This document shows, piece by piece, positions 1-64,000 of a stretch of 64,000 nt of DNA. Under the pieces are notes generated by a model. That model was given only the letters and a program-made list of their open reading frames with translations, was not told where the DNA came from and searched no databases. The DNA lies in contig NZ_LR134283.1 in NCBI RefSeq assembly GCF_900636475.1, forward strand, positions 620,001-684,000, given 5' to 3'. The translations under genes were made by a program, and so were the position numbers. Source of the DNA: Streptococcus anginosus (GTDB taxonomy: Bacteria; Bacillota; Bacilli; Lactobacillales; Streptococcaceae). Numbering within the stretch: position 1 is the stretch's first letter; every line of letters starts with the position of its first letter.

Positions 1-554
1 ACTTCGCCTTTTTGGTTGAATTCTGACTTGTACTCAAGAATAATAACAGGATTGTTGTCGCGGATAGAAGATTTTAGCAACCCTTTCATATCCGCAGGAG
101 TGCCAGGTGCCACGACCTTTAAACCTGGAATGTGGGTAAACCAAGATTCCAAAGATTGTGAGTGTTGAGCAGCTGATCCGACACCATTTCCAGCTGCGCA
201 GCGAATTGTCATCGGAACCTGACCTTTACCACCGAACATATAACGCGTTTTAGCAGCTTGGTTGACAATTGCATCCATGGCAATGACAGAAAAATCCATA
301 AAAGTCATATCTACAATTGGGCGTAGTCCAGTCATGGCCGATCCTGCTGCAGCTCCTGAAATAGCTGCTTCAGAAATTGGACAATCACGTACTCGTTCTG
401 GACCGAATTCTTCTAACATTCCGACAGATGTTCCGAAATCTCCTCCGAAAATACCGACATCTTCTCCCATTAACAACACATTTTCATCGTGACGCATTTC
501 CTCAGACATAGCAAGGATAATGGTATCACGGAAGGACATTGTTTTTGTTTCCAT
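1..554 (-). CDS. pdhB: Pyruvate/acetoin dehydrogenase E1 component, beta subunit (partial)
   Basis: The first 184 codons are present and the 3' end runs off the window edge. E1 beta pairs with E1 alpha to decarboxylate a 2-oxo acid (pyruvate or acetoin) using thiamine diphosphate in the cytoplasmic dehydrogenase complex. The N-terminus METKTMSFRD, the MGEDVG..GG stretch and the later RPIVDMTFMDF and HSQSLESWF segments are typical of the transketolase-like Pyr domain of E1 beta. The ATG follows a strong AGAGGAG site and lies 13 bases after the E1 alpha stop, so the two are co-transcribed. Pyruvate and acetoin versions cannot be told apart without the E2 and E3 genes, which should lie to the left. 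Confidence 0.9.
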   Translation of the reverse strand, partial: METKTMSFRDTIILAMSEEMRHDENVLLMGEDVGIFGGDFGTSVGMLEEFGPERVRDCPISEAAISGAAAGSAMTGLRPIVDMTFMDFSVIAMDAIVNQAAKTRYMFGGKGQVPMTIRCAAGNGVGSAAQHSQSLESWFTHIPGLKVVAPGTPADMKGLLKSSIRDNNPVIILEYKSEFNQKGE

Positions 555-567
555 TTTATCTCCTCTC

Positions 568-1536
568 TTAGTCCGCGTAAATATCTTCAAAAGCTGACTC
601 AAGCGGTGGGAATGGACTTTCCTCTGCAAATTTTACAGATGCTTCCACTGCTTCTTTAACCTCTGCTTGGATAGCTTCTAACTCTTCGTCGCTTGCAATC
701 TGATTTGCTAGCAAGTATTTACGAAGATTTTCGATTGGGTCTTTTTTCTTCCACTCCTCTACTTCTTTGCGCGTTCGATACTTACCAGGATCAGAAGAAG
801 AATGTCCTAACCAGCGATAAGTAACACTTTCAATCAAGACAGGCCCTTTACCACTTCGAACGTATTTAACAGCTTTTTGAAAACCTTCATAGACCTCAAT
901 AACGTTGTTCCCGTCTTGGATAAAGATGCCAGGAATACCATAGGCAGCACTCCGCTCATGAATGTGCTCTATATTGGTCATTTTCTTAATATCCGCAGAA
1001 ATACCATAGCCATTATTGATACAATAGAAAATCACTGGCAAATTCCAAATAGAAGCCATATTAACCGCTTCATGAAAAATACCTTCGTTCGTTGCTCCGT
1101 CACCAAAGAAGCAAACCACGATTTTATCTGTTTGGTGCATTTGCTGAGTGAGGGCGGCACCGACTGCAATTCCCATGCCTCCGCCAACGATACCATTTGC
1201 TCCTAAGTTTCCGGCATCCAAATCAGCAATGTGCATGGAGCCACCTTTTCCTTTGCAGGTTCCGTTATATTTGCCCATGATTTCTGCCATCATGCCGTTC
1301 AGATCAATTCCTTTGGCAATCGCCTGACCATGACCACGGTGGTTAGAAGTAATCAAATCATCAGGATTGAGGGCCAGCATAGCTCCAACGCTAGCTGCTT
1401 CTTCTCCAACAGAAAAGTGAGTCATTCCTGGAACTTTCCCCTTTTTTACGAGTTGGGCAATTTTTAAGTCCATCCGACGGATCTCTTCCATTTTACGAAA
1501 CATCTCTAGCAAAAGATTTTTATCTAAAGTTGACAT
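568..1536 (-). CDS. pdhA: Pyruvate/acetoin dehydrogenase E1 component, alpha subunit
   Basis: 322 aa, the normal length for the short Gram-positive E1 alpha. It binds thiamine diphosphate and carries out the first, decarboxylating step of the 2-oxo acid dehydrogenase complex with E1 beta. The ThDP/Mg motif is clear: GDG at residues 145-147 and NN at 174-175. The phosphorylation-loop-like segment YRWLGHSSSDPGKYR lies later. The start is an ATG with an AGAAAGG ribosome site. It is the first gene seen of an operon continuing into E1 beta with a 13-base gap. Assignment to pyruvate rather than acetoin is by common streptococcal gene content and is an inference. Confidence 0.92.
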   Translation of the reverse strand: MSTLDKNLLLEMFRKMEEIRRMDLKIAQLVKKGKVPGMTHFSVGEEAASVGAMLALNPDDLITSNHRGHGQAIAKGIDLNGMMAEIMGKYNGTCKGKGGSMHIADLDAGNLGANGIVGGGMGIAVGAALTQQMHQTDKIVVCFFGDGATNEGIFHEAVNMASIWNLPVIFYCINNGYGISADIKKMTNIEHIHERSAAYGIPGIFIQDGNNVIEVYEGFQKAVKYVRSGKGPVLIESVTYRWLGHSSSDPGKYRTRKEVEEWKKKDPIENLRKYLLANQIASDEELEAIQAEVKEAVEASVKFAEESPFPPLESAFEDIYAD

Positions 1537-1630
1537 AGTCGAGCCTTTCTATGAGTGTAATTCTATAATTTCATTCTATCCAAACTAAAAAATACTGTCA
1601 AAATTTATGCTTGAACAATTTCACAAAGAA

Positions 1631-1661
1631 AAATCAGCTAACCTTGCTGGCAAGCTGATTT
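1631..1661 (-). terminator. Rho-independent terminator after the ATP-grasp gene
   Basis: A 9-bp perfect stem (AAATCAGCT / AGCTGATTT) is followed on the minus strand by a T-rich run. It sits 36 bases past the stop of the ATP-grasp gene and closes the esterase/ATP-grasp operon before pdhA. Confidence 0.8.
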
Positions 1662-1697
1662 GAATTGACTAAATAAAAATTTCACAAATAGATTTTT

Positions 1698-2858
1698 CTA
1701 CTTTTTCCCAAAATCCTCTATCATTTGATCGATTTCCGAACGACTTGGTGTTGTCAAAATATAATGAACATCTCCTTGTAAGTCTGCAAATGCCTTTGGC
1801 ATGATTTTGACTGCTTTTAATTTATCGCCGTACTTTGCACGCAATTCTTCTTCTGAATACACATAATTTGAGGTTGAACGGCGTGAAGTAACCAAGCCAT
1901 ATTGTGCTTCGACTTGAGGTTGTGGGAAAGGTTCGCCATTCACAATATCTGCATATCCACGATAAAGGTCAATGGAGTGAGCAAAGTTATACAAATCAAT
2001 CGTAAAAGCACCTGCTGGACGATTATTGTATTCTATGGCAATATAATCATCTCCGTCACGGAAAAATTCAATATGAAAGAAGCGTTCTTTCATGCCAAAC
2101 GCTTTAATGATAACTTCCCCATATTGACGTAATTTTGGATCCATATCTTTTATAATATAATATGAGTTTTCATAATGATTCAAAACTAAATCTAAAGGGG
2201 TATAAGCATAATCAAAAGTTGTTGAAAACACAATATTTCCTTTTGAATCCAGTAATCCGTCAAACGTACAAATTTGTCCAGAATCAACGAATTTTTCAAA
2301 GAAATAAACGGTTTGCTTATCCCACTCTTGTTTAAATTGTTCAACATCTTCAGTGGTTTCCAATTTATAAGTTCCTGCTGCGCCAACTCCATTGTCTGGC
2401 TTTGCAATCATCGGAAGTCCAATTTTACTGACAGCCATGTCAACTGCCTGCAAGGTTTTTACAATTTGACCAGGAACGACAGGAACTCCAGCCTTTTTAA
2501 AGAGTTTCTTCATTTCAGACTTAAATTTTGTCTTTTTCAAGTCTTTTGGTTTTGGTCCTACAACATTAAATTGTTCACGTAGTTGAGCGTCTTGATCCAA
2601 CCAATATTCATTGTGTGACTCAATGCGGTCAATTGGTCCATGCTTGTAAAAAAGGAAAGCTACAGCACGTTTAACTTCATCGAGATTTTCTAGATTTTCC
2701 ACACGAAAATATTCTGTTAAAGCATTTTTCAAAGGTTGATCTAGTTGATCATAAGGTTCCTGCCCGATGCCCAAAACAGTAATTCCTTTATTTGCAAGTT
2801 CAACGGTAAATTGTTGAAAATTTTGTGGATAATAAGGTGAAATAACGATATAGTTCAT
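1698..2858 (-). CDS. ATP-grasp domain ligase of unknown substrate
   Basis: 386 aa. It resembles ATP-grasp carboxylate-amine/thiol ligases (carbamoyl-phosphate-synthase-like ATP-binding domain). There is an N-terminal Rossmann-like pre-ATP-grasp part (MNYIVISPYYPQNF). The ATP-binding part follows, with KKAGVPVVPG, GLPMIAKPDNGVGAAG (lysine and glycine-rich loop) and VYFFEKFVDSGQICTFDG. The metal-binding segment near IAIEYNNRPAGAF comes late. The product is cytoplasmic, with no signal peptide. It is the last gene of a three-gene operon with two esterases, 19 bases downstream of the nearer one. Substrate unknown; the context suggests making or modifying a small amide or ester. Confidence 0.75.
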   Translation of the reverse strand: MNYIVISPYYPQNFQQFTVELANKGITVLGIGQEPYDQLDQPLKNALTEYFRVENLENLDEVKRAVAFLFYKHGPIDRIESHNEYWLDQDAQLREQFNVVGPKPKDLKKTKFKSEMKKLFKKAGVPVVPGQIVKTLQAVDMAVSKIGLPMIAKPDNGVGAAGTYKLETTEDVEQFKQEWDKQTVYFFEKFVDSGQICTFDGLLDSKGNIVFSTTFDYAYTPLDLVLNHYENSYYIIKDMDPKLRQYGEVIIKAFGMKERFFHIEFFRDGDDYIAIEYNNRPAGAFTIDLYNFAHSIDLYRGYADIVNGEPFPQPQVEAQYGLVTSRRSTSNYVYSEEELRAKYGDKLKAVKIMPKAFADLQGDVHYILTTPSRSEIDQMIEDFGKK

Positions 2859-2877
2859 AATATTGTTTCCTTTCTAA

Positions 2878-3618
2878 TCATAAGTTTAATTGACTTAGAA
2901 AATACGGCATTTGCTTGCGCCACCAAATCCAGTCATGCGAAACATCATATCCCCATTCAGCAAACCATGCAAGAATATTCTTATGCTCAAAGGCTTCTTT
3001 TAAGGTATAGAAAGAAGGTAGTCCGTCCTGCTCCCATGCACCAAGTCCTGTACAGACAATGATATCAGCATTGCGATAGCGGTCAATAAACCAACCATCG
3101 TTTTGATTCCAAATGTAATCTGCTGGTGAATTTTGATAAATTGCTTCATCATCTAAACAATCACCGACAAAGAAGCGGGCATCGTAAACTCCGCTGAGGG
3201 CGATGACCTTGTTAAAGACATCGGGGTGCTGGAGAAAAAAATTAACAGCGTGATAGGCTCCCATAGAACAACCTGTCGTCATCATTGGATCAAACCAACC
3301 TGTTTTATGCTTGATAAAAGGAATGGCTTCCTCAATGACATAGCGCTCATAAGCTCGGTGCATTTCCGCGCGGTCGTGAGGAGCTTTCCAATCAGCCAGC
3401 CAGCTTTCACTATCTACACTACTCAAAGTGAAGAATTGAATTTTTCCTGTTTCGATAAACCATGAGCAAGCCTCAATCATACCAAAATCTGCATATTCAT
3501 TGTGACTGCCTCCCGATGAAGCAAAAACGACTACAGGTATCCCAGCGTGTCCATAACGATTCACATACATTTCACGATTCAAATGACCGCTCCAATGACT
3601 TAAAAATTCAACATGCAT
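2878..3618 (-). CDS. Alpha/beta-hydrolase, putative esterase (PF00756 type)
   Basis: 246 aa, similar to the esterase D / putative esterase family. The nucleophile elbow GCSMG places the catalytic serine at residue 118, and the C-terminal SHDW gives the probable catalytic histidine at 228. There is no signal peptide, so it probably acts in the cytoplasm on an ester or thioester. Strong GGAGAG site before the ATG. It lies between a second esterase (36 bases upstream) and an ATP-grasp ligase (19 bases downstream), so all three probably work together. Substrate unknown. Confidence 0.75.
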   Translation of the reverse strand: MHVEFLSHWSGHLNREMYVNRYGHAGIPVVVFASSGGSHNEYADFGMIEACSWFIETGKIQFFTLSSVDSESWLADWKAPHDRAEMHRAYERYVIEEAIPFIKHKTGWFDPMMTTGCSMGAYHAVNFFLQHPDVFNKVIALSGVYDARFFVGDCLDDEAIYQNSPADYIWNQNDGWFIDRYRNADIIVCTGLGAWEQDGLPSFYTLKEAFEHKNILAWFAEWGYDVSHDWIWWRKQMPYFLSQLNL

Positions 3619-3654
3619 ATAAATACTCTCTCCTCATATTTTTAATTAATTTAT

Positions 3655-4479
3655 TTACCATTTTTCGCTAAAGAAGCGAAGACAATCAGGTAAATGCTCA
3701 GCCCAGGCTACTTCATTGTGTTCTGCTCCAGCTTGGATATGAAACAACAGATTTTCCAAATCTAAATCGCCCGCAATTAACTGACGGAAGTAGGTTAATG
3801 ACGAATCAATATAAGCTTGCTTGATATTGCCAGCCATTAAGCTTTTATCGGTGTCATCTGCCTCTTCTGTTCCAACATAAATATAAATCCGCTGATCTGC
3901 TAATAAGTTATGGCGTTCTATATAACGATTGAACGCTTCCTGGTGCAGCCAGTTTGCAGATGAGAAAATACCCAAGCATCCAATTTGCTCTTGGTATTCA
4001 ATTCCCATAAACTGCGTAATGTTTCCGCCTAAAGAAGAACCAACCATAGCCGTGTGCGCTCGGTCTGACTTGGTACGATAATACTCGTCAACAAAGGGTT
4101 TAACAACTTCCATGACAAACTCCGCATACTCTGTCCCCTTGCCGCCAAATTGCATACCTGGAATAGTTGATTCTTGATATTTCCATGCAGAATACTCATT
4201 CATTCGATTAAAACCGTCATTGTCAATCGCCACCACAATCATTTTTTCAATGTCGGGATTTCTCTTAATCGTTGGAATGATTTTCCAAGAATGTCCACTA
4301 AAAGACTCTTTACTATAAAGGACATTTTGACCATCGTGAAAATAAACTACAGGATAGGATTTTTGAGTATCTTGCTCATAATTTCTAGGAAGTAGCACTC
4401 GAACACGGCGCTTTTGTTTGCTATAAGGCACTTCTAATGCATGTTCCCTTACTTCAAGGTAAAAATAGGATTGATTCAT
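3655..4479 (-). CDS. Alpha/beta-hydrolase, second putative esterase
   Basis: 274 aa from the preferred ATG at 4479. A TTG eight codons upstream (4503) is possible, but the AGAAAG ribosome site is well placed for the ATG. The protein is of the putative esterase/ferric-enterobactin-esterase-like family: YPVVYFHDGQN oxyanion-side strand, VGSSLGGN nucleophile elbow, and GAEHNEVAW near the C-terminus with the probable catalytic histidine. It is only distantly like the neighbouring esterase, so it is not a recent tandem copy. First gene of the esterase-esterase-ATP-grasp operon. Substrate unknown. Confidence 0.75.
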   Translation of the reverse strand: MNQSYFYLEVREHALEVPYSKQKRRVRVLLPRNYEQDTQKSYPVVYFHDGQNVLYSKESFSGHSWKIIPTIKRNPDIEKMIVVAIDNDGFNRMNEYSAWKYQESTIPGMQFGGKGTEYAEFVMEVVKPFVDEYYRTKSDRAHTAMVGSSLGGNITQFMGIEYQEQIGCLGIFSSANWLHQEAFNRYIERHNLLADQRIYIYVGTEEADDTDKSLMAGNIKQAYIDSSLTYFRQLIAGDLDLENLLFHIQAGAEHNEVAWAEHLPDCLRFFSEKW

Positions 4480-4533
4480 TGTCAGAAAACTTTCTATTTT
4501 CAAAATTTTTATCTATTATATCATAAAATATGC

Positions 4534-4562
4534 AAAAAAGTTAGGGAATTCCTAACTTTTTT
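4534..4562 (-). terminator. Terminator after trmFO (bidirectional shape)
   Basis: Twelve-base arms (A6 GTTAGG / CCTAAC T6) enclose a 5-base loop. The hairpin follows the trmFO stop at 4612 on the minus strand and ends in a T run, so it separates trmFO from the esterase operon. Confidence 0.85.
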
Positions 4563-4611
4563 AATACTTTTATAACAAATCATCATTATTTCTATCTTTT
4601 CCAAAAGAAAA

Positions 4612-5946
4612 CTAGAGATTTTGATAATTTTTGATAGCTTGTAGCGCTCGTTTTGCTATTTTTTCATAGCGTTCTTTTTTGTCTCGAATGCGTGGACCGT
4701 CCAACTCCTTGATAATTCCAAAATTGATATTCATTGGCTGGAAATGTTTGCTATCAGCATGCGTGATATAATGAGGTAAGCTTCCAATAGCAGTTGTTTC
4801 TGGAAAGACCAGAGCTTCTTCTCCATTGAAAAGTCTAGTTGCATTGATACCGGCTACCAGCCCAGATGCAGCGGATTCCACATACCCTTCTACACCGGTC
4901 ATCTGACCTGCAAAGAAGATATTCTCTTGTTTTTTAGACTGGAACGTCTGTGTCAGGAGATTTGGTGAATCCATGTAAGAATTGCGGTGCATAACTCCAT
5001 AGCGGACAAATTCTGCATTTTCTAATCCCGGAATCATCCGAAAAACGCGCTTCTGTTCACCCCATTTTAGGTGTGTTTGGAAACCAACAATATTATAAAG
5101 GCTTCCAGCTGCATTGTCCTGACGAAGCTGCACAACTGCATAGGGTGTCTTAAATTCACCGTCACGGGGTCCTTTATAGTCATCCGGGTATTCCAAACCA
5201 ACTGGCTTCATAGGTCCATAGAGCATGGTTTTTATTCCTCTTTTTGCCATCACCTCAATCGGCATACAGCCTTCAAAGTATTTTTCTTTTTCAAAGCTAT
5301 TTAACGGTGCTTCCTCGGCATTTACCAAAGCGTCATGAAAAGCCATAAACTCATTCTTAGTCATAGGAGCATTGAGATAAGCAGCCTCTCCCTTGTCATA
5401 GCGAGATTTGAGGTAAACTTTCTCCATGTCAATTGTATTGACATCTACAATCGGTGCTGCTGCATCATAAAAATAGAATCCAGCTCCACCATTTAGCGCG
5501 TGAATCTTTTCGGCGAGTGTATCACTTGTCAAAGGTCCCGTCGCAATAACAGTAATCGTATCATCAGGAATTTTGGTAATTTCCTCACGAATAACTTCGA
5601 TTAAAGGGTGGTTTGTCACCTCATCAGTCACCATTTGTGAAAAACCGTCACGGTCAACTGCTAATGCTCCTCCAGCAGGAACACGCGTAGCTTCTGCTGC
5701 TCTCATAATGATGGAATCCAAACGGCGCATTTCTTCTTTTAAGAGACCAACCGCATTCGTTAGCGAATCCCCCCGTAGAGAGTTAGAACAGACTAGCTCT
5801 GCAAAATCACTAGTCTTATGTTGTGGAGTAGATTTCACTCCTCGCATTTCATACAGCTTAACAGGAATACCGCGTTTAGCAATTTGATAGGCTGCTTCAC
5901 TACCTGCAAGACCAGCTCCTATGACATTGATGTAAGATTGAGACAT
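4612..5946 (-). CDS. trmFO: tRNA m5U54 methyltransferase, folate- and FAD-dependent
   Basis: 444 aa from ATG 5946, the normal TrmFO length; the open frame extends 11 codons further but without a ribosome site. It methylates U54 of tRNA using methylene-tetrahydrofolate and FADH2. The N-terminal FAD dinucleotide fold reads [12 protein letters not shown]. The segment [10 protein letters not shown] and the later GCMPIEVMA carry the two cysteines known to matter in this family. The C-terminal [18 protein letters not shown] is the FAD/NAD-binding signature of the GidA/TrmFO group. It stands alone with a terminator behind it. Confidence 0.95.
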
Positions 5947-6119
5947 GAAACAAATACCTCTTTGGGAGGAGACTCCCACAAATCTTTCTAATTATTCTTA
6001 ACCATTATAACAGAAAAAGCCCCTACTGACGAGTGAGACTTTCTAGAATGCAAATACACTAACTTATTAGTATCCATCCTCAAACATTGGTGTAAAGAAT
6101 ATAATGATTGGTCATGTAT

Positions 6120-6617
6120 CTATTTCTTTAACATTTTTTCCAGATAAGCAATTTTAACAAAATCCTTATCATTATTTTGGTCATTTCGATAGGAATCTTG
6201 CGAAGATGCTGTGTAAATCTTAAGATATTGTTCAACATCAGGAAGAAAATAAATTACCCCTGCTGTTTCATGTTTTACCAATTCATCTAAAGGAATCCCA
6301 GCAAAGTTTTCCAAAGTATTCATGCTACCAAACTCAACCGATAGATTTCCTTTTTGAAATTCGTGCTCGTGCAAATCTACTAATTGGTAGCCAAGCCGGT
6401 TCATAATCGTTTCAATCTTTTTAAAATCATAAATTCGTACCTCATCAGGTGCGTCCCATCCCCTAGGATCTCCTGGAACATGGATATCAATATCTCGTGC
6501 TTGCCAGTCGTGGTCAGTTACCTGTTCAAGCCCTAGTGAACCCATAAGCAAAGGAATGATTCCAATTCCGTTCAATTCCTTTGCAATCTTTAAAAATTCA
6601 TCAAATTTCTCTTTCAT
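6120..6617 (-). CDS. Small nucleotidyltransferase-fold protein of unknown function
   Basis: 165 aa, cytoplasmic. The segment LLMGSLGLEQVT followed by ARDIDIHVPG looks like the GS...DxD pattern of the nucleotidyltransferase (Pol-beta-like) fold found in MNT/ANT proteins. Homologues in streptococci are often mislabelled as phosphoribosylanthranilate isomerase; nothing here supports a TrpF barrel (too short, no TrpF motifs). Good AAAGGAAA ribosome site. It is between trmFO and topA, on the same strand, with 60-base and 170-base gaps. The activity is inferred from the fold only. Confidence 0.6.
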   Translation of the reverse strand: MKEKFDEFLKIAKELNGIGIIPLLMGSLGLEQVTDHDWQARDIDIHVPGDPRGWDAPDEVRIYDFKKIETIMNRLGYQLVDLHEHEFQKGNLSVEFGSMNTLENFAGIPLDELVKHETAGVIYFLPDVEQYLKIYTASSQDSYRNDQNNDKDFVKIAYLEKMLKK

Positions 6618-6680
6618 ACAGTTTCCTTTGCTATATATAAAGAAAGTTTACATAAAATAAATTACGTAAACATCTTTAAC

Positions 6681-8765
6681 TTATTTTACTTTTTCTTCTT
6701 CGTAATCCCCGTTGCTGCAGACAACTTGCTTGCCTCCACCACGAACTTTCTTTTCTACAAGATACTGACCGCATTTCGGACAAGAGCGACCAACCGGTTT
6801 ATCCCAAGAGGTGAAGTCACAATCTGGATAGCGATTGCAACCATAAAAAAGCCGATTGCGCTTGGTTTTGCGCTCAATGATTTGCCCTTTGTGACACTTA
6901 GGACACTCTACACCGATTTCTTTGACAATCGCTTGAGTATGACGACAGTCAGGAAAATTGCTACATGCATAGAATTTACCATAGCGACCCAATTTGATAA
7001 CCATAGGACTTCCACATACTTCACAGTCGAATCCAGCCGGTTCATCTTTGATTTGAATTTTTTCCATTTCAGTTTCTGCTTTTGCAACTTCTTTTTCAAA
7101 TGGCTTATAAAATTCATCAATTACCTTTTGCCATTGTTCTTTTCCTACTTCGACATCATCTAGTTTAGCCTCCATATCAGCGGTAAACTTCACATTGACA
7201 ATATCTGGGAAAAATTCAACAATCAGAGAATTCACGATTTCTCCCAATTCAGTTGGCTCAAAGCGCTTAGAAACTAATTTGACATAGTAGCGCTTTTGAA
7301 TAGTTTCGATTGTTGGTGCATAAGTTGACGGACGACCGACACCATTTTCTTCCAATGTCTTAATCAAGGTCGCTTCAGAATAACGAGCAGGTGGTTGTGT
7401 GAAATGCTGTTCAGGATTGGTGTTGACCCGTTTCACTGTATCACCCTTTTCCATATCAGGCAACATTTTATTCTTATCAGAATCATTGTAAATAGCTAGA
7501 TAACCGTCGAATTTAACTTGACTACCATTTGCAGCAAATTGAACACCGTTTCGCTCCAACTTCACACTCATAGTGTCAAATACTGCTGCAGTCATTTGAC
7601 TAGCCACAAAACGATTCCAAATCAGCGTGTATAACTTCAATTGATCTTTATCTAGATATTTCGCGATATTTTCAGGTGTGTTGAACACACTTGACGGACG
7701 AATCGCTTCATGGGCGTCTTGTGCGCCAGAAGCATTTCGGACTCTACTCCCGTGTTTAGAATATTTCTCACCAAAACGGTCTGTAATAAAGGTTGCAGCT
7801 TCGTTTTGAGCCACTGGACTAATACGAGTGGAGTCTGTACGCATATAGGTAATCAAACCTTGCACACCAGATCCGATATTAATTCCTTCATAAAGTTGCT
7901 GAGCAACCATCATGGTCTTACGAGTTCGGAAATTAATTTTATTGGCAGCGTCCTGCTGCATAGATGATGTGGTATAAGGCAGCGGAGCATTGCGCTTGCG
8001 TTCCTTTTTCTCAACGCTTTCGACAGTAAATTCATCACCTTCAATATGAGAAAGAACGTTTTTTACATTATCGTTGGTAGCAAGCTTCATCTTCTTGCCA
8101 TTCATGCCGTAAAAGCTTGCTTGAAATTGACGAGCCCCTTTTTTGAAAGTTCCGTCAATCGTCCAATACTCTTCTGGTTTAAAAGCATTGATTTCATTTT
8201 CACGGTCAATGATGAGCTTCAAGGCGACAGATTGCACACGTCCAGCTGACAATCCTTTTTTGACCTTTTTCCAGAGAATTGGAGAGATAGAGTACCCCAC
8301 AATACGGTCAAGGACACGACGCGCTTGTTGAGCATCTACCAAATCCATGTCAATCTGGCGCGGTTCTTTAAAAGCATTTTTTACTGCATCTTTCGTGATT
8401 TCGTTGAAAACAACACGATTTTTATCTGTCTCGTCCAGATTTAAGATATGAGCCAAATGCCAAGAAATAGCTTCTCCTTCACGGTCCGGGTCACTTGCAA
8501 GATAGACTTGTTTCGCTTTTTTAGCTTCTTTTTTCAAATCATTGATAAGAGGACCTTTCCCGCGAATATTGATATATTCTGGCTCATAGTTGTTTTCAAA
8601 ATCGATGGACATGGTAGACTTTTTCAAATCTCGAATATGTCCAACACTGGCTAAAACCTTATAGTTCCGTCCTAAATATTTTTCAATTGTTTTTGCTTTA
8701 GCTGGCGACTCTACAATCACCAGATTTTTTTTCATTGCTGTTTTTTTCTTTGTTTTTGTTACCAA
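6681..8765 (-). CDS. topA: DNA topoisomerase I
   Basis: 694 aa type IA topoisomerase that relaxes negative supercoils. N-terminal Toprim domain ([19 protein letters not shown]; acidic SDPDREGEA), catalytic tyrosine in [10 protein letters not shown], and two to three C-terminal four-cysteine zinc ribbons (CEVCGSPMV...CSNFPDC; CPKCHKG...CNRYPDC; CPKCGQ). I take the TTG at 8765 as start: AGAAGG sits 8 bases before it, whereas the upstream GTG at 8774 lies inside that ribosome site. The resulting N-terminus, rich in Lys/Thr, matches streptococcal TopA. It follows dprA with no obvious terminator, so competence-induced transcription may read through. Confidence 0.96.
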
Positions 8766-8859
8766 TGTAAACACCTTCTAAAAGTAATAAACCTCATAGA
8801 GTTTAAACTATTTTTTTTAAGATGTCAACTAGTAACATTCTCTTATAGGAGAACTTGTT

Positions 8860-9702
8860 TTAAAATTGGAATTCAGAAAGTACGTCAGCGCCTGATGTGA
8901 CACACTTTGCACCCTCTTGAATCAAATGATGACAGCCATCACTTCTGCCGTCTAAAATTGACCCTGGAATAGCAAACACATCTCGTCCTTCTTCCATTGC
9001 GCGCTCACAAGTAATTAAACTTCCTGAGCGCATTTTGGCTTCAGCAACAATAACCCCTCTGCACAATCCTGCTATAATCCGATTACGCTCTGGAAAATGA
9101 AATTTTAATGGCTCTGCTTCAGAACTATATTCACTAAGTACTAGATGATGTTCTCCCAAATACGATTGGAGTTTTTTATTCGCCCTTGGATAAAAAACGT
9201 CTAGACCCGTTCCGATAACTGCAATTGTTCGACCACCATTTTGCAATGCTGCCATGTGAGCCGAGGTATCAATTCCGCGTGCTAAACCACTCACGATAAC
9301 CAATTCATTGCTTAGCTCTTTAATAATCTTTTGAACGGATTGACTGCCTACTCGGCTACTATTCCGACTTCCTACAACAGCTACTTTAGGTAATTTTAGC
9401 AAATCCAAATTACCTTTATAAAAAAGAAGAACGGGCGGATTGTAAATTTCGCTCAAATCCCAAGGATACACATCATCCAAGATAGAAAAGGATGAGAACT
9501 TTTCAAATTCTTGACGTAATAAATCATCATCTAGCTGCAGATATTTTTCAATGAAAAGAGCAGGATTACGGCATTCCGAAACAACTGCCATATCTTTTAC
9601 CGATAATTCTTTTTCTTGTATCTCAGCATACGAGAGAACATTGATGACCTGCTGATTGGTCAAGCCAGCTTCTTTTAATTTATAAATATCAAAATTATCC
9701 AT
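8860..9702 (-). CDS. dprA: DNA processing protein, RecA loader in transformation
   Basis: 280 aa. DprA binds incoming single-stranded DNA and loads RecA during natural transformation, and in streptococci also shuts off competence through ComE. The Rossmann-fold core is intact: KVAVVGSRNSSRVG, VSGLARGIDTSAH, FPERNRIIAG and VFAIPGSILD. The N-terminal SAM-like helical part (KLKEAGLTNQQVINVLSY) precedes it. ATG with an AAAGGA site. A sigma-X cin-box lies 42 bases upstream of the start and a terminator insulates it from the preceding gene, so it is a late competence gene. It points to a transformable streptococcus. Confidence 0.96.
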   Translation of the reverse strand: MDNFDIYKLKEAGLTNQQVINVLSYAEIQEKELSVKDMAVVSECRNPALFIEKYLQLDDDLLRQEFEKFSSFSILDDVYPWDLSEIYNPPVLLFYKGNLDLLKLPKVAVVGSRNSSRVGSQSVQKIIKELSNELVIVSGLARGIDTSAHMAALQNGGRTIAVIGTGLDVFYPRANKKLQSYLGEHHLVLSEYSSEAEPLKFHFPERNRIIAGLCRGVIVAEAKMRSGSLITCERAMEEGRDVFAIPGSILDGRSDGCHHLIQEGAKCVTSGADVLSEFQF

Positions 9703-9743
9703 TTTATCATTCCTTTTACTTTTTAATTACACTTCACTTATAT

Positions 9744-9751
9744 TATTCGTA
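9744..9751 (-). promoter_or_regulatory. Competence sigma-X (ComX) cin-box of dprA
   Basis: The minus strand reads TACGAATA, an exact match to the streptococcal cin-box, about 42 bases before the dprA ATG. The box acts as the -10 element for the alternative sigma factor ComX; dprA is a known member of this regulon. Confidence 0.88.
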
Positions 9752-9760
9752 AAAGGAATT

Positions 9761-9780
9761 AAAAAAACGAGAATTTCTCG
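9761..9780 (-). terminator. Terminator after the acetyltransferase gene
   Basis: CGAGA/TCTCG stem with a 3-base loop, then seven T on the minus strand. It is four bases past the acetyltransferase stop and just before the dprA cin-box, so it separates the rbgA-rnhB operon from dprA. Confidence 0.75.
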
Positions 9781-9784
9781 CTTT

Positions 9785-10342
9785 TCACATTTTATCTAAT
9801 TCTTTAATAATTCGAGCCGGGTTTCCAGCCAAAACAACATTATCACCATAAGATTTGGTAACAACCGAGCCTGCTCCAACGACGACATTGTCTCCCAATG
9901 TTACTCCAGGCAAAATCGTTACACCGCCACCCGCCCAGAAATTATTGCCAATGGTAATTGGTGCACCGTACTCTACGCCTGATATGCGCTCTTGTGCATC
10001 TAAAGGATGAAGAGGAGTCAGAAGTTGACAATTTGGTCCAAACAATGCATTTTTTCCAATAATAATCGGACAAACATCAAGCATGGTCAAATTCCAATTA
10101 GAATAAAAATTTTCTCCTAAGTGAATGTTGATACCATAATCGCAGACAAAGTTTGGTTTCATCGAAATGTTCTCACCAGTTGAGCCAAACCATTCTTTTA
10201 CGAGTTTACTTCTTTTTTTACCGTCCTGTTCTGCATTAAATGCGTATTGAAATTGACGAGAACGTGTTACCAATTTTCGTAATTCGGAATCCTGCGGATT
10301 GTATAATTCTCCTGCAATCATTTTTTCATATTCAGTTTGCAT
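9785..10342 (-). CDS. maa: Sugar O-acetyltransferase, left-handed beta-helix type
   Basis: 185 aa, the usual size of maltose/galactoside O-acetyltransferases. It transfers acetyl from acetyl-CoA to a sugar hydroxyl in the cytoplasm. The N-terminal Mac domain is visible ([18 protein letters not shown]). The hexapeptide-repeat helix follows (IGKNALFGPNCQLLTPLHP with the catalytic histidine; GVTLGDNVVVGAGSVVTKS; GNPARII). Its start lies inside the end of the antiterminator gene (11-base overlap), so it is translationally coupled to it. The true sugar substrate cannot be told from sequence. Confidence 0.85.
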   Translation of the reverse strand: MQTEYEKMIAGELYNPQDSELRKLVTRSRQFQYAFNAEQDGKKRSKLVKEWFGSTGENISMKPNFVCDYGINIHLGENFYSNWNLTMLDVCPIIIGKNALFGPNCQLLTPLHPLDAQERISGVEYGAPITIGNNFWAGGGVTILPGVTLGDNVVVGAGSVVTKSYGDNVVLAGNPARIIKELDKM

Positions 10343-11159
10343 TGACGTTCCTTTTCATTCTTGATAAGTGAATGGTTAGATACATTTGTTCATCATTAGA
10401 CGTCTGATAATTTCGCGTCTGCTTGAGATATTGGGTAATCTTTGTTGCCGTTTCATAAGCTGATGGATACTTAATTTTCAGTAAATCAAACATATCGTTG
10501 TCATCTAACTCCTGATGTCCGGTGTCCGTTAAAACACGTTCGCAAAAAAATTTCAGATGCGTAATAAAGCGTTGAACATAAATATCCTCGTCATCTAATG
10601 AGATCTCTAAGCTGTATTTGACGATTGTCATGATTTCTTCCATTAGTTGCGTTAAATCTTGAGCGGCTACATTTTCGCTATCTAATTCAGCATTGACAAT
10701 GGTCAAAGCCATAAAGCCTGCTTCATCCAAAGGTAATTCTTGTCCTAAATAGTCACCCAACAATTGATTGGCATACTTGCCAACTTCAAATTCGTCAGGG
10801 AAAAATCGCTTAATATCCCACATGAGGAAATTTTTCATAAAGAAATGATCTTGGATACGTAAAACCACACCATACAGGTGGTCAGCCATCGCTAAAAAGG
10901 CACCATCTTGCAATGTTTTATTTATTTTTGCATGTGCGTAAGTGATAATTCTATCAGCCATTTCTATGATGTCAGCAGGTAATTCTAACATTAATTCACG
11001 CTTGTTCTCTGACAAGACATACTTTTTCTCAATCAGATTATCCCGAATATCATCTCCTGCTTTACATCCAAAAGCCAATCCGCGTCCCATCAACACTACT
11101 TCTTGGTGATTTTCTTCAGAAATGACCACATTATTATTTAAAACTTTAGAAATAATCAT
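10332..11159 (-). CDS. licT: BglG/LicT-family transcriptional antiterminator with an altered PRD1
   Basis: 275 aa with an N-terminal CAT RNA-binding domain ([21 protein letters not shown]) and two PTS regulation domains. Such proteins bind RAT hairpins in leader RNAs and are controlled by phosphorylation from PTS enzymes. PRD1 keeps its first histidine (MADHLYGVV), but where the second is normally found (GF-AL-H) it reads [11 protein letters not shown], with Thr. PRD2 has both histidines ([15 protein letters not shown]). There is no bgl-type PTS operon nearby; the gene is coupled to rnhB (ATGA overlap) and to the acetyltransferase. The RNA target is unknown. Alignment of PRD1 was by eye. Confidence 0.85.
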
Positions 11160-11938
11160 CCCTTGTCCTCGACTTCTTCAAGCATGGATTTAATTGGTTC
11201 AAAAGTTTTGCGATGAATAGGAGTGATTCCTTTTCGTTTCAATCCATCTAAATGATGCTGGGTTCCATAACCAACATTGTGTGCAAAGTCATAGCCTGGA
11301 TAAGTTAGCTCATAATCAGTCATCATGCGATCTCTCGTCACCTTGGCTACGATCGAAGCGGCCGCAATAGACAGTGAATTAGCATCTCCTTTGATGATAG
11401 ACGTTTGCGAAACTTGAACATCTAACTGCATGGCATCAATCAAGAGATGTTGCGGAGAGATTTCAAGATTTCCCACAGCTTCTAACATGGCTAATTTCGT
11501 CGCTTCATAGATATTCACCTTATCAATCACTTGATTATCCTTGACACCAATACCAACTGCAACGGCTTGTTTTAGCACTTCTTGATAGATTTCTTCGTGC
11601 TTTTTCTTGGGAATTTTCTTGCTATCGTTGAGACCTTTGATTTTACAGTTTTTAGGTAAAATAACTGCTGCTGCCACAACAGGACCTGCTAAGGGACCAC
11701 GACCAACCTCATCAATCCCAGCGATATATTGGCAACCAGTAGCATAAAGCTCCTTTTCATATCGTAGCATTTGCTCCAAACGACAGTCTTCGTCCAATTC
11801 AGCTTGGATTTGTTTTTTACGCTTCATAATGAGCTTGTGGACACCAGCCCGACTATCATCTCGAAATTGCTCAAAAACAGGACTCTCTATGTCTGTTATT
11901 TCAGATAAGATTTCTTGAATCTCTTTAATTGTCGCCAT
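11156..11938 (-). CDS. rnhB: Ribonuclease HII
   Basis: 260 aa. RNase HII removes RNA from RNA/DNA hybrids and misincorporated ribonucleotides. Catalytic acids are seen in [16 protein letters not shown] (Asp and Glu) and LIDAMQLD (Asp); NDSKK and [12 protein letters not shown] are also conserved. The N-terminal extension of about 70 residues is normal for Firmicutes RnhB. I chose ATG 11938 because the AGGTGA ribosome site precedes it; the GTG at 11947 falls inside that site. It overlaps the end of rbgA by 14 bases and the antiterminator start by 4, so the three are translationally coupled. Confidence 0.95.
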
Positions 11939-12776
11939 GTATCTCACCTAAAGTATCCAAAGTATAACGTCCTAACTTGCCATCGCGAATATCTTTTATG
12001 AAAAGACGATAAAAGCGGTCATAGTCATCTCGAAATCCTAATTTTTGTGTCATATCCATAATGATTTCAGGTGCTTCTTCTTCCAAGTTCATTTGCTTGA
12101 ACCGTTCTTGAAGCTCCTTTGGATAATGTTCTTTGAAATAATTGATTCCAAAAATAGTAACCTCATCCATTGGAAGCAAATCGTCTTTAATCGCTCCTGT
12201 TAAAGCGAGTTTCAAAGCAACTTTTTCATCTTCAAACTTAGGCCAGAGAATCCCTGGAGTATCTAAAATTTCCAAGTCCTTATTCGACTTGAGCCACTGC
12301 TGCCCTTTGGTAACACCTGGTTTATTTCCAGTCACAGCAATTTTTTTTCCGGCTAAACGATTCATCAGTGTGGATTTTCCGACATTAGGAATCCCGATAA
12401 TCATGGTTCGCAATGTTTCAATTTGGATTCCGCGCTCTTTTTGCCGAGCGATTTTCTCTTTCATCAAAGACTGAGCTGCTTCCGTGACTTTTTTAACAGT
12501 TGATTGCTCCTTAGAATTGATTGGCAAAGTCTTGACGCCTTGCTTTTCAAAATAATTTCTCCACTCCTTCGTCAAAGTCGGGTCAGCCAAATCTGCTTTA
12601 TTCAAAATGAGGAGCTTAGGCTTCTCTCCCACGATTTTAGTCAGCATGGGATTTTGACTGGACAATGGTAAACGCGCGTCTACTAAAATTGTCACAAAAT
12701 CCACAAATTTGATATTTTCTTGTACTTGTCTCCGAGCCTTGGACATGTGTCCCGGAAACCATTGAATAGTAGCCAT
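11925..12776 (-). CDS. rbgA: Ribosome biogenesis GTPase, 50S assembly
   Basis: 283 aa circularly permuted GTPase (YlqF/RbgA) needed for late assembly of the 50S subunit. Motif order is permuted as expected: NKADLAD (G4) comes before GIPNVGKST (G1), then DTPG (G3). The C-terminal ANTAR-like helical domain ([18 protein letters not shown]) contacts rRNA. The N-terminus has the family [14 protein letters not shown] with AAGAGG. It leads the operon rbgA-rnhB-licT-maa, an arrangement starting with the widespread rbgA-rnhB pair. Confidence 0.96.
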
Positions 12777-12895
12777 GAAAACCTCTTTCTTACACTAGTT
12801 TAACATCTTCATTATACCAGAATTTTAGCTAATCCGCATTGATAAATCATGCAACAAAAAATCACCTCTCAAAAACAAAAGGCAATTTTTGAATC

Positions 12896-13813
12896 TTAAT
12901 GATACAAAACAGGCTTTCTATCCTGCTTATCGGTAAACGGAAGTCTTGGTTCGCGAATCCGTTTCACATAATCAACAATTTCTTTTCCTTCATGGTCAAA
13001 TTCCACAACAGCAAAAAATTGATCGTGGTAAAAGAAAAATTTATAATGATTTTCAAATGCTTCCTTGAGCCATTTTTCTTTTGCAATAATGGAACGCATG
13101 GGGTAATCATCTACAGCAGCGACCCATACAGGCTTGCGATGCGCGTGAGTTAAGAGCAAGTCTGCCATATGAATCATGGTTTCATTTCCTTGTTTCAGCA
13201 AAATGATACTATGACCATTGCTATGACCACCAGTATGAACCATTTGAATTTCTGGTATGACATTTAAGTATTCCGTAAATGTCTCAACTTGATGTTGAAT
13301 AGGTTCCCAATTTTCTCTGAGATAAGTCCCTTTAGTCCGATTATTTGGGTTCATCATCTCGTACCATTCAATATCATTTACAAAAATCTTAGCATTGGGA
13401 AAAGTTGAAACCAACTGATGATTTTCATTTAATTTTGTCAATCCACCAGAGTGATCGTGATGCATGTGAGTCATCAACACATAAGAAATATCTTCAGGAG
13501 TCAAACTTAAAAGTTCCAAGCTCTCTTCAATTCTGCTTTCAGATAAAATCCCTAAATTTCGTCTTTGTTTATCAGATAGTTTCGCAGTGTTAAAACTTGC
13601 ATCAATTAAATAATTTTTATTTTTGTATTGAATCAATATTGGATCGGTTAATTCAACCATCATATTTTCTTCAGTTGTTGGATAATAGCGTGACCAAACA
13701 ACTTTTGGTACAGGACCAAATAAAGTGCCTGCATCTGTCATTTTGTCAACTCCACGTAACCAAATTAATTTCATGTCTCCAAATTGATACTCTTGTAGAG
13801 CGAGTTTTGTCAT
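12896..13813 (-). CDS. Metallo-beta-lactamase fold hydrolase (lactonase-like)
   Basis: 305 aa. The metal site motif THMHHDHSGG (HxHxDH) and the downstream HTGGHSNGH and MADL residues are typical of the MBL fold. Overall it resembles N-acyl-homoserine-lactonase/YtnP-like enzymes, so hydrolysis of a lactone or thioester is possible. No signal peptide. It starts only 3 bases after the stop of an acyl-CoA dehydrogenase homologue and is third in the LysR-ACAD-MBL operon, next to a C4 acyl-CoA gene block. That context would also fit an acyl-CoA or hydroxy-acid related thioesterase/lactonase role. Substrate unknown. Confidence 0.75.
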   Translation of the reverse strand: MTKLALQEYQFGDMKLIWLRGVDKMTDAGTLFGPVPKVVWSRYYPTTEENMMVELTDPILIQYKNKNYLIDASFNTAKLSDKQRRNLGILSESRIEESLELLSLTPEDISYVLMTHMHHDHSGGLTKLNENHQLVSTFPNAKIFVNDIEWYEMMNPNNRTKGTYLRENWEPIQHQVETFTEYLNVIPEIQMVHTGGHSNGHSIILLKQGNETMIHMADLLLTHAHRKPVWVAAVDDYPMRSIIAKEKWLKEAFENHYKFFFYHDQFFAVVEFDHEGKEIVDYVKRIREPRLPFTDKQDRKPVLYH

Positions 13814-13816
13814 TTC

Positions 13817-14929
13817 TTACTCCTTTAGCCACCTTTCGGCAATTTCTCTTCTGATAGAATTTCCAGATCTTCCATAGTTTTCAATAGTTTTTGCATCCTT
13901 TAAATAACGTTTGATATTAACCTTGTCGAATTTTTGTAAGGGACCAATTAGTCGAAGGATTTCATCGGATATCTCAATGGCAACTTTCGTCGTGTACAGT
14001 TTTATTCGAGAAACAAATTTTGCATCTTCTTCAATTTGACTAGGATAAGAATCAAAATAAGCTTCTGCAGAGCATAATTTATTGTATAAATCAGCAAATT
14101 TATTTTGATGAATTTCCACATCAATCAAACGCTTTCCAAATCCTCTCTTCACCTTTGCAAATTCAATACCTTTATTGAAAGCCCCCTCAGCAACACCTAA
14201 TGCAATAGCACTTAAGCCAAGTTGCATATTTTTAATGATGTTAGCAAATTGGACATCCCCAGCTAATTCGTCTCCCAATAAGGCGTTTTCCGGGAGCAAG
14301 ACATTTTTCAGCGTGACTGAACTCAAAGGAAGACCTATCAAGCCCGGTTTTTCAATCTGTTCACCAATTAGCACATCCGAATCTTTTGGATCAACAATAA
14401 AGAGTCCGTACTTCTCCACCTTGCCTTGTTCTTTTACTTTTGCCAAAACCAGTAGTATATCTGCAACGCTGCTATTGGAAATCATCGCCTTTTTCCCTGA
14501 GAGACACCATCCCTGCTCAGTCTTTGTCGCATACGTTTCAAGATCTTCTAGCCCCTTTAGATGTTTATACTCGCAAAATCCTAATCCAGCTATGTACTGA
14601 CCTTTTAGTAACTTTTCAAGATATAATTCCTTTTGCTCTGCTGTCCCAAAATTCAAAATAGAATAAATTCCATAGCAACCTTGTGTTAATAAAATAGCTG
14701 AAAGAGCAGCAAATTCATTAGCAATTTTTCGGATAAATGTGATGAAATCAGAACTTAAAGTGTGATTCTCTTCAGATAAAATGGGCAAAAATATATCCAT
14801 TTCGTTCGTCAACTCATCCCACATTTCCTTTGGAAAATAAGTTGATTCATCATGTGATTTTACATAGTTTTTGATTGCTGTATTCGTATATGAATCAATC
14901 ATAGCTGCTGTAGTGCTAATTTTTGACAT
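13817..14929 (-). CDS. Acyl-CoA dehydrogenase homologue lacking the usual catalytic Glu
   Basis: 370 aa with the acyl-CoA dehydrogenase fold: N-terminal helices, the middle beta domain (GLGFCEYKHLKG, ATKTEQGWCLSGKKAMISN) and C-terminal helices (KVKRGFGKRLIDVEIHQNKFADL, like the R-FG--I---Q motif). In typical short-chain enzymes the C-terminus has Y-E-G-(T/S) with the catalytic Glu. Here the aligned stretch reads IENYGRSGNSIRR, so Glu appears replaced by Gly, and the middle domain lacks the TEP-GSD motif. It may be a non-dehydrogenase member of the family or use another base. Co-operonic with a LysR regulator (15 bases upstream) and an MBL hydrolase. The alignment was made by eye. Confidence 0.7.
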   Translation of the reverse strand: MSKISTTAAMIDSYTNTAIKNYVKSHDESTYFPKEMWDELTNEMDIFLPILSEENHTLSSDFITFIRKIANEFAALSAILLTQGCYGIYSILNFGTAEQKELYLEKLLKGQYIAGLGFCEYKHLKGLEDLETYATKTEQGWCLSGKKAMISNSSVADILLVLAKVKEQGKVEKYGLFIVDPKDSDVLIGEQIEKPGLIGLPLSSVTLKNVLLPENALLGDELAGDVQFANIIKNMQLGLSAIALGVAEGAFNKGIEFAKVKRGFGKRLIDVEIHQNKFADLYNKLCSAEAYFDSYPSQIEEDAKFVSRIKLYTTKVAIEISDEILRLIGPLQKFDKVNIKRYLKDAKTIENYGRSGNSIRREIAERWLKE

Positions 14930-14944
14930 CGATTTGCTCCTTTG

Positions 14945-15859
14945 TTAGGTATCAAGGCTCGAAATAGGCTGATAGTAACCTTTCAAAAGTTCTTCATAAA
15001 CGTATGCTTCAACTTCATTATAATTTGCTTTATACGGCCTACAGAACCAGATATTAAATGGAATCGGATCTTTAAAACGAACAGCTTTAAACTTATTTTT
15101 ATCCACAAAATATTCTACTGGACGAGGTAAAATAGCAATCATATCATTCTTATACGTAGACTCTGTTAAAAAATCCCATGCTGATGATAAATATGTAAAA
15201 TTTGTCTCTATCTTTTTATTTTTTAATTTTTCAGCTACTAATTCATAAGTAGTAAATGATTTATTAAATGTTGCTAAATCATAAGCAGCGATGTCTTTCC
15301 ATTCAAGAAATTCTTTATCTGCTAAAGGATGATTTTTATCCATATAAGCTGCATATTCATCGGCTTGTATAATATATTGCTCGTACTTTTTAGCATCTAA
15401 ATTAGTCGGCTCAATCAATAAAACAAAATTTAAATCACCTTCAAGAAATTTTTGGCGTAAATCCTTACTGCCTCCCTCTACGACTTGAATATTAATGTGC
15501 GGATTATCCTTGAAAAATTTAGGAAGAGCACTAGCAAAATAAACACGCAAAATCAGAGAAGGAATGCCTAAATTAATAGTTCCTTTTTGTTTTTGCGCTT
15601 CCATATGAATCATGGATTGCATTTCTTCATGACGATTGACAATTTCCGTAGCAAAACGATAAATTTTCCCACCAGCTTCTGTCAGACTTTCTAATCTTCC
15701 ATTTCTACGATTAAAAAGCTGCAGTCCTTCAGTCGCCTCAAAATTTGTGACAAATTGACTCAAAGCAGATTGACTAATATGAATTTTTTTAGCAGCAATC
15801 GAAAGATTACATCCGCATTCGACGATATTGATAAAGTAAGTCATTTGAATAATATCCAT
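14945..15859 (-). CDS. LysR-family transcriptional regulator
   Basis: About 304 aa. The N-terminal winged helix-turn-helix (LSIAAKKIHISQSALSQFVTNFE) is followed by an effector-binding domain (GTINLGIPSLILRVYFASALPKFF). The AGGAG site favours the ATG at 15859 (9-base spacing) over the one two codons earlier at 15865. It begins the operon with the odd acyl-CoA dehydrogenase and the MBL hydrolase and lies just past the CoA-transferase operon terminator. It is a good candidate to control the neighbouring acyl-CoA genes in response to a small acid or acyl-CoA; that is an inference from position. Confidence 0.88.
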   Translation of the reverse strand: MDIIQMTYFINIVECGCNLSIAAKKIHISQSALSQFVTNFEATEGLQLFNRRNGRLESLTEAGGKIYRFATEIVNRHEEMQSMIHMEAQKQKGTINLGIPSLILRVYFASALPKFFKDNPHINIQVVEGGSKDLRQKFLEGDLNFVLLIEPTNLDAKKYEQYIIQADEYAAYMDKNHPLADKEFLEWKDIAAYDLATFNKSFTTYELVAEKLKNKKIETNFTYLSSAWDFLTESTYKNDMIAILPRPVEYFVDKNKFKAVRFKDPIPFNIWFCRPYKANYNEVEAYVYEELLKGYYQPISSLDT

Positions 15860-15908
15860 GTTCATCGTCTCCTATCTTTCAATATTTGTAATATAATTTG
15901 TCAGGAAT

Positions 15909-15950
15909 AAAATAGCAACTGATCTTTTTAATATAGATGATCAGTTGCTA
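15909..15950 (-). terminator. Terminator of the crotonase/CoA-transferase operon
   Basis: A perfect 12-bp stem (TAGCAACTGATC and its complement) with a 14-base loop, followed on the minus strand by TATTTTATT. It lies about 100 bases past the CoA-transferase B stop. Confidence 0.8.
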
Positions 15951-16047
15951 ATAGGTTGATTAAAAACTTATCATCGATAAAGTTCGTTATAAGCATATAG
16001 TAACACACTTTATGGCAAACAGTAGCTATATTTGCTTGATAATTTAA

Positions 16048-16701
16048 CTAGATAGACATTGTTTTTAAGTCATCTGACACGATTACTTCTCCCTCTGTCT
16101 TTTCAAGAACTTCTTCCAAAGAGACACCAGGAGCTAATTCTTTCAAAAGGAATTTCCCATCTTGAAAACCAAATACTGCTAATTCTGTAATGACCAAATC
16201 CAAAGCTCCTTTAGCTGATAAGGGCAGTGTGCATTCTTTCAGCAGTTTTGATTTGCCGTCAACGGTAGTATGTTGAATGGCTGCGATAACCCTTTTGGCA
16301 CCAACTAGAAGATCCATAGCTCCCCCCATTCCTGGAGCAAACTTATCGGGGATAATCCAGTTTGCAATACTACCATCTTGGCTAACTTCTAACGCTCCTA
16401 AAACTGTAGCATCAACGTGGCCTCCACGAATAATGGCAAACGACGTTTGAAGGTCAAATAAAGATGCTCCCGGTAAAAGAGTGATGGGTGCTCCACCAGA
16501 GTTGGCCAGATTCGCATTGTAGTTTTCTTTTGTTGGTGTCTCACCAAAACGAAGAGCACCATTTTCTGCTTGAAGGATCACATTCACACCTTCAGGAATA
16601 TAATCAGCAGAGGCATTCGGAATACCAAATCCAAGGTTGATGACATCTCCATCTTTAAATTCAAGAGCTACACGTCTTGCTATAATTTCTTTTGATTTCA
16701 T
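16048..16701 (-). CDS. atoA: Acyl-CoA/acetoacetate CoA-transferase, beta subunit
   Basis: 217 aa, the standard size for the B subunit of 3-oxoacid or acetate/butyrate CoA-transferases. The glutamate that forms the enzyme-CoA thioester sits in LQAENGALRFG. Other family segments are IPNASADYIPEG and PGMGGAMDLLVGAKRVI. With subunit A it moves CoA between acyl-CoA and a free acid such as acetoacetate, acetate or butyrate. GGGG-type site before the ATG; it follows subunit A by one base. Last gene of the crotonase-CoA-transferase operon. AtoA, CtfB and ScoB names are equally possible; substrate not resolved. Confidence 0.9.
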   Translation of the reverse strand: MKSKEIIARRVALEFKDGDVINLGFGIPNASADYIPEGVNVILQAENGALRFGETPTKENYNANLANSGGAPITLLPGASLFDLQTSFAIIRGGHVDATVLGALEVSQDGSIANWIIPDKFAPGMGGAMDLLVGAKRVIAAIQHTTVDGKSKLLKECTLPLSAKGALDLVITELAVFGFQDGKFLLKELAPGVSLEEVLEKTEGEVIVSDDLKTMSI

Positions 16702-16702
16702 A

Positions 16703-17425
16703 TTAATTTACCCCTGCCAATTTTTTAGTCTCTATCCAGAGGTCGCCCATCATTTCATGATGTTCTTTAGAAGTCAAGCTTTTAACAACATAGTCTACAA
16801 GAATTCCGGGAATATATACATCGTTAGGATCAATTTCCCCAACTTCAACAATTTCATTGGCTTCAACAATCACTGTATCAGCTGCAAGAGCCAGCTGCAA
16901 TGAAATATTTTTAGTTGTCCCATCAATATATAAATTGCCATATTTATCTGACTTGGTAGCCTTAATCAAAGCAACATCAATTTTCAAAGGGTCATAAACA
17001 AGATATTCTCTGCCGTTGCGAGCTACTTTTTCATAATCTTTTTCCAAAATAGTCCCAACGCCAGTCGGAGTCAAAACAGCTCCCAAACCAGCACCCGCAG
17101 CATGAAGTCGTTCAACCACGGTTCCCATTGGTGTGAATTCAACTTCCATATCGCCACTAAAATATTCATGTTGTACGGCAGCGGAAGTTCCCACATGAGC
17201 TGCGATATATTTTTTAACTTGGTGATTTTCACACAAGCGACCAACGCCAATCTCTTTACCCGGTTGTGAGGTAACAACAGATACTATTGTTAAGTTCTGT
17301 TGATTTTGTCGAACCAATTCTTCAATGAGTTCAAACGGCTCACCCACTCCAAGAAAACCTGAGATACCTACAATATCTTCAGATTTAATGTTAGAAATTG
17401 CTTCTGATAATGTTACAATTTGCAT
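16703..17425 (-). CDS. atoD: Acyl-CoA/acetoacetate CoA-transferase, alpha subunit
   Basis: 240 aa, slightly longer than the common 217-residue subunit. The CoA-binding loop is GISGFLGVGEPFELIEEL, and TPTGVGTILE, ALIKATKSDKYGNLYIDG and VEANEIVEVGEIDP are typical of the alpha subunit. It works with the beta subunit that follows. It starts 18 bases after crotonase, so crotonase, alpha and beta are one operon. Streptococcus pyogenes has comparable ato genes. Direction of flow (C4 acid use or formation) is not shown by sequence. Confidence 0.9.
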   Translation of the reverse strand: MQIVTLSEAISNIKSEDIVGISGFLGVGEPFELIEELVRQNQQNLTIVSVVTSQPGKEIGVGRLCENHQVKKYIAAHVGTSAAVQHEYFSGDMEVEFTPMGTVVERLHAAGAGLGAVLTPTGVGTILEKDYEKVARNGREYLVYDPLKIDVALIKATKSDKYGNLYIDGTTKNISLQLALAADTVIVEANEIVEVGEIDPNDVYIPGILVDYVVKSLTSKEHHEMMGDLWIETKKLAGVN

Positions 17426-17443
17426 ACCAATATCTCCACTTAT

Positions 17444-18223
17444 TTACTTACGATTAAAAACAGGCTTGCGCTTTTCTACAAAAGCACGCATCCCTTCTAC
17501 TTTGTCCTCTGTAGAGAATAATAATGCTTCTGCTTCAGTTTCGAGCCTGATAGCATTTTTAAGTGGAAGTTCAGAACCAACCTGAATAACATGTTTAGCT
17601 TTCTCTACTGCTAACGGTGCATTTTTCATAATTGCAGCAGCCAATTCTTCAGCTGAAGTTAACAGTTCTTCAGCTGAAACCAACTTGTTAAGAATTCCCA
17701 GTTCGTAGGCTTCTTGACCTTTCACTGTACGAGCAGTGAAAATCAATTCTTTCGTACGGCTTGTTCCAATCAAACGAGACATACGTTGAGTACCAGCGAA
17801 TCCCGGAATAATGCCCAAGCCAACTTCTGGAAAGCCAACGACTGTTTTTTCAAATCCAATACGGATATCTGCCGAAAGCGCTAACTCCATTCCACCTCCA
17901 AGTGCGTACCCATTGAGCACTGCAATTGTTGGTTGACGTAAGTCAGAAAGTCGAGTAAAAGTATTATTTGCAAATGTCATATATTCAAAAGCTTGAATTG
18001 GCGACATCACGTCCATTTCTTTAATATCAGCTCCAGCTACAAATGCCTTTTCTCCTGCCCCTGTTACAATCACAACACGGATTTCTTCACTTTGTTCAAC
18101 TTGATCAAGAACATCATTCAGATCAGTTAATACTTGAGAACTCAAAGCATTTAATGCTTCAGGACGATTGATCGTAATGTAGCCGATGCTGTTTTTTACT
18201 TCTAGTAAAACAGTTTTACTCAT
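17444..18223 (-). CDS. Enoyl-CoA hydratase/crotonase
   Basis: 259 aa crotonase-fold enzyme that hydrates trans-2-enoyl-CoA, here probably crotonyl-CoA to 3-hydroxybutyryl-CoA. Both catalytic glutamates of true hydratases are present: GGGMELALSADIR and GFPEVGLGIIPG (FAGTQR follows). The oxyanion-hole segment AGADIKEM is intact. AGGAG site before the ATG. It leads the operon with the CoA-transferase subunits; a cre-like CcpA site lies about 70 bases upstream. Together with thiolase and hydroxyacyl-CoA dehydrogenase next door it completes the C4 pathway. Confidence 0.9.
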   Translation of the reverse strand: MSKTVLLEVKNSIGYITINRPEALNALSSQVLTDLNDVLDQVEQSEEIRVVIVTGAGEKAFVAGADIKEMDVMSPIQAFEYMTFANNTFTRLSDLRQPTIAVLNGYALGGGMELALSADIRIGFEKTVVGFPEVGLGIIPGFAGTQRMSRLIGTSRTKELIFTARTVKGQEAYELGILNKLVSAEELLTSAEELAAAIMKNAPLAVEKAKHVIQVGSELPLKNAIRLETEAEALLFSTEDKVEGMRAFVEKRKPVFNRK

Positions 18224-18289
18224 TTTAATGCTCCTACTTATAAAATTTGAATTATTAAGTATAATGTCAACAAATACTTGAACCCAAAA

Positions 18290-18303
18290 TGTAAGAGCTT
18301 ACA
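18290..18303 (-). promoter_or_regulatory. cre-like CcpA site before crotonase
   Basis: TGTAAGAGCTTACA matches the cre consensus TGWNANCGNTNWCA at all but one position and is itself nearly palindromic. It lies 67 bases before the crotonase start, suggesting carbon catabolite control of the crotonase/CoA-transferase operon. Confidence 0.5.
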
Positions 18304-18348
18304 ATGCTATGATATCTCATTTTTCTACTCTCGTCTACTTAATCTTAA

Positions 18349-18385
18349 TTTATAACTCTATAAGTTTAACTTATAGAGTTATAAA
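18349..18385. repeat. Perfect 16-bp inverted repeat between thiolase and crotonase operons
   Basis: Two perfect 16-base arms (first half TTTATAACTC) around a 5-base loop (TTTAA). The hairpin is AT-rich and has no clear T tract on the minus strand, so it may be an operator or a weak terminator rather than a standard one. Confidence 0.7.
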
Positions 18386-18404
18386 AAATACTAAGACTTT
18401 TTGA

Positions 18405-18473
18405 TTTTCAAAATAAAAAAACAAATTCTACTAAGAATCATTTAAGATAAACGTCTTAGATAGAATTTGTTTT
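18405..18473 (-). terminator. Terminator of the ACAD-hbd-thiolase operon
   Basis: A long stem: 12 bp (AAACAAATTCTA) plus 6 bp (CTAAGA) with one bulged base, then seven T and TTTTG on the minus strand. It follows the thiolase stop by 50 bases. Confidence 0.88.
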
Positions 18474-18522
18474 ACAGAGTAAAAAAATCAAATTGTAAAT
18501 TAAATTTAGTAGGTAATTATTT

Positions 18523-19701
18523 TTAACGTTCTACAATGACTGCTGTGCCCATTCCGCCTCCGATACAAAGAGTTGCAAGACCACGTTTAACATCGCGTTT
18601 TTCCATTTCATGCAACAAAGTAACCAGAATACGGCAGCCTGATGCTCCAATTGGATGACCAAGTGCAATGGCTCCGCCATTGACGTTTACTTTTTCTGGG
18701 TCAAAATTCAACTCTTTTCCAACAGCACACGCTTGAGCTGCAAAGGCTTCATTGGATTCAATCAAATCAAGGTCTTCAACTGTAAAACCACCTTTTTCAA
18801 GTGCTTTACGAGAGGCATAAATTGGCCCACAACCCATGATTTTTGGATCTAAGCCCGCACTAGCATATGATTTAATAGTTGCTAAAACGGGGATGCCTAA
18901 TTCTTTTGCTTTTTCTGAACTCATGACAACAACTGCTGCTGCTCCGTCATTGATACCAGAAGCATTACCAGCCGTGACAGTTCCACCTTCTTTAAAGACA
19001 GAACGCAATTTAGCCAAACCTTCTAACGAGGCATCTTTTCTTGGAAATTCATCCGTATCAAAAATAATTGGCTCACCCTTTCTTTGTGGAATAACCACTG
19101 GAACAATTTCTTCTTTGAAACGTCCAGCTTCAATAGCTGCCACAGCACGTTGTTGAGATTGCACAGCAAAAGCATCTTGAACTTCACGAGAAATATCATA
19201 CTGTGCAGCAACATTTTCAGCTGTGATTCCCATGTGGAAATCATTAAAGGCGTCAGTCAGACCGTCGCGCAACATAGTATCAACAACTTTAGAGTCTCCC
19301 ATACGAGAGCCCCAACGTTGATTTTGCAGCACATATGGTGCTTGGCTCATATTTTCTGCACCACCCGCTACGATGATATCAGCATCTCCACAAAGGATAG
19401 CTTGTGCAGCTAATTGAACTGTTTTCAGTCCTGAACCACATACTTTATTGACTGTGAATGCTGGAGAAGATACAGGGATACCTGCATTGACACTCATTTG
19501 ACGTGCCACATTCTGACCAAGTCCTGCCCCTAAAACATTTCCCATAATCACTTCATCAACTTGTTCAGCCTTCAAATTTGCTCGTTCCAGCGCGCTTTTG
19601 ATAACCAAACTTCCCAAATCAACAGCTGAAATATTTTTCAAACTTCCACCAAAAGAACCTAATGGTGTACGAACTGCTGATACAATAACTGCTTCTTTCA
19701 T
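18523..19701 (-). CDS. atoB: Acetyl-CoA C-acetyltransferase (thiolase)
   Basis: 392 aa, standard biosynthetic-type thiolase length. It condenses two acetyl-CoA to acetoacetyl-CoA or cleaves it. Active-site cysteine in [11 protein letters not shown], histidine in [14 protein letters not shown] and the second cysteine in [10 protein letters not shown] are all present. GAGG site before the ATG. It follows the hydroxyacyl-CoA dehydrogenase by 15 bases and is the last gene of the ACAD-hbd-thiolase operon. Together with the dehydrogenase and crotonase it links acetyl-CoA to C4 acyl-CoA. Confidence 0.93.
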
Positions 19702-19716
19702 TTCTTGCTCCTCATC

Positions 19717-20565
19717 TTAGTATTTAAAGAAACCTTCCTTGGTCTTACGTCCAAGTTTATTAGCTTCAACCATTTTTTTCAACAATGGAGCAGGACGATA
19801 TTTCTGATCACCAAATCCATTATTCAACACTCCCATAATAGCCAAGCAAACATCCAAACCAATCAGATCAGCTAATGCTAATGGTCCAATAGGATGATTA
19901 GCTCCTAGCTTCATCGCTTCATCAATTTCTTCAGCCGATGCTACTCCTTCTCCAAGAATGAAAATAGCTTCATTTATCATCGGAATTAACACTCGATTTA
20001 CAACAAAACCATAAGAATCTTTCACATCAACTGCTGTTTTACCGATTTTTTCAGTCAATTCACGAACAGTTTTGACTACTTCTTCTGATGTTTGAAGTGC
20101 TTTGATCACTTCGACCAATTTCATAACGGGAGCAGGATTAAAGAAATGCATACCAATAACTCGTTCTTGATGTACAGTTGCAACTGCAATATCTGTAATG
20201 GACAAAGATGATGTATTTGACGCTAAAATTGTTTCTGGTGTTGTTAATTCATCTAATTGTTTAAAAATACTCAACTTAATGTCTCGGTTTTCAGTAGCTG
20301 CTTCAATAACTAACTGAACATTTTTTGCATCTTCGTATGAGGTTGAGGGAATCAACTTACTCAAAATACTATTTTTATCAGCTTCTGACAGACGCCCTTT
20401 CTCTACAGAACGTGTTAATTGCTTGGTGATATTCCCGATTCCTCTTTCAACGAATTCGTCTTTAATATCATTCAAATACACTGTAAAACCTGATTGGGCA
20501 AAGACTTGTGCAATACCACTTCCCATCTGACCTGACCCAATGATCATCACTTTTGAAATATTCAA
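19717..20565 (-). CDS. hbd: 3-hydroxybutyryl-CoA dehydrogenase
   Basis: 282 aa, typical for Hbd. It interconverts acetoacetyl-CoA and 3-hydroxybutyryl-CoA with NAD(P)H. The N-terminal Rossmann loop is IGSGQMGSGIAQ, followed by catalytic SNTSSLSIT, HFFNPAPVMKLVE (histidine) and GFVVNRVLIPMINEA. The start codon is TTG, six bases after AGGAGAGAAAA-type site. It sits between the acyl-CoA dehydrogenase (96-base gap) and thiolase (15 bases). Confidence 0.93.
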   Translation of the reverse strand: MNISKVMIIGSGQMGSGIAQVFAQSGFTVYLNDIKDEFVERGIGNITKQLTRSVEKGRLSEADKNSILSKLIPSTSYEDAKNVQLVIEAATENRDIKLSIFKQLDELTTPETILASNTSSLSITDIAVATVHQERVIGMHFFNPAPVMKLVEVIKALQTSEEVVKTVRELTEKIGKTAVDVKDSYGFVVNRVLIPMINEAIFILGEGVASAEEIDEAMKLGANHPIGPLALADLIGLDVCLAIMGVLNNGFGDQKYRPAPLLKKMVEANKLGRKTKEGFFKY

Positions 20566-20661
20566 TTTTCTCTCCTATCTAATATTAACATTATAAAGTT
20601 TAAAATGAAAGAATAGGAACGATTGAATGATGAATACTCTTCAACCGTTCCTGCTTTGTCA

Positions 20662-21870
20662 TTATACAAATGCACCTAAGCCAGTAATTTCACGACCAAC
20701 AATCAAAGCGTTGACTTCATGAGAACCTTCATAAGTATAAACAGCCTCAGCGTCTGCAAAGAAACGGGCAACATCTGTTTCAAGAGTGATTCCATCCCCT
20801 CCGCCTACTTCACGAGCAAGGGCAACAGTTTCGCGCATAACGAGTGAATTATGCATTTTAGCAAGGGCAGAATTTAACATTAATTCATTGCCAGCTTCTT
20901 GCATTTCAGCAAGACGAACTGAGTAAGCAATAGCTGCCACAGCGTTCGCTTGCATTCTAGCCAATTTTTCTTGAATGATTTGGAATTTAGCAACTGGACG
21001 TTTAAATTGTTGACGGTTTGTAGTATATTTTAATGCTGCAACAAATGAACCACAAGTTATTCCCATAGCGATATGAGCAACATCAGCACGAGTAAATGTA
21101 AGAATACGAGCTACATCTTCAAAACCATTGATGTTTACCAAACGATCTGAGTCTGGAACTTCAACATTTGTCATTGTGATATGACCATTTCGAACACAAC
21201 GAAGTGCAATTTTATGTTGAATAACTTCTACATCGTAACCAGGAGCTCCTTTGCGAACGATAAAGCATTTAATTTTGCCATCTGCAACGTCACGAGCAAA
21301 CACTGGAATAACATCAGCTGTATCTGAACCACCAATCCAACGTTTTTCACCGTTAATAATCCACTTGTCTCCTACACGTTCAGCAGTTGTTGCAAGCCCA
21401 CCTGCAATGTCTGAACCAGAAAGTGGTTCTGTCAAAGCAAAACATCCTTGCCAATCAAATGCTGCTAATTTAGGAAGAAATTCTTTTTGTTGGCGTTCAT
21501 CACCACCGAGTAAAATTGTGTTATAGCAAAGTCCACCATGCACAGTATAGAATGTAGCCATTGATGTATCAAAGCGAGCCAATTCCAAGTAAAGGAATGC
21601 GATATAAAGTTCTGATGGTTTGTAGCTGCCTTCACGTCCCTCAAACAATTTAGGATTGTTCATAATTTGCGCGCCTTTGGCAACTGCGTAAAATTGTTCA
21701 AATGGAAAATCAGGTTTTTCCCAATGTTCATTGATCACAGGACGAAGATGTTTTTCAATCAAACGACGAGTTTCTTGTAAGACTTCTGCTTCTCCTAGTG
21801 TCAAACCGTCTGCATAGTGAAAAAGATCTTCAGGATATAATTCACGTAAAATTTCTTCTTTAGTTGCCAT
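20662..21870 (-). CDS. Acyl-CoA dehydrogenase, glutaryl-CoA dehydrogenase / short-chain oxidase clade
   Basis: 402 aa FAD enzyme. The catalytic Glu is present in VYTYEGSHEVN, the middle domain has TEPLSGSDIAGG and GEKRWIGGSDTADV, and R-QFKRPVAKFQIIQEKLARM is the FAD-contact helix. These motifs are closer to glutaryl-CoA dehydrogenase and plant short-chain acyl-CoA oxidase (ACX4) than to butyryl-CoA dehydrogenase. No etfA/etfB is seen in the window, so either ETF lies elsewhere or the enzyme passes electrons to oxygen. First gene of the operon with hbd and thiolase; two cre-like sites lie just upstream. Substrate is probably a short acyl-CoA. Confidence 0.85.
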   Translation of the reverse strand: MATKEEILRELYPEDLFHYADGLTLGEAEVLQETRRLIEKHLRPVINEHWEKPDFPFEQFYAVAKGAQIMNNPKLFEGREGSYKPSELYIAFLYLELARFDTSMATFYTVHGGLCYNTILLGGDERQQKEFLPKLAAFDWQGCFALTEPLSGSDIAGGLATTAERVGDKWIINGEKRWIGGSDTADVIPVFARDVADGKIKCFIVRKGAPGYDVEVIQHKIALRCVRNGHITMTNVEVPDSDRLVNINGFEDVARILTFTRADVAHIAMGITCGSFVAALKYTTNRQQFKRPVAKFQIIQEKLARMQANAVAAIAYSVRLAEMQEAGNELMLNSALAKMHNSLVMRETVALAREVGGGDGITLETDVARFFADAEAVYTYEGSHEVNALIVGREITGLGAFV

Positions 21871-21897
21871 AGTATGGACTCCTTTATAATAAAGTTA

Positions 21898-21911
21898 TAA
21901 GAGCGCTTTCA
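21898..21911 (-). promoter_or_regulatory. cre-like CcpA site before the ACAD operon
   Basis: Minus strand TGAAAGCGCTCTTA differs from the cre consensus at one position. It lies 27-41 bases before the start codon, where binding would block transcription. Confidence 0.55.
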
Positions 21912-21928
21912 TTTCAAGGCTCAGTATT

Positions 21929-21942
21929 TGTTGACGCTTACA
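21929..21942. promoter_or_regulatory. Second cre-like site, ACAD/rclA divergent region
   Basis: TGTTGACGCTTACA has one mismatch to the cre consensus and lies 17 bases beyond the first site. Two sites on one DNA face fit CcpA repression of the C4 acyl-CoA operon. Also contains TTGACG, so a -35 hexamer cannot be excluded. Confidence 0.4.
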
Positions 21943-22220
21943 TTTTATATCAGATATGATCTTGTGTCTACTTAAGAAAAATTAATCGTCCCATAAGTTT
22001 CTATTATACATATTGATTTTACTGACTTTTCAAAGGATAAAGACAAGATTTTACAAATAGAATTTTTGCAAAATCTAAAAATTTATTTGTAAAAATAATT
22101 GAATTTCTAAAAATATTTTCTCTAATTTCAAAGAAATTCTTTTCCTCAATCCTCCAGAGCAAAATGCGAGCATTTGCAAAATGAATATGTTACAATGCTT
22201 ATAAAAACGGAGGAAAAATC

Positions 22221-23537
22221 ATGTTAACATACGATTTAATTGTTATTGGTTTTGGTAAAGCTGGTAAAACATTAGCAGCAAAAATGGCAACCCAAGGAAA
22301 AAAGGTTGCTTTAATTGAACGAAGCAAAGCTATGTACGGTGGTACTTGTATCAATATCGCTTGTATTCCAACCAAAACCTTATTAGTCGCCGCAGAAAAA
22401 GGACTATCATTTGAAGAAGTAATGGCTGAGAAAAACGCGGTTATTAGCCGACTTAATGGGAAAAATTACGCAGCCATTAGTAGTGCTGGAGTAGATATTA
22501 TTGATGCAGAAGCTCATTTTCTGTCTAACAAAATAATTGAAATTGTAGCAGGCGACGAAAAGCAAGAGCTAACAGCTGAAAATATCGTCATCAATACGGG
22601 CGCTGTCTCTAACATTCTACCAATTCCAGGACTTACTACAACAAAAAATGTTTATGACTCAACAGGCATTCAAAATCTTTCTACATTACCTAAACGTCTT
22701 GGTATTCTCGGTGGTGGAAATATCGGTCTTGAATTTGCCGGACTTTTCAATAAGCTAGGAAGCAAGGTTACTGTCCTTGATGCTGCTGATACTTTTTTGC
22801 CACGTGTAGAGCCCTCAATTGCCACTTTGGCTAAACAATATATGACGGAAGACGGTATTGAAATTCTTCAAAATATTTACACTCAAGAAGTGAAAAATGA
22901 CGGTGAAGAGGTGCTTGTCATTGCTAAAAACGAAACATTTCGCTTTGACGCTTTGCTTTATGCTACCGGTCGTAAACCAAATATCGAACCATTAAAACTT
23001 GAAAATACAGATATCCAAGTTACAGACCGCGGTGCTATCCAAGTGGATAAGCATTGCCAAACAACTGTTCCTGGCGTTTTTGCTGTTGGTGATGTCAACG
23101 GTGGACTACAATTTACTTATGTTTCGCTAGATGATTTTCGTGTCGTTTTCAATTACTTAGCCGGTGATGGCTCCTACACACTTGAAAATCGCAATCATGT
23201 ACCAACTACCATGTTTATCACTCCTCCACTAGCACAAATTGGTTTGACAGAAGCTCAAGCTAAAGAACAAGGCCTGCCTTATGCAACCAAAGAAATTCCA
23301 GTTGCAGCCATGCCACGCGGACATGTCAATGCGGATCTTAGAGGGACGTTTAAAGCTGTTGTTAATACAGAAACTAAAGAAATTCTTGGCGCTACTATCT
23401 TCTCACAAGGTGCTCAAGAAATCATTAACATTCTAACTGTAGCTATGGACAATAAGATTCCTTATACTTATTTCACAAAACAAATCTTTACTCATCCAAC
23501 TCTAGCTGAAAATCTTAATGATTTATTTGCGATTTAG
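22221..23537 (+). CDS. rclA: RclA-like pyridine nucleotide-disulfide oxidoreductase
   Basis: 438 aa flavoprotein of the glutathione reductase/mercuric reductase fold. N-terminal FAD site VIGFGKAGKTLA, redox-active cysteine pair in GGTCINIACIPTKT, NAD(P)H site LGILGGGNIGLEFAG, FAD site GVFAVGDVNGG, and FTHPTLAENLND at the dimer interface with the proton-relay histidine. These match RclA, which protects against reactive chlorine/copper, better than lipoamide dehydrogenase (no E2/E3 genes nearby). GGAGGA before the ATG. Divergent from the acyl-CoA dehydrogenase operon. The physiological substrate is inferred from the family. Confidence 0.82.
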   Translation: MLTYDLIVIGFGKAGKTLAAKMATQGKKVALIERSKAMYGGTCINIACIPTKTLLVAAEKGLSFEEVMAEKNAVISRLNGKNYAAISSAGVDIIDAEAHFLSNKIIEIVAGDEKQELTAENIVINTGAVSNILPIPGLTTTKNVYDSTGIQNLSTLPKRLGILGGGNIGLEFAGLFNKLGSKVTVLDAADTFLPRVEPSIATLAKQYMTEDGIEILQNIYTQEVKNDGEEVLVIAKNETFRFDALLYATGRKPNIEPLKLENTDIQVTDRGAIQVDKHCQTTVPGVFAVGDVNGGLQFTYVSLDDFRVVFNYLAGDGSYTLENRNHVPTTMFITPPLAQIGLTEAQAKEQGLPYATKEIPVAAMPRGHVNADLRGTFKAVVNTETKEILGATIFSQGAQEIINILTVAMDNKIPYTYFTKQIFTHPTLAENLNDLFAI

Positions 23538-23606
23538 TCACGACTTCTGTATTTTGACAAAAATATTGTCATAAACCATTTTGATTTCATTCAACAAAAA
23601 AATAAA

Positions 23607-23655
23607 AGTGGGATAGGGCTGAAAACTAAAAATTTTTAGCCCGTTCTCTCACTCT
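23607..23655 (+). terminator. Terminator-like hairpin after the rclA-like gene
   Basis: GTGGGATAGGGCT pairs imperfectly with AGCCCGTTCTCTCAC, with the self-complementary CTAAAAATTTTTAG inside. It begins a repeat-like module also seen near 51350. Confidence 0.55.
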
Positions 23656-23699
23656 TGCAAAGCTTGCTCAAGTATCGCGTGACTATTTATTTCCATCAT

Positions 23700-23739
23700 A
23701 AAAACGAGGCTGGGATATTATCGTCCCCACCTCGTTTTT
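23700..23739 (-). terminator. Terminator after srtA
   Basis: A perfect 10-bp stem (AAAAACGAGG / CCTCGTTTTT) with an inner TGGGA/TCCC pairing; the minus-strand arm ends in T5. It is just past the srtA stop. Confidence 0.85.
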
Positions 23740-23740
23740 A

Positions 23741-24484
23741 TTATAGCTGCATTTGATTATACGTTTTACTAAATGCATTCAAAATTTCTTTTGGTGCGTC
23801 TTTATAAGAAGTCTCTCCTTCTAGCGTTCCTTTAACAATCGTTCGTGACGTAGCTGCAGCATCTTCACAAGTCACCAAAGTCACTTCATTGACACCTTCG
23901 CGGTCATTAATCACATCTACTCTATCAGGTGCTACATTCTCAACTGAAGTAATGGAGTAAGTATAAATTTTTTCCTTATCTGTCAGATAAATTTTCATTC
24001 CGGCTTTAGCACGATCTAAAGGAGAAAAGAGCATATTGCTTGCACCTGTAATCCCAAATACATGGTGGCTAGCCAATGCGTAATTCCCTTTCCCCATTTG
24101 CTGCGTTTCTTTCATCGTGCCTGCGCCATAATAAAGACCCACATTGTCTAAGCCCTTGAAAATCGGCAAATTCATCGAAAGTTCAGGAATAGCAATTCCA
24201 CCAATAACTGGTAATTGCTGTGCTTTCCATTGCGCGTTAATCACATCTTCGGTAGACAGCGATTTAACTTTATCGAAATTAAAGCTGGTTTTGGCTTTTT
24301 TGTTTCGATTGATTTTATCTTTGGAGACATTGCTCACTTGATACCGATTGGTATGCCAAACCATGATCATATTTCGAATAGAAGAGTTGAAAATAAGTGC
24401 AAGTGCAACAATGATTAACAATGTCGCAATAATGTTAATCAGAATATTTTTTCTTTTATTATGTTTTTTTCTTGTTGATGACAT
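23741..24484 (-). CDS. srtA: Class A sortase
   Basis: 247 aa. Sortase A anchors LPxTG surface proteins to the cell wall. One N-terminal membrane segment (residues about 13-32) follows a basic stretch, leaving the catalytic domain outside. Catalytic triad by family numbering: His140 in ALASHH, Cys206 in TLVTCED and Arg214 in SRTIVKG. AAGGAAA site before the ATG. It is 20 bases after gyrA on the same strand, an arrangement conserved in streptococci. Confidence 0.96.
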   Translation of the reverse strand: MSSTRKKHNKRKNILINIIATLLIIVALALIFNSSIRNMIMVWHTNRYQVSNVSKDKINRNKKAKTSFNFDKVKSLSTEDVINAQWKAQQLPVIGGIAIPELSMNLPIFKGLDNVGLYYGAGTMKETQQMGKGNYALASHHVFGITGASNMLFSPLDRAKAGMKIYLTDKEKIYTYSITSVENVAPDRVDVINDREGVNEVTLVTCEDAAATSRTIVKGTLEGETSYKDAPKEILNAFSKTYNQMQL

Positions 24485-24504
24485 AACATTTCCTTTTATC
24501 TAAT

Positions 24505-26952
24505 TTATTCTTCATCCTCTTCTTTTTCGCTATCCGCTGCAACGCTTGTAAAAGTGACAATCTGCGCTCCCTTATCTAGTCGCATTACTTTAACACCCAA
24601 AGTTGCACGTCCTGTTTGAGAAATATTGGCAACATTTGTCCGAATAATGACCCCTGTATTTGTGATAATCATCAAATCTTCATCACCATTCACAGCCATC
24701 AAACCTGCTAATGGACCATTTTTCTCAGTAATATTAGCTGTTTTCATCCCTTTTCCGCCACGTCCTTTCGTAGCGTATTCACTAGCTAAAGTACGCTTGC
24801 CATATCCTTTTTCAGTGATGACTAACACTTCTTGATCATTCGAAATGACACTTGCTCCTACAACATGGTCACCCGCACGCAAATTCACTCCGCGCACGCC
24901 GGTTGCAGCCCGTCCCATATTTCGGACTTGGTTTTCATTAAAACGTACAGCATAACCCATTTTTGTTCCAATAATGATATCTGCTTGACCATTTGTCAAA
25001 AAGACATTGATGAGTTCATCCTCATCTTTTAAATTCAGAGCTTTCAGACCGTTTTGACGAATATTAGCAAACTCTGTTACGCTTGTCCGTTTCACAACAC
25101 CATAGCGCGTTGTAAAGAAAAGGTAGGAATTATTATCATGCTCGGCTTGAACGTTGATAATCGTTTGGATTGTTTCGCCTTCGTCCAATTTCAATAAATT
25201 AACAATCGGCAAACCTTTCGCTGTACGACCGTATTCAGGAATTTCATAGCCTTTCAAACGATAAACGCGACCTTTATTGGTAAAGAAGAGTAAGCGATCA
25301 TGTGTGCTGGTAGAAACTAATTCACGGACAAAATCGTCATCCTTTACACCTGTTCCTTGAATACCACGACCACCACGTCTTTGCGCAGTGAATTCATCTT
25401 GGTTCAACCGTTTGATGTAACCCTTATTGGAAAGTGTAATCAAAACATCTGCTTCCTCGATGAGATCTTCATCTTCCAGAGCCAGTACTTCACCAACCAT
25501 TAGTTCTGTACGACGTTCGTCAGAAAACTTACGTTTAATCTCTTCTAATTCTTCCTTGATAATCGCAACAACTCGTTCTGGTTTAGCTAAAATATCTGCT
25601 AAATCTGCTATCAATTTCATCAAGTCGTCATATTCAGATTGAATCTTATCCCGTTCCAATCCCGTTAAACGGCGAAGACGCATATCCAGAATCGCCTGAC
25701 TTTGACGTTCGGATAATTCATAGCGTGCCATCAACTCTGCTTGCGCTTCTGCATCTGTCTCGCTGTTTCGGATGATGCGAATCACTTCATCAATGTGATC
25801 TAGTGCAATCAGCAAACCAGCTAAAATATGTGCACGAGCTTCCGCCTTTTCCTTATCAAAAACTGTCCGGCGTGTAACCACTTCTTTTTGGTGTTCAATA
25901 TAAGCAAGCAAAATCTCGCGTAAAGACAGAATCTTTGGCACTCCATTTTGAATCGCCAGCATATTGAAGCTAAAATTCGTCTGCATTTGCGTTAATTTGA
26001 ATAAATTGTTCAAAATAACATGCGCACTTGCATCCCGCTTCACTTCAATGATAAAACGAACCCCTTCACGGTTAGATTCGTCACGAACCGCTGTAATGCC
26101 GTCAATACGTTTTTCTTGGACTAACCGCACAATATGTTCGTGAACTTTGGTTTTATTGACCATATACGGAAATTCAGTAACCACAATTCGTTCACGACCA
26201 GATTTTGTTTCTTCGATTTCCGTCCGAGCACGTAGAACAATGGAACCTTTCCCAGTTTCATAAGCGCGATGAATGCCTGATTTCCCCATAACCAAAGCGC
26301 CTGTCGGGAAGTCTGGACCAGGCAACACTTCCATAAGGTCATGTGTGGTCACATCTGGATTATCCATGACTAATTTTACAGCATCAATGGTCTCACCAAG
26401 ATTGTGAGGAGGAATGTTTGTTGCCATTCCCACAGCAATACCTGTCGCCCCATTGACCAGCAAATTAGGAAAACGTGACGGTAAAACTAATGGCTCACGC
26501 TCACTGCTATCATAGTTATCTGCAAAATCAACTGTATTTTTGTTGATATCGCGTAACATTTCAAGCGATATTTTGCTCATCCGAGCTTCTGTATACCGTT
26601 GTGCCGCAGGACCGTCTCCGTCCATAGAACCAAAGTTTCCGTGACCATCTACTAACATGTGGCGGTAAGACCACCATTGCGCCATCCGCACCATAGCTTC
26701 ATAGATAGAGGAATCTCCGTGCGGGTGATATTTACCCATAACATCACCCGTGATACGAGCAGATTTCTTATGTGGTTTGTCAGGAGTCACCCCCAGCTCA
26801 TTCATCCCATACAATATTCTACGATGAACAGGCTTTAAACCGTCTCGAACATCCGGAAGAGCACGAGCAACAATGACACTCATGGCATAATCGATGAAAC
26901 TCGTCTTCATTTCGCTCGTTAAATTCACATTTACTAAATTATTATCCTGCAT
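24505..26952 (-). CDS. gyrA: DNA gyrase subunit A
   Basis: 815 aa. Breakage-reunion subunit of gyrase, introducing negative supercoils with GyrB. The quinolone-resistance region [11 protein letters not shown] has Ser81 and Glu85, the susceptible residues. The catalytic tyrosine is Tyr120 in [11 protein letters not shown]. The C-terminal beta-pinwheel has the GyrA box QRRGGRG, which separates it from ParC. The acidic tail ends DSEKEEDEE. It forms an operon with srtA and is divergent from ldh. Confidence 0.97.
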
Positions 26953-27033
26953 TAAAAAATGCCTCTCTTCAATTTATATGACCATATCATTATAACATAA
27001 ATTGGGATTTTTTTCAGTAAACATCCCTTGTTA

Positions 27034-27047
27034 TAAAAACGTTTACA
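27034..27047. promoter_or_regulatory. cre-like CcpA site upstream of the ldh promoter
   Basis: Plus strand TAAAAACGTTTACA (minus TGTAAACGTTTTTA) matches cre with one mismatch. It lies about 23 bases upstream of the -35 hexamer, a position used for CcpA activation; ldh is a known CcpA-activated gene in streptococci. Confidence 0.5.
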
Positions 27048-27069
27048 TAAGATGATATGTATTATATTC

Positions 27070-27098
27070 GTGACAAAATGTTACAAAAGTGATAGAAT
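27070..27098 (+). promoter_or_regulatory. ldh promoter
   Basis: GTGACA (-35) and TAGAAT (-10) are exactly 17 bases apart. The start of transcription would be near 27105, giving a leader of about 47 bases. A GGGAA/TTCCC inverted repeat (27110-27123) lies at the beginning of that leader. Confidence 0.7.
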
Positions 27099-27100
27099 AG

Positions 27101-28135
<1,035 letters not shown>

Positions 28136-28150
28136 AGAATTTCCTTTCTT

Positions 28151-28177
28151 ACTCCTTGTTTTATCAAGGAGTTTTTT
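28151..28177 (+). terminator. ldh terminator
   Basis: Perfect 8-bp stem ACTCCTTG/CAAGGAGT, 6-base loop, then six T; 15 bases past the ldh stop. Confidence 0.9.
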
Positions 28178-28185
28178 CATATCTA

Positions 28186-28240
28186 AAATGGATACGATAA
28201 AGTCATAATGCCGTGCAAATCAGCTTTATCGTATCCATTT
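28186..28240 (-). terminator. Long-stem hairpin after the NUDIX gene
   Basis: A perfect 17-bp stem (AAATGGATACGATAAAG and its complement) encloses a 21-base loop. It lies 40 bases past the NUDIX stop. The minus-strand arm ends ATTTTAG, so termination is plausible but the U tract is short. Confidence 0.6.
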
Positions 28241-28279
28241 ATTTTATATAATCTTACTTTATCAAACATATTTATCAAT

Positions 28280-28684
28280 TTATTTCAATATATCTTTTAA
28301 ATAAGGAACAATCTTTTCATCCTTCATATCTGGCAGCGCCCGAATCCAGCGAAACGCTGTATGCTCTTCCAAATCAAGTTTAATCTCTCTATATTCCAGC
28401 AATTTCGCCTTATACACTAGACGCGTAAAAACAATGCCCTTTGTATTATCATAACAGCTATCCTCATGAAGAATCGAACTTAATTGTACCTTTTGGTTGA
28501 CTTCTTCCATTGCTTCACGCACAGCTCCTTCTCTTGGCAATTCGTCTTCTTCCACGCTACCTCCTGGAATATCCCAATATTCGGGATACATGTTTGGAGA
28601 ACCACGTTTTATTTTACTTCGTTTAATAAGCAAATATTTTCCATCTTTTTCAATTAGAGCATGAGCAATCAATTTCACAGGCAT
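28280..28684 (-). CDS. NUDIX hydrolase
   Basis: 134 aa from ATG 28684, which follows AGGGAGA; the longer frame would run into the neighbouring tRNA-Arg. The Nudix box is complete: GGSVEEDELPREGAVREAMEEV (GX5EX7REUXEEXGU pattern, with Asn-Gln in place of the final Gly), and IPGGS precedes it. Such enzymes cleave nucleoside diphosphates linked to another moiety, often oxidised nucleotides. The substrate is not predictable here. It stands alone between ldh and tRNA-Arg, and ends in a long hairpin. Confidence 0.85.
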   Translation of the reverse strand: MPVKLIAHALIEKDGKYLLIKRSKIKRGSPNMYPEYWDIPGGSVEEDELPREGAVREAMEEVNQKVQLSSILHEDSCYDNTKGIVFTRLVYKAKLLEYREIKLDLEEHTAFRWIRALPDMKDEKIVPYLKDILK

Positions 28685-28750
28685 TGGTAATCTCCCTTGT
28701 AAAAATAAAAAACCTTGCATATAACAAGATTTATAAGCAGATAACAATTA

Positions 28751-28822
28751 TCCACCCTGAGGGAATCGAACCCCCATCTCAAGAACCGGAATCTTACGTG
28801 ATATCCATTACACTAAGGGTGG
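28751..28822 (-). tRNA. tRNA-Arg (CCG)
   Basis: A 72-base cloverleaf: 7-bp acceptor (CCACCCT/AGGGTGG), anticodon stem TAAGA/TCTTG with loop TTCCGGT (anticodon CCG), short variable region and T arm GGGGG-TTCGATT-CCCTC. The D stem has only three pairs. CCA is not encoded. Lies between the NUDIX gene and rpsA. Confidence 0.93.
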
Positions 28823-28864
28823 CAACTATTATAGTATACACAAAAAATGAAAAAATAACAAGTA

Positions 28865-28899
28865 AAAAAGGACTGAAAACATAATTCCAATCCCTTTAT
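28865..28899 (-). terminator. Probable terminator of rpsA
   Basis: AAGGGATTG pairs imperfectly with CAGTCCTT, followed by a T6 run on the minus strand, 6 bases after the rpsA stop. Confidence 0.55.
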
Positions 28900-28904
28900 T
28901 TTGC

Positions 28905-30104
28905 TTATAATTCAATGTCACCAAACAAGTCAGCCATTGAGAATCCAGTTTGAGTTTCTGGAAGTTCAAAGTCACGTTTTTCTTGGCGTTTTTGACGACG
29001 AGGACGTGATTGACGTTTTTCTTTTTGGCTGTCTTCTTGAGCCGGACGTTCTTCAAGAGCTTTGATAGAAAGCGATACGCGTTCTGCATCAGCATTTACA
29101 TCAAGAACTTTTACGGTTACTTCTTGACCAACTTTAAGCACATCTTTTGGATTTTCAACACGCTTGTGTGAAATTTGTGAAATATGGACAAGTCCGTCAA
29201 TACCTGGCAATACTTCAACAAAAGCACCGAAATCTGTCAAACGTTTAACTGTACCTTCAATCACATCACCAGCAGCTAATTTTTGTTCAACACCGTCCCA
29301 TGGTCCAGGCGTTGTAGCTTTAAGAGAAAGTGATACGCGTCCTTCTTCTTCGTTCAAATCAAGAACTTTTACTTCAATTTCATCGCCAACTGATACAACA
29401 GATTTTGGTGAAACATTGCGTTCGTGTGACAATTCAGTTAAGTGAACAAGTCCGTCAACACCACCAAGGTCAATAAAAGCACCAAAGCTTGTGATACGTG
29501 CAACTTTACCAGTCACGATGTCACCAACAGCTAATTTGCTAAATACTTCAGCACGTGCTGCTGCAGCTTTTTCTTCTACTACTTCACGGCGTGAAAGAAT
29601 GAAACGATTTTCTTTTGGATCCACTTCTTTAATTTTTGCTTCAAATTCTTGGCCAACAAAACGTTCAGTGTTACGAACGAAACGAGTATCTAGCATTGAA
29701 GCAGGGATAAATCCACGAAGTCCTTCAAATTCTACTGAAAGACCGCCTTTAACAGCACGAGTACCTTTTACAGTAACAACTTCTTCTTCACGTCCAACCA
29801 ACTTGTCCCATGCCTTGCGAGCTTCTAAACGTTTTTTAGATACAAGGTAAGTAACTGTATCAGTATCTTTACCAACTACTTGACGAAGAACAAGCAATTC
29901 AAGTGTTTCACCTGGTTTTACAAGATCGTTAATGTCAGCTTCACGATCATTTGTCAATTCACGAAGGGTCAACACACCTTCTACACCAGTTCCAGCGATT
30001 GCAACATTAGCTTGGTTCGCATCAACAGTCAATACTTCAGCAGTAACGACGTCGCCTGGCTCAACTTGGCTAACACTATTTAGCAAATCTTCAAATTCAT
30101 TCAT
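28905..30104 (-). CDS. rpsA: 30S ribosomal protein S1
   Basis: 399 aa with four S1 (OB-fold) RNA-binding domains, at about residues 16-90, 107-172, 193-261 and 278-347. The last two carry the typical [19 protein letters not shown] and [16 protein letters not shown]. This four-domain form is normal for Firmicutes and shorter than the six-domain E. coli S1. The C-terminus has a basic stretch ([14 protein letters not shown]) then an acidic end. It helps mRNA bind to the ribosome. TTGGAGG before the ATG. Flanked by tRNA genes. Confidence 0.95.
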
Positions 30105-30266
30105 CTAAAAAAATCCTCCAACAATCAAGCATTTCTCGCTTGACATACTTATAATATTTTTCCTAAGCACCGCAATGACATTGAACTATCTTTAACGTTT
30201 CTCACCCTATAAAGAAATAAAATACCCTAAGATATTTTACCATTTATCTGATATATTACCTAAGAA

Positions 30267-30338
30267 CTGGGGTAGCTGGATTCGAACCAACGCATGAGGG
30301 AGTCAAAGTCCCTTGCCTTACCGCTTGGCTATACCCCA
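30267..30338 (-). tRNA. tRNA-Gln (TTG)
   Basis: 72-base cloverleaf: acceptor TGGGGTA/TACCCCA, anticodon stem AGGGA/TCCCT, loop CTTTGAC (anticodon TTG), T loop TTCGAAT. U1-A72 pairing is typical of tRNA-Gln. Followed closely by tRNA-Tyr upstream on the same strand, so the two are probably one transcript. Confidence 0.97.
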
Positions 30339-30378
30339 AAAAGAACGTGGTCATACCATTAAAAACTAAGTACGCTCA

Positions 30379-30459
30379 TGGAGAGGGAGGGATTCGAACC
30401 CCCGAACCCGAAGGAGCGGATTTACAGTCCGCCGCGTTTAGCCTCTTCGCTACCTCTCC
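30379..30459 (-). tRNA. tRNA-Tyr (GTA)
   Basis: 81-base tRNA: acceptor GGAGAGG/CCTCTCC, anticodon loop CTGTAAA (anticodon GTA), a long variable arm as expected for bacterial tRNA-Tyr, and T arm GGGGG-TTCGAAT. Forty bases upstream of tRNA-Gln on the same strand. Confidence 0.97.
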
Positions 30460-30511
30460 TGTATAATCAACAGTATTCATTATACCATTGATGAAAAGAA
30501 AATACAAGCAT

Positions 30512-30742
30512 TTATTTACTCAAATTATAGGTTTCAATCAATTTTTCCACGGCATTTTCAAGTTTTTTATAAAAACTATCAACATTTTCATTTTTTATGA
30601 TAGCAAATTGCCCGTCTAACTCAGCAATTTGACCAATGACTTTTTTACCAATAGATAAAACATAACCTTCGTACTGGTCAGTTCCTATTTTAACTTTGCT
30701 ATCTGCCAATTGGATTTCAATCTTTTTATCTTTTTTACTCAT
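30512..30742 (-). CDS. Small conserved protein, DUF2969-like
   Basis: 76 aa; the ATG at 30742 is preferred over the adjacent one at 30745 because AGAGG is six bases before it. Cytoplasmic, charged (SKKDKKIEIQLAD at the start), with beta-rich middle (YEGYVLSIGKKVIGQIAEL) and a helical end. The length and pattern fit the DUF2969 family of Lactobacillales; function unknown. It lies between ilvE and the tRNA pair. Confidence 0.7.
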   Translation of the reverse strand: MSKKDKKIEIQLADSKVKIGTDQYEGYVLSIGKKVIGQIAELDGQFAIIKNENVDSFYKKLENAVEKLIETYNLSK

Positions 30743-30803
30743 CATATACCTCTTTCAAGTCTCTATTTTACAAAAAAATAGGAAAACTAGCAAGTGCTAC
30801 GTG

Positions 30804-30837
30804 AAAATAAAAGCTACCTCAATCGAGAGATAGCTTC
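30804..30837 (-). terminator. ilvE terminator
   Basis: Stem AAGCTATCTC/GAGGTAGCTT with a 6-base loop, then TTTATTTT on the minus strand, just past the ilvE stop. Confidence 0.75.
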
Positions 30838-30845
30838 AAAAATTT

Positions 30846-31865
30846 TTAAACTTTTACAATCCAACCTTCTGGTGCTTCAACATCGCCAAATTGGATGCCG
30901 GTTAATTCATTATAGAGTTTTCGAGTGACAGGTCCAACTTCTGTTTCACTATAAAAGACATGGAAATCGTCACCGTGCTGAATACCACCAATTGGAGAGA
31001 TGACCGCTGCTGTACCGCAAGCCCCTGCTTCAGCAAAACGATCCAAATCATCAATTGGCACATCTCCTTCGATAGCTTTCAAGCCCAAACGATGTTCTGC
31101 TAGGTATAGAAGAGAATATTTTGTGATAGAAGGAAGGATAGATGGGCTGTACGGCGTTACAAATTCGTTGTCTTTGGTAATTCCAAAGAAGTTTGCAGAT
31201 CCCACTTCTTCAATCTTCGTGTGAGTAGCTGGGTCTAGATAAATGACATCAGAGAATTTCCTTTCATGCGCCATTTGTCCTGGAAGCAAGCTTGCTGCGT
31301 AGTTACCGCCGACTTTAGCAGCACCTGTTCCATAAGGAGCAGCACGGTCATACTTGTCAGAAACGATAAAGTTTGTTGGAATCAAGCCCCCTTTAAAGTA
31401 ATTTCCAACAGGCATGGCAAACACGGTGAAAATGTATTCATCTGCTGGTTTAACACCGATGATGTCACCAACACCTAACAATAGCGGACGAATATAAAGG
31501 GTTCCTCCCGTTCCGTACGGCGGAACGTATTCTTCATTTGCACGAACCACTTGCTTTACAGCATCAACAAACATATCAGTCGGAACTTGCGGCATCAAGA
31601 GACGGTCTGAGGTACGTTGTAGACGTTTCGCGTTTTGATCTGGACGAAATAGTTGTACACTTCCGTCTTTCGTGCGATAGGCTTTCATTCCCTCAAAAGC
31701 TTGTTGCCCATAATGAAGACAAGGAGAAGATTCAGACATGTGCAGAGTTGCATCTTCAGTCAATCCTCCTTTTTCCCACTGACCATTTTTATAATAGGCA
31801 AGATAGCGATAAGGCAATTTCATATAGGAAAAGCCAAGATTTTCCCAATCAAGATTTACTGACAT
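30846..31865 (-). CDS. ilvE: Branched-chain amino acid aminotransferase
   Basis: 339 aa fold-type IV PLP enzyme; transaminates valine, leucine and isoleucine. The PLP lysine is in GAAKVGGNYAASL; the phosphate-binding region is VGSANFFGI and AVISPIGGI. The N-terminus NLDWENLGFSY and the YGQQAFEGMKAYR segment are typical of the class. AAGGAGA before the ATG. It has its own promoter with a CodY-like box at its upstream edge, fitting known CodY control of ilvE. In streptococci it usually follows parC, as here. Confidence 0.96.
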   Translation of the reverse strand: MSVNLDWENLGFSYMKLPYRYLAYYKNGQWEKGGLTEDATLHMSESSPCLHYGQQAFEGMKAYRTKDGSVQLFRPDQNAKRLQRTSDRLLMPQVPTDMFVDAVKQVVRANEEYVPPYGTGGTLYIRPLLLGVGDIIGVKPADEYIFTVFAMPVGNYFKGGLIPTNFIVSDKYDRAAPYGTGAAKVGGNYAASLLPGQMAHERKFSDVIYLDPATHTKIEEVGSANFFGITKDNEFVTPYSPSILPSITKYSLLYLAEHRLGLKAIEGDVPIDDLDRFAEAGACGTAAVISPIGGIQHGDDFHVFYSETEVGPVTRKLYNELTGIQFGDVEAPEGWIVKV

Positions 31866-31895
31866 AACATTCTCCTTTTTAATTTTATGATTTTT

Positions 31896-31923
31896 ATTTT
31901 ACACTATTTTTAGATATTTTCAA
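31896..31923 (-). promoter_or_regulatory. ilvE promoter
   Basis: Minus strand TTGAAA (-35), 16-base spacer, TAAAAT (-10), about 30 bases before the start codon. Confidence 0.6.
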
Positions 31924-31934
31924 TAGTTTTTTGC

Positions 31935-31949
31935 AAAATTCTGAAAATT
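31935..31949 (-). promoter_or_regulatory. CodY-like box upstream of ilvE
   Basis: AAAATTCTGAAAATT (plus strand) has two mismatches to the CodY consensus AATTTTCWGAAAATT. It lies 12 bases upstream of the -35 hexamer of ilvE, a known CodY target, so repression in branched-chain amino acid excess is likely. Confidence 0.6.
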
Positions 31950-31973
31950 TTTTAATTTCAGTTTATACCTGAA

Positions 31974-32001
31974 CAAAAAATCAGCCGCTTGGACTGATTT
32001 T
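31974..32001 (-). terminator. parC terminator
   Basis: AAAATCAG/CTGATTTT stem, 9-base loop, T6 on the minus strand, a few bases past the parC stop. Confidence 0.85.
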
Positions 32002-32004
32002 CAA

Positions 32005-34461
32005 TTATTTAATATTCGCAGAGAACACTTCTTCATCAGAAATAGTATCAGAGATAAAGCTACCGTTGCTGGTTCTTTCAGACAGACCGAGGTCAGCAAG
32101 ATTCACTTGGTAAGTCGTTCCTTTGTTAGAAACAATAGAAAGAATCTGCTCTTCTTCTGCTGTTGGATGATCTGAACTAAAGAGGTCTAGTTCTGCAGGT
32201 TGCTCTCCAAAGACAGGACCTGCTTGGAAAATACGATGTGGCTTGGACTTCAGCTCGCGCAACACTTGCAAACCACGATTTGCTCGGCTCGTCACAGGAA
32301 TATCTGCAACTGCCATTCGCTTGAGCGCTCCGCGCTGGGTCAAGATATAAAGTGAATCAGTATTGGCAATAAAAGCCGCTGCTAAGACATCATCTTTTTT
32401 GAGATTGATAGCTTTGACACCTGCTGCTTTAGCACCCACAACTGGCACTTCTTCAATATTAAACCGCAAGGCATAACCGTTCTTGGTCACTAGCATAACA
32501 TCATCTAACTTGATTGGAGAAAGTGTGATAATTTGGTCGTCTTCATTTTTTAATTTAGCAAATTTAACAGACTTGGACTTATAGGTGCGCCAAGGACTGA
32601 ATTCTTTTCGCTCTACTCGCTTGATTTGTCCTAGTTTTGTTACCGCAAAATAAGTTCCTTCGTCAAAATTATCAACTAATTCTGTATAAAGTACTTCTTC
32701 ATTCGTCTCAAAATTAGTAATGGTCTGGCTAAGGTGCTCCCCGATTTCTTTCCAGCGAATGTCTGCCAATTCATGGACCGGTCGATAGATGACATTGCCA
32801 AGATTGGTAAAAATCAAAAGGTGCTGAGTGGTTTTCGCCGAGCTGACAAAAATCAGACGGTCGTCCTCGCGCTTGCCGACCTCGTCAACCGTTGATGAAT
32901 TGAAAGAACGTGGACTGGTGCGTTTGAGGTAGCCGCCACGAGTGACGCTGACATAGGTTTCTTCTTCCACAATCAGACTAACCGTATCAATCTCAATGGC
33001 ATTAGCCGTATCTTGCAATTCACTAAGACGAGGATTACCAAATTTCTTTTTGACCTCGCGGAGTTCGCGCTTCATGAGATTGTACATGGTCCGCTCATCG
33101 CCGATAATGGCAGAAAGCATATCAATTTTCTCACGTAATTCCGCCTGCTCTTCTTCCAAAATCACCACATCTGTATTGGTCAAGCGATAAAGTTGGAGAG
33201 TGACGATAGCCTCTGCCTGCTCCTCGGTGAAATCATAGCTGACCTTGAGGTTTTCCTTAGCGTCAGCTTTATTTTCCGACGCACGAATGAGCGCAATCAC
33301 TTCATCCAAGATAGAAATCACTCGAATCAAGCCTTCCACGATATGCAGGCGCTTCTCTGCTTTCGCTTTGTCAAAACGACTACGCGCCAGAATAATCTCT
33401 CTTCGGTGGGCGATGTAACTAGTCAGAATCGGCACGATCCCTACCAAACGCGGCGTGAAATTGTCAATAGCCACCATGTTAAAGTTGTAATTGACCTGCA
33501 AATCCGTATATTTAAAGAGATAATTCAAAATCAGCTCGGTATTGGCATCCTTTTTCAGCTCAATAGCAATACGAAGCCCGTCACGGTCAGACTCATCCCG
33601 CACTTCTGCAATGCCAGCTACCTTATTATTGACCCGAACGTCATCAATCTTCTTGACCAGAACAGCTTTGTTAATGTCATAAGGAATTTCAGTGACAACA
33701 ATCTGCTCTTTGCCGCCTTTGAGCTTTTCAATCTCCGTCCGAGAACGCACGACAACGCGCCCCTTTCCAGTCTCATAGGCTTTCTTAATCTCATCACGCC
33801 CTTGCACAATAGCTCCCGTTGGAAAGTCAGGGCCCGGCAGAAACTCCATGAGTTTGTCAACCTTGGCTTTGGGGTGGTCAATCATATACACCACCGCATC
33901 GATGACTTCCGCCAGATTGTGAGGCGGAATGTCCGTCGCATACCCAGCAGAAATCCCCGTTGCCCCATTTACCAAAAGATTTGGAAAGGCAGCAGGCAAT
34001 ACGGTCGGTTCTTTTTCCGTATCGTCAAAGTTCCAAGCAAAAGGCACGGTGTCCTTTTCGATGTCTTGGAGCAAGTAGCCCGCAATCTCAGACAGGCGAG
34101 CCTCGGTGTACCGCATAGCGGCTGGCGGATCGCCGTCCATAGAACCGTTATTTCCGTGCATTTCCACTAAAATCTCACGGTTCTTCCAGTCCTGAGACAT
34201 ACGCACCATGGCGTCGTAGATAGAGCTGTCACCATGCGGGTGGAAATTCCCCATGATATTTCCGACAGACTTTGCTGACTTGCGGTAGCCCTTGTCAAAG
34301 GTATTGCCGTCCTTGTTCATCGAATAAAGAATCCGACGCTGCACAGGCTTGAGTCCGTCACGAATGTCGGGCAAAGCCCGCTCTTGAATGATGTATTTGG
34401 AGTAGCGCCCAAAACGCTCTCCCATGATGTCCTCTAAGGACATATTTTGAATGTTACTCAT
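32005..34461 (-). CDS. parC: DNA topoisomerase IV subunit A
   Basis: 818 aa from ATG 34461, matching the streptococcal N-terminus MSNIQNMSLEDIMGERFGRY. With ParE it decatenates daughter chromosomes. The quinolone-target region [11 protein letters not shown] has wild-type Ser79 and Asp83; the catalytic tyrosine is in AAMRYTEARLS. The C-terminal domain lacks a full GyrA box. There is no Shine-Dalgarno sequence before the ATG and no -10 at leaderless distance, which is unusual for this genome. It is separated from parE by three genes. Confidence 0.96.
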   Translation of the reverse strand: MSNIQNMSLEDIMGERFGRYSKYIIQERALPDIRDGLKPVQRRILYSMNKDGNTFDKGYRKSAKSVGNIMGNFHPHGDSSIYDAMVRMSQDWKNREILVEMHGNNGSMDGDPPAAMRYTEARLSEIAGYLLQDIEKDTVPFAWNFDDTEKEPTVLPAAFPNLLVNGATGISAGYATDIPPHNLAEVIDAVVYMIDHPKAKVDKLMEFLPGPDFPTGAIVQGRDEIKKAYETGKGRVVVRSRTEIEKLKGGKEQIVVTEIPYDINKAVLVKKIDDVRVNNKVAGIAEVRDESDRDGLRIAIELKKDANTELILNYLFKYTDLQVNYNFNMVAIDNFTPRLVGIVPILTSYIAHRREIILARSRFDKAKAEKRLHIVEGLIRVISILDEVIALIRASENKADAKENLKVSYDFTEEQAEAIVTLQLYRLTNTDVVILEEEQAELREKIDMLSAIIGDERTMYNLMKRELREVKKKFGNPRLSELQDTANAIEIDTVSLIVEEETYVSVTRGGYLKRTSPRSFNSSTVDEVGKREDDRLIFVSSAKTTQHLLIFTNLGNVIYRPVHELADIRWKEIGEHLSQTITNFETNEEVLYTELVDNFDEGTYFAVTKLGQIKRVERKEFSPWRTYKSKSVKFAKLKNEDDQIITLSPIKLDDVMLVTKNGYALRFNIEEVPVVGAKAAGVKAINLKKDDVLAAAFIANTDSLYILTQRGALKRMAVADIPVTSRANRGLQVLRELKSKPHRIFQAGPVFGEQPAELDLFSSDHPTAEEEQILSIVSNKGTTYQVNLADLGLSERTSNGSFISDTISDEEVFSANIK

Positions 34462-34512
34462 AAGATACAAAGGGACGTTTCGGCTTGCCGAAAATTTCTG
34501 TAGAAAAATAGG

Positions 34513-34548
34513 AAATCGATGCAGGGTTCGATGAACTCCAATCGATTT
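34513..34548 (-). terminator. Hairpin between the ANT-like gene and parC
   Basis: AAATCGAT/ATCGATTT with a 20-base loop, then CCTATTTTTCT on the minus strand. It could partly terminate transcription ahead of parC. A second hairpin (TTTCGG/CCGAAA, 34479-34496) lies nearer to the parC start. Confidence 0.45.
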
Positions 34549-34672
34549 ATCTTTTTTCTAAGTCTTAGTCCCGTGTTCAGTTGCTATACAACCAAACTAT
34601 CCTTTCTGTAATTTTCTTTTTTAATGCTTCCTGATGTAAGAGGCATCTCTTATGAATGAGCAAAGTGGATTA

Positions 34673-35494
34673 TCACTTTCTTAGATTCAGTTTTTCTTTA
34701 GTGTACTGAATCATTTTTTCTGCAGTCTCTTTATCATAAGGAAAACCAGTCTTGAGAGAGAAAGCCTGAGCTTCTTTGTGAAAAAATTGCTGCGTAGACA
34801 GTAAAGACTGGATGAGGCTTTCTTTGTTGGAAAAATCAAGCAAAGTGGCAAATTCTTCTTCCTTCTCCGCGGGCAAATACTGAAACAGATACTTATAGTT
34901 CTTGCCGACATCAATCACTCCCTTGTTCGCTGCCACTTGCCAAGCTAGAAGCTTGAGCAATTCTTTCTGACAGATACCATAGAGATGATCCACCGCATAC
35001 ACAAATTGTTGTCTCTGAATGCCTTTGACAACGTAGGCTGAAACCCACCAGAATTCATTGCACGATTTTGCAAAATCATCCGCACTTGCTGGTTTTGTCC
35101 AATAGCGTTTGGGAGTGGGGGTATAGGGTCGAAAAAGTCCCTGTGGGTCGTCCAACACCATAAAGTCTGCTTCGCTATCCACCCATTCTTTGATATGCTC
35201 CTTAGGGCAAAGGGTCAAATCTATCCGATTACCATCTTCAAAGAGCATCAAGTAGAGCCGGCGATGCGCAAGTACATTATGCTGCTCAATAATGCGCTCC
35301 CCAAACTGCTCCAACCAAGCAAGGTCAGCTACCAGTCTATCCAAATTATCCACAATGTAGACCACATCATAGTCTTGAAACTCGTCCTTGGGAGCATCTG
35401 GATTTGTCCGTGAGCCGGACATGGCAACAGCATCGACTTTTAGCACTTTTGCAGTTTGCAAAATCAAATCCAACATTTCACTTTCAGTTCTCAT
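34673..35494 (-). CDS. ANT(6)/AadK-like aminoglycoside nucleotidyltransferase
   Basis: 273 aa, close in length and pattern to streptomycin 6-adenylyltransferases. It starts MRTESEMLDLILQTAK; the nucleotidyltransferase motif is GSRTNP followed by DEFQDYDVVY, then LMLFEDGNRIDLTL, CNEFWWVSAYVVKG and VGKNYKYL. It would transfer AMP to streptomycin-type drugs if active. An ant-like gene between parE and parC has been reported in some viridans streptococci (from memory). AAAGGTAGGT site; 19 bases after the DUF6261-like gene, so co-transcribed. Whether it confers resistance is unknown. Confidence 0.85.
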   Translation of the reverse strand: MRTESEMLDLILQTAKVLKVDAVAMSGSRTNPDAPKDEFQDYDVVYIVDNLDRLVADLAWLEQFGERIIEQHNVLAHRRLYLMLFEDGNRIDLTLCPKEHIKEWVDSEADFMVLDDPQGLFRPYTPTPKRYWTKPASADDFAKSCNEFWWVSAYVVKGIQRQQFVYAVDHLYGICQKELLKLLAWQVAANKGVIDVGKNYKYLFQYLPAEKEEEFATLLDFSNKESLIQSLLSTQQFFHKEAQAFSLKTGFPYDKETAEKMIQYTKEKLNLRK

Positions 35495-35513
35495 GGAAGT
35501 ACCTACCTTTTTG

Positions 35514-36248
35514 CTAGATCGCTTCTTTCACTTTCTTAACCGCTTTACGTTTTTTGTAGCGGCTGCGAATGGTATTGAGGTGGTCGCGAAGATCTGCATA
35601 GTGGCTTCTTTCTGGGTAGGCATAGGTCATAATAGCGGTAAAATCCAGCAGGAAATCGTAGATTTCTTGTAGCTGAATGCGGAGTTGCTTGCTTTGGCTA
35701 GGCACTTTGCCTTTTAACTCGGTCAAGCGCTCCTTATAGGCTTCTTCAAACCGCTTTTGTGCAGTCATCAAACTTTCCACATGAGCTTCCAAGTGCAGTT
35801 TTGCCAGCGCCGTTTGATAGGTTGATTTCTTCAGCTCTTGGAGCAGGTGGTTGATGCCCTCTGTCTCTTTTTCATAGTTGGCAGCCGCAATCCCTGCGTA
35901 ATTTTTCAGCAAGCCTGCCAAGGTATCGTAGGCTTCTTTGGTCGCAGTCTCCTTGACCCGTGAAAATGCCCGCACCAAAGCAGTCAGCGTCCCCAAAGCA
36001 TCGTCTCGCTCGCGGTCGGCTTGGTCCAAACTGGTCACCAAGCGACTAGCTTTCGTCTGATGAAGCCCCTCCTGAAACTTAGCCAAATGCTGGCTCATCT
36101 CTTCCAGCTTGCTCGTATAAATACTTTCAACCTTGTGTGCCTTGTTAAAAGCAGCAATCGCCTCTTTCGATTCGGTCATGAGCTGGGAAAATTCGTTGTT
36201 CTCCAAATTGCGTACCGTTAAACTAATGATTCCGTATTCTTTTGTCAT
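35514..36248 (-). CDS. All-helical protein, DUF6261-like
   Basis: 244 aa, almost entirely predicted helix, rich in Ala, Glu, Lys and Leu, with no signal peptide or membrane segment. It resembles the DUF6261 family; function unknown. Base composition is clearly GC-richer than the gene on its left-hand (upstream) side. GAGGAG before the ATG. It forms a pair with the ANT-like gene (19-base gap) inside the parE-parC interval. The family call is from memory of the pattern, not a search. Confidence 0.6.
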   Translation of the reverse strand: MTKEYGIISLTVRNLENNEFSQLMTESKEAIAAFNKAHKVESIYTSKLEEMSQHLAKFQEGLHQTKASRLVTSLDQADRERDDALGTLTALVRAFSRVKETATKEAYDTLAGLLKNYAGIAAANYEKETEGINHLLQELKKSTYQTALAKLHLEAHVESLMTAQKRFEEAYKERLTELKGKVPSQSKQLRIQLQEIYDFLLDFTAIMTYAYPERSHYADLRDHLNTIRSRYKKRKAVKKVKEAI

Positions 36249-36336
36249 AAACTCCTCTTTCTTCGCGTGTTTTTTAGTTTTTTGCTTTAAAATCGCTCAG
36301 AACATATGTAAATGTTCGTCTTTTGCTCTAAAAATT

Positions 36337-36358
36337 CAAATCACACATGTGTGATTTG
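36337..36358 (-). terminator. Perfect 22-bp palindrome, probable terminator of the CSD-HEPN gene
   Basis: CAAATCACACA is followed directly by its exact complement, with T8 on the plus side and AATTTTTAG on the minus side. It can end transcripts from either strand. A second hairpin with 10-bp arms lies at 36375-36404. Confidence 0.65.
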
Positions 36359-36374
36359 TTTTTTTTACTCCTAG

Positions 36375-36404
36375 ACAAGAAATTCTTCATGTGAAATTTC
36401 TTGT
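36375..36404 (-). terminator. Hairpin downstream of the CSD-HEPN gene
   Basis: ACAAGAAATTC pairs with GAAATTTCTTGT around a short loop containing TCA/TGA. It lies 57 bases past the stop of the CSD-HEPN gene, ahead of the 22-bp palindrome. Confidence 0.5.
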
Positions 36405-36460
36405 TTTAGAGTTGGGAAAGTTGATTCTTTGTGTGGGATAGTGTTTTAAAATAGTAAAAA

Positions 36461-37993
36461 TCAAAAATACCTCTGCAAATCCATTCTTGTTTTATTAAAA
36501 TGGAGTGTTGCTGTTTCCTCTGCAAGTGATGCTTCATTTGCTATTATTTTGTATGCTGGAGGAAAATACTGAAGAAGTGCATCTGACTCAAACATTGTTA
36601 AGTCTCCAATATCTTTTAAAATGGGATTGACATTTTTTTCTTGTTCATTTCTATCATAATCACTGTCATAATCTAAGAAATAATTCGATTCGTTTTTAAA
36701 ATCATTATACATTTTATCATCAAAAAGACTAATGAATCGATGATAAATAAAATTAAGTTCAAACCAAGCTTTTCTGTAGGGATTACCAAAAATGGTTTGT
36801 GCAACCTTAACTGACATAAGCTCGTCAAATCCTTGGGACATCAGTACCTGTTTTAAATAACCAAATATGAACCAATCTTTAATTTTAGTTCTTTCAAGAG
36901 GGTTATCAAACTCTAAATCCCAGTTAGGATTATAATCAGGATTTACTATAGTTGGAATCACAAACCTTCCATGTGCCGCTGCATTTCTTATAATTCTTAA
37001 ATCTGAAAGTACTGTTTTATGTAAAACAATATCTCTGACAAAAGGAGTTAATAAACGTCCCCCTGTAGAAATACTTTCTTTTGAAAAATCATCAAACTTA
37101 ACAAGCAAAGATTCTAAAGTACTCAAATCCATTTGATCCATTAAGTCATCTAATGGTATTATATCGCAATTAATATAATCAAATTTATCTGAGTAACTTA
37201 GATACTTATATCGATCTTGAGCTCTCTTATATTGCCCCTTCTTAACATCATCGGTTGAATTTTTCCAATATCTTACAACTTTAGCAGCGATATCATCCCC
37301 ACCTTCTCTCTGAGTAGATAACCTGCTTAATAAGCTTTTGTATGAATTTTCAATCCCTAATATCCATCTTAATATCTTTTCTCTAAATACTTTATCAATA
37401 TCGTTAATTTTCACAATATGTTTTACATCAATTTTTTTTAAATTACCTAAGTTTTTTTCGATAAAAAGACCATTAACAAGATAATCTAACATATAAGGTT
37501 GAAAGCCTATTTTTTTCAGATATTCATATAAAATAGCATCATCGTCCACCAAAACAAAATCATAAAAATGTTTTAACTTAGAAGCAATAAACTTATCGTT
37601 TATCAATTCTGGTTCTCTAATTTCTTTCTCCATATGAATTTTGGATGGCAGTTGAATATTAAATAAATCAAATTTCTCTTTCACTTGATTCAAATAAGAT
37701 TTTGATCCTCCCCGCTTTTTCTGGACTAGATTTCGGGAATCAAATCTCAACTCAACAGCTTCTCTAATTATCTTATCTCTAAGAGACACTCCCTTTTTTA
37801 TATTAAACTCCACTTCTTCACTATATTCAATGTATTCAATACCATCGATTTCTTTTATCATCTCAGAAGTAAATTGAAATGGAAGCTCTTCTCCTTCTTG
37901 ACCAAAGCTATCAGTAGAAATATATCCGTAATTTCTAAATAGCTTGATAATTCTTCCTTTACCTTTTTTCTTCTTGTTTTTATTTCTACCCAT
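36461..37993 (-). CDS. Cold-shock domain plus HEPN (Abi-like) protein, candidate defence factor
   Basis: 510 aa, cytoplasmic. After a Lys-rich start, residues about 12-69 look like a cold-shock domain: GRIIKLFRNYGYIS, then LPFQF in the place of the VFVHF motif, then EEVEFNIKKG. Residues about 200-345 look like the Abi_2 (AbiD/F) family: ILRWILGIENSYKSLL, ending in LRIIRNAAAH, the R-X4-H HEPN RNase signature (Arg336, His341). The C-terminal 150 residues are unassigned. The gene is very AT-rich beside GC-richer parE, which ends 34 bases upstream on the same strand. I infer an RNA-targeting abortive-infection protein; no experiment or search supports it yet. Confidence 0.65.
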   Translation of the reverse strand: MGRNKNKKKKGKGRIIKLFRNYGYISTDSFGQEGEELPFQFTSEMIKEIDGIEYIEYSEEVEFNIKKGVSLRDKIIREAVELRFDSRNLVQKKRGGSKSYLNQVKEKFDLFNIQLPSKIHMEKEIREPELINDKFIASKLKHFYDFVLVDDDAILYEYLKKIGFQPYMLDYLVNGLFIEKNLGNLKKIDVKHIVKINDIDKVFREKILRWILGIENSYKSLLSRLSTQREGGDDIAAKVVRYWKNSTDDVKKGQYKRAQDRYKYLSYSDKFDYINCDIIPLDDLMDQMDLSTLESLLVKFDDFSKESISTGGRLLTPFVRDIVLHKTVLSDLRIIRNAAAHGRFVIPTIVNPDYNPNWDLEFDNPLERTKIKDWFIFGYLKQVLMSQGFDELMSVKVAQTIFGNPYRKAWFELNFIYHRFISLFDDKMYNDFKNESNYFLDYDSDYDRNEQEKNVNPILKDIGDLTMFESDALLQYFPPAYKIIANEASLAEETATLHFNKTRMDLQRYF

Positions 37994-38027
37994 TTTTCAC
38001 CTTCTTCAATTTATATTCTTTACTCTC

Positions 38028-39977
38028 CTAAAAAATAACTTCTCCACTCTCCTCCAGCGTAAACTTGACATTATCTTCAATCCATTTACGGCGGGGTGGG
38101 ACTTTGTCGCCCATGAGGACATTGACGCGGCGCTCGGCACGAGCCAAGTCGTCAATGGTGACGCGAATGAGGGTGCGGTTTTCAGGGTTCATAGTGGTTT
38201 CCCAAAGCTGGTCGGCGTTCATTTCCCCAAGCCCTTTGTAGCGTTGCAGCATGGCACCTTTGCCAAATTTCTTACGCAGGTCTTCTAGCTCGCCGTCCGT
38301 CCAAGCATACTCGACAACCTCGTTCTTGCCTTTGCCTTTGGACATTTTATAGAGCGGAGGCAGGGCGATATAGACATGCCCCGCTTCTACGAGTGGGCGC
38401 ATGTAGCGGTAAAAGAAGGTCAGCAAGAGCGTCTGGATATGGGCACCGTCCGTATCCGCATCGGTCATGATGATAATCTTGTCGTAGTTGGCATCTTCTA
38501 GGGAGAAGTCCGATCCGACACCTGCACCAATGGTGTAAATCATGGTGTTGATTTCTTCATTTTTGAGAATATCCGCCATTTTAGCCTTGGCGGTATTGAT
38601 GACCTTACCGCGTAGGGGCAGAATCGCCTGAAACTTGCGGTCGCGTCCTTGCTTGGCAGAGCCGCCCGCTGAATCGCCTTCGACCAGATAGAGTTCGTTT
38701 TTAGCTGGATTTTTGGATTGAGCTGGCGTTAGCTTTCCAGATAAAAGCCCCTTGTCTTTCTTGTTCTTCTTGCCACTTCGGCTTTCATCTCTCGCCTTGC
38801 GGGCTGCCTCGCGCGCATCTCTCGCCTTAATTGCCTTGCGGATGAGATTAGATGCCAATTCCCCATTTTCCAAGAGGAAGAAAGTCAACTTGTCTGACAC
38901 AATCGAATCCACCGCAGGACGAGCAAGCGGACTGCCCAGCTTGTCCTTGGTCTGCCCTTCAAATTGCAAATGCTCTTCTGGCACTAAGATAGAAAGAACA
39001 GCCGCTAAGCCCTCACGGTAGTCAGAGCCTTCCAGATTTTTGTCCTTTTCTTTCAGCAAACCAGTCTTTCTTGCATAGTCATTCATGACCTTGGTAATAG
39101 CAGACTTAAGCCCCGTCTCGTGCGTTCCGCCGTCCTTGGTGCGGACGTTATTGACAAAAGAAAGGATATTGTCTGAATAACCGTCGTTGTACTGGAGAGC
39201 CACTTCCACTTGAAAACCGCCCTCTTCTCCTTCAAAATAAAGAACTGGTGTCAAAGTTTCCTTGTCTTCGTTCAGATAGCTGACAAAGTCCTGCACCCCA
39301 TTTTCATAATGAAAATCAACAGACTCGCCCGTTCGCTCATCTGTCAGAGAAAGGTGAACATTTTTCAAGAGAAAGGCTGATTCATTGAGCCGCTCCGAAA
39401 TGGTATTGTATTTGAAATCTATCGTTGAAAAAATCGTGTCGTCAGGCATAAAGGTCACTTTCGTACCAGATTTGGACTTAGCTGCTGTCCCAATTTTCTT
39501 CAAAGTTGTTGCTGGCTTTCCACCATTTTCAAAACGTTGTTTATAAATTGTACCGTCACGTGTGATTTCAACTTCCAGCCAGCTAGACAGCGCATTGACC
39601 ACAGAAGAACCCACACCGTGCAGCCCCCCAGAGGTCTTGTAACCACCCTGACCGAATTTACCCCCAGCGTGGAGCACTGTAAAGATGACTTCTACTGTTG
39701 GGATGCCCATAGCGTGCATACCGACTGGCATTCCCCGACCGTGGTCTGCCACAGTCAAACTCCCGTCTTTGTGAATGGTCACGTCAATCTTATCACCAAA
39801 GCCAGACAGAGCCTCGTCAACTGCATTGTCAACAATTTCCCAGACCAAATGGTGAAGCCCAGTTGCATCCGTTGATCCGATATACATACCAGGACGCTTA
39901 CGAACCGCGTCCAATCCTTCTAATACTTGAATGGCATCATCATTGTAATTGTTAATATTGATTTCCTTTTTTGCCAC
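38028..39977 (-). CDS. parE: DNA topoisomerase IV subunit B
   Basis: 649 aa ATPase subunit of topoisomerase IV. GHKL ATPase motifs EIVDNAVDEAL, DHGRGMPVG and SGGLHGVGSSVVNAL; Toprim motifs LVEGDSAGGSAKQGRDR and IMTDADTDGAH. It starts at GTG with AGGAGG six bases before it. The DNA is noticeably GC-richer than gyrA or the following gene, as in mosaic viridans par loci. Divergent from plsY. Normally near parC, from which it is parted here by three genes. Confidence 0.96.
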   Translation of the reverse strand: MAKKEININNYNDDAIQVLEGLDAVRKRPGMYIGSTDATGLHHLVWEIVDNAVDEALSGFGDKIDVTIHKDGSLTVADHGRGMPVGMHAMGIPTVEVIFTVLHAGGKFGQGGYKTSGGLHGVGSSVVNALSSWLEVEITRDGTIYKQRFENGGKPATTLKKIGTAAKSKSGTKVTFMPDDTIFSTIDFKYNTISERLNESAFLLKNVHLSLTDERTGESVDFHYENGVQDFVSYLNEDKETLTPVLYFEGEEGGFQVEVALQYNDGYSDNILSFVNNVRTKDGGTHETGLKSAITKVMNDYARKTGLLKEKDKNLEGSDYREGLAAVLSILVPEEHLQFEGQTKDKLGSPLARPAVDSIVSDKLTFFLLENGELASNLIRKAIKARDAREAARKARDESRSGKKNKKDKGLLSGKLTPAQSKNPAKNELYLVEGDSAGGSAKQGRDRKFQAILPLRGKVINTAKAKMADILKNEEINTMIYTIGAGVGSDFSLEDANYDKIIIMTDADTDGAHIQTLLLTFFYRYMRPLVEAGHVYIALPPLYKMSKGKGKNEVVEYAWTDGELEDLRKKFGKGAMLQRYKGLGEMNADQLWETTMNPENRTLIRVTIDDLARAERRVNVLMGDKVPPRRKWIEDNVKFTLEESGEVIF

Positions 39978-40143
39978 AAGGAACCTCCTGAATCATTCAT
40001 CCTTTCTATCTTACAAGTTTTTAGCAAATTTTGCAAAGATTTTTAGAAATAGTGTATTCTTTCTGCTTCTCACCACCATTTTTTCAGCCTAGACAAATTT
40101 TATAAAATATTTCTGGTCGTTCAACTATCAAAATCAAAATTCA

Positions 40144-40152
40144 TGGTATAAT
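40144..40152 (+). promoter_or_regulatory. plsY extended -10 promoter, likely leaderless
   Basis: TGGTATAAT (TGn plus TATAAT) ends six bases before the plsY ATG, so transcription should begin at or next to the start codon. There is no ribosome binding site. Confidence 0.65.
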
Positions 40153-40158
40153 AAAAGC

Positions 40159-40806
40159 ATGATAAAGATAGTTTTTACATTGATAGCAGCTTATTTGATT
40201 GGTTCAATCCCTGCCGGGCTTTGGATTGGACAAGTATTTTACAAGAAAAATCTCCGCGAACACGGCAGCGGAAATACAGGGACGACCAATACCTTTCGTG
40301 TCCTTGGAAAAAAAGCAGGCATCATCACCTTTATTTTTGACTTTTTTAAAGGGACATTTGCGACACTATTGCCATTTTTCCTTCATATCAACGGTATTTC
40401 TCCTCTCGTTTTTGGACTTTTAGCCGTTCTTGGGCATACCTTCCCCATTTTTGCTGAATTTAAAGGTGGTAAAGCCGTAGCAACTAGCGCAGGCGTCATT
40501 CTTGGATTTTCACCGACTTTCTTCACTTATTTAGCTGTCATCTTTTTCAGCTGCTTGTACCTGACTAGTATGATTTCCTTTTCAAGTGTGACAGCTGCTG
40601 CCTCCGCTATTCTGGGAGTCTTAATTTTCCCACTATTTGGCTTTCTTTTACCACGTTATGATGTACTCTTTACCGTAATTGTACTCGCATTAGCGCTCAT
40701 CATTATCGTCCGACATAAAGATAATATCCAGCGAATTCGGATGAAACAAGAAAACCTCATTCCCTTCGGATTGAATATCACAAAACAACAACCTAAACAG
40801 AAATAA
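40159..40806 (+). CDS. plsY: Acyl-phosphate:glycerol-3-phosphate acyltransferase
   Basis: 215 aa integral membrane enzyme with about five transmembrane segments. It makes lysophosphatidic acid from acyl-phosphate, the first step of phospholipid synthesis. All three family motifs are present: [34 protein letters not shown] (motif 2) and HKDNIQR (motif 3). The start ATG lacks a ribosome site but lies seven bases after a -10 hexamer. Divergent from parE, an order conserved in streptococci. Confidence 0.95.
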
Positions 40807-40814
40807 AGGGAACT

Positions 40815-40920
40815 CTATATAGCGCGGTTTACACCAACTGCAATAAGCAGCATTTTAAAACAAGATTTTTGTAAATTTGATAATAATAATTTATTTCTGT
40901 GTAAACAAGTATGTAATTTT
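40815..40920. repeat. Degenerate intergenic repeat, copy A
   Basis: About 105 bases that align at roughly three in four positions with 49651-49757, sharing blocks such as TATATAGC, AAACAAGATTTT, AAATTTGATAAT, GTGTAAA and AAGTAT-TAATTTT. No coding content. It sits just after plsY. Confidence 0.6.
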
Positions 40921-40962
40921 AAAAATAAAAACGGAAGAAGTAATATTCTTCCATTTTTATTT
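40921..40962 (+). terminator. Terminator downstream of plsY
   Basis: AAATAAAAACGGAAGA pairs with TCTTCCATTTTTATTT (one mismatch). The plus-strand arm is itself T-rich. It also overlaps the 3' end of the pseudogene on the other strand. Confidence 0.75.
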
Positions 40963-41200
40963 AGCCTTGACTTTATCGATTTCTGAAATTGAATCTTTAA
41001 ACGTAACACCTTGAATATTATGTGAGTGTCTTTTTTATAATTTCTGGCGACGTCATATCAATAACCACAAATTCATCACCTTCAAGATTCTTGTCTTTAT
41101 CAACAATCGTAGAAACTTGGAAAAGACATGCACCATTGACATAATGCACTAAGACTAAGCAATGTCGACAAAATAGAAACATTTATTTTTTCTTTTTCAT
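40957..41200 (-). pseudogene. Frameshifted small secreted protein
   Basis: From an ATG with AGAGGA (start 41200) the frame reads MKKKK then stops. One frame over, NVSILSTLLSLSALCQ is a typical signal peptide core. Then, in another frame, VSTIVDKDKNLEGDEFVVIDM and, after a further shift, NIQGVTFKDSISEIDKVKAK to a stop at 40957. The pieces join into a single secreted protein of about 80 residues, broken by about three indels. Mature family not recognised. A TATAAT -10 at about 41230 precedes it. Confidence 0.6.
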
Positions 41201-41305
41201 AATCAATCCTCTTTTATTCTTTTTTGATTCTATTATACAAGATTTTCTGGTAAAATAAAACCTTATTTAGCAACCTTTATCTTATCGTTCGCTAAAATTG
41301 TTCTA

Positions 41306-41340
41306 AAAAGAAAAATATTCTAACTTTTACATTAGAATAT
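41306..41340 (-). terminator. Terminator of the comEB/TPR genes
   Basis: Perfect 9-bp stem ATATTCTAA/TTAGAATAT, 8-base loop, then TTTTCTTTTT on the minus strand; 19 bases past the TPR gene stop. Confidence 0.8.
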
Positions 41341-41359
41341 CTTATTTCACAAACATTAT

Positions 41360-41995
41360 TTATAAACTTCTATCTTGTGAGTTTATCTGTGTCATTAAGT
41401 CCTTCAGTCCTGCTGCTCCAACGCCGTCACCTGCTTTTTCAAAACACGCCAGTGCTTTTTGTGCATAAAGCTTAGCTCTTTTTATATCTCTCTTAGCTAA
41501 CATTACCTCAGCCAAGGCGCGATAAGCACAAGCATGGTTGACTAAATCATCTGTCTGCAATGCTAAATTTAGTGTTTCTTGCAAAAGCTCTTCTGCAAGA
41601 TGAATATTTCCAAGTTTGAACTGTAAATATCCTTGTTCGTACAAATTGACTGATTTCTTTAGGACATCATTGGGGAAATGCTCTGTAATAATTGCAGCTT
41701 CTGTCATTATCAAGTCATAAGCTTTTTGAAAATGTTCTTCTTCTCGTTCGACCATAGCTAATTGATGCAAGCCTATATGTTGTTCTTCTAGATTCTTTTC
41801 AGACATAGCCTGAGCATAGTAGTCTTTTAAAAACTGACGAGCCAACTGAAAATCCTTTTCTTCTAAAGCAATATAAGCTTTTAAATTCAGCGTACTATAA
41901 CTATCTTGGTCTATTTGATAAACGAATTGCTTGGCAAGCTGATATTGCCCGTCAAACAATGCTTGCCAGGCTTTTTGAAGTTGTTCTTCTGTCAT
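41360..41995 (-). CDS. TPR-repeat protein
   Basis: 211 aa from ATG 41995, which follows AAGGAGAG. All-helical with several tetratricopeptide-like repeats: AWQALFDGQYQLAKQFV, LALEEKDFQLARQFLKD, EQGYLQFKLGNIHLAEELLQE and AYRALAEVMLAKRDIKRAKLYAQKAL. Probably a protein-binding scaffold or regulator in the cytoplasm; partner unknown. It lies 47 bases after the dCMP deaminase gene on the same strand. Confidence 0.7.
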   Translation of the reverse strand: MTEEQLQKAWQALFDGQYQLAKQFVYQIDQDSYSTLNLKAYIALEEKDFQLARQFLKDYYAQAMSEKNLEEQHIGLHQLAMVEREEEHFQKAYDLIMTEAAIITEHFPNDVLKKSVNLYEQGYLQFKLGNIHLAEELLQETLNLALQTDDLVNHACAYRALAEVMLAKRDIKRAKLYAQKALACFEKAGDGVGAAGLKDLMTQINSQDRSL

Positions 41996-42042
41996 AATTT
42001 CTCTCCTTTTATTCATAGAAAACAAAAGTCACACTTTAAAAA

Positions 42043-42510
42043 TTATATCAAATCAGTCTCCGAGATTGCTTCTTTTACTTTTTCAATTGGCAAATGTACT
42101 AGCTCAACTTTCTTTTCGCTATATAAATAGCGCGCATAATCATCCATACGGTATTGATTGATATAAACCACTCGCTTGCAACCAACTTGTAAGAGCTGCT
42201 TTGTACAATTGAGGCAAGGGAAATGTGTGACATAAACAGTAAATCCTTTTGGGATTCCACGCTCTGCACCTTGCAAAATTGCATTTACTTCTGCATGCAA
42301 AGTCCTCACACAATGCCCGTCAACTATCAGGCATTCATGATCGATGCAGTGCTCCGTTCCTGAAACAGATCCATTATATCCTGTTGATATAACTTTATTA
42401 TCCTTTACAATAACTGCACCAACACTTGCTCGCTTGCAGGTTGAGCGATTTGCAATCAAGAGCGCTTGTGCTGCAAAATATTCGTCCCAAGCCAATCTTT
42501 TTGTCGCCAT
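42043..42510 (-). CDS. comEB: dCMP deaminase (ComEB-like)
   Basis: 155 aa zinc deaminase that converts dCMP to dUMP for thymidylate synthesis. The zinc site is HAEVNAI (His and catalytic Glu) and PCLNCTK (two Cys). ASVGAVIVKDNKVISTGYNG at the N-terminus is the family substrate loop. It is named after the comE operon gene of Bacillus but is not required for DNA uptake. AAGGTGA site before the ATG; co-directional with the TetR gene upstream (17-base gap) and the TPR gene downstream. Confidence 0.93.
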   Translation of the reverse strand: MATKRLAWDEYFAAQALLIANRSTCKRASVGAVIVKDNKVISTGYNGSVSGTEHCIDHECLIVDGHCVRTLHAEVNAILQGAERGIPKGFTVYVTHFPCLNCTKQLLQVGCKRVVYINQYRMDDYARYLYSEKKVELVHLPIEKVKEAISETDLI

Positions 42511-42527
42511 ATTGTCACCTTCTTTTC

Positions 42528-43112
42528 TTACTTATCACTCAGTTTATCATTTTTTCGATGTGGAAAAAGCGGAAGTCCGAGCGATGCAATCTTCTCTGCT
42601 GGAACTTTCATGCCGTCTTTTGTCCATTTGATTAAAACAGAAACCACCGCCGAACTCCAAAATGAATTCATGTAAGTTGAAGCTTCTTTTCTGGAACTAT
42701 TTTGTTTTTCCAAGAAATCAAACACAGCACTTGTCAACAGTTTTTCTAAATTATAATCCACTGCTAAGCTAAGGATTCGTGCTTCTTTTTTGACTTCTTT
42801 AAACAAGAACAGCCACACTTGATAAAGCTCGGTTCTCATATTGAATTGTTCCAATTTATCAGTAATCTTTTGTACTGTTCGTTGGAAAATCTCTTGTAAA
42901 ATTTCTTCTTTTGAATCATAATTTCGATAAAAAGCTGCGCGCGAGACACCAGCTCTCTCTACTAATTCAGAAATGGTAATTTTTGCCAACTCTTTCTTTT
43001 CCAATAATTGCAACAAAGAAATTTCCAATGATTCTTTTGTAATTCGGTTAGATTCCCGATTTGATATTTTTAGATTTTCTAAAGATTTTTTCGATATTTT
43101 ACGTTCCGACAT
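42528..43112 (-). CDS. TetR-family regulator (DhaS-like)
   Basis: 194 aa. The N-terminal helix-turn-helix is clear: ITISELVERAGVSRAAFYRNYDSKEEIL. The C-terminal all-helical ligand domain has the pattern of the DhaS-like TetR subgroup. The ribosome site is weak (AGAAAG). It is divergent from a degV gene, a frequent pairing in Firmicutes, so it may control degV. Ligand unknown. Confidence 0.85.
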   Translation of the reverse strand: MSERKISKKSLENLKISNRESNRITKESLEISLLQLLEKKELAKITISELVERAGVSRAAFYRNYDSKEEILQEIFQRTVQKITDKLEQFNMRTELYQVWLFLFKEVKKEARILSLAVDYNLEKLLTSAVFDFLEKQNSSRKEASTYMNSFWSSAVVSVLIKWTKDGMKVPAEKIASLGLPLFPHRKNDKLSDK

Positions 43113-43171
43113 AACATTTTCTTTCTACATGTAACAACCGACTGTAAAGGCTTTCTAAAGCGGTGTTTTCA

Positions 43172-43180
43172 TGATATAAT
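43172..43180 (+). promoter_or_regulatory. degV extended -10 promoter
   Basis: TGATATAAT (TGn plus TATAAT), about 65 bases before the degV start. A small hairpin AAAAGG-CAAA-CCTTTT follows at 43187-43203 in the leader. Confidence 0.6.
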
Positions 43181-43245
43181 TGTAAAAAAAGGCAAACCTT
43201 TTGTCAATGTCTAATTAAGGGATCATCCCATTAAAGGAGAATTGA

Positions 43246-44091
43246 ATGACTTGGAAAATTGTAGCTGATTCAGGCTGTGATTATAGAACTATCGAAAACC
43301 TTGCTGTTGACACCTTATTTGAAAGTGTTCCTCTGACCATTCAAGTGGGCAATGAAATCTTTATAGATAATGCTCAGCTCAATATTGATAATATGATGGA
43401 AAAAATGTATACCACTTCTTCGGCTTCAAAGTCTGCTTGCCCTAGTCCAGATGACTATATGAAAGCTTTTGATGGAGCTTCAAATATTTTTGTGGTCACC
43501 ATTACAGGAACCCTATCAGGAAGCTATAATAGCGCACAAGTGGCTAAAAGACTCTATCTTGAAGACCATCCTGACGTGAATATCCACATTATTGATACTC
43601 TTTCTGCTGGCGGTGAAAATGATTTGATTATCAAAAAGCTTAATCTTCTTATCGGTCAAGGTTTAAGTTATGAAGAAGTCATAAAAGAAATTACAACCTA
43701 TCAAACCAAGACAAAATTGCTTTTCGTTCTTGCAAAAGTTGACAATTTAGTCAAAAACGGACGGCTGAGCAAATTACTTGGAGCTGTTGTAGGATTACTG
43801 AATATTCGTATGGTCGGCGAAGCCAGTCAAGACGGCAAGTTGGAATTGCTTCAAAAGGCGCGTGGTGCTAAAAAATCACTAGTCGCAGCTTTTGATGAAC
43901 TCATCAAAGCAGGCTATGCCGGTGGACAAATCATTATTGCTCATCGAAATAATCCCAAGTTTTGCCAGCAATTTTCCGAAATGGTTCGTGAAAGATTCCC
44001 ACAAGCTGTTATTAAAGTCATCCCGACTTCTGGACTTTGTAGCTTTTATGCTGAAGAAAATGGTCTCCTCATGGGCTATGAAATTCAATAA
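43246..44091 (+). CDS. degV: DegV-family fatty acid-binding protein
   Basis: 281 aa, the usual FakB/DegV length. FakB proteins hold a fatty acid while FakA phosphorylates it. N-terminal KIVADSGCDY, the loop ITGTLSGSYNSAQVAK (fatty-acid head-group contacts), and the C-terminal HRNNP...IPTSGLCSFYAEENGLLMGYE follow the family. AAAGGAGA site before the ATG. Divergent from a TetR gene. The exact fatty acid bound is unknown; plsY nearby uses the product acyl-phosphate, but this link is inference. Confidence 0.88.
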   Translation: MTWKIVADSGCDYRTIENLAVDTLFESVPLTIQVGNEIFIDNAQLNIDNMMEKMYTTSSASKSACPSPDDYMKAFDGASNIFVVTITGTLSGSYNSAQVAKRLYLEDHPDVNIHIIDTLSAGGENDLIIKKLNLLIGQGLSYEEVIKEITTYQTKTKLLFVLAKVDNLVKNGRLSKLLGAVVGLLNIRMVGEASQDGKLELLQKARGAKKSLVAAFDELIKAGYAGGQIIIAHRNNPKFCQQFSEMVRERFPQAVIKVIPTSGLCSFYAEENGLLMGYEIQ

Positions 44092-44098
44092 TATAACG

Positions 44099-44128
44099 AA
44101 ACTGTAGTCAATCACTAAACTACAGTTT
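44099..44128 (+). terminator. degV / DUF3307 bidirectional terminator
   Basis: Perfect 10-bp stem AAACTGTAGT/ACTACAGTTT with a 10-base loop between two converging genes. Confidence 0.75.
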
Positions 44129-44133
44129 TCATA

Positions 44134-44865
44134 TTACAAATAAAGCAAACCAAAAACAATTAACACACTAATCATGCTAAAAAGTGAGCCAATGAGATAG
44201 TATTCTGCAAAGGACTGACTTTCAGAAATTTTGTTATACCGTGCGATTGACTTAGCAGTAAAGACTAAGCCAACGGAAGCGAACTGCCCAAATATAAGAG
44301 ACAAAGCCATAATAAAACGCTCTAAAATCCCAATCATCGCCCCTGCACCTGCTATAGTGTCTTGGTTATCTCCCTTTGACTGATACCTATTGAAGAAAAG
44401 CTTAAATAAAATATTAACAGGCTTTCCAACGATTGCCAAGAAAAGAAGGGTTTGAGTAACTGACGCTCCATTTTTCAGCCATTGTGGGTTGATTTTATTA
44501 GCTAATAAAGCATAAAATAGAAAAATACAAATCAAATGAAGGACTTGGTCAATGATGAAAACTTGCTTTGTGAGTTTCTTTATTTCTATAAACGTGTTGA
44601 GCCTGTATTTCAAGAAATCAATAACTACATGACTAAGCCAAACAGCGACAAAGTAAATAATATCTTTCGGGAAAAAGATACTCAAAATCAGCAACGGAAG
44701 AAAAACAATGGCTAAATGCAGCAATAAATAAGGCAATTTTAAACATTTTAAATCTGCCATTTTTTGACTTTGCCATTGAAAATCAGCTAAAACATGCGCT
44801 AATAAGGTTAACAACAAGATTGGATGTTGTACAAAATAGTCTGAAAATCCCCACAAATTAGACAT
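44134..44865 (-). CDS. Integral membrane protein, DUF3307 family (SatE-like position)
   Basis: 243 aa with about six hydrophobic segments. The N-terminal HVLADFQWQSQKMADLK is the DUF3307 signature. GAMIGILERFIMALSLI and YLIGSLFS near the C-terminus follow the family. It starts inside the end of satD (8-base overlap), so the two are translationally coupled. DUF3307 genes commonly pair with SatD-type regulators. Function unknown. Confidence 0.8.
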   Translation of the reverse strand: MSNLWGFSDYFVQHPILLLTLLAHVLADFQWQSQKMADLKCLKLPYLLLHLAIVFLPLLILSIFFPKDIIYFVAVWLSHVVIDFLKYRLNTFIEIKKLTKQVFIIDQVLHLICIFLFYALLANKINPQWLKNGASVTQTLLFLAIVGKPVNILFKLFFNRYQSKGDNQDTIAGAGAMIGILERFIMALSLIFGQFASVGLVFTAKSIARYNKISESQSFAEYYLIGSLFSMISVLIVFGLLYL

Positions 44866-45532
44866 GTTTCGCCTCCTTCTCTATCGCATTTAACATCAAG
44901 TTCATCGCAACTCGTTTATTTCTGAGATAAATTTTTAACCCACTCGCCTTGATACGTTTGTTGAAAGCACTCGGAGTGATACCAAGTAGTTTTGCCATTT
45001 CTTTATGAGAAAATGTTTCATCGTATATATTTTCAGCTAGTAATTGTTTGAGGACATCATATTGGATATCTGTCCACTTGGACTGAATAAAAGAGCACGC
45101 AGCTAAAATAGCATTGATTGTCTGACCGACTTCTTCGTCTGCCAAAGAAACCGAAATGTGATTGATGCCATAGTCATTCTTATCATGAACATAGTTAATC
45201 GCTTCTCTCGCGAGCCAATACGCCGGACCGTCAGAACCAATGCTTTGTTCTTTGTTAATTTCTGTAATCATGTCTCCAGCACCAATCCCAAATCGAATTT
45301 CATAAGGAGCAAATGCCATAGAAAGCTGATCCATGATTTGAAACATATCCGAATTTGGTAAAAACAAAGCTTGAAATTCATCGCCAGCTGTGACCGTAAA
45401 GGGAGAAACTAAATATTTCTGATATTGCTGATTCAACTCTTTCATCAATTGCAACAATTTCTGTTGCGCCTGCGCTCGATCTTGTATTTTTTTTGATTCA
45501 ATAACGTCTCCAATAAGAGCAACGTACATCAT
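44858..45532 (-). CDS. satD: SatD-family protein: nucleotide-cyclase-like fold plus HTH
   Basis: 224 aa (two tandem ATG codons at 45532 and 45529; GGTGA precedes). The core (YVALIGDVIESKKI..., VTAGDEFQALF at residues 47-57, IRFGIGAGDMIT) resembles SatD and the fold of class III cyclases/GGDEF, where AGDEF is at the place of the active-site loop. Residues about 175-198 form a helix-turn-helix (HKEMAKLLGITPSAFNKRIK). In Streptococcus mutans satD belongs to the secretion/acid-tolerance operon. The promoter carries large repeats, suggesting autoregulation. No enzymatic activity is proven. Confidence 0.82.
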   Translation of the reverse strand: MMYVALIGDVIESKKIQDRAQAQQKLLQLMKELNQQYQKYLVSPFTVTAGDEFQALFLPNSDMFQIMDQLSMAFAPYEIRFGIGAGDMITEINKEQSIGSDGPAYWLAREAINYVHDKNDYGINHISVSLADEEVGQTINAILAACSFIQSKWTDIQYDVLKQLLAENIYDETFSHKEMAKLLGITPSAFNKRIKASGLKIYLRNKRVAMNLMLNAIEKEAKHV

Positions 45533-45553
45533 CTTCTCACCCCTTTTTGTCTA

Positions 45554-45587
45554 TTATAATGGAAATTTAAAAAAATTTCCATTATAA
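45554..45587 (-). promoter_or_regulatory. Perfect inverted repeat over the satD promoter
   Basis: Two 15-base arms (first bases TTATAATGGA) around AAAA. On the minus strand it contains TATAAT, so a bound protein would cover the -10 region of satD. Its arms share sequence with the adjacent direct repeats. Confidence 0.65.
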
Positions 45588-45627
45588 AGGACATTTTCCA
45601 AAATTTCCGTCATGGAGGACATTTTTT
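45573..45627. repeat. Two tandem 27-base direct repeats upstream of satD
   Basis: Copies at 45573-45599 and 45601-45627 (period 28) agree at about 20 of 27 positions; both begin AAATTTCC and carry GGACATTTT. The first copy overlaps the inverted repeat. Likely operator sites of the satD operon. Confidence 0.6.
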
Positions 45628-45692
45628 AATCTACTATCTCTAAAAAATACAGCTAAGCACATGATTGAAACCATCATTTGATTTGAAAATGA

Positions 45693-46433
45693 CTACCCCA
45701 TTACTTTCCATGTCTTACCCAGCACTTCTCCAATCTTGCCCTTGATGACTAAGTCAGCTTGACTATCTTGTAGTACATTGTTTTTATTGATAACAACTAA
45801 GTGCCGTCCTTGAAAATAATGAACCAAATTAGCAGCTGGATAAACAACTAGCGATGTTCCGCCAATGATGAGTAGGTCAGCTTGACTGATAACCTGAATA
45901 GCTTGAGAAAAAACTTCCATATTTAACGGTTCCTCATAAAGAGTCACATCTGGCTTAACTACACAACCACAAGTCTCGCAATAAGGAATGATTCCTGACA
46001 ATTTCAAAAAATCCTCTAAGTCATAAAAACGATGACAATTGGTACAAAAATTTCGGTCCACACTACCATGAATTTTTAATACGTTCCTGCTTCCTGCCAT
46101 CTCGTGTAAACTATCAATATTCTGGGTAACAATTGCCTTTAATTTCCCTAGCTTTTCTAGATAAGCTAAATATTCATGGGCTACATTTGGCTTAGCGTTA
46201 GGATAAATAAGATATTTCTTGTAAAAGTCAAAAAAATGTTCTGGATAACGTTCAAACATCGTATGTGAAACTAGTTGCTCTGCTGAAAAATGCTGGTTTA
46301 ACTCAATATTGTAAATACCATTTGAGCTGCGAAAATCCGGAATACCAGATTCAGTTGAAACACCTGCACCACCAAAGAATACAATATTTTGGCTACTTTG
46401 AATGATCTGAGCCAGTTCTTCAATCTTGTCCAT
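45693..46433 (-). CDS. NAD-dependent protein deacylase (sirtuin)
   Basis: 246 aa Sir2 family enzyme. NAD motif GGAGVSTESGIPDFRSS, catalytic TQNIDSLHEMAG and IHGS (histidine), zinc site with CTNCHRF and CETCGC, GGTSLVVYPAA. It removes acyl groups from protein lysines using NAD. The residues between motifs resemble CobB-type class III/U sirtuins; the acyl preference is not determined. AGGAGGG site before the ATG. Not clearly in an operon. Confidence 0.9.
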   Translation of the reverse strand: MDKIEELAQIIQSSQNIVFFGGAGVSTESGIPDFRSSNGIYNIELNQHFSAEQLVSHTMFERYPEHFFDFYKKYLIYPNAKPNVAHEYLAYLEKLGKLKAIVTQNIDSLHEMAGSRNVLKIHGSVDRNFCTNCHRFYDLEDFLKLSGIIPYCETCGCVVKPDVTLYEEPLNMEVFSQAIQVISQADLLIIGGTSLVVYPAANLVHYFQGRHLVVINKNNVLQDSQADLVIKGKIGEVLGKTWKVMG

Positions 46434-46466
46434 ATCGCCCTCCTAAAAGTTACCAATATTATTAAA

Positions 46467-46496
46467 GAAAAAATCGGCTAGCAGAACTAGCCGATT
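46467..46496 (-). terminator. eno terminator
   Basis: Perfect 10-bp stem AATCGGCTAG/CTAGCCGATT, 5-base loop, then TTTTCTTT on the minus strand, just past the eno stop. Confidence 0.9.
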
Positions 46497-46511
46497 CATA
46501 TTATAACTGAA

Positions 46512-47819
<1,308 letters not shown>

Positions 47820-47853
47820 TTACTCTCCTTTGAGTTATTTTATTTACATTCCT

Positions 47854-47882
47854 ATCATACCTTAAAAATCAGTTTTTTTCAA
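47854..47882 (-). promoter_or_regulatory. eno promoter
   Basis: Minus strand TTGAAA (-35), 17-base spacer, TATGAT (-10), about 37 bases before the start codon. A weaker cre-like TGTAAGCGTTTTAT (two mismatches) lies at 47925-47938. Confidence 0.7.
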
Positions 47883-47976
47883 GGAAAAATCGTGCCTTTC
47901 TATGAAATTTACGATAATTTTCTATGTAAGCGTTTTATATTTCCGAATGTTTCTTGGATAAATTTCAAAAAAAGTA

Positions 47977-47985
47977 TGCTATACT
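47977..47985 (+). promoter_or_regulatory. yueI extended -10 promoter, likely leaderless
   Basis: TGCTATACT (TGn plus TATACT) ends six bases before the ATG, and no ribosome site precedes the gene. Confidence 0.6.
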
Positions 47986-47991
47986 AACTTT

Positions 47992-48444
47992 ATGACAGAT
48001 ATAAATAAAACAATAATGGAAAAATCTCAAGGGGGATTAAAATTAAATCCCGATGAGCAAAGAAAATTTTTAGAAACATTTGAAGAGCGGGTCATTGCAG
48101 AATGTAGTATTGATGAAGCTAACAGCGCTCCCATCCACGACCACTTTAAAGAAATTTTACAAAAGATTATCTTGGACTATCAGCCTGTGACTGTGAAAAT
48201 ATCTCCTGAGATTACCAGTCAATATCAAATTTTTTACTTAAAAATAGCAAAAGATCTTGGCTGCAAAGCAACAATTGTGTCTAGTAACTACAAGAATTCT
48301 CCATTTGGCTTGGTCATTCATAGCGATCATCCAGTAGAGATTACCGAAAAAGAAATCCTTATCCAATTTTCTGAACTTTTCCAATCAGATTTATCCCAAC
48401 AAGCAGAAAAGAAACCTTCTTTTTGGGAAAAGTTGTTTCATTAA
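47992..48444 (+). CDS. yueI: YueI family protein (DUF1694)
   Basis: 150 aa. The frame resembles the YueI/DUF1694 family: GGLKLNPDEQRKFLETFEERVI near the start and IFYLKIAKDLGCKATIV in the middle, where DUF1694 has its conserved core. Cytoplasmic; function unknown. The next gene begins 11 bases beyond the stop. The ATG lacks a ribosome site but lies seven bases downstream of a -10 hexamer. Confidence 0.75.
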   Translation: MTDINKTIMEKSQGGLKLNPDEQRKFLETFEERVIAECSIDEANSAPIHDHFKEILQKIILDYQPVTVKISPEITSQYQIFYLKIAKDLGCKATIVSSNYKNSPFGLVIHSDHPVEITEKEILIQFSELFQSDLSQQAEKKPSFWEKLFH

Positions 48445-48455
48445 AGGGACGATTG

Positions 48456-48779
48456 ATGCCAAATTCAGAAAAACTAACCTTGTTCTTTCAAGCAGAAAAT
48501 CAAAGAGACTGGGAAACTTACCAAAATTTTTTACATCCTGAAGTTATCTGGGAATTGCACGGGCAAGAAGTTTCAACCATTCATGGAATAGACGATTATC
48601 TTCTGAAGATTCAGCAAGCCTATCATCATAGCAACGTTCAATTTTCCTGCTTGCATACTTTTTCAACTAATGAAAATCGGATTGTTACTATTCTCAAAAA
48701 CGATTTTGGTCAACTATCCTGTGATATTTTTGAGTTTGAAAATGGTTTAATTATCAGAGAATATGAATATTTGTTATGA
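48456..48779 (+). CDS. NTF2/SnoaL-like protein
   Basis: 107 aa from ATG 48456, which has AAAGGGA ahead of it; the frame extends upstream into yueI. The pattern LFFQAENQRDWETYQNFLHPEVIWELHG...TIHGIDDYLLKIQQAY is that of the small SnoaL/NTF2-like alpha+beta barrel family. Such proteins bind small ligands or act as cyclases. No function is predictable. Co-transcribed with yueI. Confidence 0.65.
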   Translation: MPNSEKLTLFFQAENQRDWETYQNFLHPEVIWELHGQEVSTIHGIDDYLLKIQQAYHHSNVQFSCLHTFSTNENRIVTILKNDFGQLSCDIFEFENGLIIREYEYLL

Positions 48780-48830
48780 TGTTTCCATATCCGACAACTA
48801 CTACACCTTGTAATCTAAAACAAATATAAT

Positions 48831-48867
48831 GGGAGGTTAAGAACTTTTTGTTCTAACCCCTTTTTTA
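48831..48867 (+). terminator. Bidirectional terminator after yueI/NTF2 and PHP genes
   Basis: GGTTAAGAAC pairs with GTTCTAACC around a 5-base loop, followed by T6. It lies between converging genes. Confidence 0.75.
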
Positions 48868-49614
48868 TAGCAACATTCCTTCGTCTATGCCAAATTCCGT
48901 TAGGATTTGCTGGATTCGGTCGAAATTCAAGCGAAAATGTTCTAACGTATGAGCATCAGAGCCAACAGAATACTTTGTTCCTCCCAATTCTTTCACCAAA
49001 GATAAAGCATAGATATAAATATCTTCATGATTGTAGAGATACATAGACTTGCCATTCAGTTCAAAAGCCAAGTTATGCTCTATCATTTTTTGAAAGAGGG
49101 TACGAAGTTGAGGTTCAAAATTTTTCAATTCTTCAACCGTTACATTGAACTTGCGAAAACCATAGTCAAAATGAGCCAAAACATCAGCTGGAATACTTTC
49201 AATAGCTTCTTCCATTTCTTTAAAATAAGCTGGAATCACCTTCATTTTATCAGATTGCAAAGCAGGTTCTTCTAAGTAATCGAACTTTCCATTATGGTGA
49301 ACAGACAACAGTTTTAAATCATAATCTTTATTCTCCAAATAAGCTAAAATATCGTTCTTTCGTGGTCTGTAATATCCGATTTCAATTCCTTTTTTGATTC
49401 GATTTCCATATTTCCGATTGAGAGCAGCTATTTTTCTAGAATAAGACTCATAATCAGGAATATCATCGTGAGGAGAACCTGCATCATACGGATAGGGATT
49501 AGATAAATCCAGATGTTCAGTCGTTACGATTTCACCATCGTAATGTTCCAAATAATCTCTGAAATCAGCATCTGAATCATAAGAAAAGTAAGTATGAAGA
49601 TGATTATCGCGCAT
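48865..49614 (-). CDS. PHP-domain phosphatase (histidinol-phosphatase family)
   Basis: 249 aa from ATG 49614, which follows AGGAGGAAAA. The PHP metal site is visible: DNHLHTYFSYDSDAD at the start, TTEHLDL, GIEIGYY, SVHHNGKF, LAHFDYGFRKFN and VGSDAH. This is the HisJ/HisK-like type of histidinol phosphatase fold. No his operon is seen near it, so the true phosphoester may be different. Stands alone between the NTF2 gene and the MFS gene. Confidence 0.8.
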   Translation of the reverse strand: MRDNHLHTYFSYDSDADFRDYLEHYDGEIVTTEHLDLSNPYPYDAGSPHDDIPDYESYSRKIAALNRKYGNRIKKGIEIGYYRPRKNDILAYLENKDYDLKLLSVHHNGKFDYLEEPALQSDKMKVIPAYFKEMEEAIESIPADVLAHFDYGFRKFNVTVEELKNFEPQLRTLFQKMIEHNLAFELNGKSMYLYNHEDIYIYALSLVKELGGTKYSVGSDAHTLEHFRLNFDRIQQILTEFGIDEGMLL

Positions 49615-49650
49615 AAGTTTTCCTCCTATCATCTCTATAACACTAAGGAA

Positions 49651-49757
49651 TTATATAGCAGTTTATACTAACTACAATATATAGTATTTTTAAACAAGAT
49701 TTTCCTAAATTTGATAATTATATTTTGTAGTTGTGTAAAAAATAAGTATATAATTTT
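49651..49757. repeat. Degenerate intergenic repeat, copy B
   Basis: Aligns with 40815-40920 at about three of four positions over its whole length, with shared blocks TTATATAGC, AAACAAGATTTT, AAATTTGATAATTAT and TATAATTTT. It lies between the MFS transporter stop and the PHP gene start. No coding content. Confidence 0.6.
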
Positions 49758-49851
49758 CCTTATATTTGCTGTTTTTATCATAAGCAGCAACAACTGGTTG
49801 CATTCATTAAAAATTAGATACAAATCACTACTGCAGATAATAAATAATGAG

Positions 49852-51045
49852 CTAATTTTTGATTGATTTCAATTGTTTACGAATCATTTGAAAAACAATC
49901 ACTAAAAGCGACGTTAGTAAGATAAGAACTAGCCCTAATCCAATAAAAGTCTGATCAAAGCCAAAACTGTCAATCAGCCAACCAACAATCGGAAAAATGA
50001 TAATCATGCTTAAACTGAACATCATTGAAGCAACACTTAACATAGTTGCTCTGGCTGAACTTGGTAAATACTGTTGCAAATCATTGTAAAATATTGGTTG
50101 GTACATAGCATACAAAGCATTTGTCGTCAAATAAACAAGGATATACATAAATGGCGTTCCCAAAAATGACAGTGCATAAACTGCTCCTGTTAAACTGACA
50201 ACTACTGGAAAAATCCGAAAAGAATGCCACGTTTTCCCAATCTTGCTGGCAAAAGAAACTGCCAAAATATTTAAGACGCTACCAATCAACATAACTGTTG
50301 AAATCTGCCATCCTGCCAAGTCTGGCAATTGTTTTTGATAGTAAAAGTAAAACATGCACATTATTGTTCCAACAAATTGAAAAATCATCATCCATGTAAA
50401 AAGACTGGGATTATTTTTCATCTCTTCTCTCACAATCAAGATAATTTTTTTCATCGTCAACACTTCGTCATTTTTCTTTTTCATTGTCGGTTCTTTTATC
50501 AACCAAATCAGAATTAAAACAATAATAGAAACCGCAATCATGATATAATAAGTAATATACAAATATCCATGTACAAATAACCCCGCTAGTACCGTTCCTA
50601 AAGAGATTGCTGCCTCAGAAACACCTGACATCAAACTTGATATTTTCAAATAACGGTCTTTTAAACCAGCTTCAACAGCAGAGTCATATAGCAGTGCAGA
50701 GCTCGTTCCTGAATCAAAGTTATAAGACAAAGCATTGATTATCATTGCCATTGCATATATCCAAAAATTCCCTTGCCCTGTCAACATTAAAATAGATGAT
50801 AAAATGCTAGTCAAGCGGCTTACGTACAGATTGGTCTTATAAGAAAATCGATCTGCCAACATGCCTGACGGAATTTCAAAAACAATGCCTGTTGCATGAA
50901 AAATACTCTCTAACAGCCCAATTTGCAGTAAAGACATACCATTTTGACTGAGAAATAAAATCCAAAAACTCGTAATACCTAGAAATCCTAAGAATTCCAC
51001 TCCTGTCATAAGAGGAATATTTCTTTTGTAACTTCTCCTAAACAT
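49852..51045 (-). CDS. MFS transporter
   Basis: 397 aa with about 12 predicted membrane segments. The conserved loop after segment 2 reads GMLADRFSYK. A central cytoplasmic loop contains KEPTMKKKNDEV, dividing the two halves. It resembles drug/sugar-type MFS exporters. Substrate unknown. AAGGAAAA before the ATG. Not in an operon. Confidence 0.82.
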   Translation of the reverse strand: MFRRSYKRNIPLMTGVEFLGFLGITSFWILFLSQNGMSLLQIGLLESIFHATGIVFEIPSGMLADRFSYKTNLYVSRLTSILSSILMLTGQGNFWIYAMAMIINALSYNFDSGTSSALLYDSAVEAGLKDRYLKISSLMSGVSEAAISLGTVLAGLFVHGYLYITYYIMIAVSIIVLILIWLIKEPTMKKKNDEVLTMKKIILIVREEMKNNPSLFTWMMIFQFVGTIMCMFYFYYQKQLPDLAGWQISTVMLIGSVLNILAVSFASKIGKTWHSFRIFPVVVSLTGAVYALSFLGTPFMYILVYLTTNALYAMYQPIFYNDLQQYLPSSARATMLSVASMMFSLSMIIIFPIVGWLIDSFGFDQTFIGLGLVLILLTSLLVIVFQMIRKQLKSIKN

Positions 51046-51128
51046 ACTTTTTCCTTTACTAAGAAGAAACCGAACTTCCCGTTCAGTTTTCTAACTTATT
51101 CATTTTTCATAATATTTCAATTTTAAAA

Positions 51129-51153
51129 AGGTTGGGACATAAGCTCCCAACCT
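51129..51153 (-). terminator. asnS terminator
   Basis: Perfect 9-bp stem AGGTTGGGA/TCCCAACCT, 7-base loop, then TTTTT on the minus strand. It lies about 213 bases past the asnS stop, after the hairpin-rich repeat region. Confidence 0.8.
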
Positions 51154-51154
51154 C

Positions 51155-51362
51155 ATGCATTTTATAGTTTGGCTTGCAAAACGCAGTGGTTGGTTGGATA
51201 TCCTTATCCCTTGTTATACCGGTGATAACGGCTATCCTAACCAACTTGTGCGGAGGTGGAAGTAAAACAGTCCAGTGGACTGTTTTAGGTCAGCAACTAG
51301 AAACTAGAACTTGCTGAAAAATCAAATTCTTCGAATGATTGATTTCTATCCCACTCTCACAT
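51155..51362. repeat. Hairpin-rich intergenic repeat module
   Basis: Contains four inverted repeats in about 170 bases: GTTGGTTGGATA.../TATCCTAACCAAC (51189-51244), a perfect AAAACAGTCC-AGT-GGACTGTTTT (51264-51286), CAGCAA.../TTGCTG (about 51293-51316) and AAATCAAATTC/GAATGATTGATTT (51319-51345). It ends TATCCCACTCTCAC, which matches (in reverse complement) the start of the module after rclA at 23607. Non-coding. Confidence 0.55.
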
Positions 51363-51365
51363 TTC

Positions 51366-52712
51366 CTAAGGCTCAATTCTGTGGAGCATACGTGGGAATG
51401 GAATGGCTTCACGGATGTGTTTCGTTCCTGCAACAAATGTCACCATTCTCTCCAAGCCAAGTCCAAATCCAGCATGAGGAACTGAACCATATTTACGAAG
51501 ATCTAGATAGAAAGCATAGTCATCAGGGTTCAGACCATTTTCTTCAATCTTCGCTAATAATTTTTCATAGCTTTCTTCACGAGCAGAACCACCTATGATT
51601 TCTCCATAGCCCTCTGGTGCTAAAAGGTCTGCACAAAGCACACGTTCTTCGTTACCAGGAACAGGTTTCATGTAGAAAGCCTTAAAGCTAGCAGGGTAGT
51701 TCACGACGAAAGTTGGTAGACCAAAATAGTTTGAAATCCAAGTTTCATGTGGTGACCCAAAATCATCTCCACGTTCGATATGTTCATACTCTGCATCTTC
51801 ATCGTTTTCATGATCTTGTAAGAGATCAATGACTTCATCGTAAGAAATACGTTTGAATGGTTCTGCCACGTATTTTTTAAGAAGATCAGTATCACGTTCC
51901 AACACTTCAAGCGCATGTGGTGCACGATCCAAAACTCCTTGAATCAAAGCCTTCACATAAGCCTCCTGAAGATCAAGCGACTCATCATGAGTAACAAATG
52001 GATATTCTGCATCCATCATCCAGAATTCTGTCAAATGGCGGCGTGTTTTGGATTTTTCGGCACGGAAAACAGGACCAAAGTCAAATACACGACCAAGTGC
52101 CATAGCACCTGCTTCTAAGTAAAGTTGCCCAGATTGACTTAGAAAGGCAGGGGTTCCAAAATAATCTGTTTCAAAAAGCTCTGTGGAATCTTCCGCTGCA
52201 TTTCCTGATAAAATCGGACTGTCAAATTTGATAAAGCCGTTGCGGTCAAAAAATTCATAGGAAGCATAGATAATTGCGTTGCGAATCTGCATAATTGCCA
52301 TTTGCTTGCGTGAACGTAGCCATAAATGACGGTGATCCATCAAAAAGTCTGTTCCGTGTTCCTTTGGTGTGATAGGATAATCATTGGACTCTCCAACGAT
52401 TTCAATATCCGTCACGTCCAATTCATATCCAAATTTTGAGCGCTCATCTTCTTTGACGATTCCTTTTACCAAAACAGCTGTTTCTTGGTTCAAGTGTTTG
52501 ATGATATTAAATTTATTCAAACCCTCTTCTTCACCAAATTTTTCAAGGAAATTTGGCTTGAAAGCCACAGCTTGAAAAAAAGCTGTACCGTCACGCAATT
52601 GCAGAAAAGCAATTTTTCCTTTTCCTGATTTATTGGCAACCCAAGCACCAATCGTCACTTCTTCTCCGACATGATTTTTAACATCCATAATTGAAGTATA
52701 TTTTGTTGACAC
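51366..52712 (-). CDS. asnS: Asparaginyl-tRNA synthetase
   Basis: 448 aa class II synthetase. The OB-fold domain ([28 protein letters not shown]) is followed by the catalytic core with motif 2 [22 protein letters not shown] and motif 3 [12 protein letters not shown]; the end is [17 protein letters not shown] place the start at GTG 52712, which gives the normal streptococcal N-terminus and length; upstream in-frame codons are not part of the family. The ribosome site (AGAGA) is weak. No T-box leader was found. Confidence 0.95.
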
Positions 52713-52731
52713 GTTTTTTCTCTTTTCTATT

Positions 52732-53087
52732 TTATTTTTTATGATAAACAGCCTCAATGTTGTTCCCGTCTGGGTCTATCACAAAGGCCGCATAGTATTT
52801 TTACGTTCGCCAGGTGCACCATTATCCTTTCCTCCAGTAGCCAAAGCTGCTTGATAGAAAGCATCTACTTCTTGACAAGTTTGAGCACTAAAAGCAAAAT
52901 GCATCGGCTCTTGTTGACCAACATTTAGCCAAAAATCACCACCTGGATCCACATCTCGCGGTTCTGTGAAACTAACGACCTGCCCCGTATCAAATTGAAG
53001 GTGATAATTTAAAGGAGTTAAAGTGGCTTGATAGAAAGCTTTAGAAACTTCTAAATTCTTTACCTTAAGGCTAAAATGATCGATCGT
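52732..53087 (-). pseudogene. VOC (glyoxalase/dioxygenase-like) protein, frameshifted
   Basis: Directly after the aminotransferase stop the minus strand reads TIDHFSLKVKNLEVSKAFY in frame. It continues through VDPGGDFWLNVGQQEPMHF and QEVDAFYQAAL to ERK, then stops; one base over it resumes [21 protein letters not shown] to a stop. The break is at an A5 tract (52798-52802). The expected first codon is ACG instead of ATG, seven to eight bases after GGAGAG. Intact, it would be about 119 aa, normal for VOC proteins. Confidence 0.75.
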
Positions 53088-53090
53088 TTT

Positions 53091-54269
53091 TTAACTCTCC
53101 ATAAACGCCTTGATACGATGAACGGCCTCTTTCAAGGTATCCATATCCGTCGCATAACTAAGACGAACATTTTCTGGCGCACCAAAGCCAGCACCTGTTA
53201 CAAGAGCGACACCTACTTCTTCTAGAATAGCTGTTGTAAACTCTGTCACATCTGAATAGCCTTTCAGCTCCATTGCTTTTTTAACATTTGGAAAGAGGTA
53301 AAACGCTCCTTGTGGTTTCACCACTTCAAAGCCGGGAACTTCTGCAAGCAAAGGATAAATGGTATTGAGACGTTCTTCAAAAGCCTGACGCATGATTTCA
53401 ACAGTGTCTTGAGGGCCCTTTAGAGCTTCAATCGCCGCATATTGGGAAGCAGCGGTTGGATTAGAAGTCGTTTGTCCAGCCACTTTACTCATCGCTGCAA
53501 TGATTTCAGGCTCTCCAACAGCATAACCCAGCCGCCAACCAGTCATCGAATACGACTTAGATACACCATTGATAACAATTGTTTGCTTGCGGATCGCTTC
53601 AGATAAGCTCGAAATCGGTGTAAATTCATTTCCATTGTAAACCAAGCGGCCATAAATATCATCTGCCAAAATGAGAATATCATGCTCTACAGCCCAATTA
53701 CCTATCGCTAATAACTCCTCGGCAGTATAAATCATTCCCGTTGGATTGGAAGGAGAATTGAGCACCAAAACTTTCGTTTTCTCTGTCCGAGCAGCCTCTA
53801 ATTGCTCAACGGTCACTTTGAAATGATTGGCTTCCGTCGTTTGAACAAAAACTGGTATTCCTTCTGCCATCTTAATCTGGTCGCCATAACTAACCCAGCA
53901 CGGTGCCGGAATAATTGCTTCATCACCTGGATTGATGACACTCATAAAAAAGGTATAAAGGGAAAACTTTGCACCCGTCGCAACGGTCACTTGATTTGGT
54001 TTAATCGTATAACCATAGTATTTTGCAAAATATGCTACAATTGCTTCCTTTAATTCAGGCAGACCACTGGTAACCGTATAAAAGCTAGCTCTACCGTCTT
54101 TTATTGCAGAGATAGCAGCATCTTGAATATTCTTCGGAGTTGGAAAATCTGGCTCTCCCAAAGTCAGCGAAAGGATATCACGACCTTGTGCTTTTAAAGC
54201 TTTTGCGCGCGCTGCTGCTGCTAAAGTTACACTTTCTTCCATATTTAAAACACGATTTGATAATCTCAT
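53091..54269 (-). CDS. aspC: Aspartate/aromatic aminotransferase (class I/II PLP enzyme)
   Basis: 392 aa. The PLP lysine is in INGVSKSYSMTGWRLGY; VTVATGAKFSLY, VLNSPSNPTGMIY, ILADDIYGRLVYNG and VRLSYAT are other family motifs. It transaminates aspartate or an aromatic/other amino acid with 2-oxoglutarate. GGAGGGAC before the ATG. It starts 4 bases before the end of ypmB, so ypmB and aspC are translationally coupled, as seen in other Firmicutes (asnS follows it in several). Exact substrate not resolved. Confidence 0.93.
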   Translation of the reverse strand: MRLSNRVLNMEESVTLAAAARAKALKAQGRDILSLTLGEPDFPTPKNIQDAAISAIKDGRASFYTVTSGLPELKEAIVAYFAKYYGYTIKPNQVTVATGAKFSLYTFFMSVINPGDEAIIPAPCWVSYGDQIKMAEGIPVFVQTTEANHFKVTVEQLEAARTEKTKVLVLNSPSNPTGMIYTAEELLAIGNWAVEHDILILADDIYGRLVYNGNEFTPISSLSEAIRKQTIVINGVSKSYSMTGWRLGYAVGEPEIIAAMSKVAGQTTSNPTAASQYAAIEALKGPQDTVEIMRQAFEERLNTIYPLLAEVPGFEVVKPQGAFYLFPNVKKAMELKGYSDVTEFTTAILEEVGVALVTGAGFGAPENVRLSYATDMDTLKEAVHRIKAFMES

Positions 54270-54754
54270 AGTCCCTCCTTGCTGAGCAATGTTCCTGTTT
54301 CAAATCCAACATTATAATAAGTTGTTCCAGACTTGACTTCCCAGATTGGTTGCTCTTTTACATAGCCAAATGTCACTTTATCAATTTGTTTGGCACCACT
54401 CTCTTTAGCGATTTGTTTTGCTTTTTCTTGACTAATCCCTTTGGACAACTCATAAGTATAGATTTTATCACTATCTGCTTCTATCAAAACAGCAAGCTGC
54501 GTCTTTTTACGATTTTTCCCCAAAAGACTGTAATAACTTTTTTCACCGTTATAAATAGCAAAGCGATCCACTTTATCCAAATCTGCATATTGACGAGCAA
54601 TTCTACTAGCCGTTACCTTAGCTGATTGGTAAGGATCCATAGATAGATTTAAAATGTAAAGGAAAGAAAAAGTGAGAACGGCCAAAACTATCACACTTCC
54701 GATAATATATTGCCAAATAATGAAATTTCTATCATTTTTTCTTCTATTTTTCAC
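54266..54754 (-). CDS. ypmB: YpmB-like membrane-anchored protein (DUF5590/PepSY)
   Basis: 162 aa with a basic N-terminus and one membrane segment (about residues 14-36), so the rest faces the outside. The PepSY-like domain is visible twice: SAKVTASRIARQYADL and SQEKAKQIAKESGAK. Function unknown; it precedes aspC and asnS in many Firmicutes. The start codon is GTG, seven bases after a TATAAT hexamer and with no ribosome site. Confidence 0.78.
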   Translation of the reverse strand: MKNRRKNDRNFIIWQYIIGSVIVLAVLTFSFLYILNLSMDPYQSAKVTASRIARQYADLDKVDRFAIYNGEKSYYSLLGKNRKKTQLAVLIEADSDKIYTYELSKGISQEKAKQIAKESGAKQIDKVTFGYVKEQPIWEVKSGTTYYNVGFETGTLLSKEGL

Positions 54755-54760
54755 TCGTCC

Positions 54761-54766
54761 ATTATA
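54761..54766 (-). promoter_or_regulatory. ypmB -10 hexamer, likely leaderless
   Basis: Minus strand TATAAT ends six bases before the GTG start codon. No convincing -35. GGACGA lies between them but is too close to act as a ribosome site. Confidence 0.5.
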
Positions 54767-54803
54767 CTATAAATAAGGACTTTTTTCTATCTTTTTCTAA
54801 AAT

Positions 54804-54832
54804 TTGATTTTATTACTACTTATTGATAAAAT
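54804..54832 (+). promoter_or_regulatory. marR promoter, likely leaderless
   Basis: TTGATT (-35), 17-base spacer, TAAAAT (-10), then six bases to the ATG. No ribosome binding site. Confidence 0.65.
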
Positions 54833-54838
54833 ACAGAT

Positions 54839-55285
54839 ATGGACAAACTAACAAAACTTTTTCAAGAAAATCGTCTTGATTTAAAAACAATGATTGTTTT
54901 AAATAAAGCTATTCGCACGATTCGACCTTTTGAAAATCAAGCGGCAAAGCAACACAAATTGACTCCAACTCAATTTTCAGTCTTAGAAACCCTTTATAGC
55001 AAAGGGAACTTACGCATTCAAGACTTAATTGATAAAATGCTTGCGACATCTGGAAATATGACCGTTGTCATCAAAAATATGATACGGGACGGTTGGATTT
55101 TTCGTACCTGTGACCCATCTGATCGACGTTCTTTTTTAGTCGGATTGACACCAGAAGGACGTAGTAAAATTGAAGCGGTTCTTCCAGAGCATATTCAAAA
55201 TATCCAGCAAGGATTAAGGATTTTAACAGAGCAAGATAAAGAAGATTTGATTCGAATTTTAAAGAAATTTAAAAATTTGAGCTAA
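54839..55285 (+). CDS. MarR-family transcriptional regulator
   Basis: 148 aa winged-helix regulator: HKLTPTQFSVLETLYSKGNLRIQDLIDKMLATSGNMTVVIKNMIRDG is the DNA-binding core and DRRSFLVGLTPEGRSKIEAV the wing. It has 57 bases before an FMN reductase gene on the same strand, which it probably controls. The ligand is unknown; redox or phenolic compounds are common for this pairing. Confidence 0.87.
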   Translation: MDKLTKLFQENRLDLKTMIVLNKAIRTIRPFENQAAKQHKLTPTQFSVLETLYSKGNLRIQDLIDKMLATSGNMTVVIKNMIRDGWIFRTCDPSDRRSFLVGLTPEGRSKIEAVLPEHIQNIQQGLRILTEQDKEDLIRILKKFKNLS

Positions 55286-55351
55286 TTTCTTGCTAACTAG
55301 TGATATTCGTTGTAACATAAAAAGGTACAAAAGAAAAGGAGAGTGACTTAT

Positions 55352-55903
55352 ATGTCTAAAAAAGTACTATTTATCGTCGGGTCTCTTCGCCAAGGCTCAT
55401 TCAACCATCAGTTAGCTTCTCAGGCTGAAAACATTCTTGCTGACAAAGCTGAAGTTTCTTATCTTGATTTCAAAGATGTTCCATTTTTCAACCAGGATAT
55501 TGAAAGCCCAGCTCCTGCGGCTGTTGCCAAAGCTCGTGAAGAAATTCTCGCTGCTGATGCTATCTGGCTCTTCTCACCAACCTATAACTGGGCAATTCCA
55601 GGAGTTGTTAAAAATCTCTTAGATTGGCTATCACGTGCACTTGACCTTTCAAACCCATCAGGGCCTTCTGCTCTTAATGAAAAACTTGTAACAGTTTCCT
55701 CAGTAGCCAATGGAACTTCTCCAGATGAAGTTTTCAAACATTATCGCAGCCTTCTTCCATTTATTCGCATGAAAGTTGTTGAACCATTTACTGGTGTTGC
55801 TGTAAACCCAGAAGCCTGGGGAACTGGTCAACTGACAGTTTCCGAAGAAAAACAAGCTGAACTCGCAGCTCAAGCTGAAGCATTATTGGCAGCTATCTAT
55901 TAA
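55352..55903 (+). CDS. NADPH-dependent FMN reductase
   Basis: 183 aa from ATG 55352, which follows AAAGGAGAG. Flavodoxin-like fold: [15 protein letters not shown] is the FMN phosphate loop and [24 protein letters not shown] the flavin-contact segment. It reduces quinones, azo dyes or flavin with NAD(P)H. Downstream of a MarR regulator. Ends before a bidirectional terminator. Confidence 0.9.
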
Positions 55904-55911
55904 AATAAGCA

Positions 55912-55947
55912 AAAAATGGAATGACACTTTTACATCATTCCATTTTT
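55912..55947 (+). terminator. Bidirectional terminator, FMN reductase / yaaA
   Basis: Perfect 13-bp stem (AAAAATGGAATGA and complement) with a 10-base loop between converging genes. Confidence 0.88.
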
Positions 55948-55950
55948 ATT

Positions 55951-56676
55951 TTACTCCTTAACAAAGACATAGGTATTTATCGTAGACAAATCCTCTCGGA
56001 AAGCAAAGCCTGCAAATTGCAATTGTTTGATTTCTTCTTTGCTTCTTACTTGGCTTTCAATTAAAGCTGTTAAAAATTGACCACGAGATTTTTTAGAAAT
56101 AGTTGAGTGAACTTTCAAACTTCCTTCTCTATCTTCTAAAAATTTAAACCGAAGCATCTTATCGCGCACAGATTTGGAAAACACCGTCTCGAACTCACTT
56201 GATAACAGAGACAAAATCATTTCCTCATCTGAAATAGCTGCATCATAATCATTGCGCCAATAATTTTTCAGGCTTTTGCCAGAAATAGTACATTTCACTG
56301 AAAAATCCAATCGATGAGGTGAAATCAACGCCATAGCTGGTATAACACCATATAGACTAGAAGTGATGAACAAATGCTTGTCTACATAACTCAACTCTTG
56401 CTTCGTTAAATGACTTCTTCTGATGTTTCGATACATAAGACCATCAAATAAATGCAAAGCTGGGTAAGTAAGAGCTTGCCCATTTTTTAATTGTTGAAGA
56501 TGAATATACTCTTCTTCTGCACGTTCCAGACTAATATGATAGAAATCTGCTAATTCTTCAATAGAATACTGTGATAGACTAGCTACAATTGTTTTTGTTT
56601 GCTCTGAAAGAAAACACTTGCCATGAGGCTTAAGGCTAAGATTCATTTCCTTTGCAGTTGGAATTAAAATTTTCAT
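55951..56676 (-). CDS. yaaA: Peroxide stress protein YaaA
   Basis: 241 aa, UPF0246/DUF328 family. N-terminal MKILIPTAKEMN, then ALTYPALHLFDGLMYRNI, ITSSLYGVIPAMALISPHRLDF, and TISKKSRGQFLTALI follow the YaaA pattern. In E. coli YaaA lowers free iron during peroxide stress. No ribosome site; a -10 hexamer lies seven bases before the ATG. Confidence 0.92.
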   Translation of the reverse strand: MKILIPTAKEMNLSLKPHGKCFLSEQTKTIVASLSQYSIEELADFYHISLERAEEEYIHLQQLKNGQALTYPALHLFDGLMYRNIRRSHLTKQELSYVDKHLFITSSLYGVIPAMALISPHRLDFSVKCTISGKSLKNYWRNDYDAAISDEEMILSLLSSEFETVFSKSVRDKMLRFKFLEDREGSLKVHSTISKKSRGQFLTALIESQVRSKEEIKQLQFAGFAFREDLSTINTYVFVKE

Positions 56677-56682
56677 AATCTT

Positions 56683-56711
56683 ATTGTATCAAAAGTTATT
56701 TTGCAGAACAA
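56683..56711 (-). promoter_or_regulatory. yaaA promoter, likely leaderless
   Basis: Minus strand TTGTTC (-35), 17-base spacer, TACAAT (-10), then six bases to the ATG; no ribosome binding site. Confidence 0.6.
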
Positions 56712-56789
56712 ATGATTTTTCTCTTGACATTAGACAATTGTTATCATATAATCTAGTTATTAAGACTAGATAAGAAAGAGGTGGATATT

Positions 56790-57248
56790 TTGGAAATCAC
56801 AAAATTCCCAACTTGGGAAGAACTACCAGAGTTAGATCTTTATCTTGACCAGGTTCTCCTCTATGTGAATGGTGTCAACGAACAAGCATTTCATAGCACA
56901 GATAAGCCTTTAACGGCTGCTATGGTCAATAATTATGTGAAACACGCCCACATTCCAAAGCCAATTAAGAAAAAATACAATCGCGTACAGATTGCTCGTC
57001 TGATTGTACTGACGACGTTAAAACCTGTCTTTCCAATACCAGATATTATCAAGACGATTCAACTTCTGGTAGACGAAAAAGATTCGGCTACTCTTTATAA
57101 TGAATTCGTTAATTGCATGCGAGAAGAAAAAGCTGACACAGTCGCACCTGCTATTGAGGCAGCTTGCCAAACGGTGAAATTATTTCATCAAACAAAGAAA
57201 TTAGCTCTAGCCTTAGAAGGAGGTAAAAAAAATGAATCAAACGCTTAA
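56790..57248 (+). CDS. DUF1836 protein
   Basis: 152 aa from TTG 56790; AAAGAGG lies 8 bases before it, while the upstream GTG (56781) falls inside that ribosome site. The segment PLTAAMVNNYVKHAHIPKPIKKKYNRVQIARLIVL is a MerR-like HTH, the mark of DUF1836 (YkrK) proteins. Probably a regulator, possibly of its neighbour. It overlaps the start of the hemolysin III gene by 17 bases, so the two are coupled. Confidence 0.78.
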   Translation: MEITKFPTWEELPELDLYLDQVLLYVNGVNEQAFHSTDKPLTAAMVNNYVKHAHIPKPIKKKYNRVQIARLIVLTTLKPVFPIPDIIKTIQLLVDEKDSATLYNEFVNCMREEKADTVAPAIEAACQTVKLFHQTKKLALALEGGKKNESNA

Positions 57249-57879
57249 ACTCAGCAAACAACTTAGCTTTGGGGAAGAAATTGCCAATGCTGTCACTCAC
57301 GCTGTCGGGGCTGTGGTTATGTTAGTACTGCTTCCTATCTCAGCCATTTATAGCTATGAAGAACATGGTATGCTTGCTGCTGTCGGAGTTTCAATTTTTG
57401 TCATCAGTTTATTTCTGATGTTTCTTTCTTCAACGATTTACCATTCAATGAGCTATGGTTCTACGCATAAGTATATTCTACGGATCATCGATCATTCAAT
57501 GATTTACATTGCTATTGCGGGAAGTTATACGCCAGTCGTACTATCCCTTATGAACAATTGGTTGGGTTATCTTATTATCATAATTCAATGGGGAACGACC
57601 ATTTTTGGTATTTTGTATAAAATATTTGCTAAAAAAGTTAATGAAAAATTTAGCTTGGCACTTTATCTTATTATGGGCTGGTTAGTGATTCTGATTATTC
57701 CGCAAATCATTGGTCAAACGGGATCTATTTTCTGGGGATTGATGTTAGCTGGAGGACTCTGTTATACTGTTGGTGCAGGATTTTATGCTAAGAAAAAACC
57801 ATATTTCCACATGATTTGGCACCTCTTTATCCTAGCTGCTTCTGCACTTCAATATCTTGCTATTGTCTATTTTATGTAA
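57232..57879 (+). CDS. Hemolysin III / PAQR family membrane protein
   Basis: 215 aa with seven predicted membrane segments. N-terminal SFGEEIANAVTHAVGA, SSTIYHSM and RIIDHSMIYIAIAGSYTP, and the later FHMIWHLFILAASALQY, are the PAQR/Hly-III signatures with the conserved metal-binding His residues. Role in bacteria is unclear (membrane fluidity or lipid). AAGGAGG site. Coupled to the DUF1836 gene. Confidence 0.9.
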   Translation: MNQTLKLSKQLSFGEEIANAVTHAVGAVVMLVLLPISAIYSYEEHGMLAAVGVSIFVISLFLMFLSSTIYHSMSYGSTHKYILRIIDHSMIYIAIAGSYTPVVLSLMNNWLGYLIIIIQWGTTIFGILYKIFAKKVNEKFSLALYLIMGWLVILIIPQIIGQTGSIFWGLMLAGGLCYTVGAGFYAKKKPYFHMIWHLFILAASALQYLAIVYFM

Positions 57880-57889
57880 AACATTTTAA

Positions 57890-57938
57890 AAACAATCGTT
57901 CTCTAAGTCACTCTTCTTAGCAGAATGATTGTTTTTTT
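57890..57938 (+). terminator. Terminator after the PAQR gene
   Basis: AAACAATCGTTCT pairs with AGAATGATTGTTT (one mismatch), with inner CTAAG/CTTAG pairing, then seven T. Confidence 0.85.
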
Positions 57939-57942
57939 ATCA

Positions 57943-57980
57943 AAAAAGCCAGGCTACTTTGAACAGTAACTTGGCTTTTT
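57943..57980 (-). terminator. rns operon terminator
   Basis: AAAAAGCCA/TGGCTTTTT with inner TACT/AGTA pairing; the minus arm ends in T5. Nine bases past the rnsD stop. Confidence 0.82.
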
Positions 57981-57988
57981 GCAATAGT

Positions 57989-58945
57989 TTATTTTGATTT
58001 AATATAATTGACACCGTCTGCTTTTGGTGCAACAGCTTTTCCGAAGAATGCTGCCAACACAACAATAGTCAATACATAAGGTGCAATTTGTAGGTACACA
58101 GCTGGTACATGTGATAGGAATGGTAATTGACTTCCGATAACGGCTAAACTTTGAGATAGCCCAAAGAATAGACTTGAAAGCATAGCGCCAATTGGATTCC
58201 ATTTACCAAAAATCATAGCAGCCAGCGAGATGAACCCTGGTCCGATAATGGTTGTCGCAGCGAAGTTTACAGAAATAGATTGTGCATAAATCGCTCCACC
58301 GACACCGCCAAGAAAACCTGAAATCATCACACCGTAATAACGCATGAGATAAACATTGATACCGAGGGTGTCTGCCGCTTGTGGGTGTTCACCTACGGAA
58401 CGCAAACGAAGCCCAAATTTCGTCTTAAACATAATGAACCATGCTAGGAAAGCAAATGCAACTGCAATATACCCCATTAGACTGGTGTGTTTAAAGAAGA
58501 TATCTCCAATGACAGGAATATCTGATAATAGTGGAAAATTAAATTTACCAAATGATACTTGAATATTATCTGTTTGCCCTTTATTATAGAAAGCTTTTAC
58601 CAAGAAAATCGCTAACGCAGGCGCCATCAAATTGAGCACTGTACCACTAACAACATGGTCCGCACGGAAATTGATAGTTGCTACAGCATGAATGAGTGAG
58701 AAAATTAGTCCCACAATACCACCGACTAAAAGTGCTAACCAAGGCGTTAAACTTCCAAAGGTATTCACAAAAGTAAGGTTAAAGACAACTCCTGAGAAAG
58801 CTCCCATAACCATAATACCTTCAAGTCCGACATTAACAATCCCAGCATGCTCTGAGAAGGCACCACCAATACTAGTAAAGATTAAAGGTGCTGCATAAAT
58901 CAGCATAGAGGAAACTAACAGACTTAACATTGTTACAAAATTCAT
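57989..58945 (-). CDS. rnsD: Ribonucleoside ABC transporter permease
   Basis: 318 aa with about nine membrane segments. Typical of the second permease of the CUT2-like BMP/Nup nucleoside family: AGIVNVGLEGIMVMGAFSG, AFLAWFIMFKTKFGLRLRSVGEHPQAADTLGIN and GGVGGAIYAQSIS. It begins one base after the other permease gene. Last gene of the deoC-cdd-rnsB-A-C-D operon. Gene naming follows the rnsBACD operon of S. mutans (from memory). Confidence 0.9.
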   Translation of the reverse strand: MNFVTMLSLLVSSMLIYAAPLIFTSIGGAFSEHAGIVNVGLEGIMVMGAFSGVVFNLTFVNTFGSLTPWLALLVGGIVGLIFSLIHAVATINFRADHVVSGTVLNLMAPALAIFLVKAFYNKGQTDNIQVSFGKFNFPLLSDIPVIGDIFFKHTSLMGYIAVAFAFLAWFIMFKTKFGLRLRSVGEHPQAADTLGINVYLMRYYGVMISGFLGGVGGAIYAQSISVNFAATTIIGPGFISLAAMIFGKWNPIGAMLSSLFFGLSQSLAVIGSQLPFLSHVPAVYLQIAPYVLTIVVLAAFFGKAVAPKADGVNYIKSK

Positions 58946-58946
58946 C

Positions 58947-60011
58947 TTATTTTCCTCCCTTTACTTTTGCTTGTTTTCTTGGTTTGATAAAATGTTCAAT
59001 GATGTAATGAATACTTACAAAGAAAATAATTGATGCTGTTACAATATTTACCAGTTCCGCTGGAATCGTTGCGGTGTTCATACCTGGAGCTCCGACTTGA
59101 AGCACGGCAAATAAGAATGCTGCAAAGAGAATACCAATTGGTGAATTATTTGCCAGCAAGCTAACGGCCATACCATTAAAGCCGACAGCTAGGGAACTTC
59201 CTTGTACATAGACATTTTGGAAAGTTCCAAGTCCTTCAACAACACCTCCGACACCGGCAAGGGCACCTGAGATAATCATTGAAAGAATAATCGTCCGTTT
59301 AGCAGACATCCCTGCATATTCACTCGCATTTGGATTTAGCCCGACAGAACGGATTTCAAATCCAAGCGTTGTTTTTTTTAGCATAAACCAGATAAGGACA
59401 ACTGCAATGACCGCAAAGAAGATTCCGATATTCATCCGTGAATTATTGGTCAATGCCCGCAGCCATTCTGTTTGATAGGTTGCATTAGCTCCAACCTTAA
59501 CACTTGAATCAATACTTTGCATAACACTTTTTGGGAAACTATGAATCATTGCATTTCCAACGTAGAGAACGATGTAGTTCATCATAATCGTAACGATAAC
59601 TTCACTTGTTCCCAAATAAGCACGAAGAATACCAGGAATAGCACCGATAATCCCACCAGCTACTGCTGCAATGACAACCGTAGCAAGAATCATAATTGGG
59701 CGAGGAAGATTAGGAAATGAAAGCGCAAACCAGCCACTCAAAATCCAACCTGCCAAAGCTTGTCCCGGCAAGCCGACATTAAAGAACCCAGCCCGACTTG
59801 CCACTGCAAATCCAAGAGCAATTAAAATAAGTGGACCCATTGCACGGAAAATTTCACCAATACTACGGATAGTACCAAAAGCAGCTTTGAACAGCTCTTC
59901 ATAACCCCAGATAGCATCATAGCCAAAAATCCACATGATAATGGCACCGAGTAAAATTCCAAGAACAACGGAAATCAAAGGCACCGCAATTTGCTGTGTT
60001 TTCTTAGTCAT
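58947..60011 (-). CDS. rnsC: Ribonucleoside ABC transporter permease
   Basis: 354 aa from ATG 60011 (AAGGGAGA before it; the frame extends nine codons upstream into the ATPase gene). About nine membrane segments. GFFNVGLPGQALAGWI, MKKTTLGFEIRSVGLNPNASEYAGMSAKR-like cytoplasmic loop and GVGGVVEGLG match BMP/Nup family permeases. It overlaps rnsA by 8 bases, so the two are translationally coupled. Confidence 0.9.
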   Translation of the reverse strand: MTKKTQQIAVPLISVVLGILLGAIIMWIFGYDAIWGYEELFKAAFGTIRSIGEIFRAMGPLILIALGFAVASRAGFFNVGLPGQALAGWILSGWFALSFPNLPRPIMILATVVIAAVAGGIIGAIPGILRAYLGTSEVIVTIMMNYIVLYVGNAMIHSFPKSVMQSIDSSVKVGANATYQTEWLRALTNNSRMNIGIFFAVIAVVLIWFMLKKTTLGFEIRSVGLNPNASEYAGMSAKRTIILSMIISGALAGVGGVVEGLGTFQNVYVQGSSLAVGFNGMAVSLLANNSPIGILFAAFLFAVLQVGAPGMNTATIPAELVNIVTASIIFFVSIHYIIEHFIKPRKQAKVKGGK

Positions 60012-61539
60012 TTGAATCTCCCTTCTTAATTTCACCACCAGCCATCAAGATACCCAACTCTTGTTTATTAGTTTCTGCTGGAGTTACAATACCTTGAATC
60101 TTACCATCATGAATAACAGCAATACGGTCTGAAACATTCAGAATTTCATCTAATTCAAAGCTGACCACAAGCACTGCTTTACCCTTGTCACGTTCTTCAA
60201 TCAAACGTTTATGAATGTATTCAATCGCTCCAACATCTAATCCACGAGTTGGCTGACTAACGATTAGAAGGTCAGGATTGCGGTCTATTTCACGAGCAAT
60301 AATGGCTTTTTGTTGATTTCCTCCTGAAAGAGCAGATGCTGGAACACTTTCACTTGCAGCCCGAACATCAAATTCATCCATTAACTTTCGTGCATAAGAA
60401 GTGATATTATTGTAATTCAAAATTCCATTTTTGCTTAATGGCTCCTTGTAATAAGTTTGCAGAGCCATATTCTCAGACAACATCATATCTAAAACCAAGC
60501 CATCACGATGACGGTCTTCCGGCACATGACTAACTTGCATTTCGGTAATTTTCCGCGGAGATAGGCCAACGACTTCTTTCCCCTTAATGGTAATGCTACC
60601 TGATTTCACCTTCCGAAGACCTGTGATTGCTTGAACTAGCTCGCTTTGTCCATTGCCATCAATCCCGGCAATCCCAACAATTTCACCAGCTCGTACATCC
60701 AAAGATAAATTTTTAACAGCAGGCACACCACGATTCTCATTCACAACCAAATCCTTAATAGATAGAACAACTTCTTTTGGATTTGAAGCTTCTTTTTCCG
60801 TTGTAAAGGATACCGAACGTCCCACCATCATTTCAGCAAGATCTTTATTCGTTGCGCCACCAATTTCAACGGTTTGAATACTCTTACCGCGACGGATGAC
60901 AGTTACACGATCAGAAACAGCACGGATTTCATCCAATTTATGTGTAATCAAAATAATGGATTTTCCTTCTTTGACTAGATTTTTCATGATATGTTCTAGT
61001 TCTTCAATTTCTGAAGGAGTTAATACTGCTGTTGGTTCGTCAAAAATCAAGATATCTGCACCACGATACAATGTTTTCAAGATTTCAACACGTTGTTGCG
61101 CACCAACTGAAATATCTTCAACTTTTGCAGTCGGATCCACAGCTAAACCATATTTTTCGGATAGTTCCTTGATGTCTTTGATTGCCTTTCGAATATCTAA
61201 AACACCATTTTTGGTCGTTTCACTACCCAAAATGATATTTTCAGCAACCGTAAAAGCCTCTACCAGCATGAAATGCTGGTGAACCATTCCAATTCCTAAA
61301 GATGCTGATTTCGATGGAGAATCAATTGTCACTGATTTTCCATTCACAGTAATCTCACCACTTGTTGGCTCAAGCAAGCCAGCCAACATATTCATCAGAG
61401 TAGACTTGCCCGCTCCGTTTTCTCCTAAAAGTGCATGAATTTCACCGCGTCTTAGATTTAAGTTGATTTTATCATTTGCGACAAATTCACCAAAAATCTT
61501 GGTTATTTCGTGCATTTCAATGACATTCTCATGTGCCAT
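60004..61539 (-). CDS. rnsA: Ribonucleoside ABC transporter ATPase
   Basis: 511 aa, two fused ABC domains. First domain: Walker A GENGAGKST, signature VGAQQRVE, Walker B ILIFDEPTAVLTP. Second domain: degenerate Walker A GIDGNGQSE, signature LSGGNQQKAI, Walker B LLIVSQPTRGLD. The degenerate second site is normal in the nucleoside/ribose ATPases. It drives nucleoside import with rnsB, rnsC and rnsD. Separated from rnsB by a terminator-like hairpin. Confidence 0.94.
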   Translation of the reverse strand: MAHENVIEMHEITKIFGEFVANDKINLNLRRGEIHALLGENGAGKSTLMNMLAGLLEPTSGEITVNGKSVTIDSPSKSASLGIGMVHQHFMLVEAFTVAENIILGSETTKNGVLDIRKAIKDIKELSEKYGLAVDPTAKVEDISVGAQQRVEILKTLYRGADILIFDEPTAVLTPSEIEELEHIMKNLVKEGKSIILITHKLDEIRAVSDRVTVIRRGKSIQTVEIGGATNKDLAEMMVGRSVSFTTEKEASNPKEVVLSIKDLVVNENRGVPAVKNLSLDVRAGEIVGIAGIDGNGQSELVQAITGLRKVKSGSITIKGKEVVGLSPRKITEMQVSHVPEDRHRDGLVLDMMLSENMALQTYYKEPLSKNGILNYNNITSYARKLMDEFDVRAASESVPASALSGGNQQKAIIAREIDRNPDLLIVSQPTRGLDVGAIEYIHKRLIEERDKGKAVLVVSFELDEILNVSDRIAVIHDGKIQGIVTPAETNKQELGILMAGGEIKKGDSND

Positions 61540-61605
61540 ATGATTGATTCCTTTCAGAAATTATTTTATTTCAGTAAAACTCACTAAAAGATTAGCCAGC
61601 TTTAC

Positions 61606-61657
61606 TGAGACAAAAGCTGTCTCAATCTCAAAAAAGCGGCCCACGAAGGTCGCTTCT
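61606..61657 (-). terminator. Attenuator-like terminator between rnsB and rnsA
   Basis: AAGCGGCC/GGTCGCTT hairpin followed on the minus strand by T6 (61631-61657). A further perfect 7-bp hairpin TGAGACA/TGTCTCA lies just beyond (61606-61624). They sit within the operon after the lipoprotein gene. Confidence 0.6.
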
Positions 61658-61675
61658 TGAGTGTCAGGTTATTAT

Positions 61676-62731
61676 TTATTCTGTAGGAACTTTAATACTT
61701 CCGTCAAGGATTTTTGCTTTTGCATCTTCAACGGCTTTTTTAGCATCATCTGATAAGTTCTTAGTTGTCAAATCTACTCCACCGTCTTTCAGACCGTAAG
61801 TTGTAGTTTTTCCTCCTGGGAATTTATTTTTTGCTGTTTTGTTAGCAATATCTTTTACAGTACCACCAACTTTTTTCAAGCTAGATGCCAAAACAAAGTT
61901 AGATTCTTTGCCGTCTTTAGATTTGTATTTACCTTCATCGTTTTGGTCGCGGTCAACACCGATAACCCAAACTTTGTCAGATTCATTTCTAGTTTCGTTG
62001 ATAGATTTCGCTTCGTTGAATACACCAGCACCAGTACCACCGGCTACTTGATAAACAACATCTGCACCAGCTGCATATTGAGCTGCTGCAATCGTCTTCC
62101 CTTTAGAAGCATCTCCAAAGCTTTCAGCGTATTTCACATCAATCTTAATAGAAGGATCTACTGATTTCACACCAGCTTCAAAACCTTTTTCAAAACGAGT
62201 TAATACAGCACCTTTGATACCACCAACAAAACCAATCATTTTTGTTTTAGTTGTTTTGGCTGCAGCCACACCAGCAAGGTAAGCAGCTTCGTTATCTGCA
62301 AAGAGTGCAGAAGCTACATTCTTTTGACCTTTAATTTCATCATCAATAATAACATAGTTAATATCAGAGTGATCCTTTGCAGCAGATTCTACTGCATTAC
62401 GAAGAGCAAATCCAATACCAAATACTAATTTGTAATTGCTAGAAGCAGCTTGCTCAAGGTTTGTAGCGTATTCAGATTCGTTTGTAGATTGGAAGTAAGT
62501 AAAGCCATGGTCTTTTGTCAATCCATTTTCTTTACCCCAAGCTTGCAAACCTTCCCAAGCAGATTGGTTAAATGATTTATCATCTACACCACCTGTATCT
62601 GTAACAATTGCAGCTTTCAAATCCGTCTTTGCATCTTTATTATCTGATTTAGATGCACGGTTACCACATGCAGCAAGTCCAATTGCTGCGACAGCTACTA
62701 GACCAAGGCCTAGCCATTGTTTCTTGTTCAT
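61676..62731 (-). CDS. rnsB: Ribonucleoside-binding lipoprotein (BMP family)
   Basis: 351 aa from ATG 62731, which follows TTAGGAGG. Lipoprotein signal: MNKKQWLGLGLVAVAAI, then lipobox GLAAC with the lipidated Cys. The mature part follows the PnrA/TmpC BMP family: VTDTGGVDDKSFNQSAWEGL, GIGFALRNAVESAA, GFVGGIKGAVLTRFEKGFEAGV. It binds nucleosides outside the cell and hands them to RnsC/RnsD. A terminator-like hairpin after it may raise its level over the downstream genes. S. pneumoniae PnrA is the closest named relative I know. Confidence 0.94.
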   Translation of the reverse strand: MNKKQWLGLGLVAVAAIGLAACGNRASKSDNKDAKTDLKAAIVTDTGGVDDKSFNQSAWEGLQAWGKENGLTKDHGFTYFQSTNESEYATNLEQAASSNYKLVFGIGFALRNAVESAAKDHSDINYVIIDDEIKGQKNVASALFADNEAAYLAGVAAAKTTKTKMIGFVGGIKGAVLTRFEKGFEAGVKSVDPSIKIDVKYAESFGDASKGKTIAAAQYAAGADVVYQVAGGTGAGVFNEAKSINETRNESDKVWVIGVDRDQNDEGKYKSKDGKESNFVLASSLKKVGGTVKDIANKTAKNKFPGGKTTTYGLKDGGVDLTTKNLSDDAKKAVEDAKAKILDGSIKVPTE

Positions 62732-62794
62732 CTCTGAACCTCCTAAATAAGATGTGCAACAACGTTGCAAGATTAACTATGGTCAAATGACCTT

Positions 62795-62822
62795 TTTTAC
62801 TAACTAGTCTAAGTTAGTAAAA
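62795..62822 (-). repeat. Perfect 10-bp inverted repeat over the cdd stop
   Basis: TTTTACTAAC and its exact complement enclose an 8-base loop across the last codons of cdd. The minus strand shows no U tract after it, so it may be an RNA processing or stability element instead of a terminator. Confidence 0.5.
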
Positions 62823-63193
62823 GAATATGGAAGTAATTCCCTGACCGTCATCACGACCGTCGACTTATCTTTGGCAACAAGCGTTACCTTTAAATCCTTA
62901 GAAAAAAATTCTGCCATTACTTGTCGACAAGCTCCGCATGGAGAAACAGGCTGTTCGGTTTCACCGTAGACGATTAACTCCTCAAAATCTGTAACACCTT
63001 CAGAAACCGCTTTAAAAATAGCTGTGCGTTCCCCGCAATTTGTCAAACCAAAACTAGCATTTTCAATGTTCACACCTGTAAAAATCTGACCATTTTTTGC
63101 TACTAGTACGGCACCAATTGGAAAATGAGAATAAGGAACGTAGGCCTTTTTACTTGTCTCAATAGCTAGATCAATCAACTTAGTAGTCGCCAC
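62804..63193 (-). CDS. cdd: Cytidine deaminase
   Basis: 129 aa, the homotetrameric size. Deaminates cytidine and deoxycytidine to uridine forms. Zinc and catalytic residues: NCGERTA (Cys, Glu) and PCGACRQ (two Cys). N-terminal [18 protein letters not shown] binds ribose. It starts inside deoC (14-base overlap) and precedes rnsB, fitting nucleoside uptake and breakdown. Confidence 0.96.
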
Positions 63194-63842
63194 TAGCTTT
63201 TTCTCCTTTCATAATGGCTACACCAGAAGAAGCTCCGATACGCGTTGCGCCTGCTTCAATAAATGCAACTGCATCTTCATACGAACGAGCGCCTCCTGAA
63301 GCTTTGACACCCATATCTGGACCCACTGTCTTTCTCATCAAAGCCACATCATGAACAGTAGCGCCTCCAGTTGAAAATCCAGTTGAAGTTTTTACAAAGT
63401 CTGCACCAGCTTTTTGGGCTAACTGACACGCTACAACTTTTTCTTCATCAGTTAACAAACAAGTTTCGATAATTACTTTTACAAGTGTGTCACCGCTTGC
63501 TTCCACAACAGCAGCAATATCTTCTTCTACCAACACCAGATTTTGAGATTTCAAAGCACCAATATTGATAACCATGTCTACTTCGTCTGCTCCGTTCTTA
63601 ATGGCATCTTTTGCCTCAAAAGCTTTTACAGCAGGTGTATTTGCACCCAAAGGGAAACCAATAACCGTACAAACCTTAACATCTGTATCTCGTAATCCTT
63701 CTGCTGCAAAGCTGACCCAAGTTGGGTTGACACAGACACTTGCAAAATCATATTCTCTTGCTTCTTCAATCAATTTTTCAATTTGCTCTTGTTGAGCATC
63801 TGGTTTCAAAAGCGTATGATCAATGTATTTATTCAACTTCAT
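63180..63842 (-). CDS. deoC: Deoxyribose-phosphate aldolase
   Basis: 220 aa class I aldolase that splits deoxyribose-5-phosphate into acetaldehyde and glyceraldehyde-3-phosphate. The Schiff-base lysine is Lys151 in [16 protein letters not shown]; Asp89 in NGADEVDMV and the second Lys in GVKASGG are also conserved. AGGAGAA site before the ATG. It follows the pyrimidine-nucleoside phosphorylase by 18 bases and overlaps cdd. Confidence 0.96.
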
Positions 63843-63860
63843 TTTCGGTTCTCCTGTAAG

Positions 63861-64000
63861 TTAAGCGATTACTTCAATAATCTCTTGAACTTTTTTCGGC
63901 TCATTACTTATTTTAACATTTTTTTTGAATTCTGTAACTAGTTCTTGTGAAATTTTTTCATTTGCATAAACTTTTGCGACAATTTCACCAATTTCGACTG
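63861..64000 (-). CDS. pdp: Pyrimidine-nucleoside phosphorylase, C-terminal end (partial)
   Basis: Only the last 46 or so codons lie in the window. They read VEIGEIVAKVYANEKISQE and, after ELVTEF, KISNEPKKVQEIIEVIA before the stop, the usual C-terminus of pyrimidine-nucleoside phosphorylase. Position directly before deoC and cdd supports this (phosphorylase, aldolase, deaminase, transporter). The start is beyond the window edge. Confidence 0.75.
   Translation of the reverse strand, partial: VEIGEIVAKVYANEKISQELVTEFKKNVKISNEPKKVQEIIEVIA

Follow-up and report, generated by a model that had tools for sequence, protein, structure and literature searches.

The gene directly behind parE in the 64,000-nucleotide stretch of Streptococcus anginosus DNA analysed here (the window) encodes a 510-residue protein, P0001, in which an N-terminal cold-shock-like domain is joined to an AbiD/AbiF-type HEPN region. 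We favour, with moderate confidence, the reading that it is a single-gene, horizontally swapped HEPN RNase that defends against phages or mobile elements and is regulated by the cold-shock-like domain.

Gene and local layout

A preliminary description of this DNA had proposed the N-terminal cold-shock-like part and the Abi_2 HEPN signature within one open reading frame, and all three were borne out. The feature coordinates are as follows.

36461..37993, minus strand: gene of the cold-shock-like/Abi_2 fusion, 510 aa, P0001 (open reading frame)
37718..37966, minus strand: cold-shock-like barrel, about residues 10–92 (model strands; UNR, YB-1 and CspA domain matches)
36965..37495, minus strand: Abi_2 (AbiD/F) HEPN region, residues 167–343 (Pfam PF07751, PADLOC AbiD)
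36971..36988, minus strand: predicted HEPN RNase motif R336-N-A-A-A-H341 (alignment)
36464..36964, minus strand: C-terminal helical region, residues 344–510 (model of residues 96–510 against PbAbiF)
37994..38027, minus strand: 34-nt gap from the fusion gene to the parE stop (promoter scan)
38028..39977, minus strand: parE, topoisomerase IV subunit B, upstream flank of the slot (Pfam gyrase B models)
36249..36460, minus strand: cassette-specific downstream spacer, 212 nt (folding against shuffles, z −3.1)
36337..36358, no strand: palindrome CAAATCACACATGTGTGATTTG with terminator-like tails on both strands (sequence scan)
36195..38015, no strand: putative swappable cassette: the gene and its spacer, plus about 54 bases at the start of the DUF6261 gene (no alignment to genome G054)
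35514..36248, minus strand: DUF6261 gene, downstream flank of the slot (Pfam PF19775)
34673..35494, minus strand: ant-type adenylyltransferase-like gene of the parE-ant-parC arrangement (Pfam PF04439)
32005..34470, minus strand: parC, named from the preliminary description and position (open reading frame)

The DUF6261 and adenylyltransferase-like genes separate the fusion gene from parC, and the name parE, not gyrB, was taken from the preliminary description and from context, the Pfam evidence being gyrase B models. The parE-ant-parC arrangement is known in the S. mitis group, as described in PMC2727337. The ant-type gene at 34673–35494 has a strong Pfam Adenyl_transf match; its five NCBIfam matches all fall below cut-off, which leaves a role in aminoglycoside resistance unconfirmed.

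GC content is 29.7% in the fusion gene against 43–48% in parE, DUF6261, ant and parC, and the gene starts 34 nt past the parE stop; both the AT-richness and the gap size had been pointed out beforehand. The gene is under purifying selection, with dN/dS of about 0.19 (dN 0.064, dS 0.334) against its S. oralis copy. This ratio, together with motif residues invariant in seven aligned sequences, led us to reject a chance open reading frame.

The HEPN region matches the AbiF fold in a model

PF07751 matches P0001 with 33.8 bits, above the curated cut-off of 25.6, and the structure model of the protein matches PbAbiF over most of residues 96–497. Residues 344–510 fall largely inside this match, the model of residues 96–510 aligning to PbAbiF up to residue 497. 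The HEPN signature earlier placed at Arg336–His341 is upheld by the alignment: within RNAAAH at 336–341, all 7 sequences share R, the first N, A340 and H. Some relatives lack RDIVLH at 320, the protein's other R-D-xxx-H string. According to PMC12373285, AbiFCd loses its toxicity when R202 and H207 are both mutated, and PbAbiF is inactivated by R210A+H215A. P0001 would probably form a homodimeric RNase with R336 and H341 at its active site, and it may be toxic to the cell.

Other searches with the fusion gene returned little: the NCBIfam scan gave no match, and the best PHROGs hit had an E value of 0.25. Solved structures searched by sequence gave one match at E 0.53 for the single protein and none for profile A4.

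The N-terminal domain resembles cold-shock domains

The structure model of the N terminus forms a five-stranded OB barrel of the cold-shock domain (CSD) kind. Profile A5 matches UNR CSDs in the PDB with E values of 0.0012 and 0.0031; hhalign against one other CSD returned a probability of only 6.7, which speaks against a sequence relation to CSDs. Pfam PF00313 does not match P0001 at E 10, so the domain is named cold-shock-like only. RNP1 and RNP2 are the nucleic-acid contact motifs of cold-shock domains, and reading the alignment by eye we find an RNP1-like NYGYIS and an altered RNP2-like LPFQFT. The tail preceding the barrel is very basic, with K or R at 10 of the first 20 residues. In the favoured reading the domain would act as an RNA-contacting regulator of the AbiF-type HEPN RNase; the sensing of phage RNA suggested in the preliminary description is likewise a hypothesis.

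The slot behind parE carries variable cargo

Comparison of the window with genome G054 gives flanks that are 96.0% and 96.9% identical and an unalignable stretch between 38016 and 36194; the end of ParE is 100% identical in the two, yet a different gene occupies the slot in G054. The fusion gene is also closer to its S. oralis copy (89.9% identical) than parE is (79.8%). Near-identical flanks around different cargo and the greater similarity of the fusion gene together suggest that cassettes are exchanged, probably by recombination in the flanking DNA.

We compared this position in the window and 39 streptococci out of 146 others searched, a non-random set of mostly nearest ParE that omits several genomes with close ParE. 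First-gene families were defined as single-linkage BLASTP clusters of mechanically called open reading frames of at least 70 aa, with mechanical start codons. At least one such gene stands first behind parE in 34 of the 40 genomes, and these first genes fall into 23 families, some of which occur elsewhere in the parE–parC interval as well. parE and parC are nearly adjacent in four of the other genomes, and ant comes first in two. All 34 first genes are co-directional with parE, and 31 start no more than 69 nt from its stop. Both parC and bcaT (named by eye) could be placed in 27 of the 40 genomes, and the control interval between them measures 116–343 nt. At four loci the cargo start overlaps the parE stop (TGATG in L101, L105 and L107; TAATG in L086), and the stop codon of parE itself varies among genomes.

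Seven of the 34 genomes, the window's included, hold cargo that matches a defence family, with scans covering the 23 families minus c4, c5, c7 and c10, some by Pfam or PADLOC alone. The slots hold AbiH in L089, type IIG restriction in L099 and GmrSD in L097 and L084, the latter as a broken gene; L098 and L110 both carry two clusters, a methyltransferase (scanned from L098) and an Eco47II-type restriction enzyme (scanned from L110). RES in L088 and Fic in L078 are possible further defence cargo, and the remaining scanned cargo has no match or an unclear role (SEC-C, DUF1310, CSD, weak AAA). The CSD case, first behind parE at L085 (G027), is a 225-aa protein (Pfam 1.7e-12) whose C-terminal part has no assignment.

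The fusion is rare

The full fusion is found in 5 of 284 Streptococcus genomes: that of the window, G189 (S. oralis subsp. dentisani), G294, G070 (a Streptococcus MAG) and G158 (S. entericus). The preliminary description was to be refuted if homologues always accompanied parE as a core gene; only two of the five copies lie behind parE, and at 5 of 284 genomes the core-gene reading is rejected. Profile A1 matches nine of the 284 genomes, including these five. Among the other matches, that in G190 has the HEPN part and long C terminus without the cold-shock-like part. Two more resemble ordinary AbiD, their open frames measuring 314 and 306 aa, and the last is a fragment of 43 residues. G398, which belongs to another family, carries a sixth copy of the fusion that looks frameshifted.

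Samples at increasing taxonomic depth gave matches in 5 of 197 genomes for the genus (the window's genome counted), 2 of 196 for the family (the window's and G294) and 2 of 246 for the order (the window's and G398). For the class the count was 4 of 398, the three besides the window's genome lying in open frames of 330–341 aa; for the phylum it was 7 of 348, six of which match mainly the Abi_2 part in frames of 263–366 aa. Searches for phage, plasmid and viral homologues found none for P0001 or for the S. entericus protein; alignment A1 likewise had none among viral contigs, and the MAG protein none among plasmids. The viral-contig scans detect only close matches to a few short peptides.

In the tree the five fusion proteins used and the G190 protein stand apart (98/98, long branches) from 31 other rows taken as Abi_2, which were chosen by length and motif, so that at least one may not be Abi_2. 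The long branches leave the position of the S. entericus and G190 proteins unsure. A long branch joins the G190 protein (L004, 1315–2799), an Abi_2 relative of 494 aa, to the fusion proteins.

Neighbourhoods of the six copies point to defence or mobile elements

Two of the six copies occupy the parE slot, one adjoins SIR2-HerA and restriction-modification genes, one adjoins Gabija, and two lie amid conjugation-type genes. The order in G294 is m5C methyltransferase, HTH (by eye), restriction enzyme, SIR2, HerA and then the fusion gene, which starts 19 nt past herA; in G398 it is a PIN-domain gene, the fusion gene, GajA, GajB and DUF4238. The MAG copy sits immediately 3′ of ssb, has a topoisomerase on its upstream side and is followed by a type IV coupling-protein gene. 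In S. entericus the neighbours are an HTH gene on one side and an IrrE-like gene on the other, and genes of the Rep_trans and FtsK types lie close by. A search for homologues near defence genes had been put forward as a check; we find them in a defence or mobile-element setting, and a defence role is well supported. The G294 island (L042, 2044–13017) is compact and comprises type II restriction-modification, SIR2-HerA, the fusion gene and a MazEF-like pair recognised by eye.

The two copies among conjugation-type genes (ssb with the type IV secretion coupling protein; HTH/IrrE-like with Rep_trans and FtsK-type) would suit a protein whose chief task is stabilisation or competition of conjugative elements and which has become stranded in chromosomes, with no phage-defence role. 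Two other copies sit in the parE slot and two adjoin known phage-defence operons, and we regard this alternative as improbable. Still less credible is a regulator of the cold-shock response, or an RNA-processing protein, that reuses the HEPN fold outside defence. Such a role would account for the cold-shock-like domain and recalls AbiD1, whose translation is activated by low temperature (PMC2661086), but presence in 5 of 284 genomes, cassette swapping and defence neighbourhoods fit housekeeping badly.

RNA partner and antitoxin

No antitoxin gene is evident beside the fusion gene, in agreement with the preliminary description; the open reading frames of 20–73 aa mechanically listed around 36190–36470 have no other support. 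With a gap of 34 nt to parE, we rejected an antitoxin, whether RNA or gene, immediately upstream in the window; a repeat-containing RNA gene placed ahead of the toxin, as in type III toxin–antitoxin pairs, would have only these 34 nt. The Rfam abiF ncRNA (RF03085) was not detected in 34400–40200 of the window, in its own genome or at five relatives' loci; controls lacked it too (0 in 20 loci, of 27 streptococcal Abi_2 matches, and 0 in 14 control genomes).

An RNA partner placed elsewhere is the strongest of the rival readings; AbiFCd and PbAbiF are bound by ncRNAs, as described in PMC12373285. The protein could be the AbiF toxin of a type III-like pair, with an ncRNA from the downstream spacer or elsewhere as antitoxin and the cold-shock-like domain helping to hold it. 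In both sequences tested the 212-nt spacer is more stably folded than its shuffles (z −3.1 in the window and −2.9 in S. oralis). A match to the Streptococcus sRNA SpF11 (L007, 3337–3405; 54.4 bits against a gathering score of 54) lies some 240 nt past the end of the fusion gene in G294. The two spacers nevertheless differ in predicted fold, their common part being mainly the terminator-like palindrome hairpin; the palindrome at 36337..36358 looks like a two-way terminator. Upstream, S. entericus (172 nt) and the MAG (about 100 nt) have room for an RNA, but the 34, 34 and 19 nt available in the window, S. oralis and G294 are too short for an upstream RNA like RCd22, and S. entericus has only 31 nt downstream, so that no single RNA position is common to the copies. 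The Rfam abiF RNA is absent as well, as it is from the 20 control loci. On balance we judge an ncRNA antitoxin to be unlikely.

Proposed mechanism

The protein would combine a basic tail and a cold-shock-like domain with an AbiF-type HEPN domain, active at R336 and H341 as a homodimer. It is probably expressed by read-through from parE: no promoter-like match was found within 37994..38027 (a weak scan, with sites no more numerous than in shuffles), and all first genes in the slot run with parE. In the uninfected cell the cold-shock-like domain probably keeps the protein quiet, either via bound RNA or by lying over the HEPN groove. On infection, or when a mobile element enters, the RNA would change or the groove be freed, and the HEPN dimer may then cut cellular RNA and stop growth.

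By analogy with known relatives, the domain could replace within the protein the ncRNA that holds AbiF (PMC12373285) or the mRNA-translation control of AbiD1. A bolder version, which we offer tentatively and think less probable than the general reading above, is that the domain does the separate ncRNA's job in-chain, binding RNA and thereby holding, aiming or releasing the HEPN RNase. The protein would then sense RNA and cause abortive infection without a separate partner, and would sit on a side branch of the lineage proposed as the source of Cas13. Its gene would be carried in a promoterless slot behind the essential gene parE, where streptococci swap cassettes, some of them with defence genes, by recombination.

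Relation to known systems

The closest systems are AbiD and AbiF (PF07751; PbAbiF, 8vz6; AbiFCd), which share the Abi_2 match, the AbiF fold, the RNxxAH motif and defence neighbourhoods. The fusion protein differs from them in its N-terminal cold-shock-like domain and longer C-terminal part, in its separate long branch (98/98), and in having no detected abiF RNA beside its genes, where controls have none either. Lactococcal AbiD1 belongs to the same superfamily, and there too an RNA-binding step governs the toxin: translation of the AbiD1 mRNA is activated by the phage RNA-binding protein Orf1 or by low temperature (PMC2661086). Control of AbiD1 lies at the translation start region of the mRNA, whereas the fusion carries an RNA-binding-type domain within the toxin-like protein.

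The pairing of a HEPN nuclease with a cold-shock-like OB fold in predicted defence is also recorded for Bacillus cereus STAND proteins (PMC3710099) and for CoCoNuT systems (PMC11090510). Those are multi-domain or multi-gene NTPase systems, whereas the fusion is one two-part protein in which no NTPase domain was found. AbiD/F has been proposed as an ancestor of the Cas13 RNases (PMC12373285, PMC12165695). Cas13d has two HEPN motifs and is far larger; P0001 lacks the two HEPN domains of Cas13 and has one conserved HEPN motif.

The view that this combination is not a described system holds in part. Abi_2/AbiF proteins and the pairing of HEPN with cold-shock-like OB folds are already known, as the sources on AbiF, STAND and CoCoNuT describe in the parts covered; the direct cold-shock-like/AbiF fusion was not met in the literature searched, which was covered in part. 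With an RNA-binding-type domain built into the chain, this branch would allow the restraint and triggering of HEPN RNases to be tested directly.

The S. mitis-group arrangement of PMC2727337 resembles the present locus in its long parE–parC region with ant, exchanged between streptococci. That source, in the portion considered, treats it as a mark of recombinant topoisomerase genes, whereas here the first position is a cassette slot with some defence cargo; within the same partial coverage of the literature, no description of the streptococcal parE slot as a defence locus was met. Several cargo families have no recognised domain, so the slot, if general, would be a place to seek unknown streptococcal defence genes. 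Two further loci are of note. Behind parE in L084 (G095) a GmrSD_N gene apparently split into two open reading frames is followed by a 281-aa protein that has no Pfam match and contains RNRLAHN, HEPN-like by eye. In L076 (G047) an AAA-type gene that looks split, its weak Pfam AAA match falling short of the cut-off, precedes a 227-aa protein without a Pfam or PADLOC match, and by eye the pair resembles an ATPase–effector defence pair.
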